In this document: positions 1-64,000 of the stretch, in pieces | Layout of the letters: the number at the start of each line of letters is the position of its first letter | How positions within the stretch are numbered: the stretch's first letter is position 1 | Source of the DNA: Polynucleobacter sp. MG-5-Ahmo-C2 | GTDB taxonomy: Bacteria; Pseudomonadota; Gammaproteobacteria; Burkholderiales; Burkholderiaceae | Assembly: GCF_018687735.1 (NCBI RefSeq) | Contig: NZ_CP061304.1 | Location: 1,364,001 to 1,428,000, forward strand | Length of the DNA: 64,000 nucleotides | Direction of reading: 5' to 3' | The notes under the pieces: model-generated | The model's database searches: none | What the model was told of the DNA's origin: nothing | The model's input: only the letters and a program-made list of their open reading frames with translations | Program-made: the position numbers and the translations under genes

Positions 1-1
1 C

Positions 2-505
2 TGCGCTCAATTACGTGCACAAGGCGTCAAGGCTGAAGATGTAGAGCGTATTGAATTACGTGCCCACCCCCTCGTATTAGAGTTGACGGGCAAGAAAACA
101 CCTAAGGATGGTCTCGAAGGTAAGTTCAGTGTCTATCATGGTTGTGCTGTTGGTTTGATCTTTGGTCAAGCCGGTGAAGGCGAGTACGCTGACGAAATTG
201 TGAATCGCCCTGATGTTGTAGCCTTGCGTGCTAAGGTCAACGCAACCACAGATACATCGATCAGCGAGGCCTCCGTTGATGTCAAAGCATTCCTGAAGAA
301 TGGTAAAGAAGTGCACATCTTCGTAAAGAATGCGATTGGCTCAGTCGAAAACCCAATGACAGATGCTCATTTAGAGCAAAAGTTCACCAGCCTTACCGAA
401 CCGGTAATTGGTGCAGAAAAAACTCGTCAGCTTATTGCTGCGCTCTGGAACTTAGGTCAAGCATCTGACCTCAAACAAATTCTGAGCCTTTGCACTCCAG
501 ACTAA
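2..505 (+). CDS. MmgE/PrpD family protein, C-terminal part (cut by window start)
   Basis: The open frame runs into the left window edge, so only about 167 C-terminal residues are present. The sequence resembles the C-terminal half of MmgE/PrpD proteins (2-methylcitrate dehydratase/immunodeficiency-responsive fold): a segment reading RIELRAHPLVLELTGKK is followed by KFSVYHGCAVGLIFGQAGEG, the substrate-cap region of this family. The members act as dehydratases or isomerases on polycarboxylic acids; the substrate here cannot be told. A D-2-hydroxyacid dehydrogenase follows 21 bp downstream on the same strand, which suggests a shared organic-acid operon. The family call is fairly firm and the reaction unknown. 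Confidence 0.8.
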   Translation, partial: CAQLRAQGVKAEDVERIELRAHPLVLELTGKKTPKDGLEGKFSVYHGCAVGLIFGQAGEGEYADEIVNRPDVVALRAKVNATTDTSISEASVDVKAFLKNGKEVHIFVKNAIGSVENPMTDAHLEQKFTSLTEPVIGAEKTRQLIAALWNLGQASDLKQILSLCTPD

Positions 506-526
506 TTTAGTAGAAAGTATTTATCT

Positions 527-1501
527 ATGGCTTCATTACCAAACATCGTCATTCTTGGAGATTACGAACGTGCGCTGCGTCGTTTTTCTAACTGGGATAA
601 GTTAGAAAAGCATGCAAAGTTAACGATTCATCACGATCCTTTGCGCGATGAGGCTTTGTATGAAGCCGTTAAAGATGCCGATGCTATTGCTATCGTGCGC
701 GATCGCTCGCCTTTTAATGAAGCAATGATTGCGCGCTTACCCAAGCTCAAATTTTTGATGTTTACTGGTGAGCGCAATGGCACGCTTGAAGCAGCAGCCC
801 TGGTACAGCGCAATATTCCGATGGCTTGCACCCCGGGTGGCCCCTCTAAAGAAACCACTGCAGAACTCACTTGGGCCCTGATTTTAGGCGCCTCAAAACG
901 CCTCATTGAACAAAATACACTGATCGCCTCTGGCGGTTGGCGGGATCAACTCTCAGTTCTTCCAATGCTCTCTGGTGAGCGATTGGGTGTGATGGGTCTG
1001 GGCGCCATTGGTAGTCGCGTGGCTCGTGTGGGTGCAGCGTTTGGCATGGAAGTAGTTACCTGGAGTCCACGAATGACGCCGGAACGCGCTGCTACCGAGA
1101 ATGCAAAATCCGTTAGCCTCGAAGAGTTGCTTAAAACCTCTAAAGTCGTCACTATGCACCTGGTTGCAGGCCCAGGAACCAAAGGATTAATCAGCGCAGA
1201 TCAATTAGCCCTTATGCGTCCTGATGCTATTTTGGTTAACACCTCACGCTCAGCTCTCATCAATATGACGGACTTACAAAAGGCCTTAGGCGCAGGAAGG
1301 CCAGGACAAGCAGCCGTCGATGTATTTGATGTCGAACCACTGCCTGAGAAAGATGTCTTGCGCAATATGCCGAACTTATTGGTCACCCCGCACCTTGGTT
1401 TCATTGCCGAACCAATTTTTTCCGCCTTCTCTAAAGGTATTACAGAGACTTTAGAAGCATGGCTAGAGCAAAAGCCAGTACCACACCCGTTTCAGCCTTA
1501 G
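527..1501 (+). CDS. D-2-hydroxyacid dehydrogenase family protein
   Basis: This 324-residue protein has the two-domain layout of the NAD(P)-dependent D-isomer-specific 2-hydroxyacid dehydrogenases. The Rossmann motif GLGAIG lies at residues 157-162. The expected catalytic triad is visible as Arg241 (in NTSRSAL), Glu270 (in DVEPLP) and His289 (in TPHLGF). The family interconverts 2-keto acids and D-2-hydroxyacids. It sits between the MmgE/PrpD gene and a ChrA pair with gaps of about 20 bp, so co-transcription is likely. The substrate is not predictable. A second paralogue lies at 8113. Confidence 0.88.
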   Translation: MASLPNIVILGDYERALRRFSNWDKLEKHAKLTIHHDPLRDEALYEAVKDADAIAIVRDRSPFNEAMIARLPKLKFLMFTGERNGTLEAAALVQRNIPMACTPGGPSKETTAELTWALILGASKRLIEQNTLIASGGWRDQLSVLPMLSGERLGVMGLGAIGSRVARVGAAFGMEVVTWSPRMTPERAATENAKSVSLEELLKTSKVVTMHLVAGPGTKGLISADQLALMRPDAILVNTSRSALINMTDLQKALGAGRPGQAAVDVFDVEPLPEKDVLRNMPNLLVTPHLGFIAEPIFSAFSKGITETLEAWLEQKPVPHPFQP

Positions 1502-1516
1502 TAAATCTCGGTAATT

Positions 1517-2056
1517 TTGAAAACACTTACTCCAAGGCAACTCTTCATTGGGTTTAGCAAGATTGGTATATCTGGCTTTGGAGGCGTTCTTCCTTGGGCA
1601 CGTCGTACGATTGTCGAGCAGGAAAAGTGGCTTAGCGCAGAAGAATTTAATGCCATGCTCGGTGTCTCTCAAATTGTTCCAGGACCAAATATCGTTAATC
1701 TTGCGGTTTGTGTAGGTAGCCGCTTCGCCGGAGTGGCCGGAGCATTCTCATCGGTGCTGGGTCTCATGTTATGCCCGAGTGCAATCGTAATATTGCTAGG
1801 CATGCTGTATGAACACTACAGCTATTTACCAGCCGTGCAAGGGATGTTGCGCGGAATCTCAGCTGTCGGCGTTGGCTTAATTGCTGGCACGGGATTGAAG
1901 ATGATGCGCAATGAATTTAGTTTTCCGCCGATGCTATTGGTGGTGGCGATTACCGTAGTTGCAGCCGGTTACTTTCAACTGAATTTGGGATGGGTGGTAT
2001 TGATCGCCTCGCCCCTCGCCATTTTTCTAGCCTGGAAAAAGGCAAGTCAAGCATGA
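1517..2056 (+). CDS. chrA: Short-chain chromate transporter (CHR) family protein, first of a pair
   Basis: This 179-residue membrane protein matches one CHR domain. The signatures are FSKIGISGFGGVLPWARR near the N-terminus and VPGPNIVNLAVCVG around residues 55-68 (the PGP motif of CHR proteins), followed by hydrophobic helices. Half-size CHR proteins occur as tandem pairs, and the next gene overlaps this stop codon in an ATGA arrangement. CHR proteins export chromate, but many members have other or unknown anion substrates. The start is TTG at 1517, because no ATG or GTG precedes the conserved N-terminus. Confidence 0.83.
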   Translation: MKTLTPRQLFIGFSKIGISGFGGVLPWARRTIVEQEKWLSAEEFNAMLGVSQIVPGPNIVNLAVCVGSRFAGVAGAFSSVLGLMLCPSAIVILLGMLYEHYSYLPAVQGMLRGISAVGVGLIAGTGLKMMRNEFSFPPMLLVVAITVVAAGYFQLNLGWVVLIASPLAIFLAWKKASQA

Positions 2057-2574
2057 GTGCGCTGATTAGCTTATTTCTCAAGCTCTCCGCATTTTCAGCA
2101 TTGGCTTTTGGTGGTATCAATGCTCTCTTGCCAGCGCTTTATGAGCTCTCAGTCAATCAAGAACATTGGCTAAATACACAAACTTTTGCAGATTTCTTTG
2201 CGATTGCGCAAGCGGCGCCCGGACCGAACTTAATGACAGTCACCTTAATTGGGTGGCACGTCAGCGGTGTCATTGGAGCAATCGTAGCTTCAATTGCGAT
2301 CTGCTGGCCCTCCTCAATCATGATTTACTTTTTGCAAGGCTACATTAATAACTTACGCAATCCCATCACCAAGAAAACCGTGCAATTTGCTGCCAGCGCA
2401 TTAGCGGTTGGATTGGTATTAGGCTCCGCATGGGATATCTCTCAGCGCATTAATCACAGTGCAGCTGCTTTTGCATTAACAGCAGCATCTATTGCTGTAG
2501 TAGTGTTCACCCGCTGGCATCCTCTCTATCTCATCGCAATTGGTGGGACACTTGGCGTCTTAGGATTTATTTAA
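2053..2574 (+). CDS. chrA: Short-chain chromate transporter (CHR) family protein, second of a pair
   Basis: This is the partner half of the split CHR transporter (173 residues). FLKLSAFSALAFGGINALLP and AQAAPGPNLMTVTLIGWHVSG reproduce the CHR pattern, including the PGP motif. The ATG at 2053 overlaps the TGA of the upstream half, so translation is probably coupled and a heterodimer is expected. A longer frame reaching back to 1990 was not used because it would overlap the first half by some 65 bp. Chromate export is a family-level inference only. Confidence 0.83.
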   Translation: MSALISLFLKLSAFSALAFGGINALLPALYELSVNQEHWLNTQTFADFFAIAQAAPGPNLMTVTLIGWHVSGVIGAIVASIAICWPSSIMIYFLQGYINNLRNPITKKTVQFAASALAVGLVLGSAWDISQRINHSAAAFALTAASIAVVVFTRWHPLYLIAIGGTLGVLGFI

Positions 2575-2594
2575 ATCTGCATTGGAGAAAAGAT

Positions 2595-3572
2595 ATGCGA
2601 TTCATTCAAAAACTTTCTATTTGTGTATTTAGTCTTAGCACCACTTTCTCCTCAATCGCCTTTTCACAAAGCACCTATCCAAATAAACCAATTAATTTCA
2701 TTGTGCCTTATGGTGCTGGCGGCAGCGCAGACTCACGTAGTCGTCAGATTGCTCAAAAACTGAGTGTGCTACTCAAACAACCAATTGTGGTTGATAACAA
2801 ACCTGGTGCTGGCGGCAATATCGGCACAGAATTTATTGCACGTGCTGCTCCGGATGGCTACACCATTGGGATGGGCAACTTTGCACCGATGGCAGTCAAT
2901 AAAACATTGTTCGGCAATTTGCGCTATGACCCAGAAATTGATTTAAGCCCGATCATCTTGATTGAAAAAGGACCTCTAGTATTAGTGGTCAACCCAAACT
3001 CACCCTATAAAACGATTAACGATATTGTGGCAGCTGCAAAAGCGAAACCTGGTGTACTGACGTTCTCATCAGGAGGAATTGGTGGTAGCCACCAACTATC
3101 TGCCGAACTCTTTGAACTCAATGCTGGCATCAACATGATTCATGTGCCCTACAAGAGCGGCTCTGCCGCGCTGACCGATCTCATGGCTGGCAATGTCGAC
3201 CTCATGTTTGATCAAATGTACTCAGCAGTACCCAGTATTAAGGCCGATAAAATTCGACCTCTTGCGATTACCAGTAAAAAACGTTCACCCCTACTACCAA
3301 ACGTTCCCAGTTTTGCAGAGCTAGGCTATCCTAAAGTTGAGGTTCTCAATTGGCAGGGATTGATTGCGCCCAAGGGAACGCCTAAAGCGATTATTGATCG
3401 ATTGAATGCCGCAGCGAATGAAGCACTTAAAGATCCAGCTTTGCGCGAGCTCATGCTCTCTCAAGGAAATGAAATTGGCGGAGGTAGTCCCGCAGAATTT
3501 GCTGCGCTCATTAAATCTGAATCTGCAAAATGGAGTGCTGTTGTTAGAACGGCCAATATGAAGCCTGAGTAA
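2595..3572 (+). CDS. Bug-family tripartite tricarboxylate transporter substrate-binding protein
   Basis: This 325-residue protein has an N-terminal signal peptide ending near IAFSQS. The Bug family hallmarks follow: YPNKPINFIVPYGAGGSADS, then VVDNKPGAGGNIGTEFIARA. Bug proteins are periplasmic receptors that clamp carboxylated ligands. No TctA/TctB membrane genes lie in the window, so it is an orphan receptor, as most are in Burkholderiales. GGAGA lies 8 bp before the ATG. It is the last gene of the run starting at the MmgE/PrpD gene, which suggests that its ligand feeds those enzymes. Confidence 0.9.
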   Translation: MRFIQKLSICVFSLSTTFSSIAFSQSTYPNKPINFIVPYGAGGSADSRSRQIAQKLSVLLKQPIVVDNKPGAGGNIGTEFIARAAPDGYTIGMGNFAPMAVNKTLFGNLRYDPEIDLSPIILIEKGPLVLVVNPNSPYKTINDIVAAAKAKPGVLTFSSGGIGGSHQLSAELFELNAGINMIHVPYKSGSAALTDLMAGNVDLMFDQMYSAVPSIKADKIRPLAITSKKRSPLLPNVPSFAELGYPKVEVLNWQGLIAPKGTPKAIIDRLNAAANEALKDPALRELMLSQGNEIGGGSPAEFAALIKSESAKWSAVVRTANMKPE

Positions 3573-3586
3573 ATTAGCCTGATTAC

Positions 3587-3964
3587 TTACTTCAGAGCTT
3601 GATAAGTCAGGATGCCCAAGAAGGTTAGAGTTAGTGAGCCAATCAGGTGAAGTAAGGCTGTGCCCAAGGCCCAAGTAACTTCGCCACGCTGCATCAGGCT
3701 AACCACTTCAGCAGAAAAACTAGAAAAAGTGGTTAAGCCCCCAAGGAAACCGGTAATCACAAAAAGCTTCCACTCAGGAGAGAGGTTTGGATTATTTCCA
3801 AAAAAGGTGATGGCAATACCAATCAGGTACCCACCAACGAGATTGGAAAGCAAGGTTCCCAAAGGAATGATTGAAGCGCTTCCTACAGTTAAGAAATTAA
3901 ACCCTGCTCTTAAGAGGGCACCCAAACCTGCACCGCAGAAAATTGCAAAAATGGATGGCCACAT
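3587..3964 (-). CDS. crcB: Fluoride exporter FluC/CrcB
   Basis: This 125-residue four-helix membrane protein matches FluC/CrcB, which forms dual-topology dimers that export fluoride. Diagnostic segments are [13 protein letters not shown], then [16 protein letters not shown] (with the conserved Asn in TLLSN), then [16 protein letters not shown], which contains the phenylalanine-box and central Na+-site region. It lies only 9 bp downstream of the extradiol dioxygenase gene, so it is probably co-transcribed with it. I see no fluoride riboswitch in the short upstream gap. The identification is firm. Confidence 0.95.
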
Positions 3965-3973
3965 AATCAGTAT

Positions 3974-4753
3974 TTATTGAATTGAAAAACCCAGCATGCT
4001 AATTGAACTCATCTCAATGCCGTTTGTGTAAACTTTGGCATGCTCTCCCTCTTCTTGTAAAGCTAAAGTGTAGAGAGCGGGCCAGTAATGTTCTGCCGTA
4101 GGAATGGACATCTGGGCAGCCTCACCAAACTTTTCCCAGTCAATGAGAGGTTCATGCTGATTAGCAGCCATCTGCGCAATAAAGAAATCATTAAAGTCTT
4201 CTGCCCAGGAATAAGGCTCAGCATCTTCTTGCCAATGAATTGTGCGTAAGTTGTGAACTACGTTGCCACTAGAAAGAATCAGAATATTTTCATCGCGCAA
4301 AGGGCGCAATTGCTTGGCTAACTCATAGTGCTCACGGGCTGACTTGGAGCCATCTAGACTCAATTGCACCACTGGCACATCCGCATGGGGATACATATAT
4401 TTCAGGACCGACCAGGCTCCATGATCTATTCCCCACTCGTTTTCTTCCATCACGATGGGAACATTCAGCAACTCTTGAATACGATCTGCTAAAGCAGGAC
4501 TACCGGGTGCTGGATACTGAATTGCAAAAAGCGCTTCCGGAAAGCCACCAAAATCATGAATGGTTTTTGGTTTTGGCATAGCGGTAACCCATACACCTCG
4601 GGTTACCCAGTGGGCTGAGATGACCAAAATTGCGTCTGGACGCTTTAAGGATTTACCGAGAGCAGTCCATGCCGCTGTAAAGCGGTTGGGCTGTATGGCG
4701 TACATCGGACTGCCATGGCCAGCAAATACTGCAGGTTGGCGATGGCTAGACAT
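3974..4753 (-). CDS. ygiD: DODA-type extradiol ring-cleavage dioxygenase (YgiD family)
   Basis: This 259-residue protein belongs to the class III extradiol dioxygenases of the 4,5-DOPA dioxygenase/LigB type. The N-terminal AVFAGHGSPMYAI carries the first metal histidine. ISAHWVT and SGNVVHNLRTIHW carry further histidines of the Fe(II)/Zn site. Family members open catechol rings; in vivo substrates of YgiD proteins are poorly defined. A 45-codon membrane-protein gene ends 9 bp upstream and crcB begins 9 bp downstream, so these three form a compact minus-strand run. Confidence 0.9.
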   Translation of the reverse strand: MSSHRQPAVFAGHGSPMYAIQPNRFTAAWTALGKSLKRPDAILVISAHWVTRGVWVTAMPKPKTIHDFGGFPEALFAIQYPAPGSPALADRIQELLNVPIVMEENEWGIDHGAWSVLKYMYPHADVPVVQLSLDGSKSAREHYELAKQLRPLRDENILILSSGNVVHNLRTIHWQEDAEPYSWAEDFNDFFIAQMAANQHEPLIDWEKFGEAAQMSIPTAEHYWPALYTLALQEEGEHAKVYTNGIEMSSISMLGFSIQ

Positions 4754-4762
4754 TAATACTGG

Positions 4763-4900
4763 TTAACCGAATACGTAACCAGTATGAGCAGCAACTAATG
4801 CAAACAAAATAGCCAAGCTAGTAGCTGCGGCCAACATTACAACCAAAGTAATGATCTTTTTATTGATTTCTTCTTTAGATTCGTTATGCCATTCGTTCAT
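4763..4900 (-). CDS. Small single-pass membrane protein, unknown function
   Basis: A 45-codon ORF with a good ribosome-binding site (AGAGGA six bases before the ATG). The predicted peptide starts with a charged stretch (MNEWHNESKEEINKK) and continues as one hydrophobic helix (about residues 16-38) before a short tail ending GYVFG. I do not recognise the family. It precedes the dioxygenase gene by 9 bp on the same strand. A coding role is supported by the RBS, the N-in charge pattern and the tight spacing, not by any known homologue. Confidence 0.6.
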   Translation of the reverse strand: MNEWHNESKEEINKKIITLVVMLAAATSLAILFALVAAHTGYVFG

Positions 4901-4944
4901 GCTAAATCCTCTGTAATTACATTAATTAGTGGGGTAATTATCCA

Positions 4945-5112
4945 CTATCGCCCGCGACCAGCCTTGCGCATCATGCCTTTTCCGCCCCCAAAGCCTGCCT
5001 GAGGCCTTCCCGCTGGGCCGGATGGGCCTTTAGGTACTGGTGGACGTGCTGGCGGCTTAGCAAGGACAGGCTTTGCCGGGTTTTTTGGGTCAGGTTTCTT
5101 ATCGTCAGTCAC
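4945..5112 (-). CDS. Small Pro/Gly/Lys-rich basic protein, unknown function
   Basis: A 55-codon ORF with a GTG start and a strong Shine-Dalgarno AGGAGC six bases upstream. The peptide starts VTDDKKPDPKNPAKP and is low-complexity: a proline/lysine-rich first half, then a Gly-rich tail ending GGGKGMMRKAGRGR. It is likely disordered and basic, which might suit nucleic-acid binding, but that is a guess. The gene is divergent from the M50 protease at 5141, and the two share a 28-bp intergenic region. It would be missed by most length cut-offs. Confidence 0.6.
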   Translation of the reverse strand: MTDDKKPDPKNPAKPVLAKPPARPPVPKGPSGPAGRPQAGFGGGKGMMRKAGRGR

Positions 5113-5140
5113 TTTTAGCTCCTATGGATATCATATTGCC

Positions 5141-5803
5141 ATGATTACTGACTATTCTATCCAAGCCGTCGCCATTAATGCGATTCCCCTCATTTTTGCC
5201 ATCACCATCCATGAAGCGGCCCATGGTTACGCCGCCCGGAAATTTGGGGACAACACAGCTTACATGCTGGGCAGAGTGAGTCTTAACCCCGCCAAACATA
5301 TAGACCCGGTTGGGACCATCCTGATTCCCTTGGTGTTGATCCTGACTGGATCCCCTTTTTTAGTGGGGTATGCCAAGCCGGTGCCGGTCAACTTCGGACG
5401 ATTAAGAAATCCCAGAATTGACTCTATTTGGGTCGCCCTAGCTGGCCCTGGATCCAATTTTATTCAAGCACTCATTTGGGCGATATTGCTGATTTTGCTG
5501 CTGGGCTTCGGAATTAATGAACGATTTTTAATCTCCATGTCCCAAGCAGGCATTCTCTGGAATCTAGGATTATTGGTTTTCAACCTCTTCCCACTTCCAC
5601 CTCTCGATGGCGGCCGCATACTTTCTAGCCTACTTCCAGCACGCCAATCCATTGCGCTTGGCAAATTAGAGCCCTGGGGCTTTTTTATTGTGCTCGCGCT
5701 AGTTTTCACCGGAATCATCGGCAGTCTGTGGATGGATCCCCTAATAGCCCTCTTTAAGTCGGTAATCTACTTTCTAACTATTCCATTGCAGATGCTCTTC
5801 TAA
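5141..5803 (+). CDS. Site-2 protease family (M50) membrane metalloprotease
   Basis: This 220-residue polytopic protein matches the compact rhomboid-sized branch of M50 site-2 proteases. The zinc motif HEAAH is at residues 24-28 inside the first membrane helix. The third ligand is Asp156 in NLFPLPPLDGGRI, the usual DG motif. No PDZ domain is present, unlike RseP. These enzymes cleave membrane-embedded substrates; the target is unknown. It stands alone, divergent from the small basic-protein gene. The start is ATG at 5141 with only a weak purine-rich stretch upstream. Confidence 0.9.
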   Translation: MITDYSIQAVAINAIPLIFAITIHEAAHGYAARKFGDNTAYMLGRVSLNPAKHIDPVGTILIPLVLILTGSPFLVGYAKPVPVNFGRLRNPRIDSIWVALAGPGSNFIQALIWAILLILLLGFGINERFLISMSQAGILWNLGLLVFNLFPLPPLDGGRILSSLLPARQSIALGKLEPWGFFIVLALVFTGIIGSLWMDPLIALFKSVIYFLTIPLQMLF

Positions 5804-5909
5804 TTTGGCGGTCAAACCAAAGTCATCATTCTGGAGTATGCTAATTATTCAATGTCTGCAATGTCTGATTATGAAGAAATCCTTACTCACCAATCATTAG
5901 AGGTTTGAT

Positions 5910-6362
5910 ATGAAATTACAAAAGATTGTTTTAGCAACTACAGCAACAGTCCTCGCGATAAGTGCAGGTTTTGCTTTTGCGCAATTCCAAAAACCTGAAG
6001 ATGCCATTAAATATCGTCAGAGCGCGTTTACCGTGATGGCCAACTCCTTCGGAAAAATTGGCGCAGTGGTAAAAGGTGAGGCGCCCTACAACAAAGATGA
6101 AGTGGCTAAGAATGCCGCTATCGTTACAACCCTTTCAACATTGCCATGGCAAGCATTTGGTCCTGGCACTGAAGGCGGCAAAGCACAAGCTGAAGTTTGG
6201 TCAGATAACGCCAAGTTCAAAGCAGCCTCAGAGAAGATGCAATTGGCAGTAGTGGATTTAAATAAAGCCGCTCAATCAGGCGATCTGGAAAGCATTAAGA
6301 AAGCCTTTGGTGCCGCAGGTGCGACATGTAAAGGTTGTCACGATGATTTCAAGAAAAAATAA
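5910..6362 (+). CDS. Cytochrome c-prime (c')
   Basis: This 150-residue exported protein has a signal peptide ending at AFAQ (residue 25), a predicted four-helix bundle, and a single haem-attachment site CKGCH at residues 140-144, right at the C-terminus, as is typical of cytochrome c'. The family binds NO and protects against nitrosative stress or stores NO. Haem attachment would use the ccm system encoded at 34.4-41.2 kb. AGAGG lies 8 bp before the ATG. It is convergent with a cytochrome b561 gene 14 bp away. Confidence 0.92.
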   Translation: MKLQKIVLATTATVLAISAGFAFAQFQKPEDAIKYRQSAFTVMANSFGKIGAVVKGEAPYNKDEVAKNAAIVTTLSTLPWQAFGPGTEGGKAQAEVWSDNAKFKAASEKMQLAVVDLNKAAQSGDLESIKKAFGAAGATCKGCHDDFKKK

Positions 6363-6376
6363 TGCTGGAAATGGTC

Positions 6377-7075
6377 TTACTTGGTGATCAAGTAACCCAC
6401 TACTACCGCAATTAAGCTTAAGAGCACTAAAGCTAAACCCCGTTGCAAAGCTCCATCTTTGGATGCGCGGCCCAGGTCAGAAGGCAAATATCTTGCCTCC
6501 TCGCTTGGGTCGATTTCTTTATCGCCACTGATCATTGGCTTGATGAGATCTTCACCTTTGAATTTCTGGTAATAAATGATGGCAGCAATATGAATGGCAA
6601 TGAAGGTATAGATCAGAACTGAATTGCTCTCGTGAATCTCAGAGAGGATAGAAACAAGTGAGTTCGATACATATTTTGCTAATGGCCCTTGGAAGGCAAC
6701 CTCATCATCGACAAATAATCCCGTAAAGACCTGCACACTTAAAACAATCATTAAGGCAAATACGGATAGCGCACCTAAGGGGTTGTGTCCTAAAACGCGT
6801 GGCGCTTTACCTTGAAGGTAACTGAATATCTTTTCGCGACTAGGCAAAAAGGATGCGAAGCGTGCATGCGTAGAGCCTATAAATCCCCAGATAATTCGGA
6901 AGATTAATAATGTTAATACGGTATATCCAAAATACGCATGCCACTCAATTGCATTACCGCCAAGATTCACACTAATTAAGCTTCCGCTGATGCACAACAC
7001 CAATAACCAGTGAAATACACGGACTGGCAAATCCCAAACACGAATGATTTTCTTCATGTCCCTAGGATACGGCAT
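6377..7075 (-). CDS. Cytochrome b561 / cytochrome b/b6-domain membrane protein
   Basis: This protein of about 230 residues has four or five membrane helices and the bacterial cytochrome b561 layout: VWDLPVRVFHWLLVLCISGS at the start, WHAYFGYT and IIWGFIG in the second helix, and a late IAIHIAAIIYY carrying a haem histidine. It probably transfers quinol-derived electrons to a small periplasmic c-type cytochrome; the neighbouring c' gene (convergent) is a candidate partner. The start is ambiguous: ATG at 7075 lacks an SD, whereas the internal ATG at 7057 has AGGG very close to it. Confidence 0.85.
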   Translation of the reverse strand: MPYPRDMKKIIRVWDLPVRVFHWLLVLCISGSLISVNLGGNAIEWHAYFGYTVLTLLIFRIIWGFIGSTHARFASFLPSREKIFSYLQGKAPRVLGHNPLGALSVFALMIVLSVQVFTGLFVDDEVAFQGPLAKYVSNSLVSILSEIHESNSVLIYTFIAIHIAAIIYYQKFKGEDLIKPMISGDKEIDPSEEARYLPSDLGRASKDGALQRGLALVLLSLIAVVVGYLITK

Positions 7076-7086
7076 AAAAATTAGAT

Positions 7087-8028
7087 TTATTTGATCTGAG
7101 GCAAGTCTTTTTGGATAATTTTCAATCCTGCACGAAGCGCCTCTTGATAACGCTCACGCTCAGCCTTGATTGTTTCTGCAGTCCATGGAAAAAATCCTTC
7201 GCCTGTTTTCATGCCGAACTTACCACTGGCTACACGGTCACTCAAGCACTTAGCAATATTGGGTGAGTTATTAAGGCTTGGATAGATTTTGGTGCCTCCA
7301 GCAGCATGCACCTCAAGCCCTGCATGGTCCCGTTGCATTGCTGGCCCCGCTGCAATATAGCGAAAGCCAAAACCAAAACGCACTGCTTTATCAATATCTT
7401 CAAGACTACAAATACCTTCGTCGACCATTGAAAAAGCTTCTCTAGACAAAGCATGCTGCAAGCGATTTGCCAAAAATCCTGGTAAATCTTTTTTCACCGT
7501 GACCGGCACCATCCCGCATGCAGTCATCAATCTTGACAAACTATCGCCCACCATTGGAGAAGTCTTTGCTCCATAAACTACCTCTACACATGGCACCAAA
7601 TGAGCGGGCATAAAAAAATGCAGACCGATCATGCGTGCTGCAGTTTTTAATCCTTCCGCAATTTCACTAATGGGATAGCTGGTGCTATTGCTTGCCAATA
7701 CCGCCTCAGGCTTTGCATATTTTTCTAGCTTTGCGAATAACTCCCGCTTGATATCTAAACGCTCCGGCACGCACTCAATTACCAAATCAATATCAGACCA
7801 GTCCACTTCTTCAAGGGAGCCTGCAACGCTCAATAAGTGAATGCGACTTTCATAAGCAAGCTCAGTCATAGTATTGACAAAATAATCCGGCAATAGGGCT
7901 CGGCGCTCTGTAGTGGGCTCGACTACCTGGACCGCACAGCCGCCTCGAGCGCAGACCGCAGCAACGTCCGCACCCATCGTGCCGCCACCGACAATCACTA
8001 CTTTGGTTTCAGCAGGGGTAAACAACAT
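7087..8028 (-). CDS. 3-hydroxyacyl-CoA dehydrogenase-like (lambda-crystallin/L-gulonate DH type)
   Basis: This 313-residue NAD-dependent enzyme has the Rossmann motif VVIVGGGTMGADVA at its N-terminus, the ECVPERLDIKRELF segment, then SNSTSYPIS and LHFFMPAHLVPCVEVV, followed by the all-alpha C-terminal domain (LPGFLANRLQHAL). It lacks a hydratase domain. Single-domain proteins of this size include L-gulonate, carnitine and hydroxybutyryl dehydrogenases, so a free hydroxyacid substrate is as likely as a CoA ester. ATG 8028 was chosen because AGGAG lies eight bases upstream; the frame itself extends 15 codons further. A paralogue lies at 14379. Confidence 0.87.
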   Translation of the reverse strand: MLFTPAETKVVIVGGGTMGADVAAVCARGGCAVQVVEPTTERRALLPDYFVNTMTELAYESRIHLLSVAGSLEEVDWSDIDLVIECVPERLDIKRELFAKLEKYAKPEAVLASNSTSYPISEIAEGLKTAARMIGLHFFMPAHLVPCVEVVYGAKTSPMVGDSLSRLMTACGMVPVTVKKDLPGFLANRLQHALSREAFSMVDEGICSLEDIDKAVRFGFGFRYIAAGPAMQRDHAGLEVHAAGGTKIYPSLNNSPNIAKCLSDRVASGKFGMKTGEGFFPWTAETIKAERERYQEALRAGLKIIQKDLPQIK

Positions 8029-8112
8029 TACATATTCTCCTAAAGGGGCAGACTTTTCATTGAAAATCCACATACAATGAAGCCATTATTCCAATAAAAA
8101 ATATAGTGAGAC

Positions 8113-9042
8113 ATGATCCCCGTCAATTCGGTGCTACAGGTAGGCCATTTCCCTGAACTAATGCAGTCGGAAATTAATCGACGCTTTAGCCCCACATTCC
8201 ATCCAGATCCTCAAGCCCCAGCACCAGCTGGTAACTTTGAGGCTATTTTGATTCGATCCAACACTAAGCTGCCTGAAGCCTTAGTCAAGCAGATCCCCAG
8301 TATCCGCATGGTTGCCACCTGCGGGGTTGGCTATGACAACCTACCTCTGGCCTACCTTAAAGAGCAAGGCATCAAAGCCACCAATACTCCCGGCGTTCTC
8401 AATGATGCAGTCTGCGAACTGGCTATTGGCATGATGCTTGGACTACTTCGCAAAATCCCAGAATCTCAGGAGTTTGTTAAGAGCGGTGCTTGGTCAAAGG
8501 CGCCCTTTAAGCTATCAACTACTCTAGCCGGAAAGCGTGTGGGCATTGCTGGCATGGGTCGTATTGGGCAAGATTTAGCAAAACGTCTAGAGCCTTTTAG
8601 GGTCGAGATTGCCTATAGTGGCCCAAGCCAAAAACAAGTACCGTACATCTACCATCGAGATGTCAAAGATTTAGCCCAGAATTGCGATGTTCTATTTTTG
8701 GCCTGCCCCGCCACCCCAGATACCGACAGGATGGTCAATGCAGCGGTTTTAGAGGCATTGGGCCCCACCGGCTTTTTAATCAACATCGCCCGTGGCAGTG
8801 TGGTTCATGAAGATGCTCTTTTAGATGCACTGCAACATAAAAAGATTGCTGGCGCGGCCCTGGATGTTTTCGAGAATGAACCAAACCCCAACACAGCCTT
8901 CCTAAATCTTGATAATGTTTTGCTAACGCCGCATATTGGTAGCGCCACCACAGAAACACGGATAGCCATGACCAATCTAGCCGTAGATAATTTAGAAGCC
9001 TTCTTTGCAAAACAACCCCTTCTCTCTGAAGTACATCATTAA
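8113..9042 (+). CDS. NAD(P)-dependent D-2-hydroxyacid dehydrogenase (GRHPR-like)
   Basis: This 309-residue enzyme is of the glyoxylate/hydroxypyruvate reductase type. The GMGRIG nucleotide motif is at 147-152, preceded by the conserved GVGYDNLP. Catalytic Arg227 (NIARGS), Glu256 (FENEP) and His274 (TPHIGS) are all in place. It is the first gene of a tight plus-strand run with a DapA-like lyase (12 bp gap), a TAXI binding protein and a TRAP permease, so it probably reduces the keto acid released by, or feeding, the lyase. It is only distantly similar to the paralogue at 527. Confidence 0.9.
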   Translation: MIPVNSVLQVGHFPELMQSEINRRFSPTFHPDPQAPAPAGNFEAILIRSNTKLPEALVKQIPSIRMVATCGVGYDNLPLAYLKEQGIKATNTPGVLNDAVCELAIGMMLGLLRKIPESQEFVKSGAWSKAPFKLSTTLAGKRVGIAGMGRIGQDLAKRLEPFRVEIAYSGPSQKQVPYIYHRDVKDLAQNCDVLFLACPATPDTDRMVNAAVLEALGPTGFLINIARGSVVHEDALLDALQHKKIAGAALDVFENEPNPNTAFLNLDNVLLTPHIGSATTETRIAMTNLAVDNLEAFFAKQPLLSEVHH

Positions 9043-9054
9043 AACGGAGTCAGC

Positions 9055-9981
9055 ATGACCATTTCTTTACATCCTTCCACCTTGCCAGCAGTGTTATCAC
9101 CAGTACTAACACCCTTCAAAGCAGACGGAGAACCGGATGAACAAAAATTACTAAAGCAGTGCAAATGGCTAGAAGCGAATGGCGTAGGTCAGGCGATCTT
9201 TGGCACAAACTCCGAAGCAAATTCCATGTCTGCTCCACAAAAAATGCATGCCTTGACCGCCTTAATTGAGGGCGGATTAAATCCAGGGCACATGATGCCT
9301 GGCACTGGTGCAACCTCCATTCATGCCACCGTCAATATGACTACTCACGCAGTGAACCATAAGTGCGCTGGCGTATTAATGCTGCCACCTTTCTATTACA
9401 AAGATGTCACTGACGATGGTTTGTTTGCTTATTTTTCTGAGGTAATTCAGAAGGTTGGCAGCTCTGCTCTTCAGGTCTATATCTACAACATTCCGCCAGT
9501 AACCAAAATCAACCTAAGTCTTTCCTTGCTAGAACGCTTGGCTAAAGAGTATCCAAAAACGATTGTGGGTATGAAAGATAGCTCCGGAGATTGGGCTTAT
9601 ACAGAATCCGTCATTAAGATGTTGGCGCCCTCTGGCTTCCGCGTTTATGCTGGTAGCGAAGTATTCTTAATGCGTGCACTGCGTGCTGGTGGCGTAGGCT
9701 GCATTTCTGCCACCGCAAACATCAATCCAAAAGCAATCGCTGAATTAGCCGCACATTGGAGAGAGTCCGACGCGGATGAGCGCCAAGCAGGTTTAGATCA
9801 AGTACGCGGTATTTTTGCAAAGTACCAAATGATTGCTGGCATGAAAACAGCAGTAGCCCATTACAGCAAAGATCCTGAGTGGTTAAGGGTGCGCCCACCA
9901 CTAATGCAATTGAGCGCAGATCAACAGGTGCAATTATTAAGTGAGCTCAAAGCAATCAATTTCAGCATGCCAGGCCTTTAA
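9055..9981 (+). CDS. Dihydrodipicolinate synthase (DapA) family lyase/aldolase
   Basis: This 308-residue TIM-barrel protein is of the DapA/N-acetylneuraminate lyase superfamily. The Schiff-base lysine is Lys174 in VGMKDSSGDW and the catalytic tyrosine is Tyr144 in YIYNIPP. The substrate loop that reads GTTGE in true DapA is GTNSEA here, so it is probably a 2-keto acid aldolase or dehydratase of a catabolic pathway, not the lysine enzyme. The neighbours (hydroxyacid dehydrogenase and TAXI-TRAP transporter) support a sugar-acid or hydroxyacid pathway. GGAG precedes the ATG. Confidence 0.88.
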   Translation: MTISLHPSTLPAVLSPVLTPFKADGEPDEQKLLKQCKWLEANGVGQAIFGTNSEANSMSAPQKMHALTALIEGGLNPGHMMPGTGATSIHATVNMTTHAVNHKCAGVLMLPPFYYKDVTDDGLFAYFSEVIQKVGSSALQVYIYNIPPVTKINLSLSLLERLAKEYPKTIVGMKDSSGDWAYTESVIKMLAPSGFRVYAGSEVFLMRALRAGGVGCISATANINPKAIAELAAHWRESDADERQAGLDQVRGIFAKYQMIAGMKTAVAHYSKDPEWLRVRPPLMQLSADQQVQLLSELKAINFSMPGL

Positions 9982-10014
9982 TTAAACTGATTACATAATC
10001 ATTAGGAGATAACC

Positions 10015-10965
10015 ATGAAACTACTTAAAGTGATTCTGCTTTCCCTCAGCTTTTTATGGGCAAGCGCCCAAGCACAAAATATTTCTATTGCAACTGGTGG
10101 AACTGGTGGCGTTTATTACCCAATGGGTGGCGGACTTGCTGCTGTTCTCTCTAGCAAAGTTCCCGGGATGTCCGCTACCGCTGAAGTTACCGGCGGATCT
10201 GTAGACAATTTAAAGCTAGTGGGTACTGGCAAACCTTATGTTGGTTTTGCCATGGCTGATGCAGCAAAAGATGCTCAAACTGGCGTCGATAAGTTTAAAG
10301 AAAAGCCGGTTGAAGTTCGCACTCTGCTGATACTTTATCCCAACCTCATGCACGTTGCCACGGTTGAATCCACAGGCATTAAGACCATGAGCGACCTCAA
10401 AGGCAAACGTGTTAGTACAGGTGCCCCAGGGAGTGCAACTGAAGTGATGGCATTTCGTCTACTAGAGGCAGCAGGCCTTGATCCCAGCAAAGATGTTAAA
10501 CGTGAGCGTTTGAGTGTTGCAGAGTCTGTCAATGCTGTAAAAGACCGTAAGATTGATGCATTCTTCTGGGTTGGTGGCTTGCCTACAGCAGCTGTTACTG
10601 ATTTGGCTAATAGCCCAGGCATGAAAATCGTCATGATTGATACTGCTGCAGAGGTGCCTGCCATGAATAAAAAATATGGCAATTTGTATTTCCCATCCCT
10701 GATCACCAAACAGACTTATAGCGGCATGACCAAAGATAATAATGTTGCTGCTGTTGCAAACCTATTAGTTGTCAATGCCTCTATGTCAGATGCAGAAGCT
10801 TATAAGATTGTGAAAGCAATTTTTGACAACCAACTAGAGTTGGTTCGCTCACATTCAGAATACAGAAACGTCAAGTTGGAAGCTCAAAAAGCCAATGCAA
10901 CACCGGTTGCTTATCATCCTGGTGCTCTAAAGTACTTCAAGGAAAAAGGCATCAAAGTAAACTAA
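10015..10965 (+). CDS. TAXI-family TRAP transporter solute-binding protein
   Basis: This 316-residue periplasmic receptor has a signal peptide ending ASAQAQ and the TAXI signature ISIATGGTGGVYYPMGGGLA immediately after it. ATAEVTGGSVDNLKLV and LKGKRVSTGAPGS follow. TAXI receptors deliver a ligand (glutamate, 2-oxoglutarate or other acids in studied cases) to a fused TRAP permease, which is encoded 76 bp downstream. A strong SD (AGGAGA) is present. A hairpin separates it from the permease gene, in keeping with higher expression of the receptor. Confidence 0.93.
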   Translation: MKLLKVILLSLSFLWASAQAQNISIATGGTGGVYYPMGGGLAAVLSSKVPGMSATAEVTGGSVDNLKLVGTGKPYVGFAMADAAKDAQTGVDKFKEKPVEVRTLLILYPNLMHVATVESTGIKTMSDLKGKRVSTGAPGSATEVMAFRLLEAAGLDPSKDVKRERLSVAESVNAVKDRKIDAFFWVGGLPTAAVTDLANSPGMKIVMIDTAAEVPAMNKKYGNLYFPSLITKQTYSGMTKDNNVAAVANLLVVNASMSDAEAYKIVKAIFDNQLELVRSHSEYRNVKLEAQKANATPVAYHPGALKYFKEKGIKVN

Positions 10966-10973
10966 GTGACATC

Positions 10974-10994
10974 GGGGTGAGTTAATCTCACCCC
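10974..10994 (+). terminator. Intercistronic hairpin between TAXI receptor and permease genes
   Basis: GGGGTGAG at 10974-10981 is complementary to CTCACCCC at 10987-10994, leaving a 5-base loop. This forms a perfect 8-bp GC-rich stem eight bases after the receptor stop. A poor U-tract follows, so it more likely stabilises the receptor mRNA or partly terminates transcription than ends the operon. Confidence 0.6.
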
Positions 10995-11041
10995 TTCTGC
11001 TTTAATGCAGTACATAAATATAAATATATACAGGCTGAGAC

Positions 11042-13054
11042 ATGAATCAAAACGTGATTGACAATGAAACCCAAGAAAAACTAGATGCCTTCATCAAGCA
11101 GGAAGAAGGCGACTCTAATGACTACAAAGGACTTCTCGCCAAGTTCATTACCTTGGTTGCGGTTGGCATGTCTTTATTTCATTTGTATGCAGCCTACTCC
11201 ATTGTGCCAACACAACAATTGCGCGTCATACACGTTGCTCTAGTCTTGTTTTTAGTGTTTCTTAGTTTTCCTATATCAGCACGGTTTAAAAATAAATTGA
11301 TGTTTTGGGACGTTTTGTTTGCCATCGGATCAGTAGCAATTGCGTACTACATCTTAAGTGGTGGCGATGATTTCATGGACAGAAATACCGCCCCAAATTC
11401 AACCGACGTCATGATCGGCATTGGCCTTATCCTACTCATTCTTGAGAGCGTAAGAAGAACTAATGGCATGGTTTTAGTGACCGTCACGGTACTCTTCTTG
11501 CTCTATGCCCTCTTTGGTAATTACCTACCTGCGCCATGGACCCATAAAGGCTATGGACTAGATCGCTTGGTTGGTTATATGTATATGACTTTGGAAGGGA
11601 TCTATGGCACTGCCGTCGATGTCTCTGCAACGCTAATTATTCTCTTCACCATCTTTGGCGCCTTCTTGCAATTTACTGGTGCAGGCAAATTCTTTATTGA
11701 CTTCTCTTTTGCCGCCATGGGTGGCAAATCTTCAGGGGTAGGCAGAACAATTGTCTTATCTTCATTCCTCATGGGTGGCCCATCTGGTTCTGGCGTAGCA
11801 ACTACCGTCACCGTAGGCTCAGTTGCTGCACCAATGCTCGATAAGGTTGGCTATGAAAAGAATGCTGCTGGTGGGCTATTGGCAGCAGGTGGTCTGGGCG
11901 CGATTATTTCACCGCCAGTGCTGGGAGCTGCTGCATTCTTAATTGCAGACTTTTTAAAGATCTCCTATTTAGACGTCTTGCTGATGGCAACCATCCCCAC
12001 CATACTGTTCTATCTTGGCTTGTTCGTGATGGTGGAGATTGATGTTCGCAAATACGGCATGAAGAACATTCATTTTGAATCAGCAGAAAGCGCTTGGGAG
12101 CTTACCAAAAAGTACTGGTTCCACTTCTTCTCACTGATTTCCATTGTGGTATTCATGATGTTTGGCTTCTCGCCTGTAATGTCTGTTTTCTGGGCAACGG
12201 TAGTGTCAGCCTTCTCTAGCATGCTGCGTGAAGATACTGCGATCATCCCTTGGGCCTGGTTTAAGGGTAAGGAGCCTATACTTTCAGGACTCTATAACTC
12301 CAATCTTACTAAAGCTCTTTCTTCAGGATCTACTGGTGTTTTGGCTATTGCTGCAACCTGCGCAGGCGCGGGCTTAATTGTTGGCACCGTCACACTCACT
12401 GGTCTTGGATTGAAGTTCAGCTCAATTGTGATTCAGTATGCAGGTGGCTCACTCCTGCTCACAGCCATCTTTACCGCCTTAATTGTTTGGATTGTGGGTC
12501 TTGCAGTTCCGGTGACGGCCTCATACATCATTTGCGCAGTGATTGCTGCACCAGCTTTAATCAATTTAGGTGTGCCAGATTTTGCAGCGCATATGTTTAT
12601 CTTCTACTATGCCGTTCTCTCAGAGGTTTCTCCTCCAACAGCGCTCTCTCCATTTGCGGCAGCCGCAATTTGCAAGGGCAATCCATACAAAACAACTTTG
12701 CAAACCTGGAAATACGTAGCACCTGCAATTTTGGTGCCGTTTATGTTTGTCCTGGATAAGTCTGGAGTGAGCTTGCTTTTAATGGGGTCCAGTAGCGCTT
12801 TAGAACAAGCAGATTGGCTGCAGATTGCTTGGATCTCCTTTACAGCAGTGGTAGGCATCATCTGCTTGGCTGGCGGTCTTCAAGGCTGGTTCATTGAGAA
12901 AACCAAAATCTTTGAACGCATCATTATGGTTCTCTCTGGCGTTGCTTTAGCCTACCCCTCAACCGAGGCAGACCTTGTCGGCTTTATTGGATTTGGTCTC
13001 GTACTAATTACTCAATCTATGACTTATTTCAAGTTAAATCGAAAAGCCTCATAA
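11042..13054 (+). CDS. TRAP transporter permease, fused small and large subunits (DctQM, TAXI type)
   Basis: This 670-residue polytopic protein carries N-terminal helices corresponding to the small Q subunit, followed by the large M subunit with its conserved GGPSGSGVATTVTVGSVAAP segment, GGLGAIISPPVLGAAAFLIA, and a matching repeat late in the protein (EVSPPTALSPFAAAAI). TAXI-TRAP systems use such fused permeases for Na+- or H+-driven acid uptake with the receptor encoded just upstream. A stretch between the halves (about 330-400) probably links the inverted repeats. It is the last gene of the run and is followed by a strong terminator. Confidence 0.93.
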   Translation: MNQNVIDNETQEKLDAFIKQEEGDSNDYKGLLAKFITLVAVGMSLFHLYAAYSIVPTQQLRVIHVALVLFLVFLSFPISARFKNKLMFWDVLFAIGSVAIAYYILSGGDDFMDRNTAPNSTDVMIGIGLILLILESVRRTNGMVLVTVTVLFLLYALFGNYLPAPWTHKGYGLDRLVGYMYMTLEGIYGTAVDVSATLIILFTIFGAFLQFTGAGKFFIDFSFAAMGGKSSGVGRTIVLSSFLMGGPSGSGVATTVTVGSVAAPMLDKVGYEKNAAGGLLAAGGLGAIISPPVLGAAAFLIADFLKISYLDVLLMATIPTILFYLGLFVMVEIDVRKYGMKNIHFESAESAWELTKKYWFHFFSLISIVVFMMFGFSPVMSVFWATVVSAFSSMLREDTAIIPWAWFKGKEPILSGLYNSNLTKALSSGSTGVLAIAATCAGAGLIVGTVTLTGLGLKFSSIVIQYAGGSLLLTAIFTALIVWIVGLAVPVTASYIICAVIAAPALINLGVPDFAAHMFIFYYAVLSEVSPPTALSPFAAAAICKGNPYKTTLQTWKYVAPAILVPFMFVLDKSGVSLLLMGSSSALEQADWLQIAWISFTAVVGIICLAGGLQGWFIEKTKIFERIIMVLSGVALAYPSTEADLVGFIGFGLVLITQSMTYFKLNRKAS

Positions 13055-13084
13055 AATGAATTAATCTCCTTAGCGAGATACCTA

Positions 13085-13114
13085 CAATAAAGCCCGCATG
13101 TGCGGGCTTTATTG
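13085..13114. terminator. Bidirectional intrinsic terminator
   Basis: A perfect 14-bp inverted repeat (CAATAAAGCCCGCA and its complement) has a TG centre and a T-rich run on the plus strand. It separates the TRAP permease from the convergent enolase-superfamily gene and can serve both. Confidence 0.9.
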
Positions 13115-13138
13115 TTTTATAAACTTGCACTGATTTGC

Positions 13139-14272
13139 TTAGACAATCTTGGTCCAAGCAGCCTTACCAGCATATTTTTTGACTGCTGCTTCATCGAACT
13201 CAAATCCTAACCCTGGTGTTTGATGCAAAATCAAATCGCCGTTCTTAAAGGTCAATTGTTTGTTAATCAATCTACGGAAATTTAGGACCTGATCATCTAA
13301 GAAAAACTCCACAAAACGGGCATTTGGCGTAGCGGCAACCAATGGCGCATGCAGATCATGCATCCAATGAGGGCAAACAATAACCCCCTTCAAATCCGCA
13401 TAAGCAGAAATCCTGCGCCACTCTGTAATACCGCCACATACGGCAGCATCAGATTGCAGAATTGCTGCTCCACCTGCATCAATTAACTCTCTAAAGCGCC
13501 AGCGTCCTGCCTCCATCTCGCCAGTCGCAACGTTAATCTTCGTTAAGCGGGCCAGGGCAGCATGCAAATCAATCGCATCCGGTGAAAATGGCTCTTCGAT
13601 CCAGTAAGGGTTATAGGCTTCAAAACGACGCATATACTCTAGTGCAGTTGGTAAGTCACGCCAGGCATTGTTGGCATCTAGAGTCAACAAAATATCATCG
13701 CCAATGGCCTTGCGGGCCGCCGCAACGCGAGCCTCTTCTTCGGCTGGTGATAAACGACCTACCTTCATCTTGACCGCCTTAAATCCCTGTTTGACGTAAG
13801 ACTCCATTTCCTTACCAAGTTTGGCAGGCGTTTTACCTTCAAGGTAATAGCCGCCACTTGCATATGCCGGAACGCGATCATCCACAACAGAGCCAAGGTA
13901 TTGATGCAAAGGAAGATCAACAGAACGTGCATTCAGATCCCAAATCGCGGTATCCAAAATAGAGATACCTCGCATGACTGCGCCAGCGCGCCCCTGCAAA
14001 ATGGATTCGTTATACATATCCATCCACAAGCCTTCACTGCGATGGCTATTCTGCCCAATGAGTTTTGGCGCTAAGAGTTGCTCTACTGCAATTTTGGCAA
14101 TATCTCCACCAGCGCTGCCAACATAGCAAAAGCCAATGCCTTCATGACCATTCTTGCTGCGAACTTTTACTAAGCAGTAATGACGCTCGGAAACTGTCCG
14201 GGTGGAAAACGAAGTTACTTTATCTAAAGGTACAGCAACTGAAGCAACCTGAACGGATTCAATTATTGGCAT
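13139..14272 (-). CDS. Mandelate racemase/muconate lactonizing enzyme family protein (acid sugar dehydratase-like)
   Basis: This 377-residue enolase-superfamily enzyme has the N-terminal capping domain followed by a barrel. The KxK base pair is Lys168/Lys170 (VKMKVG). Metal ligands are Asp199 (LDANNAW), Glu226 (IEEP) and Glu252 (GEME). The second base is His302 (CPHWMH). KxK plus a late His fits the MR subgroup, which racemises or dehydrates hydroxyacids and sugar acids. It faces the lyase-TRAP run convergently and may make the 2-keto acid that those genes process. AAGGA precedes the ATG. Confidence 0.88.
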   Translation of the reverse strand: MPIIESVQVASVAVPLDKVTSFSTRTVSERHYCLVKVRSKNGHEGIGFCYVGSAGGDIAKIAVEQLLAPKLIGQNSHRSEGLWMDMYNESILQGRAGAVMRGISILDTAIWDLNARSVDLPLHQYLGSVVDDRVPAYASGGYYLEGKTPAKLGKEMESYVKQGFKAVKMKVGRLSPAEEEARVAAARKAIGDDILLTLDANNAWRDLPTALEYMRRFEAYNPYWIEEPFSPDAIDLHAALARLTKINVATGEMEAGRWRFRELIDAGGAAILQSDAAVCGGITEWRRISAYADLKGVIVCPHWMHDLHAPLVAATPNARFVEFFLDDQVLNFRRLINKQLTFKNGDLILHQTPGLGFEFDEAAVKKYAGKAAWTKIV

Positions 14273-14378
14273 CGGGATTCCTTATTTCAAAAAATGATTG
14301 TATCGATAAATTAAATGCTAGTCATGGGTCTGAATAGGGAATAATTCAGGTATTAAACAATCAAATAGTGGGTGAACT

Positions 14379-15305
14379 ATGGGACAAGTTGTTGTATTGG
14401 GGACTGGCACGATGGGCATAGGCATAGCCGCAGGATTTTTAGCCTACGGAACAAACACTGTCATTCTTGGGCGCACTCAAGAGAAAGCCGAAAAGTGCTT
14501 TGAAGCAATCAACGCTTGCGCCACCTCAATTGATCCTCAATGGGAGAAGCTTGGGGCAAGCTTGCAGGCTGGCAGTATTTCCGAGTGGGGCAACTGGGAA
14601 GGGACTGATTTAGTCATTGAAACTATTTCTGAGCGGCTGGATCTTAAAAAAGAGATCTTTACCGACCTCGATCAGCGCGTACCACCTCATATTCCGATTG
14701 GAAGCAATAGCTCAGGCTTTCCGATTAGCGATATCGCTGGAGACCTCAAGACCGCTCATCGCATGCTCAACACTCACTACTTCATGCCTGCCCATATTGT
14801 CCCTTTGGTAGAAATTGTTTTGGGGAAACATTCTGATCCAGAGATAGCCAATCAAGTTTGCGATCTCTATCGCGCCCACGGCAAAAAACCCGTATTAGTC
14901 AAGAAAGATATCCCGGGATTCTTGGCCAATCGTATTCAGCATGCCTTGATGCGTGAGGCCCTTTCCTTAGTGGAAGAGGGAATTGCAACACCTGGCGACA
15001 TCGATACTGCAGTGCGTTATAGCTTTGGCTTTCGCTATGCCGCTGTTGGTCCAATGACGCAAAAAGAAATTTCTGGATGGGAAGGAATGACCCTAGCTGC
15101 GGAGCTAATATACCCCTCTCTATCAAACATCACCAAGCCGCCGCCCTGTGTTACTGACTTAGTTAAAAATGGCAAAACTGGCATCAATAAAGGTGAAGGT
15201 TTTCGAAGTTGGAGCGCTGAGGAGGCGGCAGTCGTCAAAAAGAATTACGAGGAGCGCCTCAAAGCTGCATTTGCTGTGCTGAAGATCGCCCCCGATCAAG
15301 ACTAG
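14379..15305 (+). CDS. 3-hydroxyacyl-CoA dehydrogenase-like (lambda-crystallin/L-gulonate DH type)
   Basis: This 308-residue paralogue of the enzyme at 7087 has the same layout. The Rossmann motif is VVVLGTGTMGIGIAAG. ETISERLDLKKEIF and SNSSGFPIS are followed by THYFMPAHIVPLVEIV, which contains the catalytic His, and by DIPGFLANRIQHALMREALS. Both paralogues bracket the lyase/TRAP genes, which suggests two hydroxyacid oxidations in one pathway. The gene is divergent from the enolase-superfamily gene (106-bp shared promoter region). GTGGGTG upstream is a fair SD. Confidence 0.87.
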   Translation: MGQVVVLGTGTMGIGIAAGFLAYGTNTVILGRTQEKAEKCFEAINACATSIDPQWEKLGASLQAGSISEWGNWEGTDLVIETISERLDLKKEIFTDLDQRVPPHIPIGSNSSGFPISDIAGDLKTAHRMLNTHYFMPAHIVPLVEIVLGKHSDPEIANQVCDLYRAHGKKPVLVKKDIPGFLANRIQHALMREALSLVEEGIATPGDIDTAVRYSFGFRYAAVGPMTQKEISGWEGMTLAAELIYPSLSNITKPPPCVTDLVKNGKTGINKGEGFRSWSAEEAAVVKKNYEERLKAAFAVLKIAPDQD

Positions 15306-15370
15306 GTTGAATTTGCTGCACTATAACACCAATATCAGAGTGTCTGCTCATATTATTAGATAATTACGGG

Positions 15371-16789
15371 GTGAATAAAAAAGCGACTTACAGCTCACTC
15401 TTGTCGAGAGGAGCCCTCATTCTGACTGGATATATCTGTTTTAGCCTGCTAACCGGGTTGGTATCTACGGCCAAAGCCCAATCAAACCAAGCTCGTAACA
15501 AAGTCATTGTTCAAAATACCAAGCCAGTTGGCTTTAAAGATAATGCGGCCAGAGGCTCCTCAAAGACGAATAGTCTTAATCCCGCCCTCTTTCAGCGCAA
15601 AGACCCCAGCGAAGTAGATCTTGATAGCGCCAGCAATCTAGACTACCGAGTTATTCAGGGTTGCCTGCGACGTAACTTCAACGAAGATAATTTACCCGCC
15701 AGTATCGGCATTGATAACCGTCAGTTTTCAGAGTTCTTTAAAACTCAAACTAAAACATTCTTTGATCGCATGCGCGGAGATTGCATTCCTTATGCAGCTG
15801 CATTTGGTAGTCGCAATCGCTTTGACTCCCTAAGCATCATGAATGGCCCCATTCAGGACAACAAGACAGAGGTGTGGACATTTACACCATCTGCATTTGG
15901 TGGCTTCTTAATTCAACAAGACTATCTCAGAAATGAATCTAAAAATCTCACTGAAATTCGGATCCCATTGCGAGATGTTTTATACGATCCTCGCAAGGTC
16001 GGGGACAAACTGCCAGTCGAATTGGTTTGGGAATTAAATTCCCTCATCAAACAGATCTATCCCGAAGAAAATAACTCACTCGAAAATACCAATAGCGTAG
16101 TCCGCTTAATTATTGACTTTGGCGATCGTGAGCGATGGGCTCAAATTTGGGCCGCTGAAATTATTGACCCAGCAAATAAAGAAGTGTTTGCAAGCGCTTA
16201 CTGGGTAGATCGCACTGACATACCAGGGGGATTCTTTACCGGCGGCGGCGAATCTTTAGAGCGCTCATTCTGGACTAATCCACTCAGTTATCGGCGTATT
16301 TCAAGGGGTGTTGGTAGTGTCCGCGCTTCGAGCAAACGCCCAAGTGCAAAAGCACCCACAGCTCAAGCAGCTCCTCCAAAGCAGCGCTACCGTACCCATA
16401 TGGGCATTGACTATGCAGCCCCAATAGGCACGCCTGTCTTTAGCGTAGCCAATGGCAAGGTTGCTCATATTGGCTTTAGTGGCGCCTTTGGTAACTTAAT
16501 TGTCTTGGAGCACCCTGGAAACTATCACACCTACTATGCTCACCTAAGTAACTACAACGTTGAATTAGAAGTAGGTAATGATGTGCGCCGTGGTTTGGAG
16601 ATTGGTTATGTTGGGTCCACTGGAAGATCCACTGGCCCACACCTTCATTTTGAGCTTAGAAAAAATGGTGTGTATATCGATCCTTACGGATTAAAGACTC
16701 AACTAGATTTATGGTCTATGCGTGATAACGAGAGTGGTCAGCTAACAAGAGAAATTCTTTTGCTAGGCAGCCCCATCAAACACAACTGA
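15371..16789 (+). CDS. M23 family (LytM) murein peptidase with long N-terminal region
   Basis: This 472-residue exported protein starts at GTG with a long signal peptide ending near TAKAQ. An N-terminal domain of about 300 residues that I do not recognise precedes a short low-complexity Ala/Lys/Pro linker (about 318-338) and a C-terminal LytM domain. Zinc ligands His343 and Asp347 (THMGID) and the HLH motif 424-426 are intact, so it should be an active peptidoglycan endopeptidase. It has no operon partner and is followed by a terminator. The GTG has poor SD spacing, so the start is uncertain. Confidence 0.9.
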   Translation: MNKKATYSSLLSRGALILTGYICFSLLTGLVSTAKAQSNQARNKVIVQNTKPVGFKDNAARGSSKTNSLNPALFQRKDPSEVDLDSASNLDYRVIQGCLRRNFNEDNLPASIGIDNRQFSEFFKTQTKTFFDRMRGDCIPYAAAFGSRNRFDSLSIMNGPIQDNKTEVWTFTPSAFGGFLIQQDYLRNESKNLTEIRIPLRDVLYDPRKVGDKLPVELVWELNSLIKQIYPEENNSLENTNSVVRLIIDFGDRERWAQIWAAEIIDPANKEVFASAYWVDRTDIPGGFFTGGGESLERSFWTNPLSYRRISRGVGSVRASSKRPSAKAPTAQAAPPKQRYRTHMGIDYAAPIGTPVFSVANGKVAHIGFSGAFGNLIVLEHPGNYHTYYAHLSNYNVELEVGNDVRRGLEIGYVGSTGRSTGPHLHFELRKNGVYIDPYGLKTQLDLWSMRDNESGQLTREILLLGSPIKHN

Positions 16790-16797
16790 TGGCAAAT

Positions 16798-16828
16798 AAA
16801 AATAGGGTCCACATGGACCCTATTTTTT
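16798..16828. terminator. Bidirectional intrinsic terminator
   Basis: An inverted repeat (AAAATAGGGTCC, loop ACAT, GGACCCTATTTT) has T-runs on both strands. It lies between the convergent M23 peptidase and universal stress protein genes. Confidence 0.9.
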
Positions 16829-16851
16829 CTAAAGATTTAATTTCTGAATAA

Positions 16852-17292
16852 TTAACCAAGGACCAATACTGGTAACTTTGAGTGCACGATTACTTCATGG
16901 GTTTCGCTACCAAGCAAGATACCTTTGATGCCAGTTCGCTTATGTGAAGCCATCACAATAACATCAGCCTTTGCTTTTTTAGCGCCATCCAAAATACCTT
17001 CAGATAAATTGGTATTAGAGATATGCATTGTTTTTGCTTTAATACTTGATCCAAGTGCAGTGGCGGCTTTTTTAAACACATCCTTTGCGTAAGCATCACA
17101 TACCTTCTGGTGATCTTTTTGGGTAATTCCATAACCCATAGTGCTATCGGAATAAATTGTTGGAGGCAGGGGATCGGAAACATACACCAAGGTCACAGCA
17201 GCGCCATCAGCCTTTGCAAGTTCAGCCACTTTCTTCAAAGATTTTTTGCTGACATCTGAGCCATCGACTGGCACCAATAAATGCTTAAACAT
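16852..17292 (-). CDS. Universal stress protein (UspA family)
   Basis: This 146-residue single Usp domain runs from MFKHLLVPVDGSDVSKKSL to ADVIVMASHKRTG and ILLGSETHEVIVHSKLPVLV. The last segments match the ATP-binding GxxG-x9-GS-type signature in form, with Glu-Thr following the GS. Usp proteins bind ATP and support survival in growth arrest. AGGGAG lies five bases before the ATG. It is monocistronic. I saw no FNR-type box in its 5' region despite the nearby fnr gene. Confidence 0.93.
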   Translation of the reverse strand: MFKHLLVPVDGSDVSKKSLKKVAELAKADGAAVTLVYVSDPLPPTIYSDSTMGYGITQKDHQKVCDAYAKDVFKKAATALGSSIKAKTMHISNTNLSEGILDGAKKAKADVIVMASHKRTGIKGILLGSETHEVIVHSKLPVLVLG

Positions 17293-17380
17293 ATTGACTC
17301 CCTTTAAATTGAACTACTTAACTATACTTTCCATCATAATGCTTATTATTAGGCTATAACAGCTCAAAAGGGTAACTTAA

Positions 17381-17782
17381 TTGCTCAAGTATTTCGCCAT
17401 CTACTGCTCGTTCTTAATCACCTTAATTGCAATCGATTTAGTGTGGCTTTTAGGGATTGCTAAAAGCCTCTATCGACACGAGATGGGTGATTTAATGGCC
17501 AGCGAGCCTAAGCTAATTGCTGGCCTCGCCTTCTATCTACTCTATGCCTTGGGCGCCACTATTTTTGTCATCCTTCCGGCCCTCTCAAAACAGTCTTTGA
17601 TATATGCACTGCAATATGGCGCTCTATTTGGTTTGTTTTGTTACATGACCTACGACCTCACTAATCTTGCTGTGATTAGAGACTTTCCAACACGACTAGC
17701 ATTAATCGATATCGCTTGGGGAAGCTTTGTCACCGCAGTGTCGGCTGGTCTTGCCTACTGGATTGGCGATCGCCTTACCTAA
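17381..17782 (+). CDS. DUF2177 family membrane protein
   Basis: This 133-residue protein with four predicted helices matches the DUF2177 pattern (IAIDLVWLLGIAKSLYRHEMG near the start, YMTYDLTNLAVIRDFP in the third quarter). The function is unknown; in some proteobacteria this family sits in light/singlet-oxygen response clusters, but no such cluster surrounds it here. The start is TTG at 17381 with AAGGGT upstream. A SulP transporter follows 23 bp downstream, which suggests co-transcription. Confidence 0.82.
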   Translation: MLKYFAIYCSFLITLIAIDLVWLLGIAKSLYRHEMGDLMASEPKLIAGLAFYLLYALGATIFVILPALSKQSLIYALQYGALFGLFCYMTYDLTNLAVIRDFPTRLALIDIAWGSFVTAVSAGLAYWIGDRLT

Positions 17783-17805
17783 ATCGCCCATAGCGAAGAT
17801 CTCTC

Positions 17806-19434
17806 ATGTTCTTTCAACCTAAACTCTTCAACTCTTTCTCGGGTTACAACAAAACTCTATTTGCAAAAGATGTTCTAGCGGGGTTAACAGTAGGCATTGT
17901 CGCTCTACCACTGGCAATGGCTTTTGCTATCGCCAGTGGACTAAAACCCGAGGCCGGTATTTTTACCGCCATCATTGCTGGTGGACTCATCTCCTTACTC
18001 GGTGGTAGTCGAGTGCAGATCGGTGGCCCAGCAGGTGCATTCATTGTGATTGTGTATGGCATCGTTGAGCGCTATGGTGTATCCAACCTATTGCTCGCCA
18101 CAGTAATGTCGGGTGTGTTTCTGATGTTGATGGGTGCTTTTCGCCTAGGAACGCTAGTGCGTTTTATTCCCATTGCTGTAATCATTGGTTTTACCAATGG
18201 CATTGCTTTTTTAATTGGCTTATCGCAAATCAAAGATTTCTTTGGCCTGAGTATCGAAAAAATGCCTGCACAATTTTTTCCGGCCATTCAAGCACTTTAT
18301 CAAGCTGCCGAGACTTTTAACCCCATTGCAATCGCTGTTTCCTGTGGAAGTCTTGCTTTTATTATTTTCTGGAAGCTGTTTCAGAAACACTTTGGTCATT
18401 TGCGGCATATTCCAGGCACAGTAATTGCAATGGTGGCGGCAACCATTGTTACCACTCTATTGGATTTACCTATCGAGACAATTGGCAGTCGCTTTGGAGG
18501 CATCCCCTCTGGACTTCCACACTTTGAGTGGATTCCAATCGGTTGGGGTCATGCTCAATTTATGGTTGCACCAGCCCTCACGCTTGCCTTACTAGGCGCC
18601 ATTGAGTCTCTACTTTGCGCGCGTATTGCCGATAACCTGATGCATGACCGACACGACTCCAATCAAGAGCTTATGGCGCAAGGGATTGCTAACGTAATCA
18701 CTCCCTTCTTTGGTGGCATGCCTGCAACTGGAACAATTGCACGCACTGTGACCAATGTGGAAAGTGGCGCCAGCACTCCGATAGCCGGCATTGTTCACGC
18801 AATGACCTTACTCATCATTGTTTTATTTGCCGCCCCACTTGCAAAAGATATTCCTTTGGCCGGTCTAGCCGCAATCCTGATGTATGTTGCCTGGAATATG
18901 GGTGAGTGGAAAAAATTTGTTGATCTCAAACAATTTCGACTACCCTATCGCATCACGATCTTGAGTGTTTTTCTTTTAACAGTGATGATGGATTTGACTG
19001 TGGCGGTTGAAGTAGGGCTGCTATCAGCATTTATCACTTTTATTTATCGAATCTCCAGCCTTTCCCGCTGTGAAATTGCTGAAGCTAAAACTTTCCCGGC
19101 GCTAGAAAACCAGCAAGGACGTATTGACGCCTACCGGATCTACGGCGCAATCTTTTTTGGAGCGGTAAAGCTCTTAGAAAAGATCGAAGCAAATCTACCA
19201 TCCCAGACTTTATTGCTCGACCTTAAGAATGTGATCTACGTCGACACATCGGGTATGGATACGATTTCTGAATTAGCCCATCTCTGTAAGGTGCGAAATA
19301 TCCGCTTGATTATTTGCGGCCTAGACCACCAGCCCTATGAAATGGCAGAACGCAGTGGCTTCCTTGAGAAACTACCGGAGGGTAGTCTATACCCTGATCT
19401 GATTTCTGGAATAGAAGCGGCAATGCATTCGTAA
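17806..19434 (+). CDS. SulP family inorganic anion transporter with STAS domain
   Basis: This 542-residue protein starts with the SulP core (DVLAGLTVGIVALPLAMAFA, GGSRVQIGGPAGAFIVIVYG) across about ten to twelve helices and ends in a STAS domain (about residues 440-540). The STAS loop reads VIYVDTSGMDTISELA. Family members carry sulfate, bicarbonate or dicarboxylates. The GGPAGAFIV segment and internal GGMPATGTIARTVTNVESGA are well conserved. The substrate is not assignable. It is convergent with the TauE/SafE-like gene 8 bp away. Confidence 0.92.
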   Translation: MFFQPKLFNSFSGYNKTLFAKDVLAGLTVGIVALPLAMAFAIASGLKPEAGIFTAIIAGGLISLLGGSRVQIGGPAGAFIVIVYGIVERYGVSNLLLATVMSGVFLMLMGAFRLGTLVRFIPIAVIIGFTNGIAFLIGLSQIKDFFGLSIEKMPAQFFPAIQALYQAAETFNPIAIAVSCGSLAFIIFWKLFQKHFGHLRHIPGTVIAMVAATIVTTLLDLPIETIGSRFGGIPSGLPHFEWIPIGWGHAQFMVAPALTLALLGAIESLLCARIADNLMHDRHDSNQELMAQGIANVITPFFGGMPATGTIARTVTNVESGASTPIAGIVHAMTLLIIVLFAAPLAKDIPLAGLAAILMYVAWNMGEWKKFVDLKQFRLPYRITILSVFLLTVMMDLTVAVEVGLLSAFITFIYRISSLSRCEIAEAKTFPALENQQGRIDAYRIYGAIFFGAVKLLEKIEANLPSQTLLLDLKNVIYVDTSGMDTISELAHLCKVRNIRLIICGLDHQPYEMAERSGFLEKLPEGSLYPDLISGIEAAMHS

Positions 19435-19442
19435 ATATTTAT

Positions 19443-20162
19443 TTACGAAATACAGAAGCCGCCTTTTAATAAAGCTTCTGGCAAAACCCAAGCACGATAT
19501 AAACCAAAACCTCCGGCAGTAAAGAGCAATGCAGCAGCCAGATAGCGTACCCAGACATGCTGCCCAAACTGCGTTAATGCTGCAGAAAATTTAGAGATGA
19601 GCAAAAGGTTAGGTAAGGTTCCCAAGCCAAATGCAAGCATCAGTGCTGCACCTGTTGTCACATCACCAGAGAGAAATGCAAGTGGCAAAACGCTATAGAC
19701 CAGACCGCATGGAACTAAGCCCCAAAGCATGCCGCTAAACCAACGTGAAGGTCCGCTAGCCATTTGCCCTAAATACTTCGCCCAATAGCCTGCAATTTTG
19801 ACACTCAGCCACTTACCGCCAAGTAGGCCTTCCGATTTACCCAAGCGCAAGAGACGCAAACCCATCCAAATTAAGATGAGTGAAGTAAAGGCAAATAAAG
19901 GTCGCTGAATTGGAATGATGTTTTGCTGCCAAACTACCACCCCCACCCAAGCAGCAATCGCCCCCAAAATGACATACGTTGTTACTCTCCCCAAATGCAT
20001 GACTAGCTGGAGGTAAAAAAGCTCAGATTTTGGCCTTAAAGGGCTTTCTAAGGGGGCTGGTCGCTCAATGGCAGCTGCGATACCACCGCACATCAAAGCG
20101 CAATGCCAGCCGCTAACTAAAGCCCCTAGGAAGACTGCTAAAAGAAGGCTGCTGGTTAGCAT
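19443..20162 (-). CDS. TauE/SafE-like (UreH-domain) membrane protein of the cbb3 cluster
   Basis: This 239-residue membrane protein with about six helices has the N-terminal signature FLGALVSGWHCALMCGGIAA (Cys-containing) and later GLVPCGLVYSVLPLAFLSGD, typical of the sulfite exporter TauE/SafE or UreH-like proteins that accompany cbb3 oxidase genes in betaproteobacteria. The paired Cys/Met positions have led to suggestions of metal or redox handling during oxidase assembly; that is family inference. It is divergent from fnr, with a 74-bp region between the start codons. Confidence 0.85.
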   Translation of the reverse strand: MLTSSLLLAVFLGALVSGWHCALMCGGIAAAIERPAPLESPLRPKSELFYLQLVMHLGRVTTYVILGAIAAWVGVVVWQQNIIPIQRPLFAFTSLILIWMGLRLLRLGKSEGLLGGKWLSVKIAGYWAKYLGQMASGPSRWFSGMLWGLVPCGLVYSVLPLAFLSGDVTTGAALMLAFGLGTLPNLLLISKFSAALTQFGQHVWVRYLAAALLFTAGGFGLYRAWVLPEALLKGGFCIS

Positions 20163-20236
20163 TGGTTGAATAAAGAATAGGTGAAAGTGCTGATTTTCAT
20201 ACTTATAGAATAAACTGCTTGATAATTAGATCCAAG

Positions 20237-21004
20237 ATGAATTACAAACCTACTGACTCCCCAACCAGCAAATGCTCAGTCTGCTTACTGGGTCAGTTTT
20301 GCCTTCCAGTGGGTCTTAGCAGTAGTGACGTCTCCAAAGTTGACACCCTAGTTAAAGAGCGCGTCCATCTTCAAAAAGGTGAAAGCCTCTATCGCCATGG
20401 CGACCCCTTAAGTTCAGTCTATAGCGTTCGCTTTGGAACGCTCAAAACTGAATACTGCCTGCAAGATGGTCGCCAACAAGTAATTGGCTTTCATCTTCCA
20501 GGTGAAATCTTAGGCCTAGATGGTATTGGTGATGGCCACTACCAATCAGATGCAATTGCATTGGAAGAGAGTGAAGTCTGCATCATTCGCTATGATGCCT
20601 TTGAAGACTTAGCCCGCCAGATTCCGGTGCTACAAAATCAGTTTCACAAGATCATGAGCCGCGAGCTAACTCAAGACCAACGCCATCTACTATCTCTTGG
20701 CACTATGCGTGCTGAAGAACGCTTAGCAGCATTCTTACTCAGCCTCTCACAACGCTTAGCGGCACGCGGTTACCTCAATAATGAATTTGATTTGCGCATG
20801 AGTCGCGTTGAGATTGGCAGCTATCTTGGCATCCAAATTGAAACTGTCAGTCGTATGCTCTCCCGCTTTGCAGAATCTGGCTTGATTCAGATTAAGCAAC
20901 GTCATATTAAGTTAATTGATATGAATGGCCTATACGAATTGGCCGGCATTCCAAACCCTGATAGACAAGGCTGCCACACCGAAGTAGCAATCAAACAGGT
21001 TTAA
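20237..21004 (+). CDS. fnr: FNR-type oxygen-responsive transcription regulator
   Basis: This 255-residue Crp/Fnr protein has Cys13, Cys16 and Cys22 at the N-terminus and Cys115 in SEVCIIRYD. The 93-residue gap between the third and fourth cysteines equals that in E. coli FNR (Cys29 to Cys122), so a [4Fe-4S] O2 sensor is expected. The recognition helix has the E-x-x-SR pattern (IETVSRML), which predicts binding to TTGAT-N4-ATCAA; exactly such a site lies upstream of ccoN in this cluster. ATG 20237 was preferred to TTG 20219. It overlaps the convergent 86-aa gene by 4 bp. Confidence 0.95.
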   Translation: MNYKPTDSPTSKCSVCLLGQFCLPVGLSSSDVSKVDTLVKERVHLQKGESLYRHGDPLSSVYSVRFGTLKTEYCLQDGRQQVIGFHLPGEILGLDGIGDGHYQSDAIALEESEVCIIRYDAFEDLARQIPVLQNQFHKIMSRELTQDQRHLLSLGTMRAEERLAAFLLSLSQRLAARGYLNNEFDLRMSRVEIGSYLGIQIETVSRMLSRFAESGLIQIKQRHIKLIDMNGLYELAGIPNPDRQGCHTEVAIKQV

Positions 21005-21261
21005 AGTAAACCGCGGTCGATCCCCTTACTATCGGGCGCTTCAATACCCGGCAGAATATAAGCAGTTAAGGCGCTAGAAACTGCACAGAAAATCCAGATC
21101 GTAAAGAATCCAATCGTATAGATTCCTTCATCGGATATATCGGGATGATGGCCAAAAAATAATAAGTCTTGCGGATGAACTACTGTAAACAGTAAACCTT
21201 CTGCCATACCGGCTACCAAGAAAGATGGCCACAAGATCCAGATTAGTAGACGGTACTTCAT
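21001..21261 (-). CDS. Small two-helix membrane protein at the end of the cco operon, unknown
   Basis: This 86-residue protein has two predicted membrane helices (about 4-26 and 46-70) joined by a loop rich in His/Asp (VHPQDLLFFGHHPDISDEG). I do not recognise a named family. Its start overlaps the fixH stop codon (ATGA), so it is translationally coupled and probably takes part in cbb3 assembly or function. Its stop overlaps the convergent fnr stop by 4 bp. The His-His motif in the loop could bind a metal, but this is untested inference. Confidence 0.8.
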   Translation of the reverse strand: MKYRLLIWILWPSFLVAGMAEGLLFTVVHPQDLLFFGHHPDISDEGIYTIGFFTIWIFCAVSSALTAYILPGIEAPDSKGIDRGLL

Positions 21262-21461
21262 TTGCCTGCCTGCACTTCTTTAAGTTGCTCTACCTTCAAG
21301 CCTTGTTTCTGCACGCCATCACGGAGTGGCTTATCAGCGTATAAATTTACTGCAAGCCAAATAGTGATGATGCAGCCAATCATAGCTACTGCTGGACCAC
21401 TAATTAATAGCCAAGGCCACAACTGCTTCCACCAAGGCTTTATTGTTTGCTGTTCTGTCAT
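21258..21461 (-). CDS. ccoH: FixH-family cbb3 oxidase accessory protein
   Basis: This 67-residue protein has one membrane helix preceded by KPWWKQLWPWLLISGPAVAM, the characteristic FixH/CcoH N-terminus, and a short periplasmic tail that includes a DKPLRDGVQKQGLKV stretch. It is shorter than classical FixH, as is usual in betaproteobacteria. CcoH interacts with the assembled cbb3 oxidase and the CcoI/CcoS copper machinery. The start was placed at ATG 21461, which has AGAGGA six bases upstream; an 8-codon longer frame exists. It lies 26 bp after ccoG. Confidence 0.88.
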   Translation of the reverse strand: MTEQQTIKPWWKQLWPWLLISGPAVAMIGCIITIWLAVNLYADKPLRDGVQKQGLKVEQLKEVQAGK

Positions 21462-21487
21462 ATGCATCCTCTCCATTGCTTGCAAGC

Positions 21488-22945
21488 TTAACGGGGAATA
21501 ATAAAAGTAGACTTCTCTTCGCGAGTTCTCGTTATTGCTTTATCGCCTGTGAGCTCTTGCGCTATTACATCAAAATGAATCGGGTAATTTCCTGAGTTAT
21601 TTTGACCAATTGTGGTGCTAACTTTGATCGGAAGCAACTGGTTGCTAGCTGGATCTACATTAATCTCGGTAATCTCTTTGCCTTGCGAGTTCAAGATCCT
21701 TAAATCATCTAGGCCTGTTGCTTTTACTTGAACCTTCATTGGATGCTCGGAGGCATTCATGATCTGAATGCGATAAATATTTTCAATTCGCACACCCTCA
21801 ACTTCACGAGCCAAAGCCCCACGATCGCGCATAACATCAACCCGTAATGGATTGCGAGTTGCCAAAGAAATCAAGAACGCTGAAGCGAGCACTGTAATAA
21901 ACGCCGTATAGATCAACACCCTTGGGCGCAAGATATGCTTGATTGCACTCTGATTGGATTCTTGATCTTCAATTGCTCGCTCAGTCGTATAGCGTATTAA
22001 TCCTTTTGGATAGTCTACTTTTTCCATCACCTGATTGCACGCATCGATACAGGCGCCACAACCAATACACATGTATTGCAAACCATCTCGAATATCAATG
22101 CCAGTTGGACAAACCTGCACACAAATACTGCAATCAACGCAATCGCCCAAGCCCATTGAGCCATGATCAGCAGATTTACTGCGACTACCTCTTGGCTCCC
22201 CACGCACCTTGTCGTAAGTAACCAAGAAAGTATCTTTATCTACCATCACACTTTGGAAGCGTGCATAAGGGCACATATATTTACAAACCTGCTCACGCAT
22301 AAAGCCAGCATTACCCCAGGTTGCAAAGCCGTAGAAGCAGAGCCAGAAGGTTTGCCAAGGGCCCAAAGATACATGCAATAAGGCTGAGCCTAGAGTTTCA
22401 ATTGGTGTGAAATAACCAATAAAAGTAAAGCCCGTCCAAAAGGCCACCAAGAGCCAAAGGAAATGCTTAGTGATCTTAAGCCGCCACTTACGAACACCCC
22501 AGGGCCACTCTTCACCATCCAAACGAATCCGTGCAAAGCGGTCGCCTTCAACTTTTCGCTCAATCCACATAAAGATTTCGGTATAGACCGTTTGCGGACA
22601 AGCGTAGCCACAGAATAGACGGCCAGCTACAGCGGTAAATAGAAATAAGGCTAATGCGGAAAGAATTAATAAGAGCGTCAGATAAATCACATCTTGAGGC
22701 CAGAGCACCAGCCCAAAGATATAAAACTTACGCTGAACTAAATCAAAGAGAACTGCTTGGCGATCATTCCAACTTAACCATGGCAAGCCATAAAATAACA
22801 GCTGCGTAGCAAATACTAGAATGAAACGCCAACGTGCAAACAGTCCTGTAACAGAACGTGGGTAAATCTTTCGCCGGACCTCATAAAGAGATTCCTCTAT
22901 AACCTCTATCGGAATAGGTTTGCCACCCGGCGTATTGCTTGGCAC
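21488..22945 (-). CDS. ccoG: Cytochrome c oxidase accessory protein CcoG (FixG), polyferredoxin
   Basis: This 485-residue membrane protein has an N-terminal YPRSVTGLFARWR, several helices, the conserved CGYACPQTVYTEIFMW, and two 4Fe-4S clusters formed by CVDCSICVQVCPTGIDIRDG and CIGCGACIDACNQVM. A C-terminal immunoglobulin-like domain (about 350-485) completes the FixG layout. CcoG reduces Cu(II) to Cu(I) for insertion into the cbb3 catalytic subunit. It lies 3 bp downstream of ccoP. Confidence 0.95.
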   Translation of the reverse strand: MPSNTPGGKPIPIEVIEESLYEVRRKIYPRSVTGLFARWRFILVFATQLLFYGLPWLSWNDRQAVLFDLVQRKFYIFGLVLWPQDVIYLTLLLILSALALFLFTAVAGRLFCGYACPQTVYTEIFMWIERKVEGDRFARIRLDGEEWPWGVRKWRLKITKHFLWLLVAFWTGFTFIGYFTPIETLGSALLHVSLGPWQTFWLCFYGFATWGNAGFMREQVCKYMCPYARFQSVMVDKDTFLVTYDKVRGEPRGSRSKSADHGSMGLGDCVDCSICVQVCPTGIDIRDGLQYMCIGCGACIDACNQVMEKVDYPKGLIRYTTERAIEDQESNQSAIKHILRPRVLIYTAFITVLASAFLISLATRNPLRVDVMRDRGALAREVEGVRIENIYRIQIMNASEHPMKVQVKATGLDDLRILNSQGKEITEINVDPASNQLLPIKVSTTIGQNNSGNYPIHFDVIAQELTGDKAITRTREEKSTFIIPR

Positions 22946-22948
22946 TAC

Positions 22949-23875
22949 TTACTTCGCGTCTGCTGGTTGCTTATTATTGGATAAGCCCCAAACATAGGCA
23001 GTAAGCAACTGAATCTTCTCAGGACTTAATACTTTATCTTGAGCAGGCATCATTGCCATGCGACCTTTGGTAACAGTCTCAACAATCGTTGCTTCTGAGC
23101 TACCGTATAGCCACGTTTTATCAGTCAAGTTTGGTGCACCTAATGCGATATTGCCTTTGCCATCCGCGCCATGACATGCTGCGCAGTTTGACTTAAATAC
23201 TTCAGCGCCACGCGCAGCTTTAAGATCATCGGCCGGCAATCCGGAAAGACTACGTACGTAGTTAGCTACATCCACAATCTGCTTACTATCTAATTGCGGG
23301 AATGGAGGCATTACACCACCACGGCCATTAGTAATCGTAGTCTTGATATTTTCTGGTGAGCCACCATACAACCAATCGCGGTCAGTCAAATTAGGAAAGC
23401 CTTTTGAGCCACCAGCATCTGAGCCATGGCACTGTGCACAGGAATTTAAGAACAAACGTTGCCCCATTTCACGCGCCTTAGGATCGGCAGCAACCTGCTC
23501 AATATCCATCTTTACGTATTTGGCATACACAGGCTTGAGTTCATCGTTCGCTGTAGTCATAGACTTCATCAATGCGCCATCTGTGCTGTAACCCAAGACG
23601 CCAGGATAAGAGCCTAGACCTGGATAAAGTACAAGATAAACCAATGCAAAGATGCATGAGAGTAAGAACATCCACATCCACCAACGTGGCAATGGATTAT
23701 TTAATTCACGTAGATCATCATCCCAAACGTGACCAGTATCAGCAACTGCACCGTCAGGTGTATGAATAACCTTAGCCTTGCGTTGAGAAAATAATAACCA
23801 GATGCACCAAACAATACCGACCAATGTTACTAAGGCGATATAGGCACTCCAACCGGCACCAAGAAAGTCACTCAT
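22949..23875 (-). CDS. ccoP: cbb3-type cytochrome c oxidase subunit III (dihaem c)
   Basis: This 308-residue subunit has two hydrophobic segments at the N-terminus (about 10-28 and 65-88) and two cytochrome c domains with CAQCHG and CAACHG sites. Axial methionines appear in VMPPFPQL and MMPAQDKV. It passes electrons from soluble cytochromes to CcoO. Its ATG overlaps the ccoQ stop codon. Haem attachment requires the ccm system encoded 10 kb away. Confidence 0.95.
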   Translation of the reverse strand: MSDFLGAGWSAYIALVTLVGIVWCIWLLFSQRKAKVIHTPDGAVADTGHVWDDDLRELNNPLPRWWMWMFLLSCIFALVYLVLYPGLGSYPGVLGYSTDGALMKSMTTANDELKPVYAKYVKMDIEQVAADPKAREMGQRLFLNSCAQCHGSDAGGSKGFPNLTDRDWLYGGSPENIKTTITNGRGGVMPPFPQLDSKQIVDVANYVRSLSGLPADDLKAARGAEVFKSNCAACHGADGKGNIALGAPNLTDKTWLYGSSEATIVETVTKGRMAMMPAQDKVLSPEKIQLLTAYVWGLSNNKQPADAK

Positions 23876-24039
23876 GATTTATCCTTACTGAATTCATCGG
23901 GAAGATCGAACGGAAGTTCGGCGGATTCTTGATTAGCAGACTGTCTTTTTGCAGACCATGCCCACCAAACGATTCCTAAAAACACTACCAAGCCAAGCAC
24001 GGTAGAAATTGCTGAGAGATAGGGAGCGATATTTTGCAT
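23872..24039 (-). CDS. ccoQ: cbb3 oxidase small subunit CcoQ/FixQ
   Basis: A 55-codon ORF lies between ccoO and ccoP. It encodes one membrane helix (about residues 8-30, ending IVWWAWSAKR) and an acidic tail (LPFDLPDEFSKDKS), the standard CcoQ form. CcoQ stabilises the CcoP-CcoNO complex. The stop codon overlaps the ccoP start (ATGA), and the gap to ccoO is 20 bp. Size, position and topology make this assignment secure. Confidence 0.92.
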   Translation of the reverse strand: MQNIAPYLSAISTVLGLVVFLGIVWWAWSAKRQSANQESAELPFDLPDEFSKDKS

Positions 24040-24059
24040 AGTTTCTCTATTGCTAAAAA

Positions 24060-24707
24060 TTATTTAGCAACTACCTCGTCAACAATGATGTATCTACGAT
24101 TAACGCCAAGGCCTTGAAGATAGGCTATCAACGCATCCTCTTCAGTTTTGCCTTCTAACTCTTTAGGTGCATTAGCGATTTGCTCATCAGTGTATGGAAC
24201 ACCTAGGCGACGCATTGCAGTCATATGAGAAGAGATAGTGTCAGCGGCTGCTAGCTTCTGTAAATAAGGATAAGCCGGCATATTAGACTCAGGCACTACA
24301 TCGCGTGGATTGCGCAAGTGAATACGATGCCAGTCATCTGAATAGCGACCACCTACACGAGCCAAATCTGGACCAGTACGCTTACTGCCCCACAAGAATG
24401 GGTGATCAAATACAGATTCACCAGCCAATGAGTAAGGACCATAACGCTCTACTTCTGAGCGCAGCGTACGAATCTGTTGTGAATGGCAACCTAGGCAACC
24501 TTCACGCTGATAAATATCACGGCCAGCTAAACGCAAAGCGGAATATGGCTCTACGCCAGGACTTGGCTCAGTTGTAGAGTGCTGGAAGAATAAAGGAACG
24601 ATCTGTACTAAGCCAGCAACCGAGATTGCTGCAATGGTAGCAATGATCAGCCAACCAACATTACGCTCAAGCGTTTCGTGGGAGAAAAATCGACGTTGTT
24701 CTGACAT
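24060..24707 (-). CDS. ccoO: cbb3-type cytochrome c oxidase subunit II (monohaem c)
   Basis: This 215-residue subunit has an N-terminal membrane anchor (about 15-36) and a single haem c site [10 protein letters not shown] near residue 72. [20 protein letters not shown] and [13 protein letters not shown] carry the conserved axial-methionine region of CcoO. It lies 10 bp downstream of ccoN on the same strand. Together with ccoN it forms the catalytic core of the high-affinity oxidase. Confidence 0.96.
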
Positions 24708-24717
24708 GTTCTTTTCC

Positions 24718-26160
24718 TTAGTGAGCGGCGATGGACGCTTGTGGAATAGGAGCGTCTACGAATTTTTTGTTAATCACAGTTTTGTAGACGTTGTAAGCCA
24801 TCAACAACATGCCGCTTAAGTAGCACAGGCCGCCTAATAAACGAATGACATAGAAAGGATAGGTTGCTTTTACAGACTCAACAAAGCTGTAAGTCAAAGT
24901 ACCATCTGGTTCGAATGCTCTCCACATTAAACCTTGCATTACCCCCGCAATCCACATCGCAGCGATATAAATCACTACACCAATGGTTGCAATCCAGAAA
25001 TGCAATTCAATTAATTTAGTACTGTACATATCACGCTGACCAACCAAGCGTGGGATGAGATAGTAGAGAGAGCCGATAGTAATCATAGCAACCCAACCTA
25101 AAGCACCGGAGTGAACGTGACCGATAGTCCAGTCTGTGTAGTGAGACAAACTATTCACAGTCTTAATGGACATCATGGAGCCTTCAAAGGTAGACATACC
25201 GTAGAAGGACAATGCCACCACTAAGAACTTCAAGATCGGATCACGACGCAATTTATGCCATGCGCCTGACAAAGTCATGATGCCGTTGATCATGCCACCC
25301 CAAGATGGAGTCAATAAAATCAGAGAAAACACCATACCTAAAGACTGGGTCCAGTCTGGCAAGGAGGTATGTTGCAAGTGATGAGGACCCGCCCACATAT
25401 ACGTAAAGTTCAAAGCCCAGAAGTGAACAATAGATAAACGATATGAGTAGATTGGACGCTCAGCCTGCTTTGGAATGAAGTAATACATCATGCCCAAGAA
25501 GCTGGTGGTCAAGAAGAAGCCCACTGCGTTATGTCCATACCACCACTGAATCATGGCGTCTTGTGCGCCAGCGTATGCAGAGTAAGACTTAAAGAGGCTC
25601 GCTGGCATTTCGATGTTATTCACGATATGCAACACTGCGATCGTCAAAATATAGGCGCCGAAGAACCAGTTTGAAACGTAAATATGTTTAGTTTTGCGCT
25701 TGATGATCGTGCCGAAGAATACGATTGCGTAGGCAACCCAAACCACAGTAATTAATAAGTCAATTGGCCACTCAAGTTCAGCGTACTCTTTAGAGCTTGT
25801 GATACCTAATGGCAAAGTGATGGCGGCAGACACAATCACTGCTTGCCAACCCCAGAAGGTAAACGCTGCTAATTTGTCACAGAACAATCGCACTTGGCAG
25901 GTACGCTGCACGATATAGTACGAAGTCGCAAATAAGGCAGAACCGCCAAAGGCAAAAATCACCGCATTGGTATGCAAAGGACGTAAGCGACCATAGCTGA
26001 GCCAAGGAATATTAAATGTGATTTCAGGCCAGATGAGTTGGGCTGCGAGGATGACCCCCACGAGCATGCCAACAATTCCCCAAAGTACAGTTACTAAGGC
26101 AAATTGACTGACAACCTTGTAATTGAAGGTATCTTGATTACTCCCCACGGTAAGTCCCAT
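24718..26160 (-). CDS. ccoN: cbb3-type cytochrome c oxidase subunit I (catalytic)
   Basis: This 480-residue haem-copper oxidase subunit has about 12 helices. Copper and haem ligands are visible in [35 protein letters not shown] and [16 protein letters not shown]. The ATG at 26160 was preferred over the longer frame (26193) because AAGGAG lies six bases upstream and cbb3 subunits of this length are standard. A consensus FNR box and a -10 hexamer precede the gene, so expression under low oxygen is expected. Confidence 0.96.
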
Positions 26161-26206
26161 GGTTTCTCCTTTTTTGTGACCAAACAGCGACATAATCCAA
26201 ATAGAC

Positions 26207-26255
26207 TGGATTGATTATCAAAGTAAGACTTACAAGGAGGTTTGATCTATATCAA
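26207..26255 (-). promoter_or_regulatory. Class II FNR-dependent promoter of ccoNOQP
   Basis: A perfect FNR site (TTGAT CTAT ATCAA) occupies 26242-26255, centred at 26248.5. A -10 hexamer GATAAT on the minus strand is at 26214-26219. The centre-to-centre distance of 32 bp equals that of a class II FNR promoter (box at -41.5), which puts the start site near 26207 and gives a leader of about 47 nt before ccoN. Activation by the FNR encoded at 20237 is inferred. Confidence 0.85.
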
Positions 26256-26327
26256 AAAGGGTGGGTCAAAATACTGCGGTACTCGGGAGATAGCTGGGGA
26301 ACCCTCAAAAGTCCTTTAAATACATAT

Positions 26328-26507
26328 CTATTGTTGAGAGTGCTCACTAACTTTTTGATGGCTTGGAGCATCGTCATCCATCAAGATAGATTCGCCTGGA
26401 CCGTCTAAATCATCAAACTGGCCACTTTTAATGGACCAGTGCAAAATCCACGCTAGTAGGCCCACCAAAATCAAAGACAAAGGGATGAGAAGAAATAGAC
26501 TTTCCAT
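26328..26507 (-). CDS. ccoS: cbb3 oxidase maturation protein CcoS
   Basis: A 59-codon ORF between ccoI and ccoN. It begins MESLFLLIPLSLILVGLLAW, a single membrane helix, and continues with the CcoS hallmark SGQFDDLDGPGESIL before an acidic/His tail. CcoS is needed, with CcoI, for cofactor insertion into cbb3. It lies 9 bp after ccoI, so ccoI-ccoS form one unit. The FNR-driven ccoN promoter is located just downstream, so ccoNOQP have their own start. Confidence 0.93.
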   Translation of the reverse strand: MESLFLLIPLSLILVGLLAWILHWSIKSGQFDDLDGPGESILMDDDAPSHQKVSEHSQQ

Positions 26508-26516
26508 CCCTATAGT

Positions 26517-28943
26517 CTAAGCTTTTCGCAAACGCCAGGCATTTAGAGTCACGGCAAGGGAGGATAGAGACATCCCAATGCCAGCGACCCAAGGATTAAC
26601 TAGGCCCATCATGGCAGCCGGAATAGCGAGCAAGTTATAAACAAGGGCCCACAATAGATTTTCTTTAATAATGGCCTGCGTTTTATCAGCCAGTCGCAAA
26701 GTTTTTGCTAAGGGCTCTAAAGATACCGAAGTCAGAATGGCATCCGCACCCGCCGATGCCAAAGGCGCTCCGGCACCTACCGCAACTGAAATATCGGCAC
26801 GTGCCAATAAGGGCGCATCATTCACGCCATCGCCAATTGCCCAGACAAAGTGCTTATCTTTTTGCAATCTTTCAATATAGGTATATTTATCCTCAGGAGT
26901 GCAGCCGCCTTGATAGCTTTCAATGCCAACATGCTGTGCCCACCAAGCAACAGTTGCCGGATCATCGCCTGAAACTAAGTGCACAGTGATTTTTCTAGAC
27001 TTCACTACTTTTAAAAACTGATCAAGCCCAGGTCTTGGCGTATCCAAAAAAATAAAACTCGCAATAAGCCCTTGCTCATCAATCAAATGTACTTGACCAT
27101 ACTGCCCTACTCGCCCATCCTGCTGAACGCCTAACCAGGCTGCACTTCCCAAGCGATATGTGCCTGAGCTTAAGCCCTTACCCAGTTGATTCTCAACAGG
27201 ATTGCTAAGAGTTGGGAGCGTTAAACCTTCCGTTTGTACTGCGCGCATTAAAGAGAGGGCTAAGGGATGTCTTTGGCCAGCTTCCAATGCAGCAGCTAAT
27301 GCAAGCGCATCTTCACGACGATAGCCGGCACGTAAATTGATGACCTCTTGTAGCTCTGGCTGACCCATTGTTAAAGTGCCAGTCTTATCTAATACAAGAT
27401 CGGTAGTCTTAACTAAACCCTCGAGAACATGTCCACGCACTATCAGTAAACCTAATTTAGTCACCGCACCTTGTGCTGCTGCCATCGCAGTTGGTACAGC
27501 AAGTGATAAAGCACAAGGGCAACTTGCCACCAAGACGGAAACCAAAACAGTCCATGCTTGACTCGGATCAAAGTACAACCAAATTGCTGACGATATAAAA
27601 GCACTCAGCAATAAAAATGCAACAAAGTATGCTGCCCACTTCTCAGCAAGACCCACCATCACCGGCTTTGCCAATAGCGCTTGATCTAGCAGCGAAGCAA
27701 TCCCTGCAATACGAGTAGACTGCCCTACCGCCTCAATTCTCATCAATAGTGGATTGAGAATATTGTGCGTTCCAGCATATAAGCGATCGCCAATCTTTTT
27801 CTCTACAGGCTTTGATTCTCCAGTCAGCAAAGATTCATCAAGCGCACTTGGGTTTTCAATCAAAATACCATCGGCAGGCACAACCTCACCAGGCGAAACA
27901 CGAAGTACTTCTCCTGGCTTGCAATTCACTACAGGCACGACTTCAATCTCTTGGGATGCGGGGTAATACAGCGCACGCTCACAGGTAGCAGGCAATTGTT
28001 TTGCTAATGCTTCTGCTCCACCTTGCGCATCTTGTCTTGCAAGCAGCTCAACATAACGAGCGGCCAAAATAAATGCCACAAACATCGTGATCGAATCAAA
28101 ATAACTTTGACCTGAACCCCTTACTAAATTAATCGTGCCAGCAATAAATGCCAAGGCCAAGGCAATCGCAATGGGAACATCCATACCCAGCATTTTGGTT
28201 TGTCTAAAAGACTGCACACTTCGCCAGGCTGCTTGGAATATTGGTCCCGCTGAATACACCATCACTGGTACCGTCAACGCCCAACTCGTCCAACCTAATA
28301 GCAAGTCAAATTCTGGAGTAATGTCTGCACCAACGTAAGTGGGCCAGGCATACATCATGACCTGCATCATGCCCAGCATAGCCACACCCAATCTCGTGAG
28401 TAATTGCCGTCTTTCTTTTTTCGCTTTATCTAGCGCCAAGGAAGGCTCAAAAGGCCAGGCCTCATAACCCACTCGCTCGATTTCAAAAAGTAATCTTGCC
28501 AAGCTTGTTTTAGTTGGCGTAAATCGCACAATCACTTTTTGCGTCACATAATTAATCTGCACATCTTTGACACCGTCAATACGTCGCAAATGTTGCTCAC
28601 ATAACCAGACACATGCTGCGCATCGAATTTTTTCTAAACGTAAAGTTGTTTCTAGATCACTAGTATCGCCATACGGTCTGGTAAAACGTCCTAACAGCGA
28701 AGGATCATCGTAGGGCTTGAGCTTTTCTGGAATTTCATTAAGGGCAAGATAGGCAGCAGGCTTATCGCTCGATTGAACACGTCTCGCGTAAAAAACCTCC
28801 AATCCTTCACCATGAATCGTTTGGGCAATTGCCATACAGCCCGGGCAGCAAAATGAACGGCTTCCGCCAGCTAGGTCTGCTTCAATTAACTCGCCAGGCG
28901 CAATGACGCTCGAGCAGTGATAACAAGTCAAAGTCTTACTCAT
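26517..28943 (-). CDS. ccoI: Copper-transporting P1B-type ATPase CcoI/FixI
   Basis: This 808-residue P-type ATPase has an N-terminal Cys-rich region (CYHCSS and FCCPGCMAIA), then an HMA-like domain with CAAC at 108-111, then eight helices. The metal-site CPC motif appears in VASCPCALSLAVP, the phosphorylation site in LDKTGTLTMG, and the hinge in IGDGVNDAPLLA. The Cys-rich preface is typical of FixI/CcoI, which exports Cu for cbb3 assembly. Its start overlaps the stop of the MFS gene (ATGA), so the two are translationally coupled. Confidence 0.95.
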   Translation of the reverse strand: MSKTLTCYHCSSVIAPGELIEADLAGGSRSFCCPGCMAIAQTIHGEGLEVFYARRVQSSDKPAAYLALNEIPEKLKPYDDPSLLGRFTRPYGDTSDLETTLRLEKIRCAACVWLCEQHLRRIDGVKDVQINYVTQKVIVRFTPTKTSLARLLFEIERVGYEAWPFEPSLALDKAKKERRQLLTRLGVAMLGMMQVMMYAWPTYVGADITPEFDLLLGWTSWALTVPVMVYSAGPIFQAAWRSVQSFRQTKMLGMDVPIAIALALAFIAGTINLVRGSGQSYFDSITMFVAFILAARYVELLARQDAQGGAEALAKQLPATCERALYYPASQEIEVVPVVNCKPGEVLRVSPGEVVPADGILIENPSALDESLLTGESKPVEKKIGDRLYAGTHNILNPLLMRIEAVGQSTRIAGIASLLDQALLAKPVMVGLAEKWAAYFVAFLLLSAFISSAIWLYFDPSQAWTVLVSVLVASCPCALSLAVPTAMAAAQGAVTKLGLLIVRGHVLEGLVKTTDLVLDKTGTLTMGQPELQEVINLRAGYRREDALALAAALEAGQRHPLALSLMRAVQTEGLTLPTLSNPVENQLGKGLSSGTYRLGSAAWLGVQQDGRVGQYGQVHLIDEQGLIASFIFLDTPRPGLDQFLKVVKSRKITVHLVSGDDPATVAWWAQHVGIESYQGGCTPEDKYTYIERLQKDKHFVWAIGDGVNDAPLLARADISVAVGAGAPLASAGADAILTSVSLEPLAKTLRLADKTQAIIKENLLWALVYNLLAIPAAMMGLVNPWVAGIGMSLSSLAVTLNAWRLRKA

Positions 28944-30175
28944 TCAGCTGCTTTACCCACCCAGCCATTACGACGCTCATATAGAACAAATAGAACACCC
29001 CAGATGACAACGGCGGCATACGCCCAAATCCAAGCAGCTTGAGATGAACGTGATCCTGAAATATCCAACACCAGGCCGAAGATAGCCGGGCCTAACATAC
29101 CGCCTCCAAAGCCCATTAAAGAATGAAGCCCCATTGCAGCGCCCTTGATATTTTCTTTAGCGCTAATGACCAGACCTGCAGTCAAGGTTGCAGAATCCGC
29201 CATGATAAAAATAGAATGGCCAATGGCTAAGCTAATAATTAGCCACCATGATTGCCCGGTGGAAGAGGCCAACGCAATCCCTAGGACAGCACTCGTCAAC
29301 ATCACAATACATATCCACCTCTGACGCCCTACTCGAAGCGTAATCTCATTTCCAAGAATAGAGGCAGGCACCCCAAAGAAATTAATCACGCCAGACAAAG
29401 TAGTTGCTGCTAAGAAAAAAGCTTCTCCGGAGGCTATGGCACAAAATGCAAAGAAAGCCACAATCCAACTTCTAGAGGCGAATAGCTCAATCGTGTGAGC
29501 GGTATAACCAAAAATAAAGCCAGATGCTTTTTTATCTTGCAATACGGATTTCCATTTGTCGACTGGAAATATGTCATGCAAGCGAATATTAATCGGCCCC
29601 TTCCATTTCTCATGCTGGAGAGGTGGAATTAGAAGTAGAACAATTAAAAAGGCTGTGAAAGGTCCCAGCGCAATGATGCCAAATACATAATGCCAACCAA
29701 GTGCACTTAAGATCCAGCCGGAGCATAAATAAGAAAATCCAGTACCGATCCCAAAGAATGCTGTGTAGAAAGCAATGTGGCGAGTAAGCTCGCCAGCCTG
29801 AATACGATCAGACAAAATTTTGAGTCCGGGCATATAAGTACCAGCAAGACCAGCGCCATTCATGGCCATGAACAGTAAAGCAGTCCAAAAGTTGAATGCC
29901 AATAGACCCATGCCCAAGAGACCACAGGTAGCAGAGAGACCGCCGACCAAGTAGACCTTACGCGCATCCACTCGATCAGTTAATGCAGTAGCTAATGGTA
30001 CGGCCAACATATAGCCAAAGAAAAATGCACTCGCAATTAAGCCGGACTGCAAATTAGTTAAATGCCACTCTTCCTGCAAAGTGGTTAATACCACCGCGTA
30101 GCAAGCAAAGCCCAATAAAGCACAGGTTTGTGCCATGAGCATAAGGGGGGTGTAACCAGCTGATCGAAAGCGCAT
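28940..30175 (-). CDS. MFS transporter coupled to ccoI
   Basis: This 411-residue protein with twelve predicted helices is of the major facilitator superfamily. The loop 2-3 motif region reads PLATALTDRVDARKVYLVGG. It is not of the drug-efflux type and no substrate motif is evident. Because it is coupled by a 4-bp overlap to the copper ATPase gene ccoI, a role like that of the MFS copper importer CcoA of alphaproteobacteria is worth considering. Met/His residues are present in its helices, but I cannot align them to the CcoA copper motifs with confidence. Confidence 0.85.
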   Translation of the reverse strand: MRFRSAGYTPLMLMAQTCALLGFACYAVVLTTLQEEWHLTNLQSGLIASAFFFGYMLAVPLATALTDRVDARKVYLVGGLSATCGLLGMGLLAFNFWTALLFMAMNGAGLAGTYMPGLKILSDRIQAGELTRHIAFYTAFFGIGTGFSYLCSGWILSALGWHYVFGIIALGPFTAFLIVLLLIPPLQHEKWKGPINIRLHDIFPVDKWKSVLQDKKASGFIFGYTAHTIELFASRSWIVAFFAFCAIASGEAFFLAATTLSGVINFFGVPASILGNEITLRVGRQRWICIVMLTSAVLGIALASSTGQSWWLIISLAIGHSIFIMADSATLTAGLVISAKENIKGAAMGLHSLMGFGGGMLGPAIFGLVLDISGSRSSQAAWIWAYAAVVIWGVLFVLYERRNGWVGKAAE

Positions 30176-30259
30176 AAAGTGTCAGTAAAAACGTGAATCC
30201 ATTCTACTCGCCCTAAAAAGCCAAGACCCACTACACTTAGAAAAATGGATGGAGACAGT

Positions 30260-31243
30260 ATGAAAAATAATCGTATTTTGGGTAATTTAATTAAGCTTGG
30301 TGTAGGAGTCTTGATTGGGCTTAGCTGCACCTTGGTCTTAGCTGATGTATATCCGTCAAAACCCATTAAAGCTATTGTTCCATTTGCCCCTGGTAGCACA
30401 ACCGATCAAATTGGTCGCGCCTTTGCAGCCAAGATGTCTGAACTTTTAGGTCAGCCTGTTGTGATTGAAAATCGACCTGGGGCCAATGGACTCATTGGCG
30501 CAGATTTTGTTGCCAAGGCCCCTGCAGATGGCTACACGATTTTATTTGGAACCAACAGCACAAATGCCGCACTAAAAAGCTTAGTCAAAAACTTACCCTA
30601 TAACCAAGACACCGCTTTCACTCCCATTGGATTCTTTGGCTCAGCACCACTCATCATTACCATTAACAATGATGTGCCGGCTAAATCGCTCAATGGATTT
30701 GTGTCTCTTGCTAGAGCCAATCCTGAAAAAATGACTTTTGCTTATGCAAGTACCTCTCAACGCGTTTCCTCGGAAATGCTCGCCACTACAGCTGGCATCA
30801 AAATGACCGGTGTATCTTATAAGAGCGGCCCAAATGCCATGACAGATGTCATTGGTGGTCAAGTCGATATGTTCACAGCCGACTTTGGGGTCTCGCTGCC
30901 ACAAGTACAAGCAGGGAAAATACGCGGTTTAGCGGTAACGTCACTCAAGCGCTCACCCGCTATCCCAGAGTTACCCACGGTAAATGAAGCACTTGGCATT
31001 AAGGGTTATGAATTACTCTCCTTCTTTGCCGCATTCGGTCCTGCTGATATGCCAAAAGAGGCCATTCTCAAACTCAATAAAGCGATTAATGAGGCGTCAA
31101 AATCGAAAGATGTTACTGAGCGATTTTCTGCCATGGGTTTCGAGACTCAAGCAGTAACACCGGAAGCACTTGGCCAGAAAATTAAATATGAGACTGCAAA
31201 ATGGGCTAAGGCTATTAAGGATGCTGGCATTCAACCAGAATAA
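30260..31243 (+). CDS. Bug-family tripartite tricarboxylate transporter substrate-binding protein
   Basis: This 327-residue exported receptor begins MKNNRILGNLIKLGVGVL, with a hydrophobic signal ending near LVLADV. Bug signatures are YPSKPIKAIVPFAPGSTTDQ and VIENRPGANGLIGADFVAKA. ATG 30260 was chosen because GGAGA lies upstream; a longer frame from 30245 exists. It is divergent from the MFS gene (84 bp apart) and convergent with a 2OG-Fe dioxygenase gene. No TctAB genes are present, so its membrane partner is unknown. Confidence 0.9.
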   Translation: MKNNRILGNLIKLGVGVLIGLSCTLVLADVYPSKPIKAIVPFAPGSTTDQIGRAFAAKMSELLGQPVVIENRPGANGLIGADFVAKAPADGYTILFGTNSTNAALKSLVKNLPYNQDTAFTPIGFFGSAPLIITINNDVPAKSLNGFVSLARANPEKMTFAYASTSQRVSSEMLATTAGIKMTGVSYKSGPNAMTDVIGGQVDMFTADFGVSLPQVQAGKIRGLAVTSLKRSPAIPELPTVNEALGIKGYELLSFFAAFGPADMPKEAILKLNKAINEASKSKDVTERFSAMGFETQAVTPEALGQKIKYETAKWAKAIKDAGIQPE

Positions 31244-31251
31244 GTGCTGAC

Positions 31252-32007
31252 TTACTGCTGGCCACGATTTGGAGAATCCTGAAAGCCGGTAGATCTATAG
31301 GTTAAAACCAAGGTATCGCGATAACCGTAGTCCCCAACAGGCTGAATCGGGGTTGATTCATGGATCATGCGTTCATCATTCATGAGTAATAAGGACCAAG
31401 GTTGGTCTAGCGTGAAGCGCAAACCGGCAGAGCCCTGCGCATCAAATATTCTGGTTTCACCACCTTTTATGCCAACTCGATTCAACAAAAATACAGCCAC
31501 AAAATCTACGCCATCACGGTGTGCACCCTCAGGCGTTGGTCGCCCAATACCATCAGTAGTATCAATCCGAAATTGATGCGCTTCAACAAACCAAGTGGTC
31601 ACTGGTTTTAAACCATTCAATACTTGAGCAAGCCCAAGCAAAAGAGATTGCCAAGCTGGATCATTTAACAAGGCGGCTTGCATGGGTTCAAACCAACGTT
31701 CAATTCCACCATGCAAAGCGTTGTAATCAACCGACTGCCAGTGTGCGCGATGGGGCACTAAATTAAGGTGGTCGCCTTTAATCGCATAACTAGCATGACG
31801 ACGAAAGCGGTAACGTCCACCATCTTTTAAATAAGGGTCGCGAGGTAAACCCTCCCAAAACTGAGTTAATTTCTGTAAATTTTCCGGCTTTACCTTAGCA
31901 ATCTCAGCTACAGTTTCAGGCGATGCCACAGCATAACCCTGAGAGCGCAAAGCTTGCGCAAGCTCTTTAGCTGGAGTCAGCAGTGGGGCGAGCGAGGCAT
32001 TAGTCAT
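31252..32007 (-). CDS. 2OG-Fe dioxygenase family protein
   Basis: This 251-residue protein matches the 2OG-Fe dioxygenase family related to amino-acid hydroxylases such as L-isoleucine dioxygenase. The iron ligands are visible as His and Asp in GAHRDGVDFVAVFLL and the distal His in MNDERMIHESTPI. The 2-oxoglutarate-binding basic residue probably lies in the following YGYRDTLVLTYRS. It would hydroxylate a free amino acid or similar small substrate, which is not predictable. It has no evident operon partner; a Bug gene lies 32 bp downstream on the same strand. Confidence 0.85.
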   Translation of the reverse strand: MTNASLAPLLTPAKELAQALRSQGYAVASPETVAEIAKVKPENLQKLTQFWEGLPRDPYLKDGGRYRFRRHASYAIKGDHLNLVPHRAHWQSVDYNALHGGIERWFEPMQAALLNDPAWQSLLLGLAQVLNGLKPVTTWFVEAHQFRIDTTDGIGRPTPEGAHRDGVDFVAVFLLNRVGIKGGETRIFDAQGSAGLRFTLDQPWSLLLMNDERMIHESTPIQPVGDYGYRDTLVLTYRSTGFQDSPNRGQQ

Positions 32008-32039
32008 CGAGCTATTTTAGGGCAATCATCAGCACAGCC

Positions 32040-33008
32040 TTAATCTAGCTGTGCGCCGGATGCTTTCACAATTTTTGCCCACTTAGCCAATTCGTCCTTC
32101 AGCAAGACCCCTAGCTTTGCAGGGGGCACTGGATTCAGATCTAAACCCTGTGCATTTAATTTCTCACGGACATCCGCTCTTGCCATCACCTTATCCATGG
32201 CCACTTGATTTTTCTTAATTACATCCGTGCTCACACCGATAGGCGCAAAAATGGCAACCCAAACCTCACCTACACAATCAGGATAGGTTTCCGCAATCGT
32301 TGGGATCTCAGGGGCGGCACTAGAGCGCTTGGCAGAACTAATCGCAATTGCCTGGAGCTTACCTGTCTTGATGTAATTGATTGCTGATGGCAGGCTTGCA
32401 AAAGCTAAGGGCACTTGTCCACCCAAAACATCATTAATCGCAGGGGCAACCCCCTTGTATGGAATATGCTGCATCTCGATGCCAGCACTAGCATTGAGCA
32501 TGGCGCCAAGCAGATGGCTAACAGTGCCATTACCAGCAGAAGCGTAGGACAGTTCGCCAGGCCTCTTCTTTGCAGCAGCAACTACCTCAGCCAAGGTCTT
32601 ATAAGGGGATCCTGGTGGAGAAACCAACACATAGGGTGTGGCGCCAATATAGTACAGCGGCACAAAATCATTTACTGGATCAAACCCGGGATTCTTATAG
32701 AGAGATGGATTAATCGCTTGTGCACTATTAATCGTTAAGAGCAAGGTGTAGCCATCCTTAGCAGAACGCGCCACACTCTGAGTGCCAATATTGCCGCCCG
32801 CACCAGGTCTATTTTCAACCACAACAGAGCTTCCAATAGCCTCCCCAAAAGCTGGGGCAATTAAACGGGCAACGATATCGTTTGTTCCACCCGCAGCCTG
32901 AGGCACCACCAAGGATATGGGCTTATGAGGATAAGGCTGAGCCCATACGGGTAAAGCAATAGATAAGCCAACAATAACGATGAGTAAGCTGTTCATTTTT
33001 TTACACAT
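32040..33008 (-). CDS. Bug-family tripartite tricarboxylate transporter substrate-binding protein
   Basis: This 322-residue receptor has a signal peptide ending ALPVWAQ. YPHKPISLVVPQAAGGTNDI and VVENRPGAGGNIGTQSVARS are diagnostic of the Bug family. GGAGG lies four bases before the ATG at 33008, which supports that start. A TAXI-type protein gene ends 11 bp upstream on the same strand, an unusual pairing of receptors from two different transporter families. The ligand is unknown. Confidence 0.9.
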   Translation of the reverse strand: MCKKMNSLLIVIVGLSIALPVWAQPYPHKPISLVVPQAAGGTNDIVARLIAPAFGEAIGSSVVVENRPGAGGNIGTQSVARSAKDGYTLLLTINSAQAINPSLYKNPGFDPVNDFVPLYYIGATPYVLVSPPGSPYKTLAEVVAAAKKRPGELSYASAGNGTVSHLLGAMLNASAGIEMQHIPYKGVAPAINDVLGGQVPLAFASLPSAINYIKTGKLQAIAISSAKRSSAAPEIPTIAETYPDCVGEVWVAIFAPIGVSTDVIKKNQVAMDKVMARADVREKLNAQGLDLNPVPPAKLGVLLKDELAKWAKIVKASGAQLD

Positions 33009-33019
33009 GATGCCTCCAA

Positions 33020-34342
33020 TTAACTATATAACTTTAAGCGTTCCCGCACTTCCCCAATATGCCCCTTCAGGTCATACCACTCCTTCGCATCCATCATTGA
33101 TACCTTCATACTTCCAACTCGGCGCTCTATGGTCTCCAGGTCTTTCAAATTCTTTTCTTTCAGCTCAGGATTTAGCGCATTTTTTTCAAGGGCCTTTAAT
33201 TCTTCGTAAACCTGAGCAAGCTTCAGCTTTAAAAAGAAGTTCTTTGCGGCCGGAATATAAGTAAATAAAGGTATAAAAATTACCAAGAGGGGAATCACAA
33301 TTTTGATGAAGCGCCCAACCCAAACCGCAGTCCAAAATGGTAGATGACGGTGCAAGAATGAAGGTCCATCTTTTAAATAAATTTCTGCATCCACATGCAA
33401 CGGAAAATCTAAGCCAGCACCAGAGGGAAACTCACCCGCTTTTTGTAAACGGGAATAGGATTTCAAAATATCGTAAGAAGCGCCCAACAATAGAGATACC
33501 AAAGCAGGGCTAACACTCTCTTGAGCAACTAGGGTAGCTGTTGGTGCAATGACCTGTATATCCTGACGTGGCAAATCATGCTCAATACTCAGCAGACCTC
33601 TAGGGACAGCTACCTTAGACAGGTAGGGTAGATTACGCGTATAGGCATCTGCCTGCTCAAAATTCATTAAACGGATATTCGGTATTGCATAAAAACTCTT
33701 GAGAACTGGCGCCTCAGCGGCAGCAACAATAAAGACCACATCCAACTCACCTTCGTTGAGTTTTTGAATAGCCTCATCTGGCTTGAATTTTTCTATGTGA
33801 ATTGCGCTTAATGGAACTCCAGTAATCTTTAATAAAGCATCGCTCAAGGCTAGAGTCCCGCTTCCATCATTGCCAATAGAAACGCGCTTACCCTTCAATT
33901 GCGTGAGCACCCTTAAGCCGCCCTCACTTTTGAAGGCTCCCTCACGGTACCAAACCCAAACGGGCTCATAAAACATACCTGCAATGGAGATTAAGTCAGG
34001 ATATTTGCCAACATCGGCTACCCCACCCTGCACTATCGCAAAATCGACTCCTGATTTTGGATCACTCAACAGCCTCAGATTATCAATCGTTCCACCAGTT
34101 TCCATGACATCCAGTTTGATGCCATCCTCAGCAAGTTCAGCCTTTAATCGCTCCCCAAAATGGTAGTAAAGCCCCGTCGGAAAGCCGGCTGCCATTTCTA
34201 TTGCTTTTGGTGGAGGCGGAATCAGAACCCATAAAACACCGAAAATAGTAGTCAGAATCAGGAGAAAGCTAGCTAACACAGCTATAGGATTAAATAGGTG
34301 TTTTTTCAGGGATTTCATAGAAGTCTCTAATGTTTTTTGCAT
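33020..34342 (-). CDS. Membrane-anchored TAXI-family solute-binding protein
   Basis: This 440-residue protein has an N-terminal helix (about 16-40) that is probably an uncleaved anchor. The TAXI domain begins with EMAAGFPTGLYYHFGERLKA. LKGKRVSIGNDGSGT and a second strong helix (about 336-362) follow, then a C-terminal charged, coiled-coil-prone tail of about 75 residues. Free TAXI receptors are near 320 residues and lack the second helix and tail. No TRAP permease is adjacent, so it may act as a membrane-bound receptor or sensor. The start may alternatively be ATG 34318. Confidence 0.85.
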   Translation of the reverse strand: MQKTLETSMKSLKKHLFNPIAVLASFLLILTTIFGVLWVLIPPPPKAIEMAAGFPTGLYYHFGERLKAELAEDGIKLDVMETGGTIDNLRLLSDPKSGVDFAIVQGGVADVGKYPDLISIAGMFYEPVWVWYREGAFKSEGGLRVLTQLKGKRVSIGNDGSGTLALSDALLKITGVPLSAIHIEKFKPDEAIQKLNEGELDVVFIVAAAEAPVLKSFYAIPNIRLMNFEQADAYTRNLPYLSKVAVPRGLLSIEHDLPRQDIQVIAPTATLVAQESVSPALVSLLLGASYDILKSYSRLQKAGEFPSGAGLDFPLHVDAEIYLKDGPSFLHRHLPFWTAVWVGRFIKIVIPLLVIFIPLFTYIPAAKNFFLKLKLAQVYEELKALEKNALNPELKEKNLKDLETIERRVGSMKVSMMDAKEWYDLKGHIGEVRERLKLYS

Positions 34343-34400
34343 TATGCCCCGAGCGTAAGATTAGGCAAATGATTCAACCCCACCCGGGTTAAACAAAGGC

Positions 34401-35585
34401 TTACTGACGTACCTGGTCGACTACCAAGCGAACATTGCTTGTGCCAAGCTTCACTATTTGCGCAGATGAAATTAAATCGCCCATCTCAGCTTTTGCCATT
34501 CCAGTCTTAGAGATCCTGACTTCAATGGAAGCCTCAGACAATCCGGAAAGTGGCATGCTTGGATTCATTGCCAAAGCATCTGTCAAAGAAAAGCTTATCG
34601 GAAATACGGAGACTGCCATCTTTAATACTGCCACGGGCATACGCTCGCCAGGCTTACGCGCAATCACCATCACAAGATCACCAGATTGCACCTTAGACTT
34701 TAGGGCAGAAGATATCTCAATCTTGCCAGCAATACCTTTCGTATTTACGACAGCAGTAGATGGAAGGCCTCCCTTAGATCGCGCCTCAGAAATCGATTCT
34801 TGTATTGAACGTGCCTCTTCAGTTCCCGGGGGCAATTGTTTTGCAAGTTTTTCCCAAGTCTGGATAGCTGCTTTGTAATCGCCAGTTGTATAGGAAGCGG
34901 TCCCAGAAAGCCATAAGGCCATCAAATTATTAGGGTCTAACTTTAGCGCTTGGTTAATGAGTTTTAATGGCTTGCCGGCAAAACTTCCATTGGCATTACT
35001 AGCCAAGGTATCAGCATAGTCAGCCAAGAGCTGAGGGTCTGAATCAATAAAATTACCGGAGTGCTCATATGCCCTTGCAGCATCTTCATTACGACCCAAG
35101 ATACGATAGGAACGAGCCAGCATCGCCCACCCCTTTAAATTAGACGGATCTTTATCCATCTTTACAGCAAATTCAGAAACCATTTTCTCAACACCCTCTC
35201 GAGTCATAGGCTGCTGTGCATTATTCTCAACAAGACGAGTGGCATCACCTAAAGACCAATAGAATCCAGCTGAGAGTACTGTGATGAATAAACAAAGACC
35301 AATTACAGTAATCTTGCTAGAACCCATCACAGAGCGATCATCATCTTCATTCGTATCCTGAAAGAGGCGTTGACGCATTTCAGCATGGGCAATTTCATAA
35401 TCAGAGCTATTCATGGAACCCGCTAAACGCTCTGCCTCCAACTTTTCGAGCTCTTCACGATAAATAGCAGCATTCATTTGACGGCGAGAAGTTGCCTCTA
35501 CTGTTGCCGGAAAAATAAATGGGCGCAATAGTAGAACCAGCACCAGGACTAGCAACAGAAAGGCGGGAATCAGAAAACTGGTCAT
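34401..35585 (-). CDS. ccmI: Cytochrome c biogenesis protein CcmI (apocytochrome chaperone)
   Basis: This 394-residue protein has two N-terminal membrane helices (about 3-24 and 97-115) flanking a cytoplasmic loop beginning RRQMNAAIYREELEKLEAER, the CcmI signature. Periplasmic TPR repeats (about 135-265) and a C-terminal beta domain follow. CcmI presents apocytochrome c to the CcmFH haem lyase. The start overlaps the ccmH stop. It ends the ccmABCDEFGHI operon; the TAXI protein gene begins 58 bp further on. Confidence 0.93.
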   Translation of the reverse strand: MTSFLIPAFLLLVLVLVLLLRPFIFPATVEATSRRQMNAAIYREELEKLEAERLAGSMNSSDYEIAHAEMRQRLFQDTNEDDDRSVMGSSKITVIGLCLFITVLSAGFYWSLGDATRLVENNAQQPMTREGVEKMVSEFAVKMDKDPSNLKGWAMLARSYRILGRNEDAARAYEHSGNFIDSDPQLLADYADTLASNANGSFAGKPLKLINQALKLDPNNLMALWLSGTASYTTGDYKAAIQTWEKLAKQLPPGTEEARSIQESISEARSKGGLPSTAVVNTKGIAGKIEISSALKSKVQSGDLVMVIARKPGERMPVAVLKMAVSVFPISFSLTDALAMNPSMPLSGLSEASIEVRISKTGMAKAEMGDLISSAQIVKLGTSNVRLVVDQVRQ

Positions 35586-36055
35586 GAAGCCTCCCGCTCA
35601 TTCTTGTTATCAAGCAAAGCATCTATCTTTTTATTGTCATCATCAGACAAGGCAATCGTAGTAACAGCACTATTTCTCCGACGCAAATAGGTCAGCAACC
35701 CAAGTATGCCAATCAACAGAATGACAAAGGGGCCAATCCAAAGCAGCCAAGTAGTCGGCTTGATAGGTGGACGATAAAGCACAAAGTCTCCGTAGCGCTC
35801 AACCATGAAGCTTCTAATTTGTTCATCACTCTTACCCTCTTTAATCAGGGTGCGAATTTCTCTACGTAGGTCATTCGCTAAATCAGAACGAGAACCGGCC
35901 AAAGATTCATTCTGGCAAACCAGGCAACGCATCTCTTCGGAAATGCTAATCAAGCGCTGCTCGGTCACAGGATCATCCGCTAAAGGCGCAGCATCTTTGG
36001 CAAACGAGAAGCCAAAACTAAGCATGCAGAGCGCGATCGCCAGAATCTGTTTCAT
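35582..36055 (-). CDS. ccmH: Cytochrome c maturation thioredoxin-like protein CcmH
   Basis: This 157-residue protein has a signal peptide and the defining LRCxxC-type motif MRCLVCQNESLAGSRSDLA. FMVERYGDFVLYRPP and a C-terminal anchor (about 105-125) follow. CcmH keeps the apocytochrome CXXCH cysteines reduced for haem ligation. The start overlaps the stop of the ccmG gene by 4 bp and the stop overlaps ccmI, so translation is coupled throughout. Confidence 0.95.
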   Translation of the reverse strand: MKQILAIALCMLSFGFSFAKDAAPLADDPVTEQRLISISEEMRCLVCQNESLAGSRSDLANDLRREIRTLIKEGKSDEQIRSFMVERYGDFVLYRPPIKPTTWLLWIGPFVILLIGILGLLTYLRRRNSAVTTIALSDDDNKKIDALLDNKNEREAS

Positions 36056-36582
36056 GGTTTCTGAAGATCGCTAATCAATGGATATATCTTTTTGTTTAAC
36101 AACTCCATTGTGAGTGGGCCTATATGCTTAAAGCGAATCACCCCGGCTTTATCAATCACATAGGTTTCAGGCACACCATAGACACCGTAATCGATTCCGA
36201 CGCGCCCATTTGCATCAAAGGCAGACAGTACATAAGGATTGCCCTGCTTTGCCAACATGGCAAGAGCATCTTCCCGTTGATCTTTGTAATCCAGCCCAAT
36301 GATAGGCGCCATCTTTGACTTGGCGAGATCCACCAACACTGGATGCTCCTCACGACAAGCTACACACCATGAGGCCCAGACATTCAATATCCAAACTTGC
36401 CCCTTCATACTTGCCGGAGAAAAAGACTGATGCGCCTCCGATAACTGGGCAATCTCAAATGCTGGTGCCGGCTTATCGATTAAGGGTGATGGCACTTCAT
36501 GCGGATCGCGATTTAAACCAATGGCCAGGAAGACCACCAAGACAATAAAGAGCAAAAGAGGAATTAAAAACTTTGCTTTCAT
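36052..36582 (-). CDS. ccmG: DsbE/CcmG thiol:disulfide interchange protein
   Basis: This 176-residue periplasmic thioredoxin is tethered by one N-terminal helix. The active site reads WASWCVACREEHP, a WCVAC variant of the WCxxC motif. The conserved GVYGVPETYVID cis-proline loop follows. CcmG passes reductant to CcmH or apocytochrome. It lies between ccmF and ccmH with 4-bp overlaps on both sides. Confidence 0.95.
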   Translation of the reverse strand: MKAKFLIPLLLFIVLVVFLAIGLNRDPHEVPSPLIDKPAPAFEIAQLSEAHQSFSPASMKGQVWILNVWASWCVACREEHPVLVDLAKSKMAPIIGLDYKDQREDALAMLAKQGNPYVLSAFDANGRVGIDYGVYGVPETYVIDKAGVIRFKHIGPLTMELLNKKIYPLISDLQKP

Positions 36583-38498
36583 GAGGCTTGTTTCTTCAGC
36601 TGAATGCGATAACGTTTGTCAGAGATCGCTAATATGCCACCAAGCGCCATCAATAAGCAGCCACCCCAGATCCAGTCTACAAAGGGCTTGTAATACACCC
36701 GGACCGCCCAAGACTTATCTGGCAACTCTTCACCCAGAGAAACATAGATATCGCGCGTTAAGCCCGTATCAATAGCAGCTTCAGTCATTGGCATAGTTGA
36801 TGAAAAGTAGTTGCGCTTCTCAGGGTAGAGCGTTGCCTGAGTAATGCCATTTTTTGTTAACAAAAAAGTGCCGCGCATTGCCTGGTAATTTGGGCCTGGA
36901 ACTAGATTAACATCTTGCAGCCGTATTTGATAACCACCCACTGAAACGATTTCACCCGCTGACATACGTACATCTTTTTCTTCTTGATAAGCGCCAACCA
37001 TAGTGACACCAATCACAAATACAGCAATTCCCAGATGGGCCACTTGCATGCCAATAAATGAACGGGTTGGCTTACCCGCTTTTGCTTGACGAATAATCTG
37101 TAAACAACCAGAGGCAATCACCCAAAACGCCAACAAGAAGCCAAGACCTGCCAGCCAGGTGAATTCACCCATCATCAGAGGAATGCTAATACCAGCAAGA
37201 ACTGCGGCCAAGCCTGCAAGCCATAAACGCTTAATTACCACCAGCAGATCCGAATTTTTCCAGCTAGTCCAAGGACCAATACCCATTAGTACCAATAAAG
37301 GAATCATGATGGGTACAAACACGCTATTGAAATAAGGAGGTCCTACCGAGATTTTGCCTAAATGAAGAGCATCAATTAATAAGGGATATAAAGTTCCCAA
37401 CAATACTGAACCAGCAGAAACAACTAAGAAAACATTTCCTAGAAGGATAAAAGTTTCTCTTGAGCTGAGGCTAAATTTGCCGCCGAGAGAACTTTTCGGC
37501 GCACGCCAGGCATATAGACCTAAAGAAGACCCAACTACGAGAGTCAAGAAAATTAAGATAAAAATACCGCGCCTAGGATCAGTTGCAAAAGCATGTACCG
37601 ATGTCAACACACCAGAGCGCACTAAGAATGTTCCCAAGAGGGATAGTGAGAAAGCAGTAATTGCTAACAAGACAGTCCAACTTTTAAAGCCACCGCGCTT
37701 TTCTGTCACTGCTAATGAATGCAATAGGGCAGTGCCAACTAACCAAGGAATAAATGATGCGTTTTCAACAGGATCCCAAAACCACCAGCCACCCCAACCG
37801 AGTTCGTAGTAGGCCCACCAGGAGCCTAGAGCGATACCAAGCGTCAGAAATATCCAAGCGGCTGTCGTCCAAGGGCGTGACCAGCGGGCCCATGCAGCAT
37901 CGAGCCTTCCGGAGAGTAATGATGCGATTGCAAAAGCAAAGGCAACCGAGAAACCAACATAACCCATGTACAACATCGGCGGATGAAATACTAGTCCAGG
38001 ATCTTGCAACAGCGGATTTAAAGATCGACCGTCTTGCGCTGCTGGAAACAAGCGCATAAATGGATTGGAGGTTGTCAAAACAAAAAGTAGCAGACCGCTA
38101 ATCACTAAGCCCAAAACGCCAATCACCCTCGCAACCATAAACTCATCCAAAGCCTTAGAGAGTTGGGCAACCATGATGGTCCAAGTGCTTAATAAGAAAA
38201 CCCACAGGAGCAATGAACCTTCATGACCACCCCATACGGCGCCCAATCGATAAACAACCGGTAATTGGGAATTAGAGTGCTCAGCTACATAGAGTACTGA
38301 AAAATCGTTGACATAAAAACTCCACGCCAAGATCGCAAAGGCAATCCCAAGAAGAAGGAAAACGGTTTGAGCAGCAGGTCTTGCCAACATTAGCCACTCG
38401 CGGCGGCCCTGGTGTGCGCCAACTAAAGGAAGCACCCCTTGGATCAAAGAAACACACAGCGCAAGAATTAATGCGTAATGCCCAAACTCAGGAATCAT
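36579..38498 (-). CDS. ccmF: Haem lyase subunit CcmF
   Basis: This 639-residue polytopic protein carries the tryptophan-rich haem-handling motif [18 protein letters not shown]. Flanking histidines lie in [11 protein letters not shown] and [13 protein letters not shown], and the C-terminal periplasmic segment ends with the hydrophobic [15 protein letters not shown]. CcmF attaches haem delivered by CcmE to apocytochrome c. Length matches the family norm. It is coupled by overlaps to ccmE and ccmG. Confidence 0.96.
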
Positions 38499-38929
38499 TT
38501 ATTGCTTCCGTTTTTTTGAGCCTGCTCTAGAGCGTGTTTCGCCTCAGGCGGCATATAGTTCTCATCATGCTTCGCAAGAACCTCGCTGGCAATGAATTCT
38601 CCGTTGGTATTCATGCGACCTTGAATGACAGCGCCTTTTCCCTCTTTAAACAAATCTGGCAGAATGCCTGTGTAAGCAACTGGTATATCTTTGACGAGGT
38701 CGGTAATGACAAAATGCACAGTCAAGCCATCACGCCTTAAGGATCCATCCTTCACCATACCGCCAATACGAAATGCTTGGCCCGGTGGCGCCTTACCAGC
38801 AGTCACCTCACTAGGTGTGACATATAAAGCGATATTGCTATTGAGTGCATTGAGAATTAAGAGTGCAGCAACTCCAATGACTACCAATGCAGCAACAATG
38901 ATTAACGCACGTTTATGTCTCGACTTCAC
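38495..38929 (-). CDS. ccmE: Haem chaperone CcmE
   Basis: This 144-residue protein has an N-terminal [20 protein letters not shown] anchor, an OB-fold periplasmic domain ([23 protein letters not shown]), and the covalent haem histidine in [10 protein letters not shown] (HxxxY form). It carries haem from CcmC to CcmF. Start and stop overlap ccmD and ccmF by 4 bp. Confidence 0.96.
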
Positions 38930-39114
38930 TGACCACTTTCTCTATCAAACTGCTCGGCTAATTGTTCTTGCTTCAGTCTACGCACCGCTACCTTAAAGCG
39001 AGAGCGCACTAGCAAAGGCTCAAGTAATAAAACTAGAGCACAAACACCAAAGCTACTCCACACATATAAAGCGTAGCCACCCATAGCGAAGAATTCTGCT
39101 GGACTATTCCACAT
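38926..39114 (-). CDS. ccmD: Haem exporter protein CcmD
   Basis: This 62-residue protein begins [20 protein letters not shown] and has one membrane helix followed by a basic coiled tail, the usual CcmD form. ATG 39114 was chosen because it shares its A with the TAA stop of ccmC and has AAGAG upstream; the longer frame would overlap ccmC by 33 bp. CcmD releases holo-CcmE from the CcmABC complex. Confidence 0.93.
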
Positions 39115-39890
39115 TAGCTCTTTACCTCGCTTAATTGTCTCACCCAATCGGTGTGGGCTTCACGCTCCAGAATAATGACTCGCACGCGCATCAAAGCTAC
39201 CGCAATGGAGTACATCCAGAAACATAAAGCCATGAGTAGCATTCCCAAAAGCATAGTCTGCGCCATTGCAGGCGCTTTTGTTAAAGAAACTGAGGCGCCT
39301 TGATGCAAGGTATTCCACCATTTGACTGAGAAATAAATAATCGGCACATTAACCACACCCACCAGAGCCAATATAGCGGCTGCTTTATCAGCGCGACGAG
39401 AATCATCAATCGACGCTCTCAAGGCAATGAAGCCCAGATACAGGAAGAGCAAAATTAATTCGGATGTCAGGCGAGCATCCCAAACCCACCAAGCACCCCA
39501 CATTGGCTTTCCCCAAAACGCTCCAGTCCATAAAGACAGAAATGCCATCCATGCACCTACCGGGGCTAAAGCTTGGGCCATCATGGCTGATAGGCGAGTA
39601 TTAAAAACTAAACCGAGCCCAGCCCACGCAGCCATCACGAGATAAATCAACATCGACATCCATGAGGCGGGTACATGAATAAAAATAATGCGGTATCCCT
39701 GACCCTGCACTGCATCTACTGGAGCAACAAAGAAACTGACCCACAGACCGGCCAAACCAAATAGAGCGGCCAGCACCCAAAAAAGAGGAATCAGCTTTCC
39801 AGCAACCGGATAAAAAGTGCTTGGGCTTGATAACTTAAACCAGTTAATCAAGCGGCTATTAGAAAAAGAGGGGTTATTTACCGGATTCAT
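39114..39890 (-). CDS. ccmC: Haem ABC transporter permease CcmC
   Basis: This 258-residue protein has six helices and carries the WWD motif as WGAWWVWDARLTSELILL, with flanking histidines in FIHVPASWMS and WWNTLHQGASV. CcmC loads haem onto CcmE. An extra N-terminal stretch of about 25 residues precedes the first helix. Coupled to ccmB by 4-bp overlap. Confidence 0.95.
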   Translation of the reverse strand: MNPVNNPSFSNSRLINWFKLSSPSTFYPVAGKLIPLFWVLAALFGLAGLWVSFFVAPVDAVQGQGYRIIFIHVPASWMSMLIYLVMAAWAGLGLVFNTRLSAMMAQALAPVGAWMAFLSLWTGAFWGKPMWGAWWVWDARLTSELILLFLYLGFIALRASIDDSRRADKAAAILALVGVVNVPIIYFSVKWWNTLHQGASVSLTKAPAMAQTMLLGMLLMALCFWMYSIAVALMRVRVIILEREAHTDWVRQLSEVKS

Positions 39891-40552
39891 TCAATCGCAA
39901 TCTTTACAGCAGCGCTACTTACCCAAGGGATAAATGCTAAAGCCAAAATTAATAAAGCACCAAGCAAGGAAAAGTGGCCGGATGTATCTAGGCCAACACT
40001 ATTTGCATATACAGCGCCAGCACCAAAAATTAATACCGGAATATACAAAGGCAAAATTATCAAGCTCATCAATACGCCCCCTCCCCGAACCCCAAGAGTT
40101 AAGGCTGCACCAATAGAGCCTAACAAGGATAGCACTGGGGTGCCCAATAAGAGAGTAGCCATCAATACATATAAAGAATTACTATCTAAGTCAAACTGAA
40201 TGCCAATGATTGGAGCAAGCAGCACCAAAGGTAGGCCACATACGATCCAGTGCGCAATCATTTTTCCAGTGACCAATAAAACCATGGGTTGCGGCGATAA
40301 AGCCAATTGCTCCAAAGCGCCATCGTGATAATCTGCCGCAAACATACGATGTAAACCCAAGAGGGTCGACAACAAGGCAGAAACCCAAATAACGCCCGGT
40401 GCAATTTTGCGCAATAGGACAGCATCCGCACCAATACCTAGCGGAAATAAACTGGTGACCACCACAAAGAAAAAGACTGCCGTCAGCACCTCACTCTTGC
40501 GGCGCATAACTAAAAGTAAATCGCGATGGATGATGGCAAGTAAGGCTCTCAT
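39887..40552 (-). CDS. ccmB: Haem exporter permease CcmB
   Basis: This 221-residue six-helix membrane protein starts MRALLAIIHRDLLLVMRRKS and contains the conserved FAADYHDGALEQLALSP and GSIGAALTLGVRGGGVLMSL segments of CcmB. It partners CcmA in the ATP-driven release of haem-loaded CcmE. Coupled to ccmA by a 4-bp overlap. Confidence 0.95.
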   Translation of the reverse strand: MRALLAIIHRDLLLVMRRKSEVLTAVFFFVVVTSLFPLGIGADAVLLRKIAPGVIWVSALLSTLLGLHRMFAADYHDGALEQLALSPQPMVLLVTGKMIAHWIVCGLPLVLLAPIIGIQFDLDSNSLYVLMATLLLGTPVLSLLGSIGAALTLGVRGGGVLMSLIILPLYIPVLIFGAGAVYANSVGLDTSGHFSLLGALLILALAFIPWVSSAAVKIAIE

Positions 40553-41196
40553 AGCTCTAATACCTGCATATTTGGAATATTGATCTCCTGATGACTTGTC
40601 AATACAGTAAGACCGCCAGCAGTAATATGCTCAATAATTAAGTTCTGCAACTCATGAACTGCTTGGGCGTCCAGGGCATTAAAAGGTTCATCCAAAATCC
40701 ATAGCTTAGCCTGACGCGTTAACATGCGCGCCATCAGTACACGTCGCTTTTGTCCGGCAGATAAATAATGAACGGGTAAATTCTCACGCCCGCGTAACCC
40801 AAAACGCCACAAAGCAGCCAGTGCTTTTTCTTGCGAAAGAGAGACATCATCTAGTGCCGCATACATCTGCATATTTTCTAAAGCAGTGAGATCTTCTTTC
40901 AAGGCATCTCTGTGGCCCAAAAATAAGAGTTGACGATGATAAGCAATAGGATCAACTGCAATGGATTGACCACTCCAAAGTACCTCGCCAGATTCTGGTT
41001 TTGATAAGCCAGTTAAGAGGCGCAAGAGACTGGTTTTACCAACCCCATTCTCACCACGTACGTGCAAACAATCTCCAGAAGCAATGCGCAAATTCAGGCC
41101 CACAAATAATTCTCTTTCGCCGCGGACACAGCAAAGCCCACGGGCTTCAAGCACCAAGGGAGATTTACTAGAGGAAGTGGAAATATTGGCTGTCAT
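40549..41196 (-). CDS. ccmA: Haem exporter ATP-binding protein CcmA
   Basis: This 215-residue ABC ATPase has a Walker A variant GENGVGKTSLLRLL, the signature segment HYLSAGQKRRVLMARML and Walker B KLWILDEPFNALD. It is the first gene of the ccmABCDEFGHI run. I see no convincing SD and no FNR box upstream. The 190-bp upstream gap holds a terminator belonging to the convergently oriented end of the next gene's transcript. Confidence 0.95.
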   Translation of the reverse strand: MTANISTSSSKSPLVLEARGLCCVRGERELFVGLNLRIASGDCLHVRGENGVGKTSLLRLLTGLSKPESGEVLWSGQSIAVDPIAYHRQLLFLGHRDALKEDLTALENMQMYAALDDVSLSQEKALAALWRFGLRGRENLPVHYLSAGQKRRVLMARMLTRQAKLWILDEPFNALDAQAVHELQNLIIEHITAGGLTVLTSHQEINIPNMQVLEL

Positions 41197-41336
41197 GTAA
41201 GGCTGTGGCTTGAATCAAACCACCGCATGCATTGTCCAAGAGCCCATCAGGGCTGTCAAACAAGCAAAAATGGATTTTAAGAAATAATTCCTTTTAATTC
41301 AATTGCTTAGAGAATTATAAGCGAGTTGCTAGGTAA

Positions 41337-41362
41337 ATAAAAAACCACCCGCAGGTGGTTTT
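41337..41362 (-). terminator. Intrinsic terminator downstream of the MBL hydrolase gene
   Basis: AAAACCACC at 41341-41349 pairs with GGTGGTTTT at 41354-41362 across a CGCA loop. On the minus strand a run of Ts follows. It lies 26 bp after the hydrolase stop codon. Confidence 0.85.
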
Positions 41363-41387
41363 CAGTCAAGTGCTCACGAATACAAGC

Positions 41388-42245
41388 CTAGAACTGCACA
41401 GTCTCCCCTTCAGTCATAGGGATAATTTTTATATTGCTACCCTTCATCGCCGCCTGGAACTCTGCCAAAGTACCCTTTGCCATTGGATTGGAGTTGTAGT
41501 GCATTGGAATGACCATCTTGGGCTTCACCCAAGTGCGGAGTGCATATGCAGCATCATCTGGGCCCATCGTGAAATTGCCACCAATCGGAATCATCACCAA
41601 GTCTGGCTTGTAATACTCACCGATAAATTGCATATCGCCGAATAATCCTGTATCACCCATATCCCAGATCTTGAAACCATTCTCTAACTCAATGATGTAG
41701 CCCATAGCTTCACCAGCATGATGCGCCTCCATTTTTTGGGTCTCAGGATTTTTATGTACCAATAGAGAAGAATGCTCAGCCTTCACTGCTGTCACCTTAA
41801 TGCCTGGCAAAGGAGTGACACTTCCACTCTTATTAAAGCGATGACCTAAATCAGCAGGCAGTACACCTAAAAAAATGAGTGGCGTCACCATATCCGCTGG
41901 ACCATACAGCTTTGTATTATTCATCTTAGCTAAGGCAGGTGCATCGCCTATGTGGTCAACGTGAGCGTGCGTAACCAACAGCAAGTCAACTGGGCCAATC
42001 GCAGCTAGATCATTCTTATATTGGGGTGGGGTCTTTGGGCCGCCAGTAATCCAGGGGTCAACCAAGATAATCTTATCGCCTGGCGTCTTAATCCGAAAAC
42101 CAGCCTGGCCCAGCCACAAGATTTCTGTCTTACCTCGAACGCTGTTAGTAGCTGAGGTCTGGGCATGTGAGTTCCCAGCACTCAATAGCAAGATTACTGA
42201 CACTACAAAAGTAGAAATTGAACTTCTCAATGAAACACGATTCAT
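41388..42245 (-). CDS. Exported metal-dependent hydrolase, metallo-beta-lactamase fold (UPF0173-like)
   Basis: This 285-residue protein has a signal peptide (ending GNSHAQ) and an MBL fold. The zinc motif is THAHVDHIGD. A downstream MGDTGLFGDMQ supplies the bridging Asp, and IPMHYNSNP the last His. UPF0173 proteins are usually cytoplasmic; export is a difference here. The substrate is unknown. AGGAGA precedes the ATG. It is followed by a terminator and has the quinone oxidoreductase gene 48 bp upstream. Confidence 0.88.
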   Translation of the reverse strand: MNRVSLRSSISTFVVSVILLLSAGNSHAQTSATNSVRGKTEILWLGQAGFRIKTPGDKIILVDPWITGGPKTPPQYKNDLAAIGPVDLLLVTHAHVDHIGDAPALAKMNNTKLYGPADMVTPLIFLGVLPADLGHRFNKSGSVTPLPGIKVTAVKAEHSSLLVHKNPETQKMEAHHAGEAMGYIIELENGFKIWDMGDTGLFGDMQFIGEYYKPDLVMIPIGGNFTMGPDDAAYALRTWVKPKMVIPMHYNSNPMAKGTLAEFQAAMKGSNIKIIPMTEGETVQF

Positions 42246-42293
42246 GCCTTATCTCCTACGCTCTTTTGATATTGATGAAGAAGCTCTGAGGGC

Positions 42294-43274
42294 CTAAGGA
42301 ATCATGACAATGGCGCCAGATACCTTTCTACCCTCAGCTGCCCGATGCGCATCTGCAGCTTGCTCCAAAGGAAACTTCGCACCAATTTGCACTTTAATGT
42401 AACCCTTGGCAATTGCATCAAATACTGCCTTTGCATTTTCTTGCAGCAATGCATGTGTAGCATTGTGAGGAAATACCGAAGGTCTTGTTAAAAATAAGCA
42501 GCCCTTCTTATTCAGAATCTCCGGTTGAATCTCAGGAGCAGGTCCTGAGGCCGCACCAAATAGAGCTAGAGTTCCAAAAGGCGCAACACAGTCTAAGGAG
42601 CCCATAAAAGTTGTTTTAGCTACAGAGTCATAAACCACATTCGCCTTCTTACCACCAGTCGCTTTAATCACTTCCTCAACCCAATTTGGCTGAGAGTAAT
42701 CAACGACTGCATCACATCCTGCTTCTTTAGCTGCTCCGACTTTGGCTTGAGAGCCCACTGTACCAACCACAAAAGCACCGAGTGCCTTTGCCCAACCAGC
42801 CAAAATTTGACCAACGCCACCAGCAGCAGCATGAACTAAAACAATATCGCCAGCCTTTACCTTATAGGTTTTCTGAATGAGGTATTGAGCAGTCATTGCT
42901 TTAAAGAACACCGCTGCTGCAACCTCATCAGAAACATTGCTTGGTACCGGCACTAACTTATCTGCGGGAACATTGCGGGCACTAGCGTAAGCACCAATGC
43001 CAGCATTCATATACATCACACGATCGCCAAGCTTGAGGCCCGTGACACCATCGCCCAGGGCTTCAATGACACCAACGGCCTCATGACCAAGGCCCGTAGG
43101 TAGCTCAAGCGGGTAAACACCGGAACGCTGGTATACATCAATGAAGTTAAAACCAATAGCAGTCTGACGAATTTGCACTTCACCTTGCGCTGGAAGCGGC
43201 AACTCTTTATCGATTAACTTAATTACGTCAGCACTACCTAGTTCAGAAAGACTAACAACTCGAGCTTTTGTCAC
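42294..43274 (-). CDS. Zinc-independent quinone oxidoreductase (QOR family, NADPH)
   Basis: This 326-residue medium-chain reductase has the QOR signatures IGFNFIDVYQRSGVYPLELP, GHEAVGVIEALGDGV and the NADPH motif HAAAGGVGQILAGWAKALGA. It lacks the structural-zinc Cys cluster of alcohol dehydrogenases. It reduces quinones or enones by one or two electrons. The start is GTG at 43274 with AAGGTG a few bases upstream. Confidence 0.93.
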   Translation of the reverse strand: MTKARVVSLSELGSADVIKLIDKELPLPAQGEVQIRQTAIGFNFIDVYQRSGVYPLELPTGLGHEAVGVIEALGDGVTGLKLGDRVMYMNAGIGAYASARNVPADKLVPVPSNVSDEVAAAVFFKAMTAQYLIQKTYKVKAGDIVLVHAAAGGVGQILAGWAKALGAFVVGTVGSQAKVGAAKEAGCDAVVDYSQPNWVEEVIKATGGKKANVVYDSVAKTTFMGSLDCVAPFGTLALFGAASGPAPEIQPEILNKKGCLFLTRPSVFPHNATHALLQENAKAVFDAIAKGYIKVQIGAKFPLEQAADAHRAAEGRKVSGAIVMIP

Positions 43275-43307
43275 GTGTCACCTTATTTTTTATGGTTAAA
43301 CAGAAAA

Positions 43308-43742
43308 TCATACGGTCAGGGCATCTTCTTCAATTACAGCCCAAGTACTGTCACCCAACTTTTTCACTGCCATGGAATAAGTCCATGCATCTGGGATACC
43401 GCAACTCCACTCTTTTGGGCCATTCTGAATCAGTACGTTGACAGCATTCCTGCTGTCGTAATACAGGTGGTAAATTTTTCCATGAATGGGATTGAAGCTA
43501 AACTTCGCACCATGCACCATCTCGGTAGCATCCAGCCTTGCTTGCAAGGCCCGTGCCTGCTTCATTAAGACCTCAGCTTGCTCCATGATGCGCTCATACT
43601 CTTGCTTTGCATTTTGGCGCGCAACATTCACTGCCTTATCTTTTTCCTCAACCACCTTGATAGGAGCAAATACAGGGGCTCCAACTTCCATTGGATATTC
43701 AATCCCGGCATGTCTCGCTGGATCGGTATCTTCTATTCTCAT
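43308..43742 (-). CDS. DUF2452 domain-containing protein
   Basis: This 144-residue cytoplasmic protein begins MRIEDTDPARHAGIEYPMEV. An alpha-helical middle (about 35-80, coiled-coil-like) precedes the DUF2452 core with HGKIYHLYYDSRNAVNVLI and GPKEWSCGIP. The function is unknown. ATG 43742 was preferred because AGGGG lies upstream; the longer frame would run into sodC. It is 30 bp downstream of sodC on the same strand. Confidence 0.82.
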   Translation of the reverse strand: MRIEDTDPARHAGIEYPMEVGAPVFAPIKVVEEKDKAVNVARQNAKQEYERIMEQAEVLMKQARALQARLDATEMVHGAKFSFNPIHGKIYHLYYDSRNAVNVLIQNGPKEWSCGIPDAWTYSMAVKKLGDSTWAVIEEDALTV

Positions 43743-43771
43743 GAAAGCCCCTGCGTATCCTAAGTGATGAC

Positions 43772-44305
43772 TTACTTGATTAAGCCACAAGCAATACGTG
43801 GCCCAGAATTACCGGCCGGTTGTGACTTGTAGTCATCAGGATCGCGATGCACTACCACTGAACGTCCCACAATTCCGCTGGGGCCAGTATTCACAGCAAA
43901 ACCATGCAGTGTCGCTGTATATGTAGCATCACCATTCGCATCCGACTTGATGTTGGGCAAATCGCCAGCGTGGCTCATATCGCTATTAGGCATGCCGTGG
44001 GCTTTAGTCTCTGGATTAAAGTGGCCGCCAGCGCTGGTAGCATCTGGAGCAGAACAGTCACCTTTTTCATGAACATGAAAACCTTGTTCCGCATTTGGCT
44101 TTAGCCCAGAAAATTTTCCATTGATTAAGACATTATTACCTTGCCAGGTGAAATTAACCTCACCCTTTGCCTTAGATCCTGATCGAGAGTCTAGACTGGC
44201 AGTTGCCTTTTGGCCCGTGCCCTGCTCCATCGATTGGCATGCTACTAAAGCCAAAAGTCCTGATACAGATAAACCAATCGCAACTTTTTTTAAATTTGTC
44301 TTCAT
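43772..44305 (-). CDS. sodC: Cu-Zn superoxide dismutase, lipoprotein
   Basis: This 177-residue exported enzyme has a signal peptide with lipobox LALVAC at about residues 18-23, so it should be membrane-tethered. Metal ligands are present in GFHVHEKGDCS, GGHFNPETKAHG and DMSHAGDLPNI, with RSVVVHRDPDDY near the C-terminus, and the second disulfide Cys is in GPRIACGLI. It disproportionates periplasmic superoxide. ATG 44305 has GGAGA upstream; the frame extends four codons further. Confidence 0.95.
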   Translation of the reverse strand: MKTNLKKVAIGLSVSGLLALVACQSMEQGTGQKATASLDSRSGSKAKGEVNFTWQGNNVLINGKFSGLKPNAEQGFHVHEKGDCSAPDATSAGGHFNPETKAHGMPNSDMSHAGDLPNIKSDANGDATYTATLHGFAVNTGPSGIVGRSVVVHRDPDDYKSQPAGNSGPRIACGLIK

Positions 44306-44398
44306 ATTTGTCTCCATGGGTTCTTCAATTTTTTGGGGGTACTATGACCCCCTCTATGACGCCGCACAGAAAGTGTGACACAAATTGAGGGTGTCTGC

Positions 44399-44950
44399 TT
44401 AGCGCTTATAAAAGCTCAGGGTAACCTCCCCAAGCTCAATGCCAAACTTGCTCATTTTGGCCTTATTGAGCATTACCTTGGGGTTTACGAGATACATCCA
44501 ATCGTTAAATTGCACGTGATAAATCGTGCCATCCACTGGCAAAGCAAGGGTGTAAGTCCAGTTCAGGGCATTACCAGCTAAATCACCCTGGGCATCACCC
44601 ACTACATCATCTGCCCTGCCAATGTATTTTCCTGGGGATTGTTCAGTCAAAGTCCAAATACGCTTTTGCTTGGTGCCATCAGAATAATCAAAGCTTTCAT
44701 CCAGGGTCCCGACCTTCTTGCCATTGACAACTTTCCAATCTGCTTTGATGAGAACGGTAAATCGCTTCTTTACCTCGCCACTGCGGTCTGTGAAGATTCC
44801 ATAAGCATCTATGGTTCCTGAAAAATACTCACTGAGCTCCAAGCTCGGCTTCTCATGTGCATATTGCTGAACATGAGGCCCGGAACAAGCTAACAGCAAG
44901 ATTGTGCTGGCAATCATTGCAAGAGATTTCAAAGAAAAATAGGGGTTCAT
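44399..44950 (-). CDS. DUF3833 family lipoprotein
   Basis: This 183-residue protein has lipobox LLLAC near residue 22. The DUF3833 pattern covers the rest: YFSGTIDAYGIFTDRSGEVK, WTLTEQSPGKYIGRADDVVG and WTYTLALPVDGTIYHVQFND. The function is unknown; the fold looks lipocalin-like. The gene abuts the chalcone-isomerase-like gene directly (no gap) and forms the last member of a three-gene minus-strand operon. Confidence 0.88.
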   Translation of the reverse strand: MNPYFSLKSLAMIASTILLLACSGPHVQQYAHEKPSLELSEYFSGTIDAYGIFTDRSGEVKKRFTVLIKADWKVVNGKKVGTLDESFDYSDGTKQKRIWTLTEQSPGKYIGRADDVVGDAQGDLAGNALNWTYTLALPVDGTIYHVQFNDWMYLVNPKVMLNKAKMSKFGIELGEVTLSFYKR

Positions 44951-45502
44951 TTAGCAAGCCTCATTAAAAAGGGGTGGTGGGCAACCTTGGCCCAGTAATT
45001 CGTTGCGCAACTTGGGTACGCTCGTTTTAGGATCCAACCAAATACCAAAGAACGCTTTTGAGAACTCTGCGCCAGAAATTTGAGCAATGCGCTTACCGTC
45101 ATGATAAAAAACCGTTCCCAGTTTTGGCGTATAGATCGCCGTCAAACTCTGGCCAGACTCAATATTTGGCAAGATACCGGCAAGCTCTCTACCCCATAGC
45201 GCCGCCTGGTGATCAGAAACACCTATTTTTTTCATCTCTTCGGCGCTTCGATTGGCGATAGAAGTGCCCGTAAATGATTTTTGATAGCGAATATCTAACG
45301 CAAACTCCGGGGAAGATAGGGTATCTGCTCGATAGAACGTTGCATCATAGACATGAAACCCCCACCAATTGAGTCTGCCACTGCCCTGTAGTTTCGCCGG
45401 ATTTAAAACGCTATCGATGTATGTGATATCGCGGGCAAAGCCACTGGAGCTTATGAAAATAAAAGCGCTAGAGAACGCTATAAGAATCTTGAGTAATCTC
45501 AT
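44951..45502 (-). CDS. Exported chalcone isomerase-like protein
   Basis: This 183-residue protein has a signal peptide ending GFARD and a domain resembling bacterial chalcone isomerase-like proteins (GRLNWWGFHVYDATFYRAD, ALDIRYQKSFTG, GTVFYHDGKRIAQISGAEF). Bacterial members act in the periplasm and probably bind fatty acids rather than flavonoids. It is coupled to the upstream DCC gene by a 4-bp overlap. Confidence 0.86.
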   Translation of the reverse strand: MRLLKILIAFSSAFIFISSSGFARDITYIDSVLNPAKLQGSGRLNWWGFHVYDATFYRADTLSSPEFALDIRYQKSFTGTSIANRSAEEMKKIGVSDHQAALWGRELAGILPNIESGQSLTAIYTPKLGTVFYHDGKRIAQISGAEFSKAFFGIWLDPKTSVPKLRNELLGQGCPPPLFNEAC

Positions 45503-45909
45503 GGAGCACTCTTTGGGCTTGTCGCTTTGACTAAATGCAGGGCTGCCGGACCCAACAAGCTAGAAATTGCATGGCGATTTTTAGCAAAGAAACGATAGCC
45601 CACTTGCAATATTGGTTGCAATGATTTTCTAGAAAATGCCCAGGCTAAAAATGGCAGATTTGCCCGACGATATGCCTCCGGAAAAACCGTGACTCCCTGT
45701 ATCAAGACTCCATTGGCATATTGACCATACATCGCAGCCAAGGCCTGCTCGCAGGAGATGCCAATCTTGTCAGAATCAAAGCGCTCAGAATTAATATCCA
45801 CAAAGTCTAATAAGCCCGCCTGATTTCTTCTGGATAAAAAGAGAATCTCTGCTTGGCATAAGGGACAAGTGCCATCGTAAAAGAGTGTGAGTTTTTCTAG
45901 TGATTTCAT
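45499..45909 (-). CDS. DCC family thiol-disulfide oxidoreductase (DUF393)
   Basis: This 136-residue protein has the defining motif FYDGTCPLCQAEILFLSRR at its N-terminus (DGxCPxC) and later YGQYANGVLIQGVTVFPEAY. The family has a thioredoxin-like fold with unknown partners. It is the first gene of the DCC/chalcone-isomerase-like/DUF3833 operon. It is divergent from the DUF2237 gene (62 bp apart). Confidence 0.9.
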   Translation of the reverse strand: MKSLEKLTLFYDGTCPLCQAEILFLSRRNQAGLLDFVDINSERFDSDKIGISCEQALAAMYGQYANGVLIQGVTVFPEAYRRANLPFLAWAFSRKSLQPILQVGYRFFAKNRHAISSLLGPAALHLVKATSPKSAP

Positions 45910-45971
45910 GGCTCAGCAAGTTTAAGCCTTATTGAATAAACTGGCTGTTAACAACACAATCGAAGGATGCT

Positions 45972-46346
45972 ATGCAGAAAGAAGTTGCCTTAAACGTATT
46001 TGGGGAGCCTCTGATTCCCTGCTCCTTTGACCCACTCACCGGATTCTTTAGGGATGGCTGCTGCAAAACCAATGAAGAAGATGTGGGTAGTCACTTAGTA
46101 TGCGCGGTAGTGACCAAAGAATTTCTACAATTTAGCCTTGAAAAGGGTAATGACCTTATTACCCCCAGACCCGAGTATCAATTTCCAGGTTTGGTTGCTG
46201 GAGATCAGTGGTGTCTTTGCATTAATCGCTGGGTAGAGGCTGTTAATGCACACTGCGCTCCTTTAATCAAATTAGAGAGCACCCATATCAAAGCCTTAGA
46301 AACTGTTCCTCTGAATATCCTGCAGCAATATTCGAGCGAAGTGTGA
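45972..46346 (+). CDS. DUF2237 family protein
   Basis: This 124-residue protein matches DUF2237 over its full length: LNVFGEPLIPCSFDPLTGFF, RDGCC, GSHLVCAVVT, RPEYQFPGLVAGDQWCLC. Several conserved cysteines suggest metal or redox binding, but no function is known. AAGGA precedes the ATG. The stop overlaps the GTG of the deacetylase-like gene, so the two are translationally coupled. Confidence 0.93.
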   Translation: MQKEVALNVFGEPLIPCSFDPLTGFFRDGCCKTNEEDVGSHLVCAVVTKEFLQFSLEKGNDLITPRPEYQFPGLVAGDQWCLCINRWVEAVNAHCAPLIKLESTHIKALETVPLNILQQYSSEV

Positions 46347-47242
46347 AGGCTTTTTATACCGACCATTTTGTATTGCCGCTACCAGAGGGACATCGCTTCC
46401 CAATGGAGAAATATTCTCGCTTACGGGACCTCGTAAATACCATTACCGATATAGAGTTGGTAGAAGCCCCTGCGGCAAGTGATACCCAAATTCTTTATGC
46501 CCATGACCCAAACTATCTGATCAATATCATTGAAGGAAAGCTGAGCCCACAAGCTCAAAGAGAGATTGGCTTTCCTTGGAGCGAGCAAATGGTAGAGCGC
46601 TCTCGCCGATCTGCTGGTGCAACGATTGCTGCTGCAAAAACCGCACTTGAGGAAGGTATCTCGGTCAATCTAGCTGGTGGCACTCACCACGCTTATCGCG
46701 ATATGGGGAGTGGATTTTGTGTTTTCAATGACTCTGCTATAGCAGCGCGCGCACTGCAGAAAGAAATCAATTCTAAGTTAAAAATTGCGATCATTGATCT
46801 AGATGTCCACCAGGGCAATGGCACCGCGTCAATTTTGCAAAATGATTCCTCAATCTTTACGCTATCCATTCATGGGGAAAATAATTTCCCTTTTAAGAAG
46901 GAGCAAGGCGATCTTGATTTAGGTCTTCAAGATGGATGCGATGACCAAACCTACTTAAGTTCATTGGCACAATGCCTAGATGTACTGAGTACTCGCTTCC
47001 AAGCAGACTGCCTGATTTACCTTGCAGGAGCAGACCCCCACGAGGATGATCGTTTGGGTAGACTCAAAGTTAGTAAAGATGGAATGCGCTTGAGAGATGA
47101 AGCTGTTTTCCAGCACGCCTTAGATAGAAACATACCTGTAGCGATGTCAATGGCGGGCGGTTATGGAAAAGAAATTGGATCAACTGTTGATATCCATTTT
47201 CAGACCATCAAAACCGCCCTTCAATTTCAGCAGCAATACTAA
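46343..47242 (+). CDS. Histone deacetylase-like (class IV/acetoin utilisation type) deacetylase
   Basis: This 299-residue enzyme has the arginase/deacetylase fold. Catalytic and zinc segments are LAGGTHHAYRDMGSGFCVFN, IIDLDVHQGNGTASI and AGADPHEDDRLGRL. The third is a variant of the usual GxDxxxxDxLG. Bacterial members deacetylate small acyl amines or proteins. The start is GTG at 46343, overlapping the DUF2237 stop. Confidence 0.92.
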   Translation: MKAFYTDHFVLPLPEGHRFPMEKYSRLRDLVNTITDIELVEAPAASDTQILYAHDPNYLINIIEGKLSPQAQREIGFPWSEQMVERSRRSAGATIAAAKTALEEGISVNLAGGTHHAYRDMGSGFCVFNDSAIAARALQKEINSKLKIAIIDLDVHQGNGTASILQNDSSIFTLSIHGENNFPFKKEQGDLDLGLQDGCDDQTYLSSLAQCLDVLSTRFQADCLIYLAGADPHEDDRLGRLKVSKDGMRLRDEAVFQHALDRNIPVAMSMAGGYGKEIGSTVDIHFQTIKTALQFQQQY

Positions 47243-47247
47243 GAGGC

Positions 47248-47799
47248 CTAAGACTTCTTTTTAGACGCCGCTGTAGATGCCGATAGATTGCTAACGTTTT
47301 CTACGCTCTTCTCAAAGTTAGCAAAGGAGTCAGACATGGCAGCGCGTATTAACTCGAAATTTTGCAAAGCATTGTTAAATGAGGTTTTAAATACTGAAAC
47401 ATAGGCTTCACTCCCCATGGGCGCATTATTGGTAGCGTCATTTACAAAATGAATCAAGTCCGCCTTGGATTCTTGAATCAAACCCTCTGCAATTTTGACG
47501 AGCTCCTTGTTGCCGCTTTTCAAAACATTGAGCAACTGATTTTGGTATTGCGTCACTTCTTTAGCGGCATCCTGCAAAACCTCGGCGTGTACGTATTCAA
47601 AAGCGGCTCGAGGATCCTGAGTCTTCATCAGCTCAGAAACTCTTTTCTGCACTAGGGCAGCCAACTCTTGGGCAGCCTGCTGATTAATTTGTGCAATCGC
47701 TTGCGCACTTTCAGAAGCGACACGACCCGCAGCCTGGGTAGCATCAATCGCTCTTTGCTGACCTGGTATTGCACTCACATCAAATGGATTCTTGCTCAT
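47248..47799 (-). CDS. Phasin family protein
   Basis: This 183-residue, almost wholly helical protein is rich in Ala/Gln, with repeated amphipathic stretches (ATQAAGRVASESAQAIAQIN, AAFEYVHAEVLQDAAKE). It ends in a Lys/Ser tail (ASTAASKKKS). This fits phasins, which coat polyhydroxyalkanoate granules. It is convergent with the deacetylase gene, 5 bp away. No PHA synthase is in the window. Confidence 0.88.
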   Translation of the reverse strand: MSKNPFDVSAIPGQQRAIDATQAAGRVASESAQAIAQINQQAAQELAALVQKRVSELMKTQDPRAAFEYVHAEVLQDAAKEVTQYQNQLLNVLKSGNKELVKIAEGLIQESKADLIHFVNDATNNAPMGSEAYVSVFKTSFNNALQNFELIRAAMSDSFANFEKSVENVSNLSASTAASKKKS

Positions 47800-47905
47800 A
47801 TAGACCCCTCAGGTAGTGACGACTACTACCAATCTACTCTCGTTACAGAGGGTTTCTATAGAGGAATACCAGTAGAAAAGGTCAGGGATACCGCTTTATA
47901 GATTT

Positions 47906-48544
47906 TTACTTCTTCTTCGGCAGACTATTCATCGTAGCGGCATCATTTAACTGCTGATCAACAAGGTATAGCGTTCCCCCGTAATTGGCCTGCAAATCAT
48001 ATCCCGCTAACCCAACCGTGTAGAAAGTAATATCGGGGTTAAACGAACGAATTGTGCCGCCAGATCCTGCAGAAAAATTAGCATCAATATCTATGCCGCC
48101 CCGTTGACCATCAATTGAGCTTAATAAAAACTGATCAATCGCTGAAGTCGTTTTAAAGATCACAATCTGATACTGATTCTGATATCCAGCACCCAATCCC
48201 TCGCCTGTTTTTAAGGCTTGCATAAACACAGGCTCTTTGCGACGCTTGTCATATAAAACCCCTTCACCCCTTGCAACCACAATTAGCAACACATTAATGT
48301 TGGTGGTGCTAAAGACGGCATAACCCGGTGCTGCTGAAATTTCTTTCTGAACTGCGGGGTTTTGTTTGATGAGAGCCTGAAGACCCGTCTGCGCCATCTT
48401 GATTGTTGCTTGACGTTTTTGAAGAATCTCAGCCTCAGTCAGCGGCTTGCCATTCTGACTAGTAGATTGACAAGCGGTCAATCCCGCAATAGCAAGCAAG
48501 AGGATTAATGCGTAACGCATCATTGGATTTAGTGGATGGCTCAT
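47906..48544 (-). CDS. SYLF (YSC84-like) lipid-binding domain lipoprotein
   Basis: This 212-residue protein has a signal sequence with lipobox IAGLTAC near residue 25. The SYLF domain follows: AAPGYAVFSTTNINVLLIVV, RGEGVLYDKRRKEPVFMQAL, GLGAGYQNQYQIVIFK and FSAGSGG. SYLF proteins bind phosphoinositides in eukaryotes; the bacterial role is unclear. It lies 8 bp downstream of the amidohydrolase gene, so they probably form one transcript. Confidence 0.87.
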   Translation of the reverse strand: MSHPLNPMMRYALILLLAIAGLTACQSTSQNGKPLTEAEILQKRQATIKMAQTGLQALIKQNPAVQKEISAAPGYAVFSTTNINVLLIVVARGEGVLYDKRRKEPVFMQALKTGEGLGAGYQNQYQIVIFKTTSAIDQFLLSSIDGQRGGIDIDANFSAGSGGTIRSFNPDITFYTVGLAGYDLQANYGGTLYLVDQQLNDAATMNSLPKKK

Positions 48545-48552
48545 ATTGAAAA

Positions 48553-49659
48553 TTAATTTACTGAGATGACGGATTGCGGCTTGTCTAGTTTGTAATATTG
48601 AATTTCTTTTGCATTGACATCGATTTTCTTCATATCAAAAGAATAGATATTAGTAGTCTCGAACATTTTGAGGCTGTAGACCATATTTTTATTATCAGCC
48701 ACAACACTCCACTCTGTGATCTCAATGCCACCGGCACCACCACCATAGGCGTTTGTTGCAGGCAAGCTAATGGCGCCAGGCGGAATATCAAAGCTGCCTA
48801 AAATATGCCAAGCAGTGTTCGTTTGCTGTACTGTTGTATAGCTTACCGGTACAGACTTAGTCAAAAATAAAGCCCGTATAAAGCGGCTGGGGCTCAAATA
48901 ATCGCCAGGTAAGCCATGTAAACCACTGCCTGAGCTTGGCGGTACAAAACGTATTCCATTTATCAATAAGGGATCCTTCTCAACACTAGTCAGATTTGCA
49001 TAATTACCAATGTTGTTCAATTGATCCCGAAATGCTGGGTCATTGGTCATCACACCTGTTGGGTTATCAGTGATTACTAGTTCGCCCTTGAGATACTCAA
49101 TCACAATGCTCTTCCCCTTAGCATCATGCAATGTCATGCGGACGGGTGCCGATTGATTGTTGTATGCGGGAATAATAGAGCGATTGACCTTAATCTTCTG
49201 AAATCCGGTCTTCACTTCGTCAACGGTCGCAAAATTAGTCAAGGCATATATCAACATCTGGATGGAGGCAATGCTGTTTGCAGAGTCGGCCTGAGTAACT
49301 GCCTGATACACGGCGGTATTGGGAGCATTCAATAAGCCACCTACCAGGCCTTTTTCATTCATGCCATCAACTAAAACCGGCATACCTAAACCATTCATAC
49401 CAGCCACTGCATATTTGCTAGTCCAATTGAGCCCTGTCCCAGGCTTACTATCAGCACCAACTCCAGCAATAGGTAAATTTCTTGGGATCACGGTCAATTG
49501 AGAGTTGAGAGCAAGCCCAAACTCCATGGTGCGGCCATAAACAAATCCATTGTCGCTCCCCTTTAGCAAAAAGCTAGTGCAGGCATTACTGGAGAGCGGC
49601 GCGATGATCAATAGGATCGATATCAATAGCGCGAGAAATTGCTTGATTGTTTGATTCAT
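48553..49659 (-). CDS. Exported linear amide C-N hydrolase (choloylglycine hydrolase family)
   Basis: This 368-residue Ntn-hydrolase precursor has a signal peptide whose predicted cleavage after NA leaves Cys27 as the N-terminal nucleophile (ACTSFLLKG). Conserved YGRTMEFG and GMNEKGLVGGLLN follow. The family includes bile-salt hydrolases, penicillin V acylases and N-acyl-homoserine-lactone acylases; in a freshwater bacterium an acyl amide of microbial or plant origin is more likely than bile salts. It forms an operon with the SYLF lipoprotein. Confidence 0.88.
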   Translation of the reverse strand: MNQTIKQFLALLISILLIIAPLSSNACTSFLLKGSDNGFVYGRTMEFGLALNSQLTVIPRNLPIAGVGADSKPGTGLNWTSKYAVAGMNGLGMPVLVDGMNEKGLVGGLLNAPNTAVYQAVTQADSANSIASIQMLIYALTNFATVDEVKTGFQKIKVNRSIIPAYNNQSAPVRMTLHDAKGKSIVIEYLKGELVITDNPTGVMTNDPAFRDQLNNIGNYANLTSVEKDPLLINGIRFVPPSSGSGLHGLPGDYLSPSRFIRALFLTKSVPVSYTTVQQTNTAWHILGSFDIPPGAISLPATNAYGGGAGGIEITEWSVVADNKNMVYSLKMFETTNIYSFDMKKIDVNAKEIQYYKLDKPQSVISVN

Positions 49660-49853
49660 GGGAACTCCTGCAATAGATTGATTAATGTATGCCCAAAATT
49701 AGAATTTATTGAAAAGCAGTCATTTAGACACGCTGATTCTAAAGGAGCATTATTACTGATAAGCTATTTTCTTTAAGAACATCGCTATAGGTATCAATAA
49801 GCCTGGTTCAACTAGAATGGCTTATCTTTTCCAATATAAATAAGGGAATATCA

Positions 49854-50489
49854 ATGAGCCTCATTCATAAACTGCAGTGGCGCTATGCCACTAAAAAAAT
49901 GGACCCATCAAAGATGGTCCCCCAAGAGAAAGTTGATCAAATTCTTGAGGCAATCCGCTTGACGGCCAGCTCTAGCGGACTACAACCCTATGAAGTACTG
50001 GTAATTACCAATCAGGAAATCCGTGAACAAATAAAACCTATTGCTAACGGCCAATCTCAAATTACAGATTGCTCACACTTACTTGTATTTGCAGCCTGGG
50101 ATAACTACACGGCTGAGCGTATTAATGATGCATTTGATATGACTGAGGAAATCCGCAACTTCACCAGCGAGGCAGGAACGGCTTATCGTCAAATGCTTCT
50201 GAAAGCTTATCCAGCAAGAGATGCAGAAGTCAATTTCACGCACGCTGCGAAACAGGTTTACATTGGACTTGGTACTGCATTAATTGCGGCTGCTTATGAA
50301 GAAGTCGATAGCACCCCAATGGAGGGATTTGATCCAAAAGCACTCGATGCCATTCTGAACCTCAGGGAAACGGGGTTGCGCAGTGTTGTGATGCTCCCGC
50401 TAGGCTACAGAAAATCTGATGAAGATTGGCTGCTTAAGCTCAAGAAGGTGAGAAGACCCAAAGAAAGTTTCATTAGCTGGATCAAATAA
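49854..50489 (+). CDS. NAD(P)H-dependent oxidoreductase (nitroreductase family, NfsB-like)
   Basis: This 211-residue flavoprotein begins MSLIHKLQWRYATKKMDPSK, with the FMN-contact region RLTASSSGLQPYEVLVI and a late GLRSVVMLPLGYRKSDEDW. It resembles NfsB/YdgI-type reductases that reduce quinones or nitro compounds. AAGGG precedes the ATG. It is monocistronic, followed by a terminator. The island nitroreductase at 55891 is only distantly related. Confidence 0.9.
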   Translation: MSLIHKLQWRYATKKMDPSKMVPQEKVDQILEAIRLTASSSGLQPYEVLVITNQEIREQIKPIANGQSQITDCSHLLVFAAWDNYTAERINDAFDMTEEIRNFTSEAGTAYRQMLLKAYPARDAEVNFTHAAKQVYIGLGTALIAAAYEEVDSTPMEGFDPKALDAILNLRETGLRSVVMLPLGYRKSDEDWLLKLKKVRRPKESFISWIK

Positions 50490-50506
50490 ATATCCAGTAA
50501 GAGCCA

Positions 50507-50536
50507 AAAATACCAGCCCCAGGGTTGGTATTTTTA
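50507..50536 (+). terminator. Intrinsic terminator after the nitroreductase gene
   Basis: AAAAATACCA at 50507-50516 pairs with TGGTATTTTT at 50527-50536, and the stem may extend into GCCC/GGGT. T-rich sequence follows on the plus strand. It lies 17 bp after the stop codon. Confidence 0.8.
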
Positions 50537-50596
50537 TTTATAGTAGATCTATGTACGGCGAATAAGCGATGCCTGGAGTTCTGTAGAATCAAGTAC

Positions 50597-51253
50597 ATGA
50601 AGCCAACTATCAAAATTGACTACGTATCAGATATAGCTTGTCCTTGGTGCGCCGTGGGACTTGGCAATCTCAATCAAGCAATAGCCCAGCTAAGCGATAA
50701 GGTAGACTTTGAAGTGCATTTTCGACCCTTTGAACTTAATCCCAATATGCCTTTGGGCGGACAAGATGCCATTGAGCACCTCACTGAAAAGTACGGCTTA
50801 AGCGCAGAGCAAGTCAAAGCCAATCAAGCCAATATTCGCACCAAAGCATTAGAAGCTGGATTTGAATTTCATCCAGAAGGCCGGAAACGGGTTTACAACA
50901 CCTTTAATGCCCATCGCCTTTTGTACTGGGTCGCCAAAGAATATGACCTGCAAAAACAGGCCGCTCTTAAAAAAGAATTACTCAACACCTACTTTTGTAT
51001 GGCAGTAAACCTAGATGATCAGAACAATTTACTAGAGGCAGTTAAACGAGCTGGCTTAGATGCTCAAAGAGCACAAGAAGTTCTGAGTGCTAATGAATTT
51101 GCCAATGAGGTCAGGAAAGAAGAGGCTGCGTATACAGGCGCAGGCATCAGCTCTGTTCCGTCGATCATCCTGAATGATCAATACCTCTTACAAGGCGCTC
51201 AAGCCCCAGAGTCCTTTGTGAATGCATTTGAGCAGCGCATTCAAGGGGCCTAA
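50597..51253 (+). CDS. DsbA family oxidoreductase (FrnE-like)
   Basis: This 218-residue cytoplasmic protein starts MKPTIKIDYVSDIACPWCAV with the CPWC active site at about residues 15-18. FRPFELNPNMPLGG and the C-terminal GISSVPSIILNDQYLLQGAQ match FrnE/2-hydroxychromene-2-carboxylate isomerase-like proteins. No signal peptide is present. The ATG at 50597 begins the conserved domain; 24 extra codons upstream look non-coding. It is the last ordinary gene before the first tRNA-Met remnant. Confidence 0.9.
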   Translation: MKPTIKIDYVSDIACPWCAVGLGNLNQAIAQLSDKVDFEVHFRPFELNPNMPLGGQDAIEHLTEKYGLSAEQVKANQANIRTKALEAGFEFHPEGRKRVYNTFNAHRLLYWVAKEYDLQKQAALKKELLNTYFCMAVNLDDQNNLLEAVKRAGLDAQRAQEVLSANEFANEVRKEEAAYTGAGISSVPSIILNDQYLLQGAQAPESFVNAFEQRIQGA

Positions 51254-51258
51254 AGAGA

Positions 51259-51335
51259 TAAACCTCACCATTGTGCATGAGGGTTTGCTTTTCTGGTGCT
51301 CACCAGGACTTAAATCTGGGGCCAAAGGATTTATG
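51259..51335 (-). repeat. Displaced 3' half of tRNA-Met plus its terminator (copy C, most decayed)
   Basis: The plus strand contains ATGAGGGTTTGCTTTTCTGG followed by a degraded copy of the tRNA-Met 3' half (CCA at 51294-51296; T-arm and variable region to the anticodon loop at about 51335). It shares orientation and the downstream terminator-like stem with the intact gene at 58162. A 2-base deletion in the acceptor strand and several substitutions rule out function. I read it as the outermost att site of an integrated segment. Confidence 0.8.
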
Positions 51336-51465
51336 AAAGTAGATGCTCAAAGAAAACCACTAGGATTTCAAGAGGTTATGCCTCCTAAATATCGGTGAGC
51401 GAGCATTTGTGTGACTAAATTAACAAGATCACAAGAAACGCTCCCCCATTCTTTGGTTTTCAAAG

Positions 51466-52782
51466 TCAAAAAACTTTTGAGTGATGACCTAGAGCAAACT
51501 CAGAAAATTTAGCCACACTAAGTAACTTGACATCGCTTCGATAATTTCCAATCAGCTGTATGCCCAGTGGCAATCCATTCCTTGACTTACCTGCAGGGAT
51601 AGTGATCGAAGGAATTCCCAAAAAACTCCAGAGAGCACAGAAAATCGGATCGCCAGTAGAGACTAAGCTCTTTGGGGCTTCCCCACTTGCAGGGGCCATT
51701 AAGAATGCATCAAATTCATCAAAATAAGCACCGATAGAGGCACGCAGTTTTTTCTGTAAAAACTTGGCGGCAATATAGGCAGGTGCACTGTGTTGTAAAC
51801 CTCTTGCTACTAACTCTTGAATATGAATGCTCAGTAAATCATTTACTTTTTCAGAATGAGCCGCATGAATTTCTGCGGCTTCAGATTCCATAATAAGATT
51901 CATTGCCTGAATCGCATCCCAATACTCTTGTGGCAAGGATAGTTTTTGAACGACAGCACCTGACTCCTCAAGCTTTTGCGCGGCCAATTTCAAAGCCTGC
52001 TTTTGGTCATCGGACATCATATGATCTAGCGGCGTTTCCAGTAAGGCGATCTTCGGCTTATCTAACATAGGCAATTCTCTGTTGACACTAAATACCAGAT
52101 CGGGGAGAACAATTAACTCCGGGTCAGACGAATCACTATTTTTTAAATTATTAAAAGCAAACGCCATATCATCAACTGACCGTGTGAAAAATCCAATATG
52201 GTCGAGCGAATAAGACAAGGCGTGAGCTCCAGACTTGGAAACTGCTCCATAGCTCGCCTTGTATCCCACTACCCCGCAATATGCTGCCGGCCTAATGATG
52301 GAACCTTGTGTTTGCGAACCTAGCGCCAAAGGAACAATCCCGGCACCAACAGATGCCGCTGATCCACTAGAGGATCCACCGGGCGTATGTTCTGCATTAA
52401 TAGGGTTTGTCGTTGGACCCGGATTGCGCCATGCAAATTCAGTGGTAACTGATTTACCAAAAATTACTCCGCCAAGACTACGAATTTTTTTAACGATGGC
52501 AGCATCTTCAACGGGAGTTTTATCTTTATAGATAGGTGACCCATTGGTCGTTGGAAGATCAAACGTATTAATAATGTCTTTTACGGCAATTGGAATTCCT
52601 GAGAGTGGGCCAGACTTTATCTGCCTTGCCATTGACTCCATTGAAGCTCTTGAGACAAAAGCCTTGAGAACCGGCTCCACTTCATTCGCTTTATCAAAAG
52701 ATGCTTGCACCACATCCATGGGTTTTAATTGATTAGCAGCAATTAAGTTACAAGCCTCAGTTATTCCAATTATTTTTTTCAT
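51466..52782 (-). CDS. Amidase signature family hydrolase
   Basis: This 438-residue enzyme has the amidase-signature Ser-Ser-Lys machinery: IPIAVKDIINTFDLPTTNGS contains the catalytic Lys and GGSSSGSAASVGAGIVPLALG the Ser cluster, followed by GSIIRPAAYCGVVGYKAS. It is not GatA, being shorter and unaccompanied by GatB/C. It heads away from the ABC transporter genes as the last gene in their direction (63 bp gap), so it probably hydrolyses the imported amide. There is no clear SD before the ATG. Confidence 0.9.
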   Translation of the reverse strand: MKKIIGITEACNLIAANQLKPMDVVQASFDKANEVEPVLKAFVSRASMESMARQIKSGPLSGIPIAVKDIINTFDLPTTNGSPIYKDKTPVEDAAIVKKIRSLGGVIFGKSVTTEFAWRNPGPTTNPINAEHTPGGSSSGSAASVGAGIVPLALGSQTQGSIIRPAAYCGVVGYKASYGAVSKSGAHALSYSLDHIGFFTRSVDDMAFAFNNLKNSDSSDPELIVLPDLVFSVNRELPMLDKPKIALLETPLDHMMSDDQKQALKLAAQKLEESGAVVQKLSLPQEYWDAIQAMNLIMESEAAEIHAAHSEKVNDLLSIHIQELVARGLQHSAPAYIAAKFLQKKLRASIGAYFDEFDAFLMAPASGEAPKSLVSTGDPIFCALWSFLGIPSITIPAGKSRNGLPLGIQLIGNYRSDVKLLSVAKFSEFALGHHSKVF

Positions 52783-52845
52783 ATTTTTTAGTTAATTCAA
52801 AGAAATGGGGCGTAAAAATACGCCCCAGTTGATCAATAATCGCGA

Positions 52846-53817
52846 TTACTTCAGTTTTATAGCGTTTTGAATATAAGTTTCGTTAATGAAGTTTTCAAAT
52901 ACAGGCTGCTCTTTTAGATTACCCAAGGCAATTTGTGTGTCCATGGAAATTTTGAGTGCTGCAGGAGTAATTTGAACGCTCTTAGGAAACACGTTCTCAC
53001 TCATCATGCGAGTCACTGCATTTTCAACTACTTGTGGATCTAGCGTTGGGAATTCTTTCTTAGCAACCTCGATTGCACCCTTAGGATCTTTAGCCATAAA
53101 ACGAAGTGCAACTTCCATGCCATTAACCATTCTCTGAGCAGAAACAGGGTCAACAGTCTTCATTGCAGTAATGGAAGAGAAAGCGTAAGCGCCATAAGTT
53201 TTCGGGAAGCCCAAAACAACCTTCATTCCCTTAATTGCTACTTGATCTAGGCCTGGCTCGTATAAGACTGCTACTTTAGCTTGGCCGCCCAATAAGGCTG
53301 CTGGCTCAGTACCAAGAGGAACTTGGATCATATCAATATCTTTATCACTCATGCCATTTTCTTTAAGCAACTTTAGGAATAAAGAAGTGCTTGTTGTTGG
53401 CATTAAACCAGTCACTACTTTTTGACCCTTGATATCTTTAATGCTAGTAAATTTAACATCAGGAGCTGTTGCAATCCATACGGCTGCACCATTCACTGCA
53501 TTACTAATCACACCAACATTGGCACCTTTGGAGGCAGCAATAGCAGTCCACTCAGGACCATGGATTGAAAATTGTGAACTTCCTGAAAGGACTGAAGATA
53601 ATGCTGCGGTAGGAGATCCTGCAGTTTCTTTAATGACACTTAAACCTTGGTCTTTAAAGAAACCTTTATCAATTGCGACATAAAGGGGTAAATACAACAT
53701 CGACTGAAATGCCTGAGAAATAGTGACTGTTTTTACTTCAGCAGTTGCGCTAAACGACGCGCCAGAAATGGCTAACGCCGCAACCGTTACTTGTAGCTTT
53801 CTATAAATCGATTTCAT
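52846..53817 (-). CDS. ABC transporter substrate-binding protein (SsuA/ThiY/NMT1 family)
   Basis: This 323-residue protein has a signal peptide ending SATAEV and an NMT1-like periplasmic domain: VTISQAFQSMLYLPLYVAID, KGFFKDQGLSVIKETAGSPT, and VLSGSSQFSIHGPEW. These receptors bind sulfonates, nitrate, pyrimidines or related small compounds. A strong SD (GGAGG) precedes the ATG. The permease gene lies 29 bp upstream in the operon. Confidence 0.9.
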   Translation of the reverse strand: MKSIYRKLQVTVAALAISGASFSATAEVKTVTISQAFQSMLYLPLYVAIDKGFFKDQGLSVIKETAGSPTAALSSVLSGSSQFSIHGPEWTAIAASKGANVGVISNAVNGAAVWIATAPDVKFTSIKDIKGQKVVTGLMPTTSTSLFLKLLKENGMSDKDIDMIQVPLGTEPAALLGGQAKVAVLYEPGLDQVAIKGMKVVLGFPKTYGAYAFSSITAMKTVDPVSAQRMVNGMEVALRFMAKDPKGAIEVAKKEFPTLDPQVVENAVTRMMSENVFPKSVQITPAALKISMDTQIALGNLKEQPVFENFINETYIQNAIKLK

Positions 53818-53846
53818 GAAAAACCTCCGTGAGATTATTAAAAAAA

Positions 53847-54662
53847 TTACATCCGAATTTGTGTACGTCCTGCATCATCGCGCCATGGGAATAAGAGGCG
53901 CTCTAGTGCATCAATGCCGTGATACAGAAAGAAACCTACGATCATGAGCATGAATAAACCAACCCAAACTGAATTAAGTTCGTACAAGCTTGATGCGTTG
54001 TAAATCATGTGTCCCAAGCCAGCCTTTGATGAAATGAATTCACCTACAACCGCACCAACCAATCCAAAACCCACGTTGATACGAAAGTTGGAAACGATTG
54101 CTGGCATTGAAGAAGGAACAACTACCTGACGAAATATTTGCTTGCGATCAGCGCCCATCGAATACAGCAACGATTGCAAATCCTTGTCAGCCTCTTTGGT
54201 TGCTTGATGGGCCGCAATAAGGGCAATGATGGCTGTCATGGAGACGACCAATACAACCTTAGCACCTAAGCCCGTACCAAACCAAAGCAAAATAATGGGA
54301 GCCAAGGCAATTTTTGGGACGCTATTAATAGCAACAATGAATGGTTCAACAATTTGAGAAACCCATTTCGAATACCACAATAGCAAACCAATGCTTGTTC
54401 CAACAAGGGTGCCAATGACAAAACCCAATAAAGCCTCCCAGAGTGTGTATCCCGTATCAATAAAGATGGAGTAATCCATCACACTTGCGATAAAACGCTT
54501 CCAAATACCAAACGGAGTGCCAATTAAAAACTCTGAGATAAGCCCAAACTCTGCCAGGGTTTGCCAAATAGCAAAGAAAATGACCACTGATAAGATTTGG
54601 ATTAGGGACTTTCCAAGACCCGTATCCAGCATTTGACTCATATTGCGCTTTTCTTGACTCAT
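53847..54662 (-). CDS. ABC transporter permease (SsuC/NitT-TauT type)
   Basis: This 271-residue six-helix permease has the EAA-loop region reading YSMGADRKQIFRQVVVPSSM before PAIVSNFRINVGFGLVGAVV. The length and topology fit the nitrate/sulfonate/taurine class. The start codon overlaps the stop of the ATPase gene (ATGA). It is part of the island operon 55447 to 51466. Confidence 0.92.
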   Translation of the reverse strand: MSQEKRNMSQMLDTGLGKSLIQILSVVIFFAIWQTLAEFGLISEFLIGTPFGIWKRFIASVMDYSIFIDTGYTLWEALLGFVIGTLVGTSIGLLLWYSKWVSQIVEPFIVAINSVPKIALAPIILLWFGTGLGAKVVLVVSMTAIIALIAAHQATKEADKDLQSLLYSMGADRKQIFRQVVVPSSMPAIVSNFRINVGFGLVGAVVGEFISSKAGLGHMIYNASSLYELNSVWVGLFMLMIVGFFLYHGIDALERLLFPWRDDAGRTQIRM

Positions 54663-55447
54663 ACCACTTCATCCTTTCTAGTTTGGATATCCAACTCTGA
54701 ACAAAGCAGATGAAAATATTCTCCGAAATTTTTATGCGATCTAGCCTCTATTGGCGAGGAGCGCTCAATATCAATTTGATGCACATTTTTTACTAGGGTG
54801 GGCCTGGTACTTAGAGCAACTACCCGTTTAGATAGAGCGACAGCTTCATCAATATCGTGAGTGACCAGAATGACTGTCTTTTTAAACTTTGCTACGGCAT
54901 CTAACAAAACGCTCTCAAGGTACAGCCTGGTTTGGTAATCTAAAGCTGAAAATGGCTCATCCAACAAGAGGATGTCAGGATCCATTAGGAGAGTACGAAT
55001 GAGTGCAACGCGCTGTCGCATACCACCTGATAGAGTTTGAGGGTAAGCTTTTTCAAATCCAGATAAGCCAAAAGTATTGAGATAGTCTCTTGCCTTTTCC
55101 ACTCCATTAGCATCATCCTCGCCACGCACCCGCAATCCAAGCATGACATTCTCAAGAACTGTGCGCCATGGGAACAGCAGATCTTTTTGCATCATGTAGC
55201 CCACCTTACCTCTTAGGCTTTGAATTTTGTTGCCTCGATAGATCATATTGCCGCTATCAGTCTCTAGCAGACCGGCGATGATATTGAAGATGGTTGACTT
55301 TCCGCAGCCACTAGGCCCGATGATGCTCAAAAAATCCTGCTCCATCACGTCAAATGTGAGTCCGTTAAGAACGGGAACTGGTCCGCCTTTGCTGGCGAAT
55401 GATTTATGTATTGAATCCAATGAAAGCTGAACTACAGGGTTAGTCAC
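54659..55447 (-). CDS. ABC transporter ATP-binding protein (SsuB/TauB type)
   Basis: This 262-residue ATPase has Walker A GPSGCGKSTIFNII, Q-loop MQKDLLFPW, signature LSGGMRQRVALIRTLL and Walker B ILLLDEPFSALD. It is the first gene of the transporter-amidase operon. The start was placed at GTG 55447 because GGAG lies seven bases upstream; a TTG two codons earlier (55453) has impossible SD spacing. Confidence 0.92.
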   Translation of the reverse strand: MTNPVVQLSLDSIHKSFASKGGPVPVLNGLTFDVMEQDFLSIIGPSGCGKSTIFNIIAGLLETDSGNMIYRGNKIQSLRGKVGYMMQKDLLFPWRTVLENVMLGLRVRGEDDANGVEKARDYLNTFGLSGFEKAYPQTLSGGMRQRVALIRTLLMDPDILLLDEPFSALDYQTRLYLESVLLDAVAKFKKTVILVTHDIDEAVALSKRVVALSTRPTLVKNVHQIDIERSSPIEARSHKNFGEYFHLLCSELDIQTRKDEVV

Positions 55448-55518
55448 TATCAATCTCCATTAAATATTTTTATTAGGGTTGATACTTACATGCGCTTGCA
55501 CTACAAACGAGTCCAATT

Positions 55519-55564
55519 GCATTCATTTAGTGCGGCATTCATCGATAAGAGTGCAGCATTCATC
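55519..55564 (-). repeat. Direct repeats upstream of the ABC-transporter operon
   Basis: GCATTCAT occurs three times on the plus strand, at 55519, 55535 and 55556. The last two belong to 14-base near-identical units (GTGC[G/A]GCATTCATC) with a 21-bp period, i.e. two helical turns. They lie about 70-115 bp upstream of the ATPase start, a position suited to a regulator-binding site. Apart from these and the terminator at 55795, I see nothing else in the 55454-55890 gap. Confidence 0.45.
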
Positions 55565-55792
55565 AATCTGGTGCGCGCCTTCAACTCATTGTTGAATCAA
55601 AATAAAAAATGTCGATTGGTTTATATCGATGTTTATTTTGGGATTGATCTCATCCGAAGCCATCAGCACTTGCAATATTGATTAACCACAACCTACAAAT
55701 AGCTCATTGCTTAACTAGCAAACCTATATGCTTATTGGTGTTGAAGTGAACGATGTCTGGAGATTGCTTACACACCGAGTGGCATGGAAAGA

Positions 55793-55826
55793 AAAACGAC
55801 TTAGGAATTTCTCCCTAAGTCGTTGT
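55793..55826 (-). terminator. Intrinsic terminator of the island nitroreductase gene
   Basis: AACGACTTAGG at 55795-55805 pairs with CCTAAGTCGTT at 55814-55824 across an 8-base loop, and a T-run follows on the minus strand. It lies about 65 bp beyond the nitroreductase stop. Confidence 0.85.
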
Positions 55827-55890
55827 TTTCATTGGCAGCCCTACCAGAACTTGATCCTGGATAAAAGCTCAATTCAAAAAAGACCTGAAT

Positions 55891-56493
55891 TTAAAAATGG
55901 TTTTCAATGATCATTTCTGATTTAGGGATAAATCCTGGCTTTGGCCATGCTGGTTTAATTCCCTTGCCAATTACCAACATCGCAGCAATGGCATAGTCTT
56001 TAGGCAAATGAATCAACTCCGCAACCTTGTCAAAATCAAAACCAACCATTGGGCAAGAATCGTAGCCCATTGCTTTAGCTGAAAGCATCATGGTTTGCAA
56101 CATGATTCCAGCAGAGCGCATTGCTTCGTCTCTTTGTAGTTGCTCTTTACCAGCGTAAAAAGGATGAATCCAGGGAACTAATATATCTTGAGCTTCTTTA
56201 GGAGCATTGACCCAATATCGGGCAGGATCTTTTTCCCATGCCTTGATATCAACAGTCACTACAAATAGTAAAGATGCCTCGGTAACTTGAGCTTGATTAT
56301 TTGCAGCTTCACGCAACTGAGCTCTGAGGGCCTTGTCAGTAACATTCACCAAACGCCAGTGTTGGATATTGAATGAAGATGGCGCTTGCATAGCGAGATC
56401 TAACAGCTGGTCAGTCTCTTGCTTAGTAAATTCATGGCTTGGGTCAAAATGCTTAACAGCCCTGCGTTCGCGGATTACATCAAATGTATTCAT
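55891..56493 (-). CDS. Nitroreductase family protein
   Basis: This 200-residue flavoprotein begins MNTFDVIRERRAVKHFDPSH (FMN phosphate-binding RRAVKHF). FNIQHWRLVNVTD and the late LPKDYAIAAMLVIGKG complete the family pattern. It probably reduces a nitro or quinone substrate. AAGGA precedes the ATG. It has its own terminator and lies just inside the copy-B repeat, so it belongs to the outer integrated segment together with the amidase-ABC operon. Confidence 0.9.
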   Translation of the reverse strand: MNTFDVIRERRAVKHFDPSHEFTKQETDQLLDLAMQAPSSFNIQHWRLVNVTDKALRAQLREAANNQAQVTEASLLFVVTVDIKAWEKDPARYWVNAPKEAQDILVPWIHPFYAGKEQLQRDEAMRSAGIMLQTMMLSAKAMGYDSCPMVGFDFDKVAELIHLPKDYAIAAMLVIGKGIKPAWPKPGFIPKSEMIIENHF

Positions 56494-56536
56494 TAACTTC
56501 CTTGATGAGATTTAAACCTTGATCATAAGGCAATAT

Positions 56537-56621
56537 TTAGAAGACAAAATCCCCACCATTTCTGATGAGGGTTTGCTTTTCTGGTGAGCCCACCAGGACT
56601 TAAACCTGGGACCAAAGGATT
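56537..56621 (-). repeat. Displaced 3' half of tRNA-Met plus its terminator (copy B)
   Basis: Over the 81 bases 56541-56621 I count four mismatches to 58121-58201, which holds the intact tRNA-Met 3' half (from the anticodon loop to CCA) and its terminator. Identity stops abruptly within the anticodon loop, where the sequence becomes unrelated. One substitution alters the conserved T-loop C. This is the pattern of a tRNA 3' end displaced by integration of the inner 1.6-kb segment. Confidence 0.88.
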
Positions 56622-56703
56622 CCGGCTTGTGTTAGTTTCCTAACTCCCTGGACTATGCCTTCATCATATCGATTGCTCGACTTAGATGGGTGCCGTTTAG
56701 TCT

Positions 56704-57744
56704 CTATCCCAAATTACTTTGAGCAGCTTTAATCATTTTTTTCACCTCAAGACTCTCATTAATGGAGTGAATGGTAATTTGCGGATTTTGTTTAACAAAA
56801 ACGCGAAACACTTCGTCTGCAAATGCCTGACCAATTGATTCAACACCCTTAAAATCCAACAGTACAGTCTTAAAACGATCAACGCGATTTAAAATTCGCT
56901 TTGCCTGAGAGCGCGAAATAAGCTGGCCACCTTCGTGTAGAGCCAGCTTCACCGGAACAACGGTTTTATTAAACGCGTAATCTTCGTCTTCTGTACCACT
57001 AAAACTATCAAATACCGTACGCAATATTCTTTCTGAATTAAGCGCTATTTTCATAACAACCCTAGTTCCTTGATGACTTTTTTCGTTATGAAGTAAAAAG
57101 TCCATTCCCGAACCGTCAGCGTGTGTAAAGACTAAATCACCAGAGAAAATAAAGAATTCATCAAAAGCACGGGATGAGAAAAAGATTCCTTGCCCAGTAT
57201 GATTACTTGGATCAGTAGTGAGCTTTCCTTTGCTCAATTCCAAAATAGACTCACGTGCATCGTGCAGCTTTAATAATCTAGCAATATGGTTAAAAATTCC
57301 CTCGCCATTATCAACAATTGATATTGAAACAGAATCGGGCGTTCTTTCCACGTTGATGTAGACCTCAGTACCCTCTGAATGATCAATGGCGTTGTTTAGC
57401 ATTTCAGTAAAACCGTAATGGCAAATATTGGCAATTTCTTTAGGCAAGCCATTAAATATTTCACCAAAATCACGCGAATAGACTTCAGACTCCTCAAGCC
57501 CCTTTAATTTAAATAGGCCATCATGAAATCGTTTCACACCCAACTGATATACACGCGCCTTCGTACTACCGCTGGAAGCTAAAAATCCATCCTTAACTAA
57601 CGCTGCAAAATGTGCATGGATAGCCTGCCTAGTAAGGCCGAACCTGTCCATTGCGGCATGAGCTAAATCGAGTTGATTGGCTCTAACGCCATCCACCAAG
57701 AACTGACGTATTTCTTGGGAGCGCTTTGTATTGGCAAATTTCAT
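56704..57744 (-). CDS. HTH-GHKL ATPase-DUF4325 (STAS-like) fusion protein
   Basis: This 346-residue protein has three parts. Residues 1-70 form a winged-helix-like domain (LTRQAIHAHFAALVKDGFLA). Residues about 105-235 are a GHKL ATP-binding domain with N-box EMLNNAIDHS (114-123), G1 DNGEGI (145-150) and G2 HTGQGIFFSSRAFDE (182-196). Residues about 262-345 are a DUF4325 STAS-like domain (GGQLISRSQAKRIL, GVESIGQAFADEVFRVF). No phosphoacceptor His or receiver domain is seen, so this resembles an anti-sigma kinase and its antagonist fused to a DNA-binding domain. It is the only intact gene in its island and is preceded by three 21-bp repeats. Confidence 0.88.
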   Translation of the reverse strand: MKFANTKRSQEIRQFLVDGVRANQLDLAHAAMDRFGLTRQAIHAHFAALVKDGFLASSGSTKARVYQLGVKRFHDGLFKLKGLEESEVYSRDFGEIFNGLPKEIANICHYGFTEMLNNAIDHSEGTEVYINVERTPDSVSISIVDNGEGIFNHIARLLKLHDARESILELSKGKLTTDPSNHTGQGIFFSSRAFDEFFIFSGDLVFTHADGSGMDFLLHNEKSHQGTRVVMKIALNSERILRTVFDSFSGTEDEDYAFNKTVVPVKLALHEGGQLISRSQAKRILNRVDRFKTVLLDFKGVESIGQAFADEVFRVFVKQNPQITIHSINESLEVKKMIKAAQSNLG

Positions 57745-57752
57745 GTCTATTT

Positions 57753-57810
57753 TTGTAAAGTTTTATGAAATTATTGTAAAGTTTTATGAAATTATTGTAA
57801 AGTTTTTGGT
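57753..57810 (-). promoter_or_regulatory. Three 21-bp direct repeats overlapping the promoter of the GHKL-DUF4325 gene
   Basis: TTGTAAAGTTTTATGAAATTA (plus strand, 21 bp) occurs at 57753 and 57774, and its first part again at 57795. The spacing is exactly 21 bp, two helical turns, so a protein would contact one face. On the minus strand a possible promoter TTGTCA-18-TACAAT places its -10 inside the first repeat met by polymerase. The array starts 9 bp before the start codon, which fits autorepression through the gene's own HTH. Confidence 0.7.
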
Positions 57811-57844
57811 CAAGGATTGACAAGAAACCCTGAATAAATAGTAC

Positions 57845-58003
57845 TTATATGCGCTCTGAGGCCCTTTTAACCCTATTATCGCCAAATCCAAGCTGAGTCT
57901 CTTTGGTAGTAGCTCGTATCCACTTGTTATCCACCTTATAGCGACATTGCCATACACATACTTTAGCTTCTGAGCCCAGGCTAGGACAACCTGATTGGAG
58001 GAA
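57845..58003 (-). pseudogene. Possible remnant of a tyrosine-type integrase N-terminal region
   Basis: An uninterrupted minus-strand frame without a start codon, bounded by stops, encodes about 52 residues containing VWQCRYKVDNKWIRATTKE. This resembles the N-terminal part of site-specific integrases (a strand reading WQ-R, then basic residues and KxT). It is adjacent to the tRNA-Met 3' end, where integrase genes of tRNA-targeting elements normally lie. The rest of the gene is absent. The assignment is by pattern only. Confidence 0.4.
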
Positions 58004-58096
58004 TTACTGGAGTCAATTTAGCCAAAAGAAAGTGTGGCTAAGAGTGCTGACTAATGGAGGGTTTGTGGGGATGAATGGAAGGTAATAGATGGGGCG

Positions 58097-58117
58097 AGCG
58101 TTACTTAAAGTAACGCT
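58097..58117. repeat. Near-perfect palindrome next to the tRNA terminator
   Basis: AGCGTTACTT and its complement flank a single central A. The 21-bp palindrome lies just outside the tRNA-Met terminator. It could be a dimer-binding site or part of an attachment region; there is no gene start nearby. Confidence 0.5.
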
Positions 58118-58120
58118 TAA

Positions 58121-58156
58121 AAGACAAAACCCCCACCATTACTGATGAGGGTTTGC
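58121..58156 (-). terminator. Terminator of tRNA-Met
   Basis: On the minus strand AAACCCTCATC pairs with GGTGGGGGTTT (11 pairs including G-T) across a six-base loop, followed by TTGTCTTTT. It begins within ten bases of the CCA end. The same stem, more or less decayed, is preserved at both displaced tRNA copies. Confidence 0.85.
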
Positions 58157-58161
58157 TTTTC

Positions 58162-58238
58162 TGGTGGGCCCACCAGGACTTGAACCTGGGACCAAAGGAT
58201 TATGAGTCCTCTGCTCTAACCAACTGAGCTATAGGCCC
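58162..58238 (-). tRNA. tRNA-Met (anticodon CAT, elongator)
   Basis: The 77-base gene includes an encoded CCA. All arms form: acceptor GGGCCTA with TGGGCCC, D stem GCTC/GAGC, anticodon stem GAGGA/TCCTT with loop CTCATAA (anticodon at 58202-58204), and T stem CCAGG/CCTGG with loop TTCAAGT. A paired first base (G1-C72) marks an elongator rather than an initiator tRNA. Its 3' half is repeated at 56582-56621 and 51294-51335. Confidence 0.95.
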
Positions 58239-58390
58239 GTATAAACCTTGTTGGAATCTATAAGTGGCTATTGTAATAGTTTCCCCGTGCTGACGAATGT
58301 GCTGACTGTGCCAACCCTGTCAAACCTATACGCCTTGTGGTTTAGAGTGCCCAATCCTAATTGTTAGAGTTGTTTGATGGTGCAGAAACA

Positions 58391-58418
58391 AAAAAGCCAC
58401 TGCGAACAGTGGCTTTTT
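58391..58418. terminator. Bidirectional terminator after the outer-membrane protein gene
   Basis: AAAAAGCCACTG and CAGTGGCTTTTT form a 12-bp stem with a CGAA tetraloop. It lies 17 bp past the stop codon of the beta-barrel gene on the minus strand. Confidence 0.92.
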
Positions 58419-58434
58419 GAGATGCTAAGTTTAT

Positions 58435-59124
58435 TTAGAACTTGTAGCCAAGACCTACCAAAAATTGGTAGGCTGATGGGGTTTGTTTTTGACTAATGGT
58501 GCCATCTCCAACATTCCCACTGAGGGTTGTTGAGGAATACGAGTAGTAATTGCCTTCGCCAAATACATAAAGGTTTTTATCAAGAAGCTGTTTGTAGCCT
58601 AAACCTGCAACATAACCATTTACGTTGGTAGATTTATTGCCCAAAGAGGCAATAGTATTCTGACCCTGCCAAGTTAAAGACTGACTACTAAATCCGCCTT
58701 TAACATACACAAGCTTATCCTTGTCGATCTCATACCCTGGCGTCAAGAAAATGTTATATCTATTTGCAACCTTATAGTTAACATTTACTCCAGCCGAAGC
58801 GCCATTATAGAGTCCTACTGTTGATGTAGTTACATTGGTGAATGAATAGTCTGCTCCAATACCTACCAACCATTGTGGCGCAACAGACATGTTGTAACCA
58901 AGACCTACGTTGGAAGAAAGACCGCCGCCCGATGATGTGGATGCAGACGCGGACCCACTATCTGAAGGTGTGGTGAACGATGTGAATGTAAATGTTCTAG
59001 ACGAAATAGAGTTATTTTCATAACCTACACCCAACTGCCCATAAGCACCTTCAAACGCTGACTGAGCCATTGCTGAGCTAGCTACTACTGTTGCGGCAGC
59101 TGCTACTAATAATTTGATTTTCAT
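58435..59124 (-). CDS. Outer membrane beta-barrel protein
   Basis: This 229-residue protein has a signal peptide MKIKLLVAAAATVVASSAMA and alternating strands (AYGQLGVGYENNSIS, VGLGYNMS, VAGLGYKQL), ending in a terminal aromatic residue (LVGLGYKF) as required for BAM recognition. A Ser/Thr-rich loop (about 48-68) probably lies at the surface. The size suggests an eight-stranded, OmpA-transmembrane- or opacity-like barrel. AAGGA precedes the ATG; -10 TATAAT lies at 59191-59196 on the minus strand with only a weak -35. Confidence 0.88.
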   Translation of the reverse strand: MKIKLLVAAAATVVASSAMAQSAFEGAYGQLGVGYENNSISSRTFTFTSFTTPSDSGSASASTSSGGGLSSNVGLGYNMSVAPQWLVGIGADYSFTNVTTSTVGLYNGASAGVNVNYKVANRYNIFLTPGYEIDKDKLVYVKGGFSSQSLTWQGQNTIASLGNKSTNVNGYVAGLGYKQLLDKNLYVFGEGNYYSYSSTTLSGNVGDGTISQKQTPSAYQFLVGLGYKF

Positions 59125-59190
59125 TCTGTATTTCCTTGTGTCGTTGGTTATGTTTATTGATTATTTTTATTAAATCGAATTAACAGATTG

Positions 59191-59242
59191 ATTATATATA
59201 TTGGTATGGTTTTTGCTTGATGGATGTTTGCTACCCCCCCCC
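59191..59242 (-). promoter_or_regulatory. Promoter region of the beta-barrel gene with upstream G9/C9 tract
   Basis: A consensus TATAAT (minus strand, 59191-59196) lies 67 bp before the start codon. A run of nine Cs on the plus strand (G9 on the coding strand) occupies 59234-59242, about 15 bp upstream of the expected -35 position. Homopolymer tracts in this position alter surface-protein expression by slippage in some pathogens; whether that happens here is unknown. Confidence 0.55.
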
Positions 59243-59245
59243 TAA

Positions 59246-59291
59246 AGCCCTGTTGGCTGGGGTTTAAGCGTTGTGAGATTACAACAGGGCT
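59246..59291. repeat. Long-loop inverted repeat between the beta-barrel gene and rpoD
   Basis: AGCCCTGTTG at 59246-59255 and CAACAGGGCT at 59282-59291 are perfect complements separated by 26 bases. With so large a loop and no T-run it does not look like a terminator. It could be a protein site or part of a small RNA. Confidence 0.5.
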
Positions 59292-59307
59292 AGATTTTCT
59301 GGGCTAT

Positions 59308-59344
59308 AAAAAAAGACATTCGCCCCAAGGAGAATGTCTTTTTT
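59308..59344. terminator. Intrinsic terminator of rpoD
   Basis: AAAAAAGACATTC and GAATGTCTTTTTT form a 13-bp stem with a 10-base loop. T-runs occur on both strands. It lies about 35 bp beyond the rpoD stop codon. Confidence 0.9.
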
Positions 59345-59378
59345 AGACTGCAATCCCCCGTTAATCGAGGGCGACTTT

Positions 59379-61850
59379 TCAATCCTCTTCGAGGAAAGTC
59401 TTGAGTTTGTCGCTGCGGCTAGGATGACGCATTTTTCTCAAGGCCTTAGCTTCGATCTGACGAATGCGCTCACGGGTAACATCAAACTGCTTGCCAACTT
59501 CTTCGAGAGTATGGTCTGTGCTCATTTCAACACCAAAGCGCATGCGCAATACTTTTGCTTCACGTGGTGTTAACGAATCCAGAACGTCTTTGACAACATC
59601 GCGCATGGATTCGTGAAGGGCCGCTTCAGCTGGAGCCAAGGTATTGCCATCTTCAATGAAATCACCCAAATGGGAATCTTCATCGTCGCCGATTGGCGTT
59701 TCCATAGAGATAGGCTCTTTAGCAATCTTCATAATCTTACGAATCTTGTCTTCCGGAATCTCCATCTTCAGTGCCAAAGTTGCAGCATCTGGCTCATGAC
59801 CAGTTTCTTGCAAGATCTGACGGCTGATACGGTTCATCTTATTGATCGTCTCAATCATATGAACTGGAATACGGATCGTACGTGCTTGGTCGGCAATAGA
59901 TCGGGTAATCGCCTGACGAATCCACCAGGTTGCATAGGTGGAGAACTTATAACCACGACGGTATTCAAACTTATCTACCGCCTTCATCAAACCAATATTG
60001 CCTTCTTGAATCAAATCCAAGAACTGCAAACCACGGTTAGTGTATTTCTTGGCAATAGAGATTACCAAACGTAAGTTGGCTACAGTCATCTCACGCTTTG
60101 CTTCACGGGCACGCTTCTCACCCGCAATCATCTGCTTGTTTACCTCTTTCAACTCTGGAAGTGGAATAACGACATTCTTCTGAATATCGATTAACTTCTG
60201 TTGAAGTTCCTGAATCGCAGGCACGTTACGCTGCAAGAGTGCGCTATACGGCTTGTTTTCTTTGAGTAACTTGTCAGTCCAAGTCAGGTTCATAGACATC
60301 TTAGGAAACTCTTTTAATACTTCTCCACGATTGACGCCAACTTTATCCACTAACAAGTTCACGATGCCACGCTCAAGCTTCCATACTTGGTCTACTTGCG
60401 AGCGCATGGTGTCACACAACTTCTCAACACTTTTCGCAGTTAAACGGAAGCCTAAGAGTTCACCACGAATCAGATCTTGCGCCTTAATGTAGGCTGGACA
60501 GTTATATCCCTCTTTATCAAAGGCACGGCGCATCTTGTCGGCTTGTGTGCGAACAATCGCGAATTTCTCGAGGGAGATTTGTTTTAATTCCTCAAGCTGT
60601 TTGGCGTTAGCTGTTGCGGCACCGCCGCCACCGCCGCCTTCATCATCGCCCTCATCTTCACCTTCTTCGGCATCTGGATCAATCTCTGGCTCTTCAGGCC
60701 CCAACTTAATATCTTCTGCATTTGGATCAACTAAACCATCAACAAACTGATCAATCTCCATCTCACCGCTAGCAATCTTGTCAACGTTGCTCAAGATTTC
60801 ACTAATAGTGACTGGGCAAGCAGCTAAGGCCATCACCATGTCTTTAAGACCAGCCTCAATCTTCTTGGCAATAACAATCTCGCCTTCACGAGTCAGCAAA
60901 TCTACTGTACCCATCTCACGCATGTACATACGCACTGGGTCAGTTGTACGTCCAAATTCTGAATCCACTGTAGAAAGGGCTGCCTCAGCCTCTTCTTCAG
61001 CCTCTTCTTCAGAGGCCGCAGCTGCCGTGTTGTCGGAGAGGATTAATGTCTCTGCGTCTGGAGCCTGCTCGTAAACAGTGATACCAATGTCGTTTAACAA
61101 GCTGATCAAAGTCTCTAATGCATCAGCATCAGACAACTCATCAGACATCACATCATTCATCTCGCCATGGGTTAGGTAACCCTTGGACATACCCATCTTA
61201 ATCAAGGTCTTCAAGCGAGCACGACGTAACTCTTGTTGCTCTTCAGTGCCCAACTGCTGTGCCGCAAATTCTTTTAAAAGTGCTTTTTCTTTTGCCTTAC
61301 GCTCACGTGCTTTTTGACGATCCGTTAGAACTGGTTCAGCGCCATCAGTAGGAGCCTCAGGCTTCGCTTTACGACCGCGCTTTTTTTCTTCTTCGACTAC
61401 AGGAGCAACAAGCTCAACTGGCTTAGCTTTTTTACCTTTAATCTCTTCAACTTTTGGTGCTACTGGTGCTTTGCCTTTTTTTGCTGGCTCTGCCTTAGCA
61501 GCCTTCGCAGGCGCTACCTTTGGGGCAGCTTTTACTGGCTTGACTGGAACTTTTTTGGCGACTGGCTTAGCGACCACTTTCTTAGCTACTGGTTTGGCTG
61601 GGGCTTTTGCCTTCACTGCTGGCTTGGCAGCAGCTTTCACTGGTTTAGCTGGAGCTTTCTTGGCTGCTGGCTTAGCGACCACTTTCTTAGCCGCTGGTTT
61701 GGTAGCAGCTTTCTTGGCTGCTGGCTTAGCGACCACTTTCTTAGCCGCTGGTTTGGTAGCAGCTTTTGCTTTAGGTGCTGGTTTAGCTGGAGCCTTAGGC
61801 TTAGCCACTACTTTTTTAGCTACTGGTTTTTTGGTCTTGGTATTAGGCAT
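59379..61850 (-). CDS. rpoD: RNA polymerase sigma factor RpoD (sigma-70) with long basic N-terminal extension
   Basis: This 823-residue housekeeping sigma factor is about 200 residues longer than E. coli RpoD. Residues 1 to about 185 are Lys/Ala/Pro-rich repeats like those of histone-H1-type proteins. Region 1.1 follows ([20 protein letters not shown]), then 1.2 ([20 protein letters not shown]), an acidic non-conserved insert ending in a Gly run, region 2 ([40 protein letters not shown]) and region 4 ([20 protein letters not shown]). It lies downstream of dnaG on the same strand, as in other proteobacteria. Confidence 0.97.
61653..61760 (-). repeat. Perfect 54-bp tandem duplication inside rpoD
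   Basis: Bases 61653-61706 and 61707-61760 are identical and the next copy begins at 61761. Each unit encodes 18 residues of the PAAKK-type repeat. A perfect tandem repeat of this length is prone to slippage, so strains should differ in copy number. Confidence 0.92.
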
Positions 61851-62073
61851 TTATTAGCACTTACTCACATTACTGTTATTGATATCGACTGATGAAATAC
61901 AGCCCCGTAGTCTACTTACCCAAAATTTCATCAAAATAAAGCGCAAGTAGCTGAATTAATTCATTTTTTTCTTGGGAACAGAGGATTATAGTCGATTGCG
62001 ACTTTTCTAAGCCCTGAATAGCTAAAAATATAGGGTAATTTCAGGCAATTTCTTGGGGTACTTGCGTAAATTC

Positions 62074-64000
62074 CTAGGAGAATTTCAGTTTCTCGCCCAA
62101 TTCACGATATCTAGCCCGATCTTGGTCATTGGCAGTGCTTGCGGCGATCTTTTGGGCAATTTCAGTCATCTCTAGTTTCAGATGGTTTAGCTCCAGCTTT
62201 TTAAAGGCTCCTTCCATGTCTGCCGTTGCGCCATCAAGATCTAGATCAGAGCCCATCACTCGATTTCTGAGGACCTCATATAGAGGCGCAAGCTCACTGC
62301 GCGACAGTTGATCTTGAAACATTGCAAAAGCGCCAGCACCTACTGTTGCGGACTTACCGCCCTCACCTGGAATCCATTCAACTAAATCGCATTGAGAGAG
62401 AAGGTCTTGCATCAAGCAGTGGGCTTTTGCCGATCGTTGTTCAGCGGCTTTAAGAGCAAGTGCACGCTGATTACTATCCAACGCCTTACCCAAATGCGGG
62501 AACTGAATCAGTACACGCAGCATTTGCTCCGCTAAATCAGTTGGCGCCTTAGGCGGTTCAATATTTTGTGTAGCAACGCGTTTTGCAGAGCCTTTGAATG
62601 CTTGCCAAGGTGCGCCCTGCCTATTGCCATTGGCAAAGGTATTTTGATTACTTTGCGATCTCGCTTGAGTCGCCTGATAGGCAGGCTGTTGAACAGGGGC
62701 TGGCGCCACAGTTAAACCACAAAACGCCTCAAGTTCTGCCGGCGTAGTGTTGGTGCGAATCGCCAGCTCACGCAAAATCTGAGTCCGCAAAGCGATTGGT
62801 GGCATCGAGAGTAGGAGCGGCTTAGCGGCATGGTGGGTATGCGCCCTACCCTCCGGGGTTGTCAGCTCATGCTCCTCGCTCACAATCTTGAAGAAGAAGC
62901 TTGAGATCGACATGGCCTCCTTGATCACTTTTTCAAAAGCAGGCGCACCATAGGCACGAACATAACTGTCTGGATCATGCTCGGTTGGCAAGAATAAAAA
63001 ACGAATTTCTTTATCGTCAGACATGAGCGGCAAGCATGCTTCAAGCGCACGTTGGGCGGCACGTTGACCAGCAGAGTCGCCATCAAATGAGAAAACCACC
63101 TTATCAGTTTGCCGAAGTAGCATGCGCACATGGTTTGCAGTACACGCAGTCCCTAAGGTTGCTACTGCGTTGGGAAAGCCCAATTGCGCAAGTGCAACCA
63201 CATCCATATAGCCTTCACACACTAAGACATATTCTTGTGCACGAATGGCTTGTCTTGCTTCAAATAATCCGTAGAGCGTGTTGCCTTTTGAAAAGAGTGG
63301 AGTCTCTGGAGAATTTAAATACTTAGGCTCACCTTGATCCAGAATGCGGCCACCAAAGCCAATGGTTTGTCCTTTGGGATTGCGAATGGGGAACATGACA
63401 CGATCCCGAAAGCGATCGTAGCGTTTTAGTACAGCGCCTTCAGCCTGCTCACCCTGAATAAGCAAGCCACCCTCTACCAAGGTCTTTGCTATTTCGTCAT
63501 TGGTATACGGACCAAATACCGCCTCAAGACCTTGCCAACCATCGGGCGCATAACCAAGCGCATAACGTTTGGCGATTTCACCGGTCAGGCCACGCCCTTT
63601 TAAATACTCTACAGCTCGCGTGTTCCCTTTAAGCTGCTGGCGATACCAATCCGCCGCCGAACTCATCACTTCACTTAAAGCCATCGCTTGCTGCTGTCTT
63701 GCAACATCATTAGCGGTACGCTCTTCACGAGGCACATCCAGGCCTGCAGAGCGCGCAAGATCCTCAATCGCATCGACATAACCAAGTCCTGAATACTCCA
63801 TCAAAAAACTAATGGCAGATCCATGGGCTCCACAACCAAAGCAGTGATAGAACTGCTTTGTAGGTGAAACTGAAAATGAAGGTGACTTCTCTGAATGAAA
63901 GGGGCACAAACCTTGGTAGTTTGCGCCAGCCTTTTTTAGCTTTACGTGCTGCCCAACCACATCAACGATGTCAACCCGATTTAAAAGATCGGCTATGAAG
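62074..64000 (-). CDS. dnaG: DNA primase DnaG (5' end beyond the window)
   Basis: The frame continues past the right edge, reading FIADLLNRVDIVDVVGQHVK before the zinc-binding domain, so only a few N-terminal residues are missing. The zinc ligands are in GLCPFHSEKSPSF and FYHCFGCGAHGS (CHCC). The TOPRIM core is marked by YVLVCEGYMDVVALAQLG and FSFDGDSAGQRAAQRALE. A Gln/Ala/Pro-rich linker (about 430-475 of the visible part) precedes the C-terminal helicase-interaction domain. The 223-bp gap to rpoD shows nothing beyond AT-rich sequence. Confidence 0.96.
   Translation of the reverse strand, partial: FIADLLNRVDIVDVVGQHVKLKKAGANYQGLCPFHSEKSPSFSVSPTKQFYHCFGCGAHGSAISFLMEYSGLGYVDAIEDLARSAGLDVPREERTANDVARQQQAMALSEVMSSAADWYRQQLKGNTRAVEYLKGRGLTGEIAKRYALGYAPDGWQGLEAVFGPYTNDEIAKTLVEGGLLIQGEQAEGAVLKRYDRFRDRVMFPIRNPKGQTIGFGGRILDQGEPKYLNSPETPLFSKGNTLYGLFEARQAIRAQEYVLVCEGYMDVVALAQLGFPNAVATLGTACTANHVRMLLRQTDKVVFSFDGDSAGQRAAQRALEACLPLMSDDKEIRFLFLPTEHDPDSYVRAYGAPAFEKVIKEAMSISSFFFKIVSEEHELTTPEGRAHTHHAAKPLLLSMPPIALRTQILRELAIRTNTTPAELEAFCGLTVAPAPVQQPAYQATQARSQSNQNTFANGNRQGAPWQAFKGSAKRVATQNIEPPKAPTDLAEQMLRVLIQFPHLGKALDSNQRALALKAAEQRSAKAHCLMQDLLSQCDLVEWIPGEGGKSATVGAGAFAMFQDQLSRSELAPLYEVLRNRVMGSDLDLDGATADMEGAFKKLELNHLKLEMTEIAQKIAASTANDQDRARYRELGEKLKFS

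Follow-up and report, generated by a model that had tools for sequence, protein, structure and literature searches.

Probable remains of tRNA-swapping islands with a putatively intron-protected replacement tRNA-Ile2 in a Polynucleobacter genome

In tRNA-dependent lysogeny, whose carriers are phages, a tyrosine integrase recombines at a short common core within a tRNA gene, the host tRNA is destroyed, and a tRNA of the same kind brought in by the element compensates, as set out in the available passages of Guerrero-Bustamante and Hatfull 2024 (PMC10865867). A standard tRNA-integrated genomic island, as presented in the available part of the Islander description (PMC4383910), carries sequence of its own that makes the disrupted gene whole again at the junction. 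The islands described here resemble the latter in their tyrosine integrase, tRNA target, and displaced tRNA fragment at the far end, but their intron-bearing form brings a second whole gene. The window analysed is a stretch of 64,000 nucleotides from Polynucleobacter sp. MG-5-Ahmo-C2, and we consider it probable, at roughly 0.75, that its part between 51259 and 58238 represents the remains of tRNA-swapping islands with an intron-protected replacement tRNA-Ile2. The features of this part and its host flank are as follows.

50525..51253, plus strand: DsbA-family gene, host flank outside the island
51259..51335, minus strand: copy 3, the displaced host tRNA 3' half (attR) with a decayed terminator
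51332..51462, minus strand: element right end, type ii, with decayed arm repeats (84% over 115 of 130 nt, E 4e-31)
51466..52782, minus strand: amidase, cargo
52846..53817, minus strand: NMT1/THI5-like substrate-binding protein, cargo
53847..54662, minus strand: ABC transporter permease, cargo
54659..55453, minus strand: ABC transporter ATPase, cargo
55891..56493, minus strand: nitroreductase-family gene, which also adjoins the complete intron-bearing tRNA in G077 and in G090
56541..56621, minus strand: copy 2, the 3' exon of an intron-bearing replacement tRNA with its terminator
56622..56706, minus strand: 3'-terminal 85 nt of a group I intron (RF00028 match and relatives)
56704..57744, minus strand: HATPase and STAS-like (DUF4325) protein of 346 aa, its stop codon inside the intron remnant
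57866..57958, minus strand: large integrase gene fragment, codons 25-55 of 448 (77% amino-acid identity, E 1e-9)
57946..58118, minus strand: conserved block that runs into the large integrase gene in several relatives
58121..58201, minus strand: copy 1, tRNA 3' half with terminator (repeat alignment)
58162..58238, minus strand: intact, intron-free tRNA with anticodon CAT, occurring once in the genome at <=2 mismatches

ARAGORN calls the target tRNA Met from its CAT anticodon, a label also given in the preliminary description, but the sequence resembles tRNA-Ile2(CAU), which we take it to be. A pattern search for elongator tRNA-Met returned the window tRNA gene itself as its sole match, with 3 mismatches, an outcome that speaks neither for nor against this identity, and the initiator tRNA-Met lies at a separate site (G000:C1:472580). 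The target tRNA-Ile2 adjoins rpoD. Three copies of its 3' half in one orientation had been reported, and alignment bears this out: copies 1 and 2 share 77 of 81 positions, copy 3 agrees with copy 1 in 65 of 86 aligned columns, and the identity does stop in the anticodon loop. With a relative's 3' half and terminator as query against a small search set, copies 1, 2, and 3 gave E-values of 3.6e-41, 3.3e-32, and 2.5e-11; chance similarity is therefore excluded. A dispersed repeat unrelated to the tRNA was also considered and is ruled out, as both copy 2 and copy 3 adjoin pieces of the element.

The leftmost copy is, as proposed from the sequence alone, a tRNA 3' half displaced to an island edge. 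An element right end is joined to it, and copy 3, right end, and DsbA gene together match G059 at 78% over 890 bp. Likewise upheld are the proposals that this is a hotspot at which tyrosine-recombinase islands integrate, with the crossover in the anticodon loop, and that variable cargo makes up the DNA from the tRNA to the DsbA-family gene. The middle copy, previously read as the edge of a 1.6-kb insertion, proved to be what is left of a second, intron-bearing, island-borne tRNA gene: its boundary is set by the start of a group I intron, and the counterpart of this stretch in G077 (86% over 823 bp) is a complete tRNA with a complete intron. The joint between the HATPase gene and the intron recurs in G012, G076, G144, and G090. 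What the window has kept is the right end, the intron 3' end with the 3' exon, an integrase scrap of 31 codons, and cargo; it has lost the left end, the small recombinase, nearly all of the large integrase, and the replacement tRNA's 5' part. The right end was the one element end detected in the window, where a left end has left no recognisable trace.

The intron remnant in the window, its 5' part gone, scores 27.6 bits against RF00028 (E 6.6e-4), under the gathering score of 50. RF00028 matches occur in 61 of 151 Polynucleobacter genomes, 47 of them over the cut-off, and 20 of the 24 single-contig genomes with such a match show no intron-free tRNA-Ile2 at <=2 mismatches. Cultured strains in which no intron-free copy was found include Polynucleobacter sp. 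71A-WALBACH and CS-Odin-A6. Among the 58 distinct introns from relatives (those of 72 cores read that had both exons), covariation is seen in 21 of 58 predicted pairs, and in every case (58/58) the last intron base is G and the base before the intron is U; these introns show the conserved core pairs, the terminal G, and the U before the 5' splice site of a group I intron. These type-1 introns are clearly related to one another. A second, different intron occurs in G095 (33.9 bits) and G103 (35.6 bits), and also in the G019 strain, in which its two ends are visible and the site is CT^CATAA. Two different introns interrupt CTCATAA at two positions, and one further intron looks chimeric by eye. 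A class-wide intron search, with a match in 49 of 369 genomes, reached other introns and gave a core match in 3 of the 30 loci opened, two of these in tRNA-Leu-like genes; the family-wide search (67 of 249 genomes) led, in loci L188-L210 (n=23), to 18 tRNA-Leu, 2 tRNA-Gln, and 3 CAT-type genes, all three of the latter belonging to Polynucleobacter.

The anatomy and junctions of the intact element can be read in the relatives. The crossover core there is 7 bp, CTCATAA, in the anticodon loop, with attB as ..GA CTCATAA TCC and attP as ..CT CTCATAA GAA (both from relatives, not the window). The host tRNA 5' half runs into the element left end, and about 200 bp inside that end lies a complete tRNA-Ile2, of which the window retains the 3' part alone. 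For 37 of the 72 intron cores, another tRNA 5' half lies 197-256 bp upstream and enters a left end; the other 35 comprise 17 behind a right-end/left-end junction, 3 behind rpoD without a left end, 1 at a contig edge, and 14 without a recognised 5' half. None of the 30 right ends found runs into an intron: 17 are followed by a tRNA 3' half free of introns, and 13 by a left end or by other DNA. Behind a left end, replacement genes carry the intron in 63 cases and lack it in 6 (n=69). Of the 5' halves that do not stand behind a left end, 7 have an intron and 32 have none; 3 of the 7 are misfiled or unclear, since L022 and L124 do possess both a host half and a left end and L138 lies at the edge of a contig. 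Both counts omit loci L158-L187, the named-record loci L211-L290, and any row with <120 nt downstream; of 78 intron-free places, 30 were opened singly, and the other intact rows come from stretches fetched for other reasons. The counts are drawn from related genomes and are non-independent, so the Fisher value of 9e-15 for the association of intron and left end is not taken as a probability. In a conventional tRNA island the island's half rebuilds the target at the junction, and in the intron-bearing elements it does not. Elements also stack in tandem. At one rpoD-side locus (L309), three tRNA 5' halves stand in a row; either an intron-free replacement was attacked there, or elements may have recombined with one another.

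A tyrosine integrase, large or small, is encoded in 10 of the 25 stretches examined; the window has a fragment only, in keeping with the preliminary description's statement that it holds no complete integrase, which had overlooked the piece at 57866-57958. Ten small integrases of 188-212 aa, each within a left-to-right interval, occur in 9 of the 25 stretches, and the full-length large integrase occurs at 11 places in 10 stretches. Matches to the small integrase are absent from the stretches of, for example, G090, G063, G117, G131, G010, G069, and G124, and matches to the large one from those of G090, G117, and G131, some elements having neither; G002 keeps a right end, and the integrase fragment was not found there. 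A strict regular expression for integrases gave none in 17 stretches, and a profile search did recover integrases among the matches listed. The large integrase received no family name from Pfam or NCBIfam, and PHROGs alone names one. The small-integrase family is also found beside other tRNAs, one half of which is duplicated there. The recombinase acting at the CTCATAA core is probably the large or the small integrase. On the question of a phage carrier, 10 of the 21 proteins listed for the first G031 element were compared with PHROGs, which matched integrases, an endonuclease, and unknowns but no virion gene; genes for nitrate assimilation and type I restriction are found in other elements.

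The same element plan recurs outside the genus, in a Rhodoferax record and in G1041 and G920, which belong to two other families. G1041 has kept the native 5' half, and its displaced 3' half was not found in the 40 kb fetched; G920 has a split native tRNA-Ile2 next to rpoD. In phage and plasmid collections, which may omit records near the window genome, no record covered 80% of the query, and matches lay chiefly over the tRNA itself (best 20 of 713 and best 20 of 691 records).

For integration, a tyrosine integrase would join the element to the chromosome at CTCATAA in the anticodon loop, leaving the host tRNA 5' half at the left end and displacing the 3' half past the right end, and with a shared core of such small length the host tRNA would be split and not rebuilt. 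The element would compensate with its own complete tRNA-Ile2 gene, about 200 bp inside the left end, and in most elements a putative self-splicing group I intron inside CTCATAA would interrupt this replacement. In the DNA, the intron would destroy the core and so shield the replacement from the element's own or a related integrase; in the cell, splicing, as predicted from sequence, would restore tRNA-Ile2. Elements could then accumulate in tandem at the outer junctions. Shielding from recombination is the most likely role of the intron on the arrangement seen in these genomes. Several findings speak against this explanation: 6 of 69 replacements behind a left end are intron-free, intron-bearing tRNAs stand behind rpoD without a left end (G105, G023, G003, and G025), neither recombinase is universal, and the tRNA of the window itself is undamaged and lacks an intron.

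With about even odds, that intact tRNA at 58162 may be an element-borne, intron-free replacement joined to the host promoter through loss of the left end between two 5' halves: the integrase leader block and integrase fragment follow it directly, as they often do behind replacement tRNAs, and intron-free replacements with a host-like promoter exist in G014, G137, G058, G073, G020, and G098, as do left-end-free intron forms in G105 and G023. However, no left-end trace was found in the window, and excision of an element would equally restore an intact tRNA.

A less probable, though still serious, alternative to shielding is that the replacement tRNA works as in tRNA-dependent lysogeny and that the intron is a simple invader of this gene, passed on by inheritance and without any function directed at the integrase. 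Anticodon loops are favoured homes of group I introns, and the position within the core is therefore less improbable than it appears; the 6 intron-free replacements and the clear interrelation of the 58 type-1 introns also fit a passenger. Such an intron does not readily account for two different introns, plus the chimeric-looking one, at two positions of the same 7 bp, nor for the scarcity of introns in genes not behind a left end, and the intron-free replacement of G073, with a different 3' half followed by arm-like repeats, looks to have been entered by another element. Very improbable is the model of the preliminary description, in which a single tRNA took up two ordinary insertions one after the other, of graded age, and each time the gene was rebuilt and a 3' half remained: the three 3' halves, in one orientation and of graded identity, agree with it, copy 3 does have the element end that the model calls for, and ordinary 3'-half restoration apparently exists at tRNA-Ile2 in relatives and for the small-integrase family at other tRNAs, but copy 2 is preceded by an intron rather than an element end and, being a complete tRNA with intron in G077, therefore does not record such a series, the window shows one element end alone, and the clean empty site predicted for relatives was not seen, the shortest tRNA-DsbA spacing opened (G008, ~2.8 kb) holding two more 3' halves.

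If shielding by the intron is correct, bacterial tRNA group I introns serve a purpose, the protection of an essential gene against site-specific recombination, which would account for the presence of the intron in tRNA-Ile2 and for its mobility, and would explain how many islands gather at an essential tRNA locus without renewed breakage. The question of why bacterial tRNA introns are retained then becomes directly assayable as recombination, and the window offers a readable element history in place of two decayed insertions. The group I intron of Azoarcus tRNA-Ile(CAU) is an isolated self-splicing intron, presumably in the same tRNA and at the same insertion point as the Polynucleobacter introns, and the intron in L317 (G1114) appears to resemble the Azoarcus ribozyme sequence; an island origin of the Azoarcus intron is possible. 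That a replacement gene hidden from the integrase by a ribozyme within the core, yet giving a normal tRNA at the RNA level, arose more than once with different introns, and that well-known tRNA-Ile introns, the Azoarcus one among them, descend from such islands as domesticated relics, we regard as a proposition that could fall either way.

Among other known systems, IStrons (PMC4227781, available part) also render an insertion harmless through group I splicing, but their intron is joined to the insertion sequence, whereas the Polynucleobacter intron sits in the replacement gene. Tycheposons, compared through the second-hand description in the available passages of PMC10872708, share the tRNA border, tyrosine recombinase, nutrient cargo, and aquatic hosts, and those passages mention no intron. 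An intron in a replacement tRNA was not found described in the literature searched; the available passages of PMC10865867 hold none, the word "intron" occurring once, in a reference title. The underlying principle resembles tRNA-dependent lysogeny, from which, as far as those passages go, the Polynucleobacter elements differ in usually having a group I intron inside the core of the replacement, in their metabolic and restriction cargo, and in their tandem stacking.

The window contains three copies, all similarly oriented, of the 3' half of a CAT tRNA gene together with the terminator, as the preliminary description had stated, with 77 of 81 positions identical between copies 1 and 2 and copy 3 decayed (65 of 86 aligned columns match). 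The intact gene was initially called tRNA-Met, and ARAGORN gives the same label, but by its sequence it resembles what we take to be tRNA-Ile2(CAU); an initiator tRNA-Met is present elsewhere in the window genome, where the sole match to an elongator tRNA-Met pattern is this same gene.

Layout of the locus in the window, read from right to left
59379-61850, flanking gene, rpoD (named from its sequence)
between rpoD and the tRNA, outer-membrane-protein gene
58162-58238, intact CAT tRNA, beside rpoD, rightmost of the array (copy 1, its 3' half with the terminator, 58121-58201, (-))
next left of the tRNA, block that in relatives leads into the large integrase
57866-57958, fragment of the large integrase, codons 25-55 (77% identity, E 1e-9)
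56704-57744, HATPase-STAS (DUF4325) gene, left of the integrase fragment
left of the HATPase-STAS gene, intron remnant, then copy 2 (56541-56621, (-))
left of copy 2, nitroreductase, then ABC transporter, then amidase
leftmost, right end of an element, then copy 3 (51259-51335, (-)), then DsbA gene

Read in the direction of the tRNA, copy 2 has no tRNA 5' half before it; in that place a group I intron ends, with ...GAGACTAAACGGCACCC...GATGAAGGCATAGTCC...AAGCCGG. This remnant falls short of the gathering score of the Rfam group I intron family RF00028 (27.6 bits, E 6.6e-4), and it is the only match of that type reported in the window genome. The earlier observation that identity ends in the anticodon loop was borne out, but copy 2 stops there because the intron end precedes it. 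One relative, G077, matches the segment that runs from the intron through the nitroreductase at 86% over 823 bp, and its counterpart is a complete tRNA with its intron behind a right-end/left-end junction; another, G090, matches at 91% over 2029 bp. The remnant and these matches identify copy 2 as a former replacement tRNA, that is, the complete tRNA-Ile2 carried just inside the left end of an integrative island, rather than the edge of a plain insertion as had been proposed for the middle copy.

Matches to RF00028 were found in 61 of 151 Polynucleobacter genomes (47 above the cut-off; at most four per genome), and the loci follow a fixed order: a host tRNA 5' half ending GGACTCAT, the left end, and another tRNA-Ile2, this one complete, with an intron breaking its loop. 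In G115 (L044, C1:264000-270000), the match sits, by eye, in a tRNA-Leu-like gene. The left end spans ~160-220 bp, begins AAGAAAGAAGCCC or a variant, and contains repeats such as CTTACACACC and GGTGTGTAGTAAA; one left end used as a query against the 151 genomes matched 73 places in 56 of them and gave no match in the window genome. The 72 intron cores fall into five groups: 37 are preceded by the host 5' half, 17 follow a right-end/left-end junction and belong to tandem elements, 3 follow rpoD without a left end, 1 sits at a contig edge, and for 14 no 5' half was recognised. Right ends, of which four types were distinguished, precede many distal tRNA 3' halves; they carry arm repeats, and their ...CTCAT abuts AATCC. 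The 25 stretches yielded 30 right ends: 17 continue as an intron-free 3' half and 13 as a left end or other DNA, with no case leading into an intron. The host tRNA gene therefore had no intron when the element entered. Joined, the two ends form an inverted-repeat core, GGGCTTCT-gctCTCATAAga-AGAAGCCC, and the letters common to attP and attB are CTCATAA. Several unrelated terminators trail the tRNA-Ile2 3' half across elements (L031 and other loci), as if swapped at the tRNA end. A small, by eye VapB/VapC-like gene pair lies between rpoD and the split tRNA in L046 (~16400-17080), and similar sequence recurs upstream of the tRNA in L005, L024, L211, and L295.

At the left margin of this locus, copy 3 bears a right end of type ii (84% over 115/130 nt, E 4e-31), and a single match to G059 (78% over 890 bp) takes in this end, the 3' half, and the DsbA gene. 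The HATPase-STAS gene is joined downstream to the intron core at the identical point in the window genome, G012, G076, G144, and G090, and is preceded by the start of the large integrase in the first four, a fragment not found in G090; the gene resembles a cassette that spreads through homologous recombination. No small integrase was found in the window genome, whose three PF00589 matches (312, 343, and 340 aa; E up to 1e-5) are sited elsewhere.

Two kinds of tyrosine recombinase occur at these loci. The small one (n = 10, 188-212 aa) occurs in 9 of 25 stretches, each time within a left-to-right interval. The large one (~448-469 aa) lies <1 kb to ~26 kb downstream of the replacement tRNA, is full length in 11 places in 10 stretches and fragmentary in the window genome, G012, G063, G076, and G144, and matches phrog_1 (E 1e-31 to 1e-33), with no family name from Pfam or NCBIfam. 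Both are missing at several loci, for example in G090, G117, and G131. At 80 loci, relatives of the small integrase were found, near other tRNAs as well: among 24 tRNA-bearing loci, the whole 3' half following the anticodon is duplicated in seven (L216, L218, L229, L238, L240, L248, L287) and the whole 5' half in six (L243, L246, L252, L254, L264, L265), while 11 show no clear second half. With copy boundaries approximate, this fits crossover in the anticodon loop and repair by a tRNA half. Cargo includes nitrate-assimilation-type genes in G059 (L061/L062, C2:56000-88000; molybdopterin oxidoreductase, nitrite-reductase-type domains, NMT1-like transporter) and a type I methylase with an ATPase in G032; in the first G031 element, 10 of its 21 proteins were checked and no virion genes were seen among them.

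The intron may serve to shield the replacement tRNA from the integrase by breaking the core in DNA. Replacement genes behind a left end number 63 with and 6 without an intron, and 5' halves elsewhere 7 with (3 misfiled or unclear) and 32 without, counts from related loci in a non-random sample. Two introns interrupt the same 7-bp core, at CTCAT^AA (type 1) and CT^CATAA; for the latter, the G019 strain shows both ends, and G095 and G103 (33.9 and 35.6 bits) show the start. The G029 intron (L301, C59; 30 bits) starts like the first and continues like the second, and looks, by eye, like a chimera. Also counted in favour is the intron-free replacement of G073, whose 3' half differs and precedes arm-like repeats, as though another element had invaded this gene. 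Against a purpose stand the persistence of the six intron-free replacements and the intron genes behind rpoD without a left end in G105, G023, G003, and G025. In favour again, type-1 introns keep their pairing: 21 of 58 predicted pairs covary across 58 distinct sequences with splice-site letters invariant. Of the 24 single-contig genomes matching RF00028, 20 yielded no intron-free tRNA-Ile2 (≤2 mismatches) and presumably cannot do without splicing.

Beyond Polynucleobacter, a Rhodoferax record (L250) combines a host 5' half and arms with a second tRNA that bears an intron, and the small integrase lies ~5 kb away. The intron-bearing tRNA of this record matched 12 of 399 genomes of the order: 3 Polynucleobacter, G904 over the 3' half only, although its loop also looks interrupted, and 8 others, all with an intron-bearing tRNA. 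Two of these, G1041 and G920, come from outside the family of the window and retain the native 5' half upstream, while no second 5' half was recognised in the other six. In G920, a 2.8-kb insert separates the native 5' half from, past ...CCTCAT, a native-type 3' half, and the tRNA inside is intron-bearing and of another sequence type; the insert may be a minimal non-autonomous element. It (L325:1225-4165) holds a few small ORFs, among them, by eye, RES-domain and Xre/antitoxin-like proteins. Seven stretches from G1041, G920, G961, G1114, and G940 yielded no relatives of either integrase. Of 23 loci in the family (L188-L210), 18 with group I introns in tRNA-Leu(taa) and 2 with introns in tRNA-Gln(ctg) are from other genera. 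The intron at L317 seems to resemble the Azoarcus ribozyme, which offers a lead. The literature searched, in which subscription journals were thinly covered, led to tRNA-dependent lysogeny, islands, and tycheposons, but among the papers listed none described a replacement tRNA with an intron.
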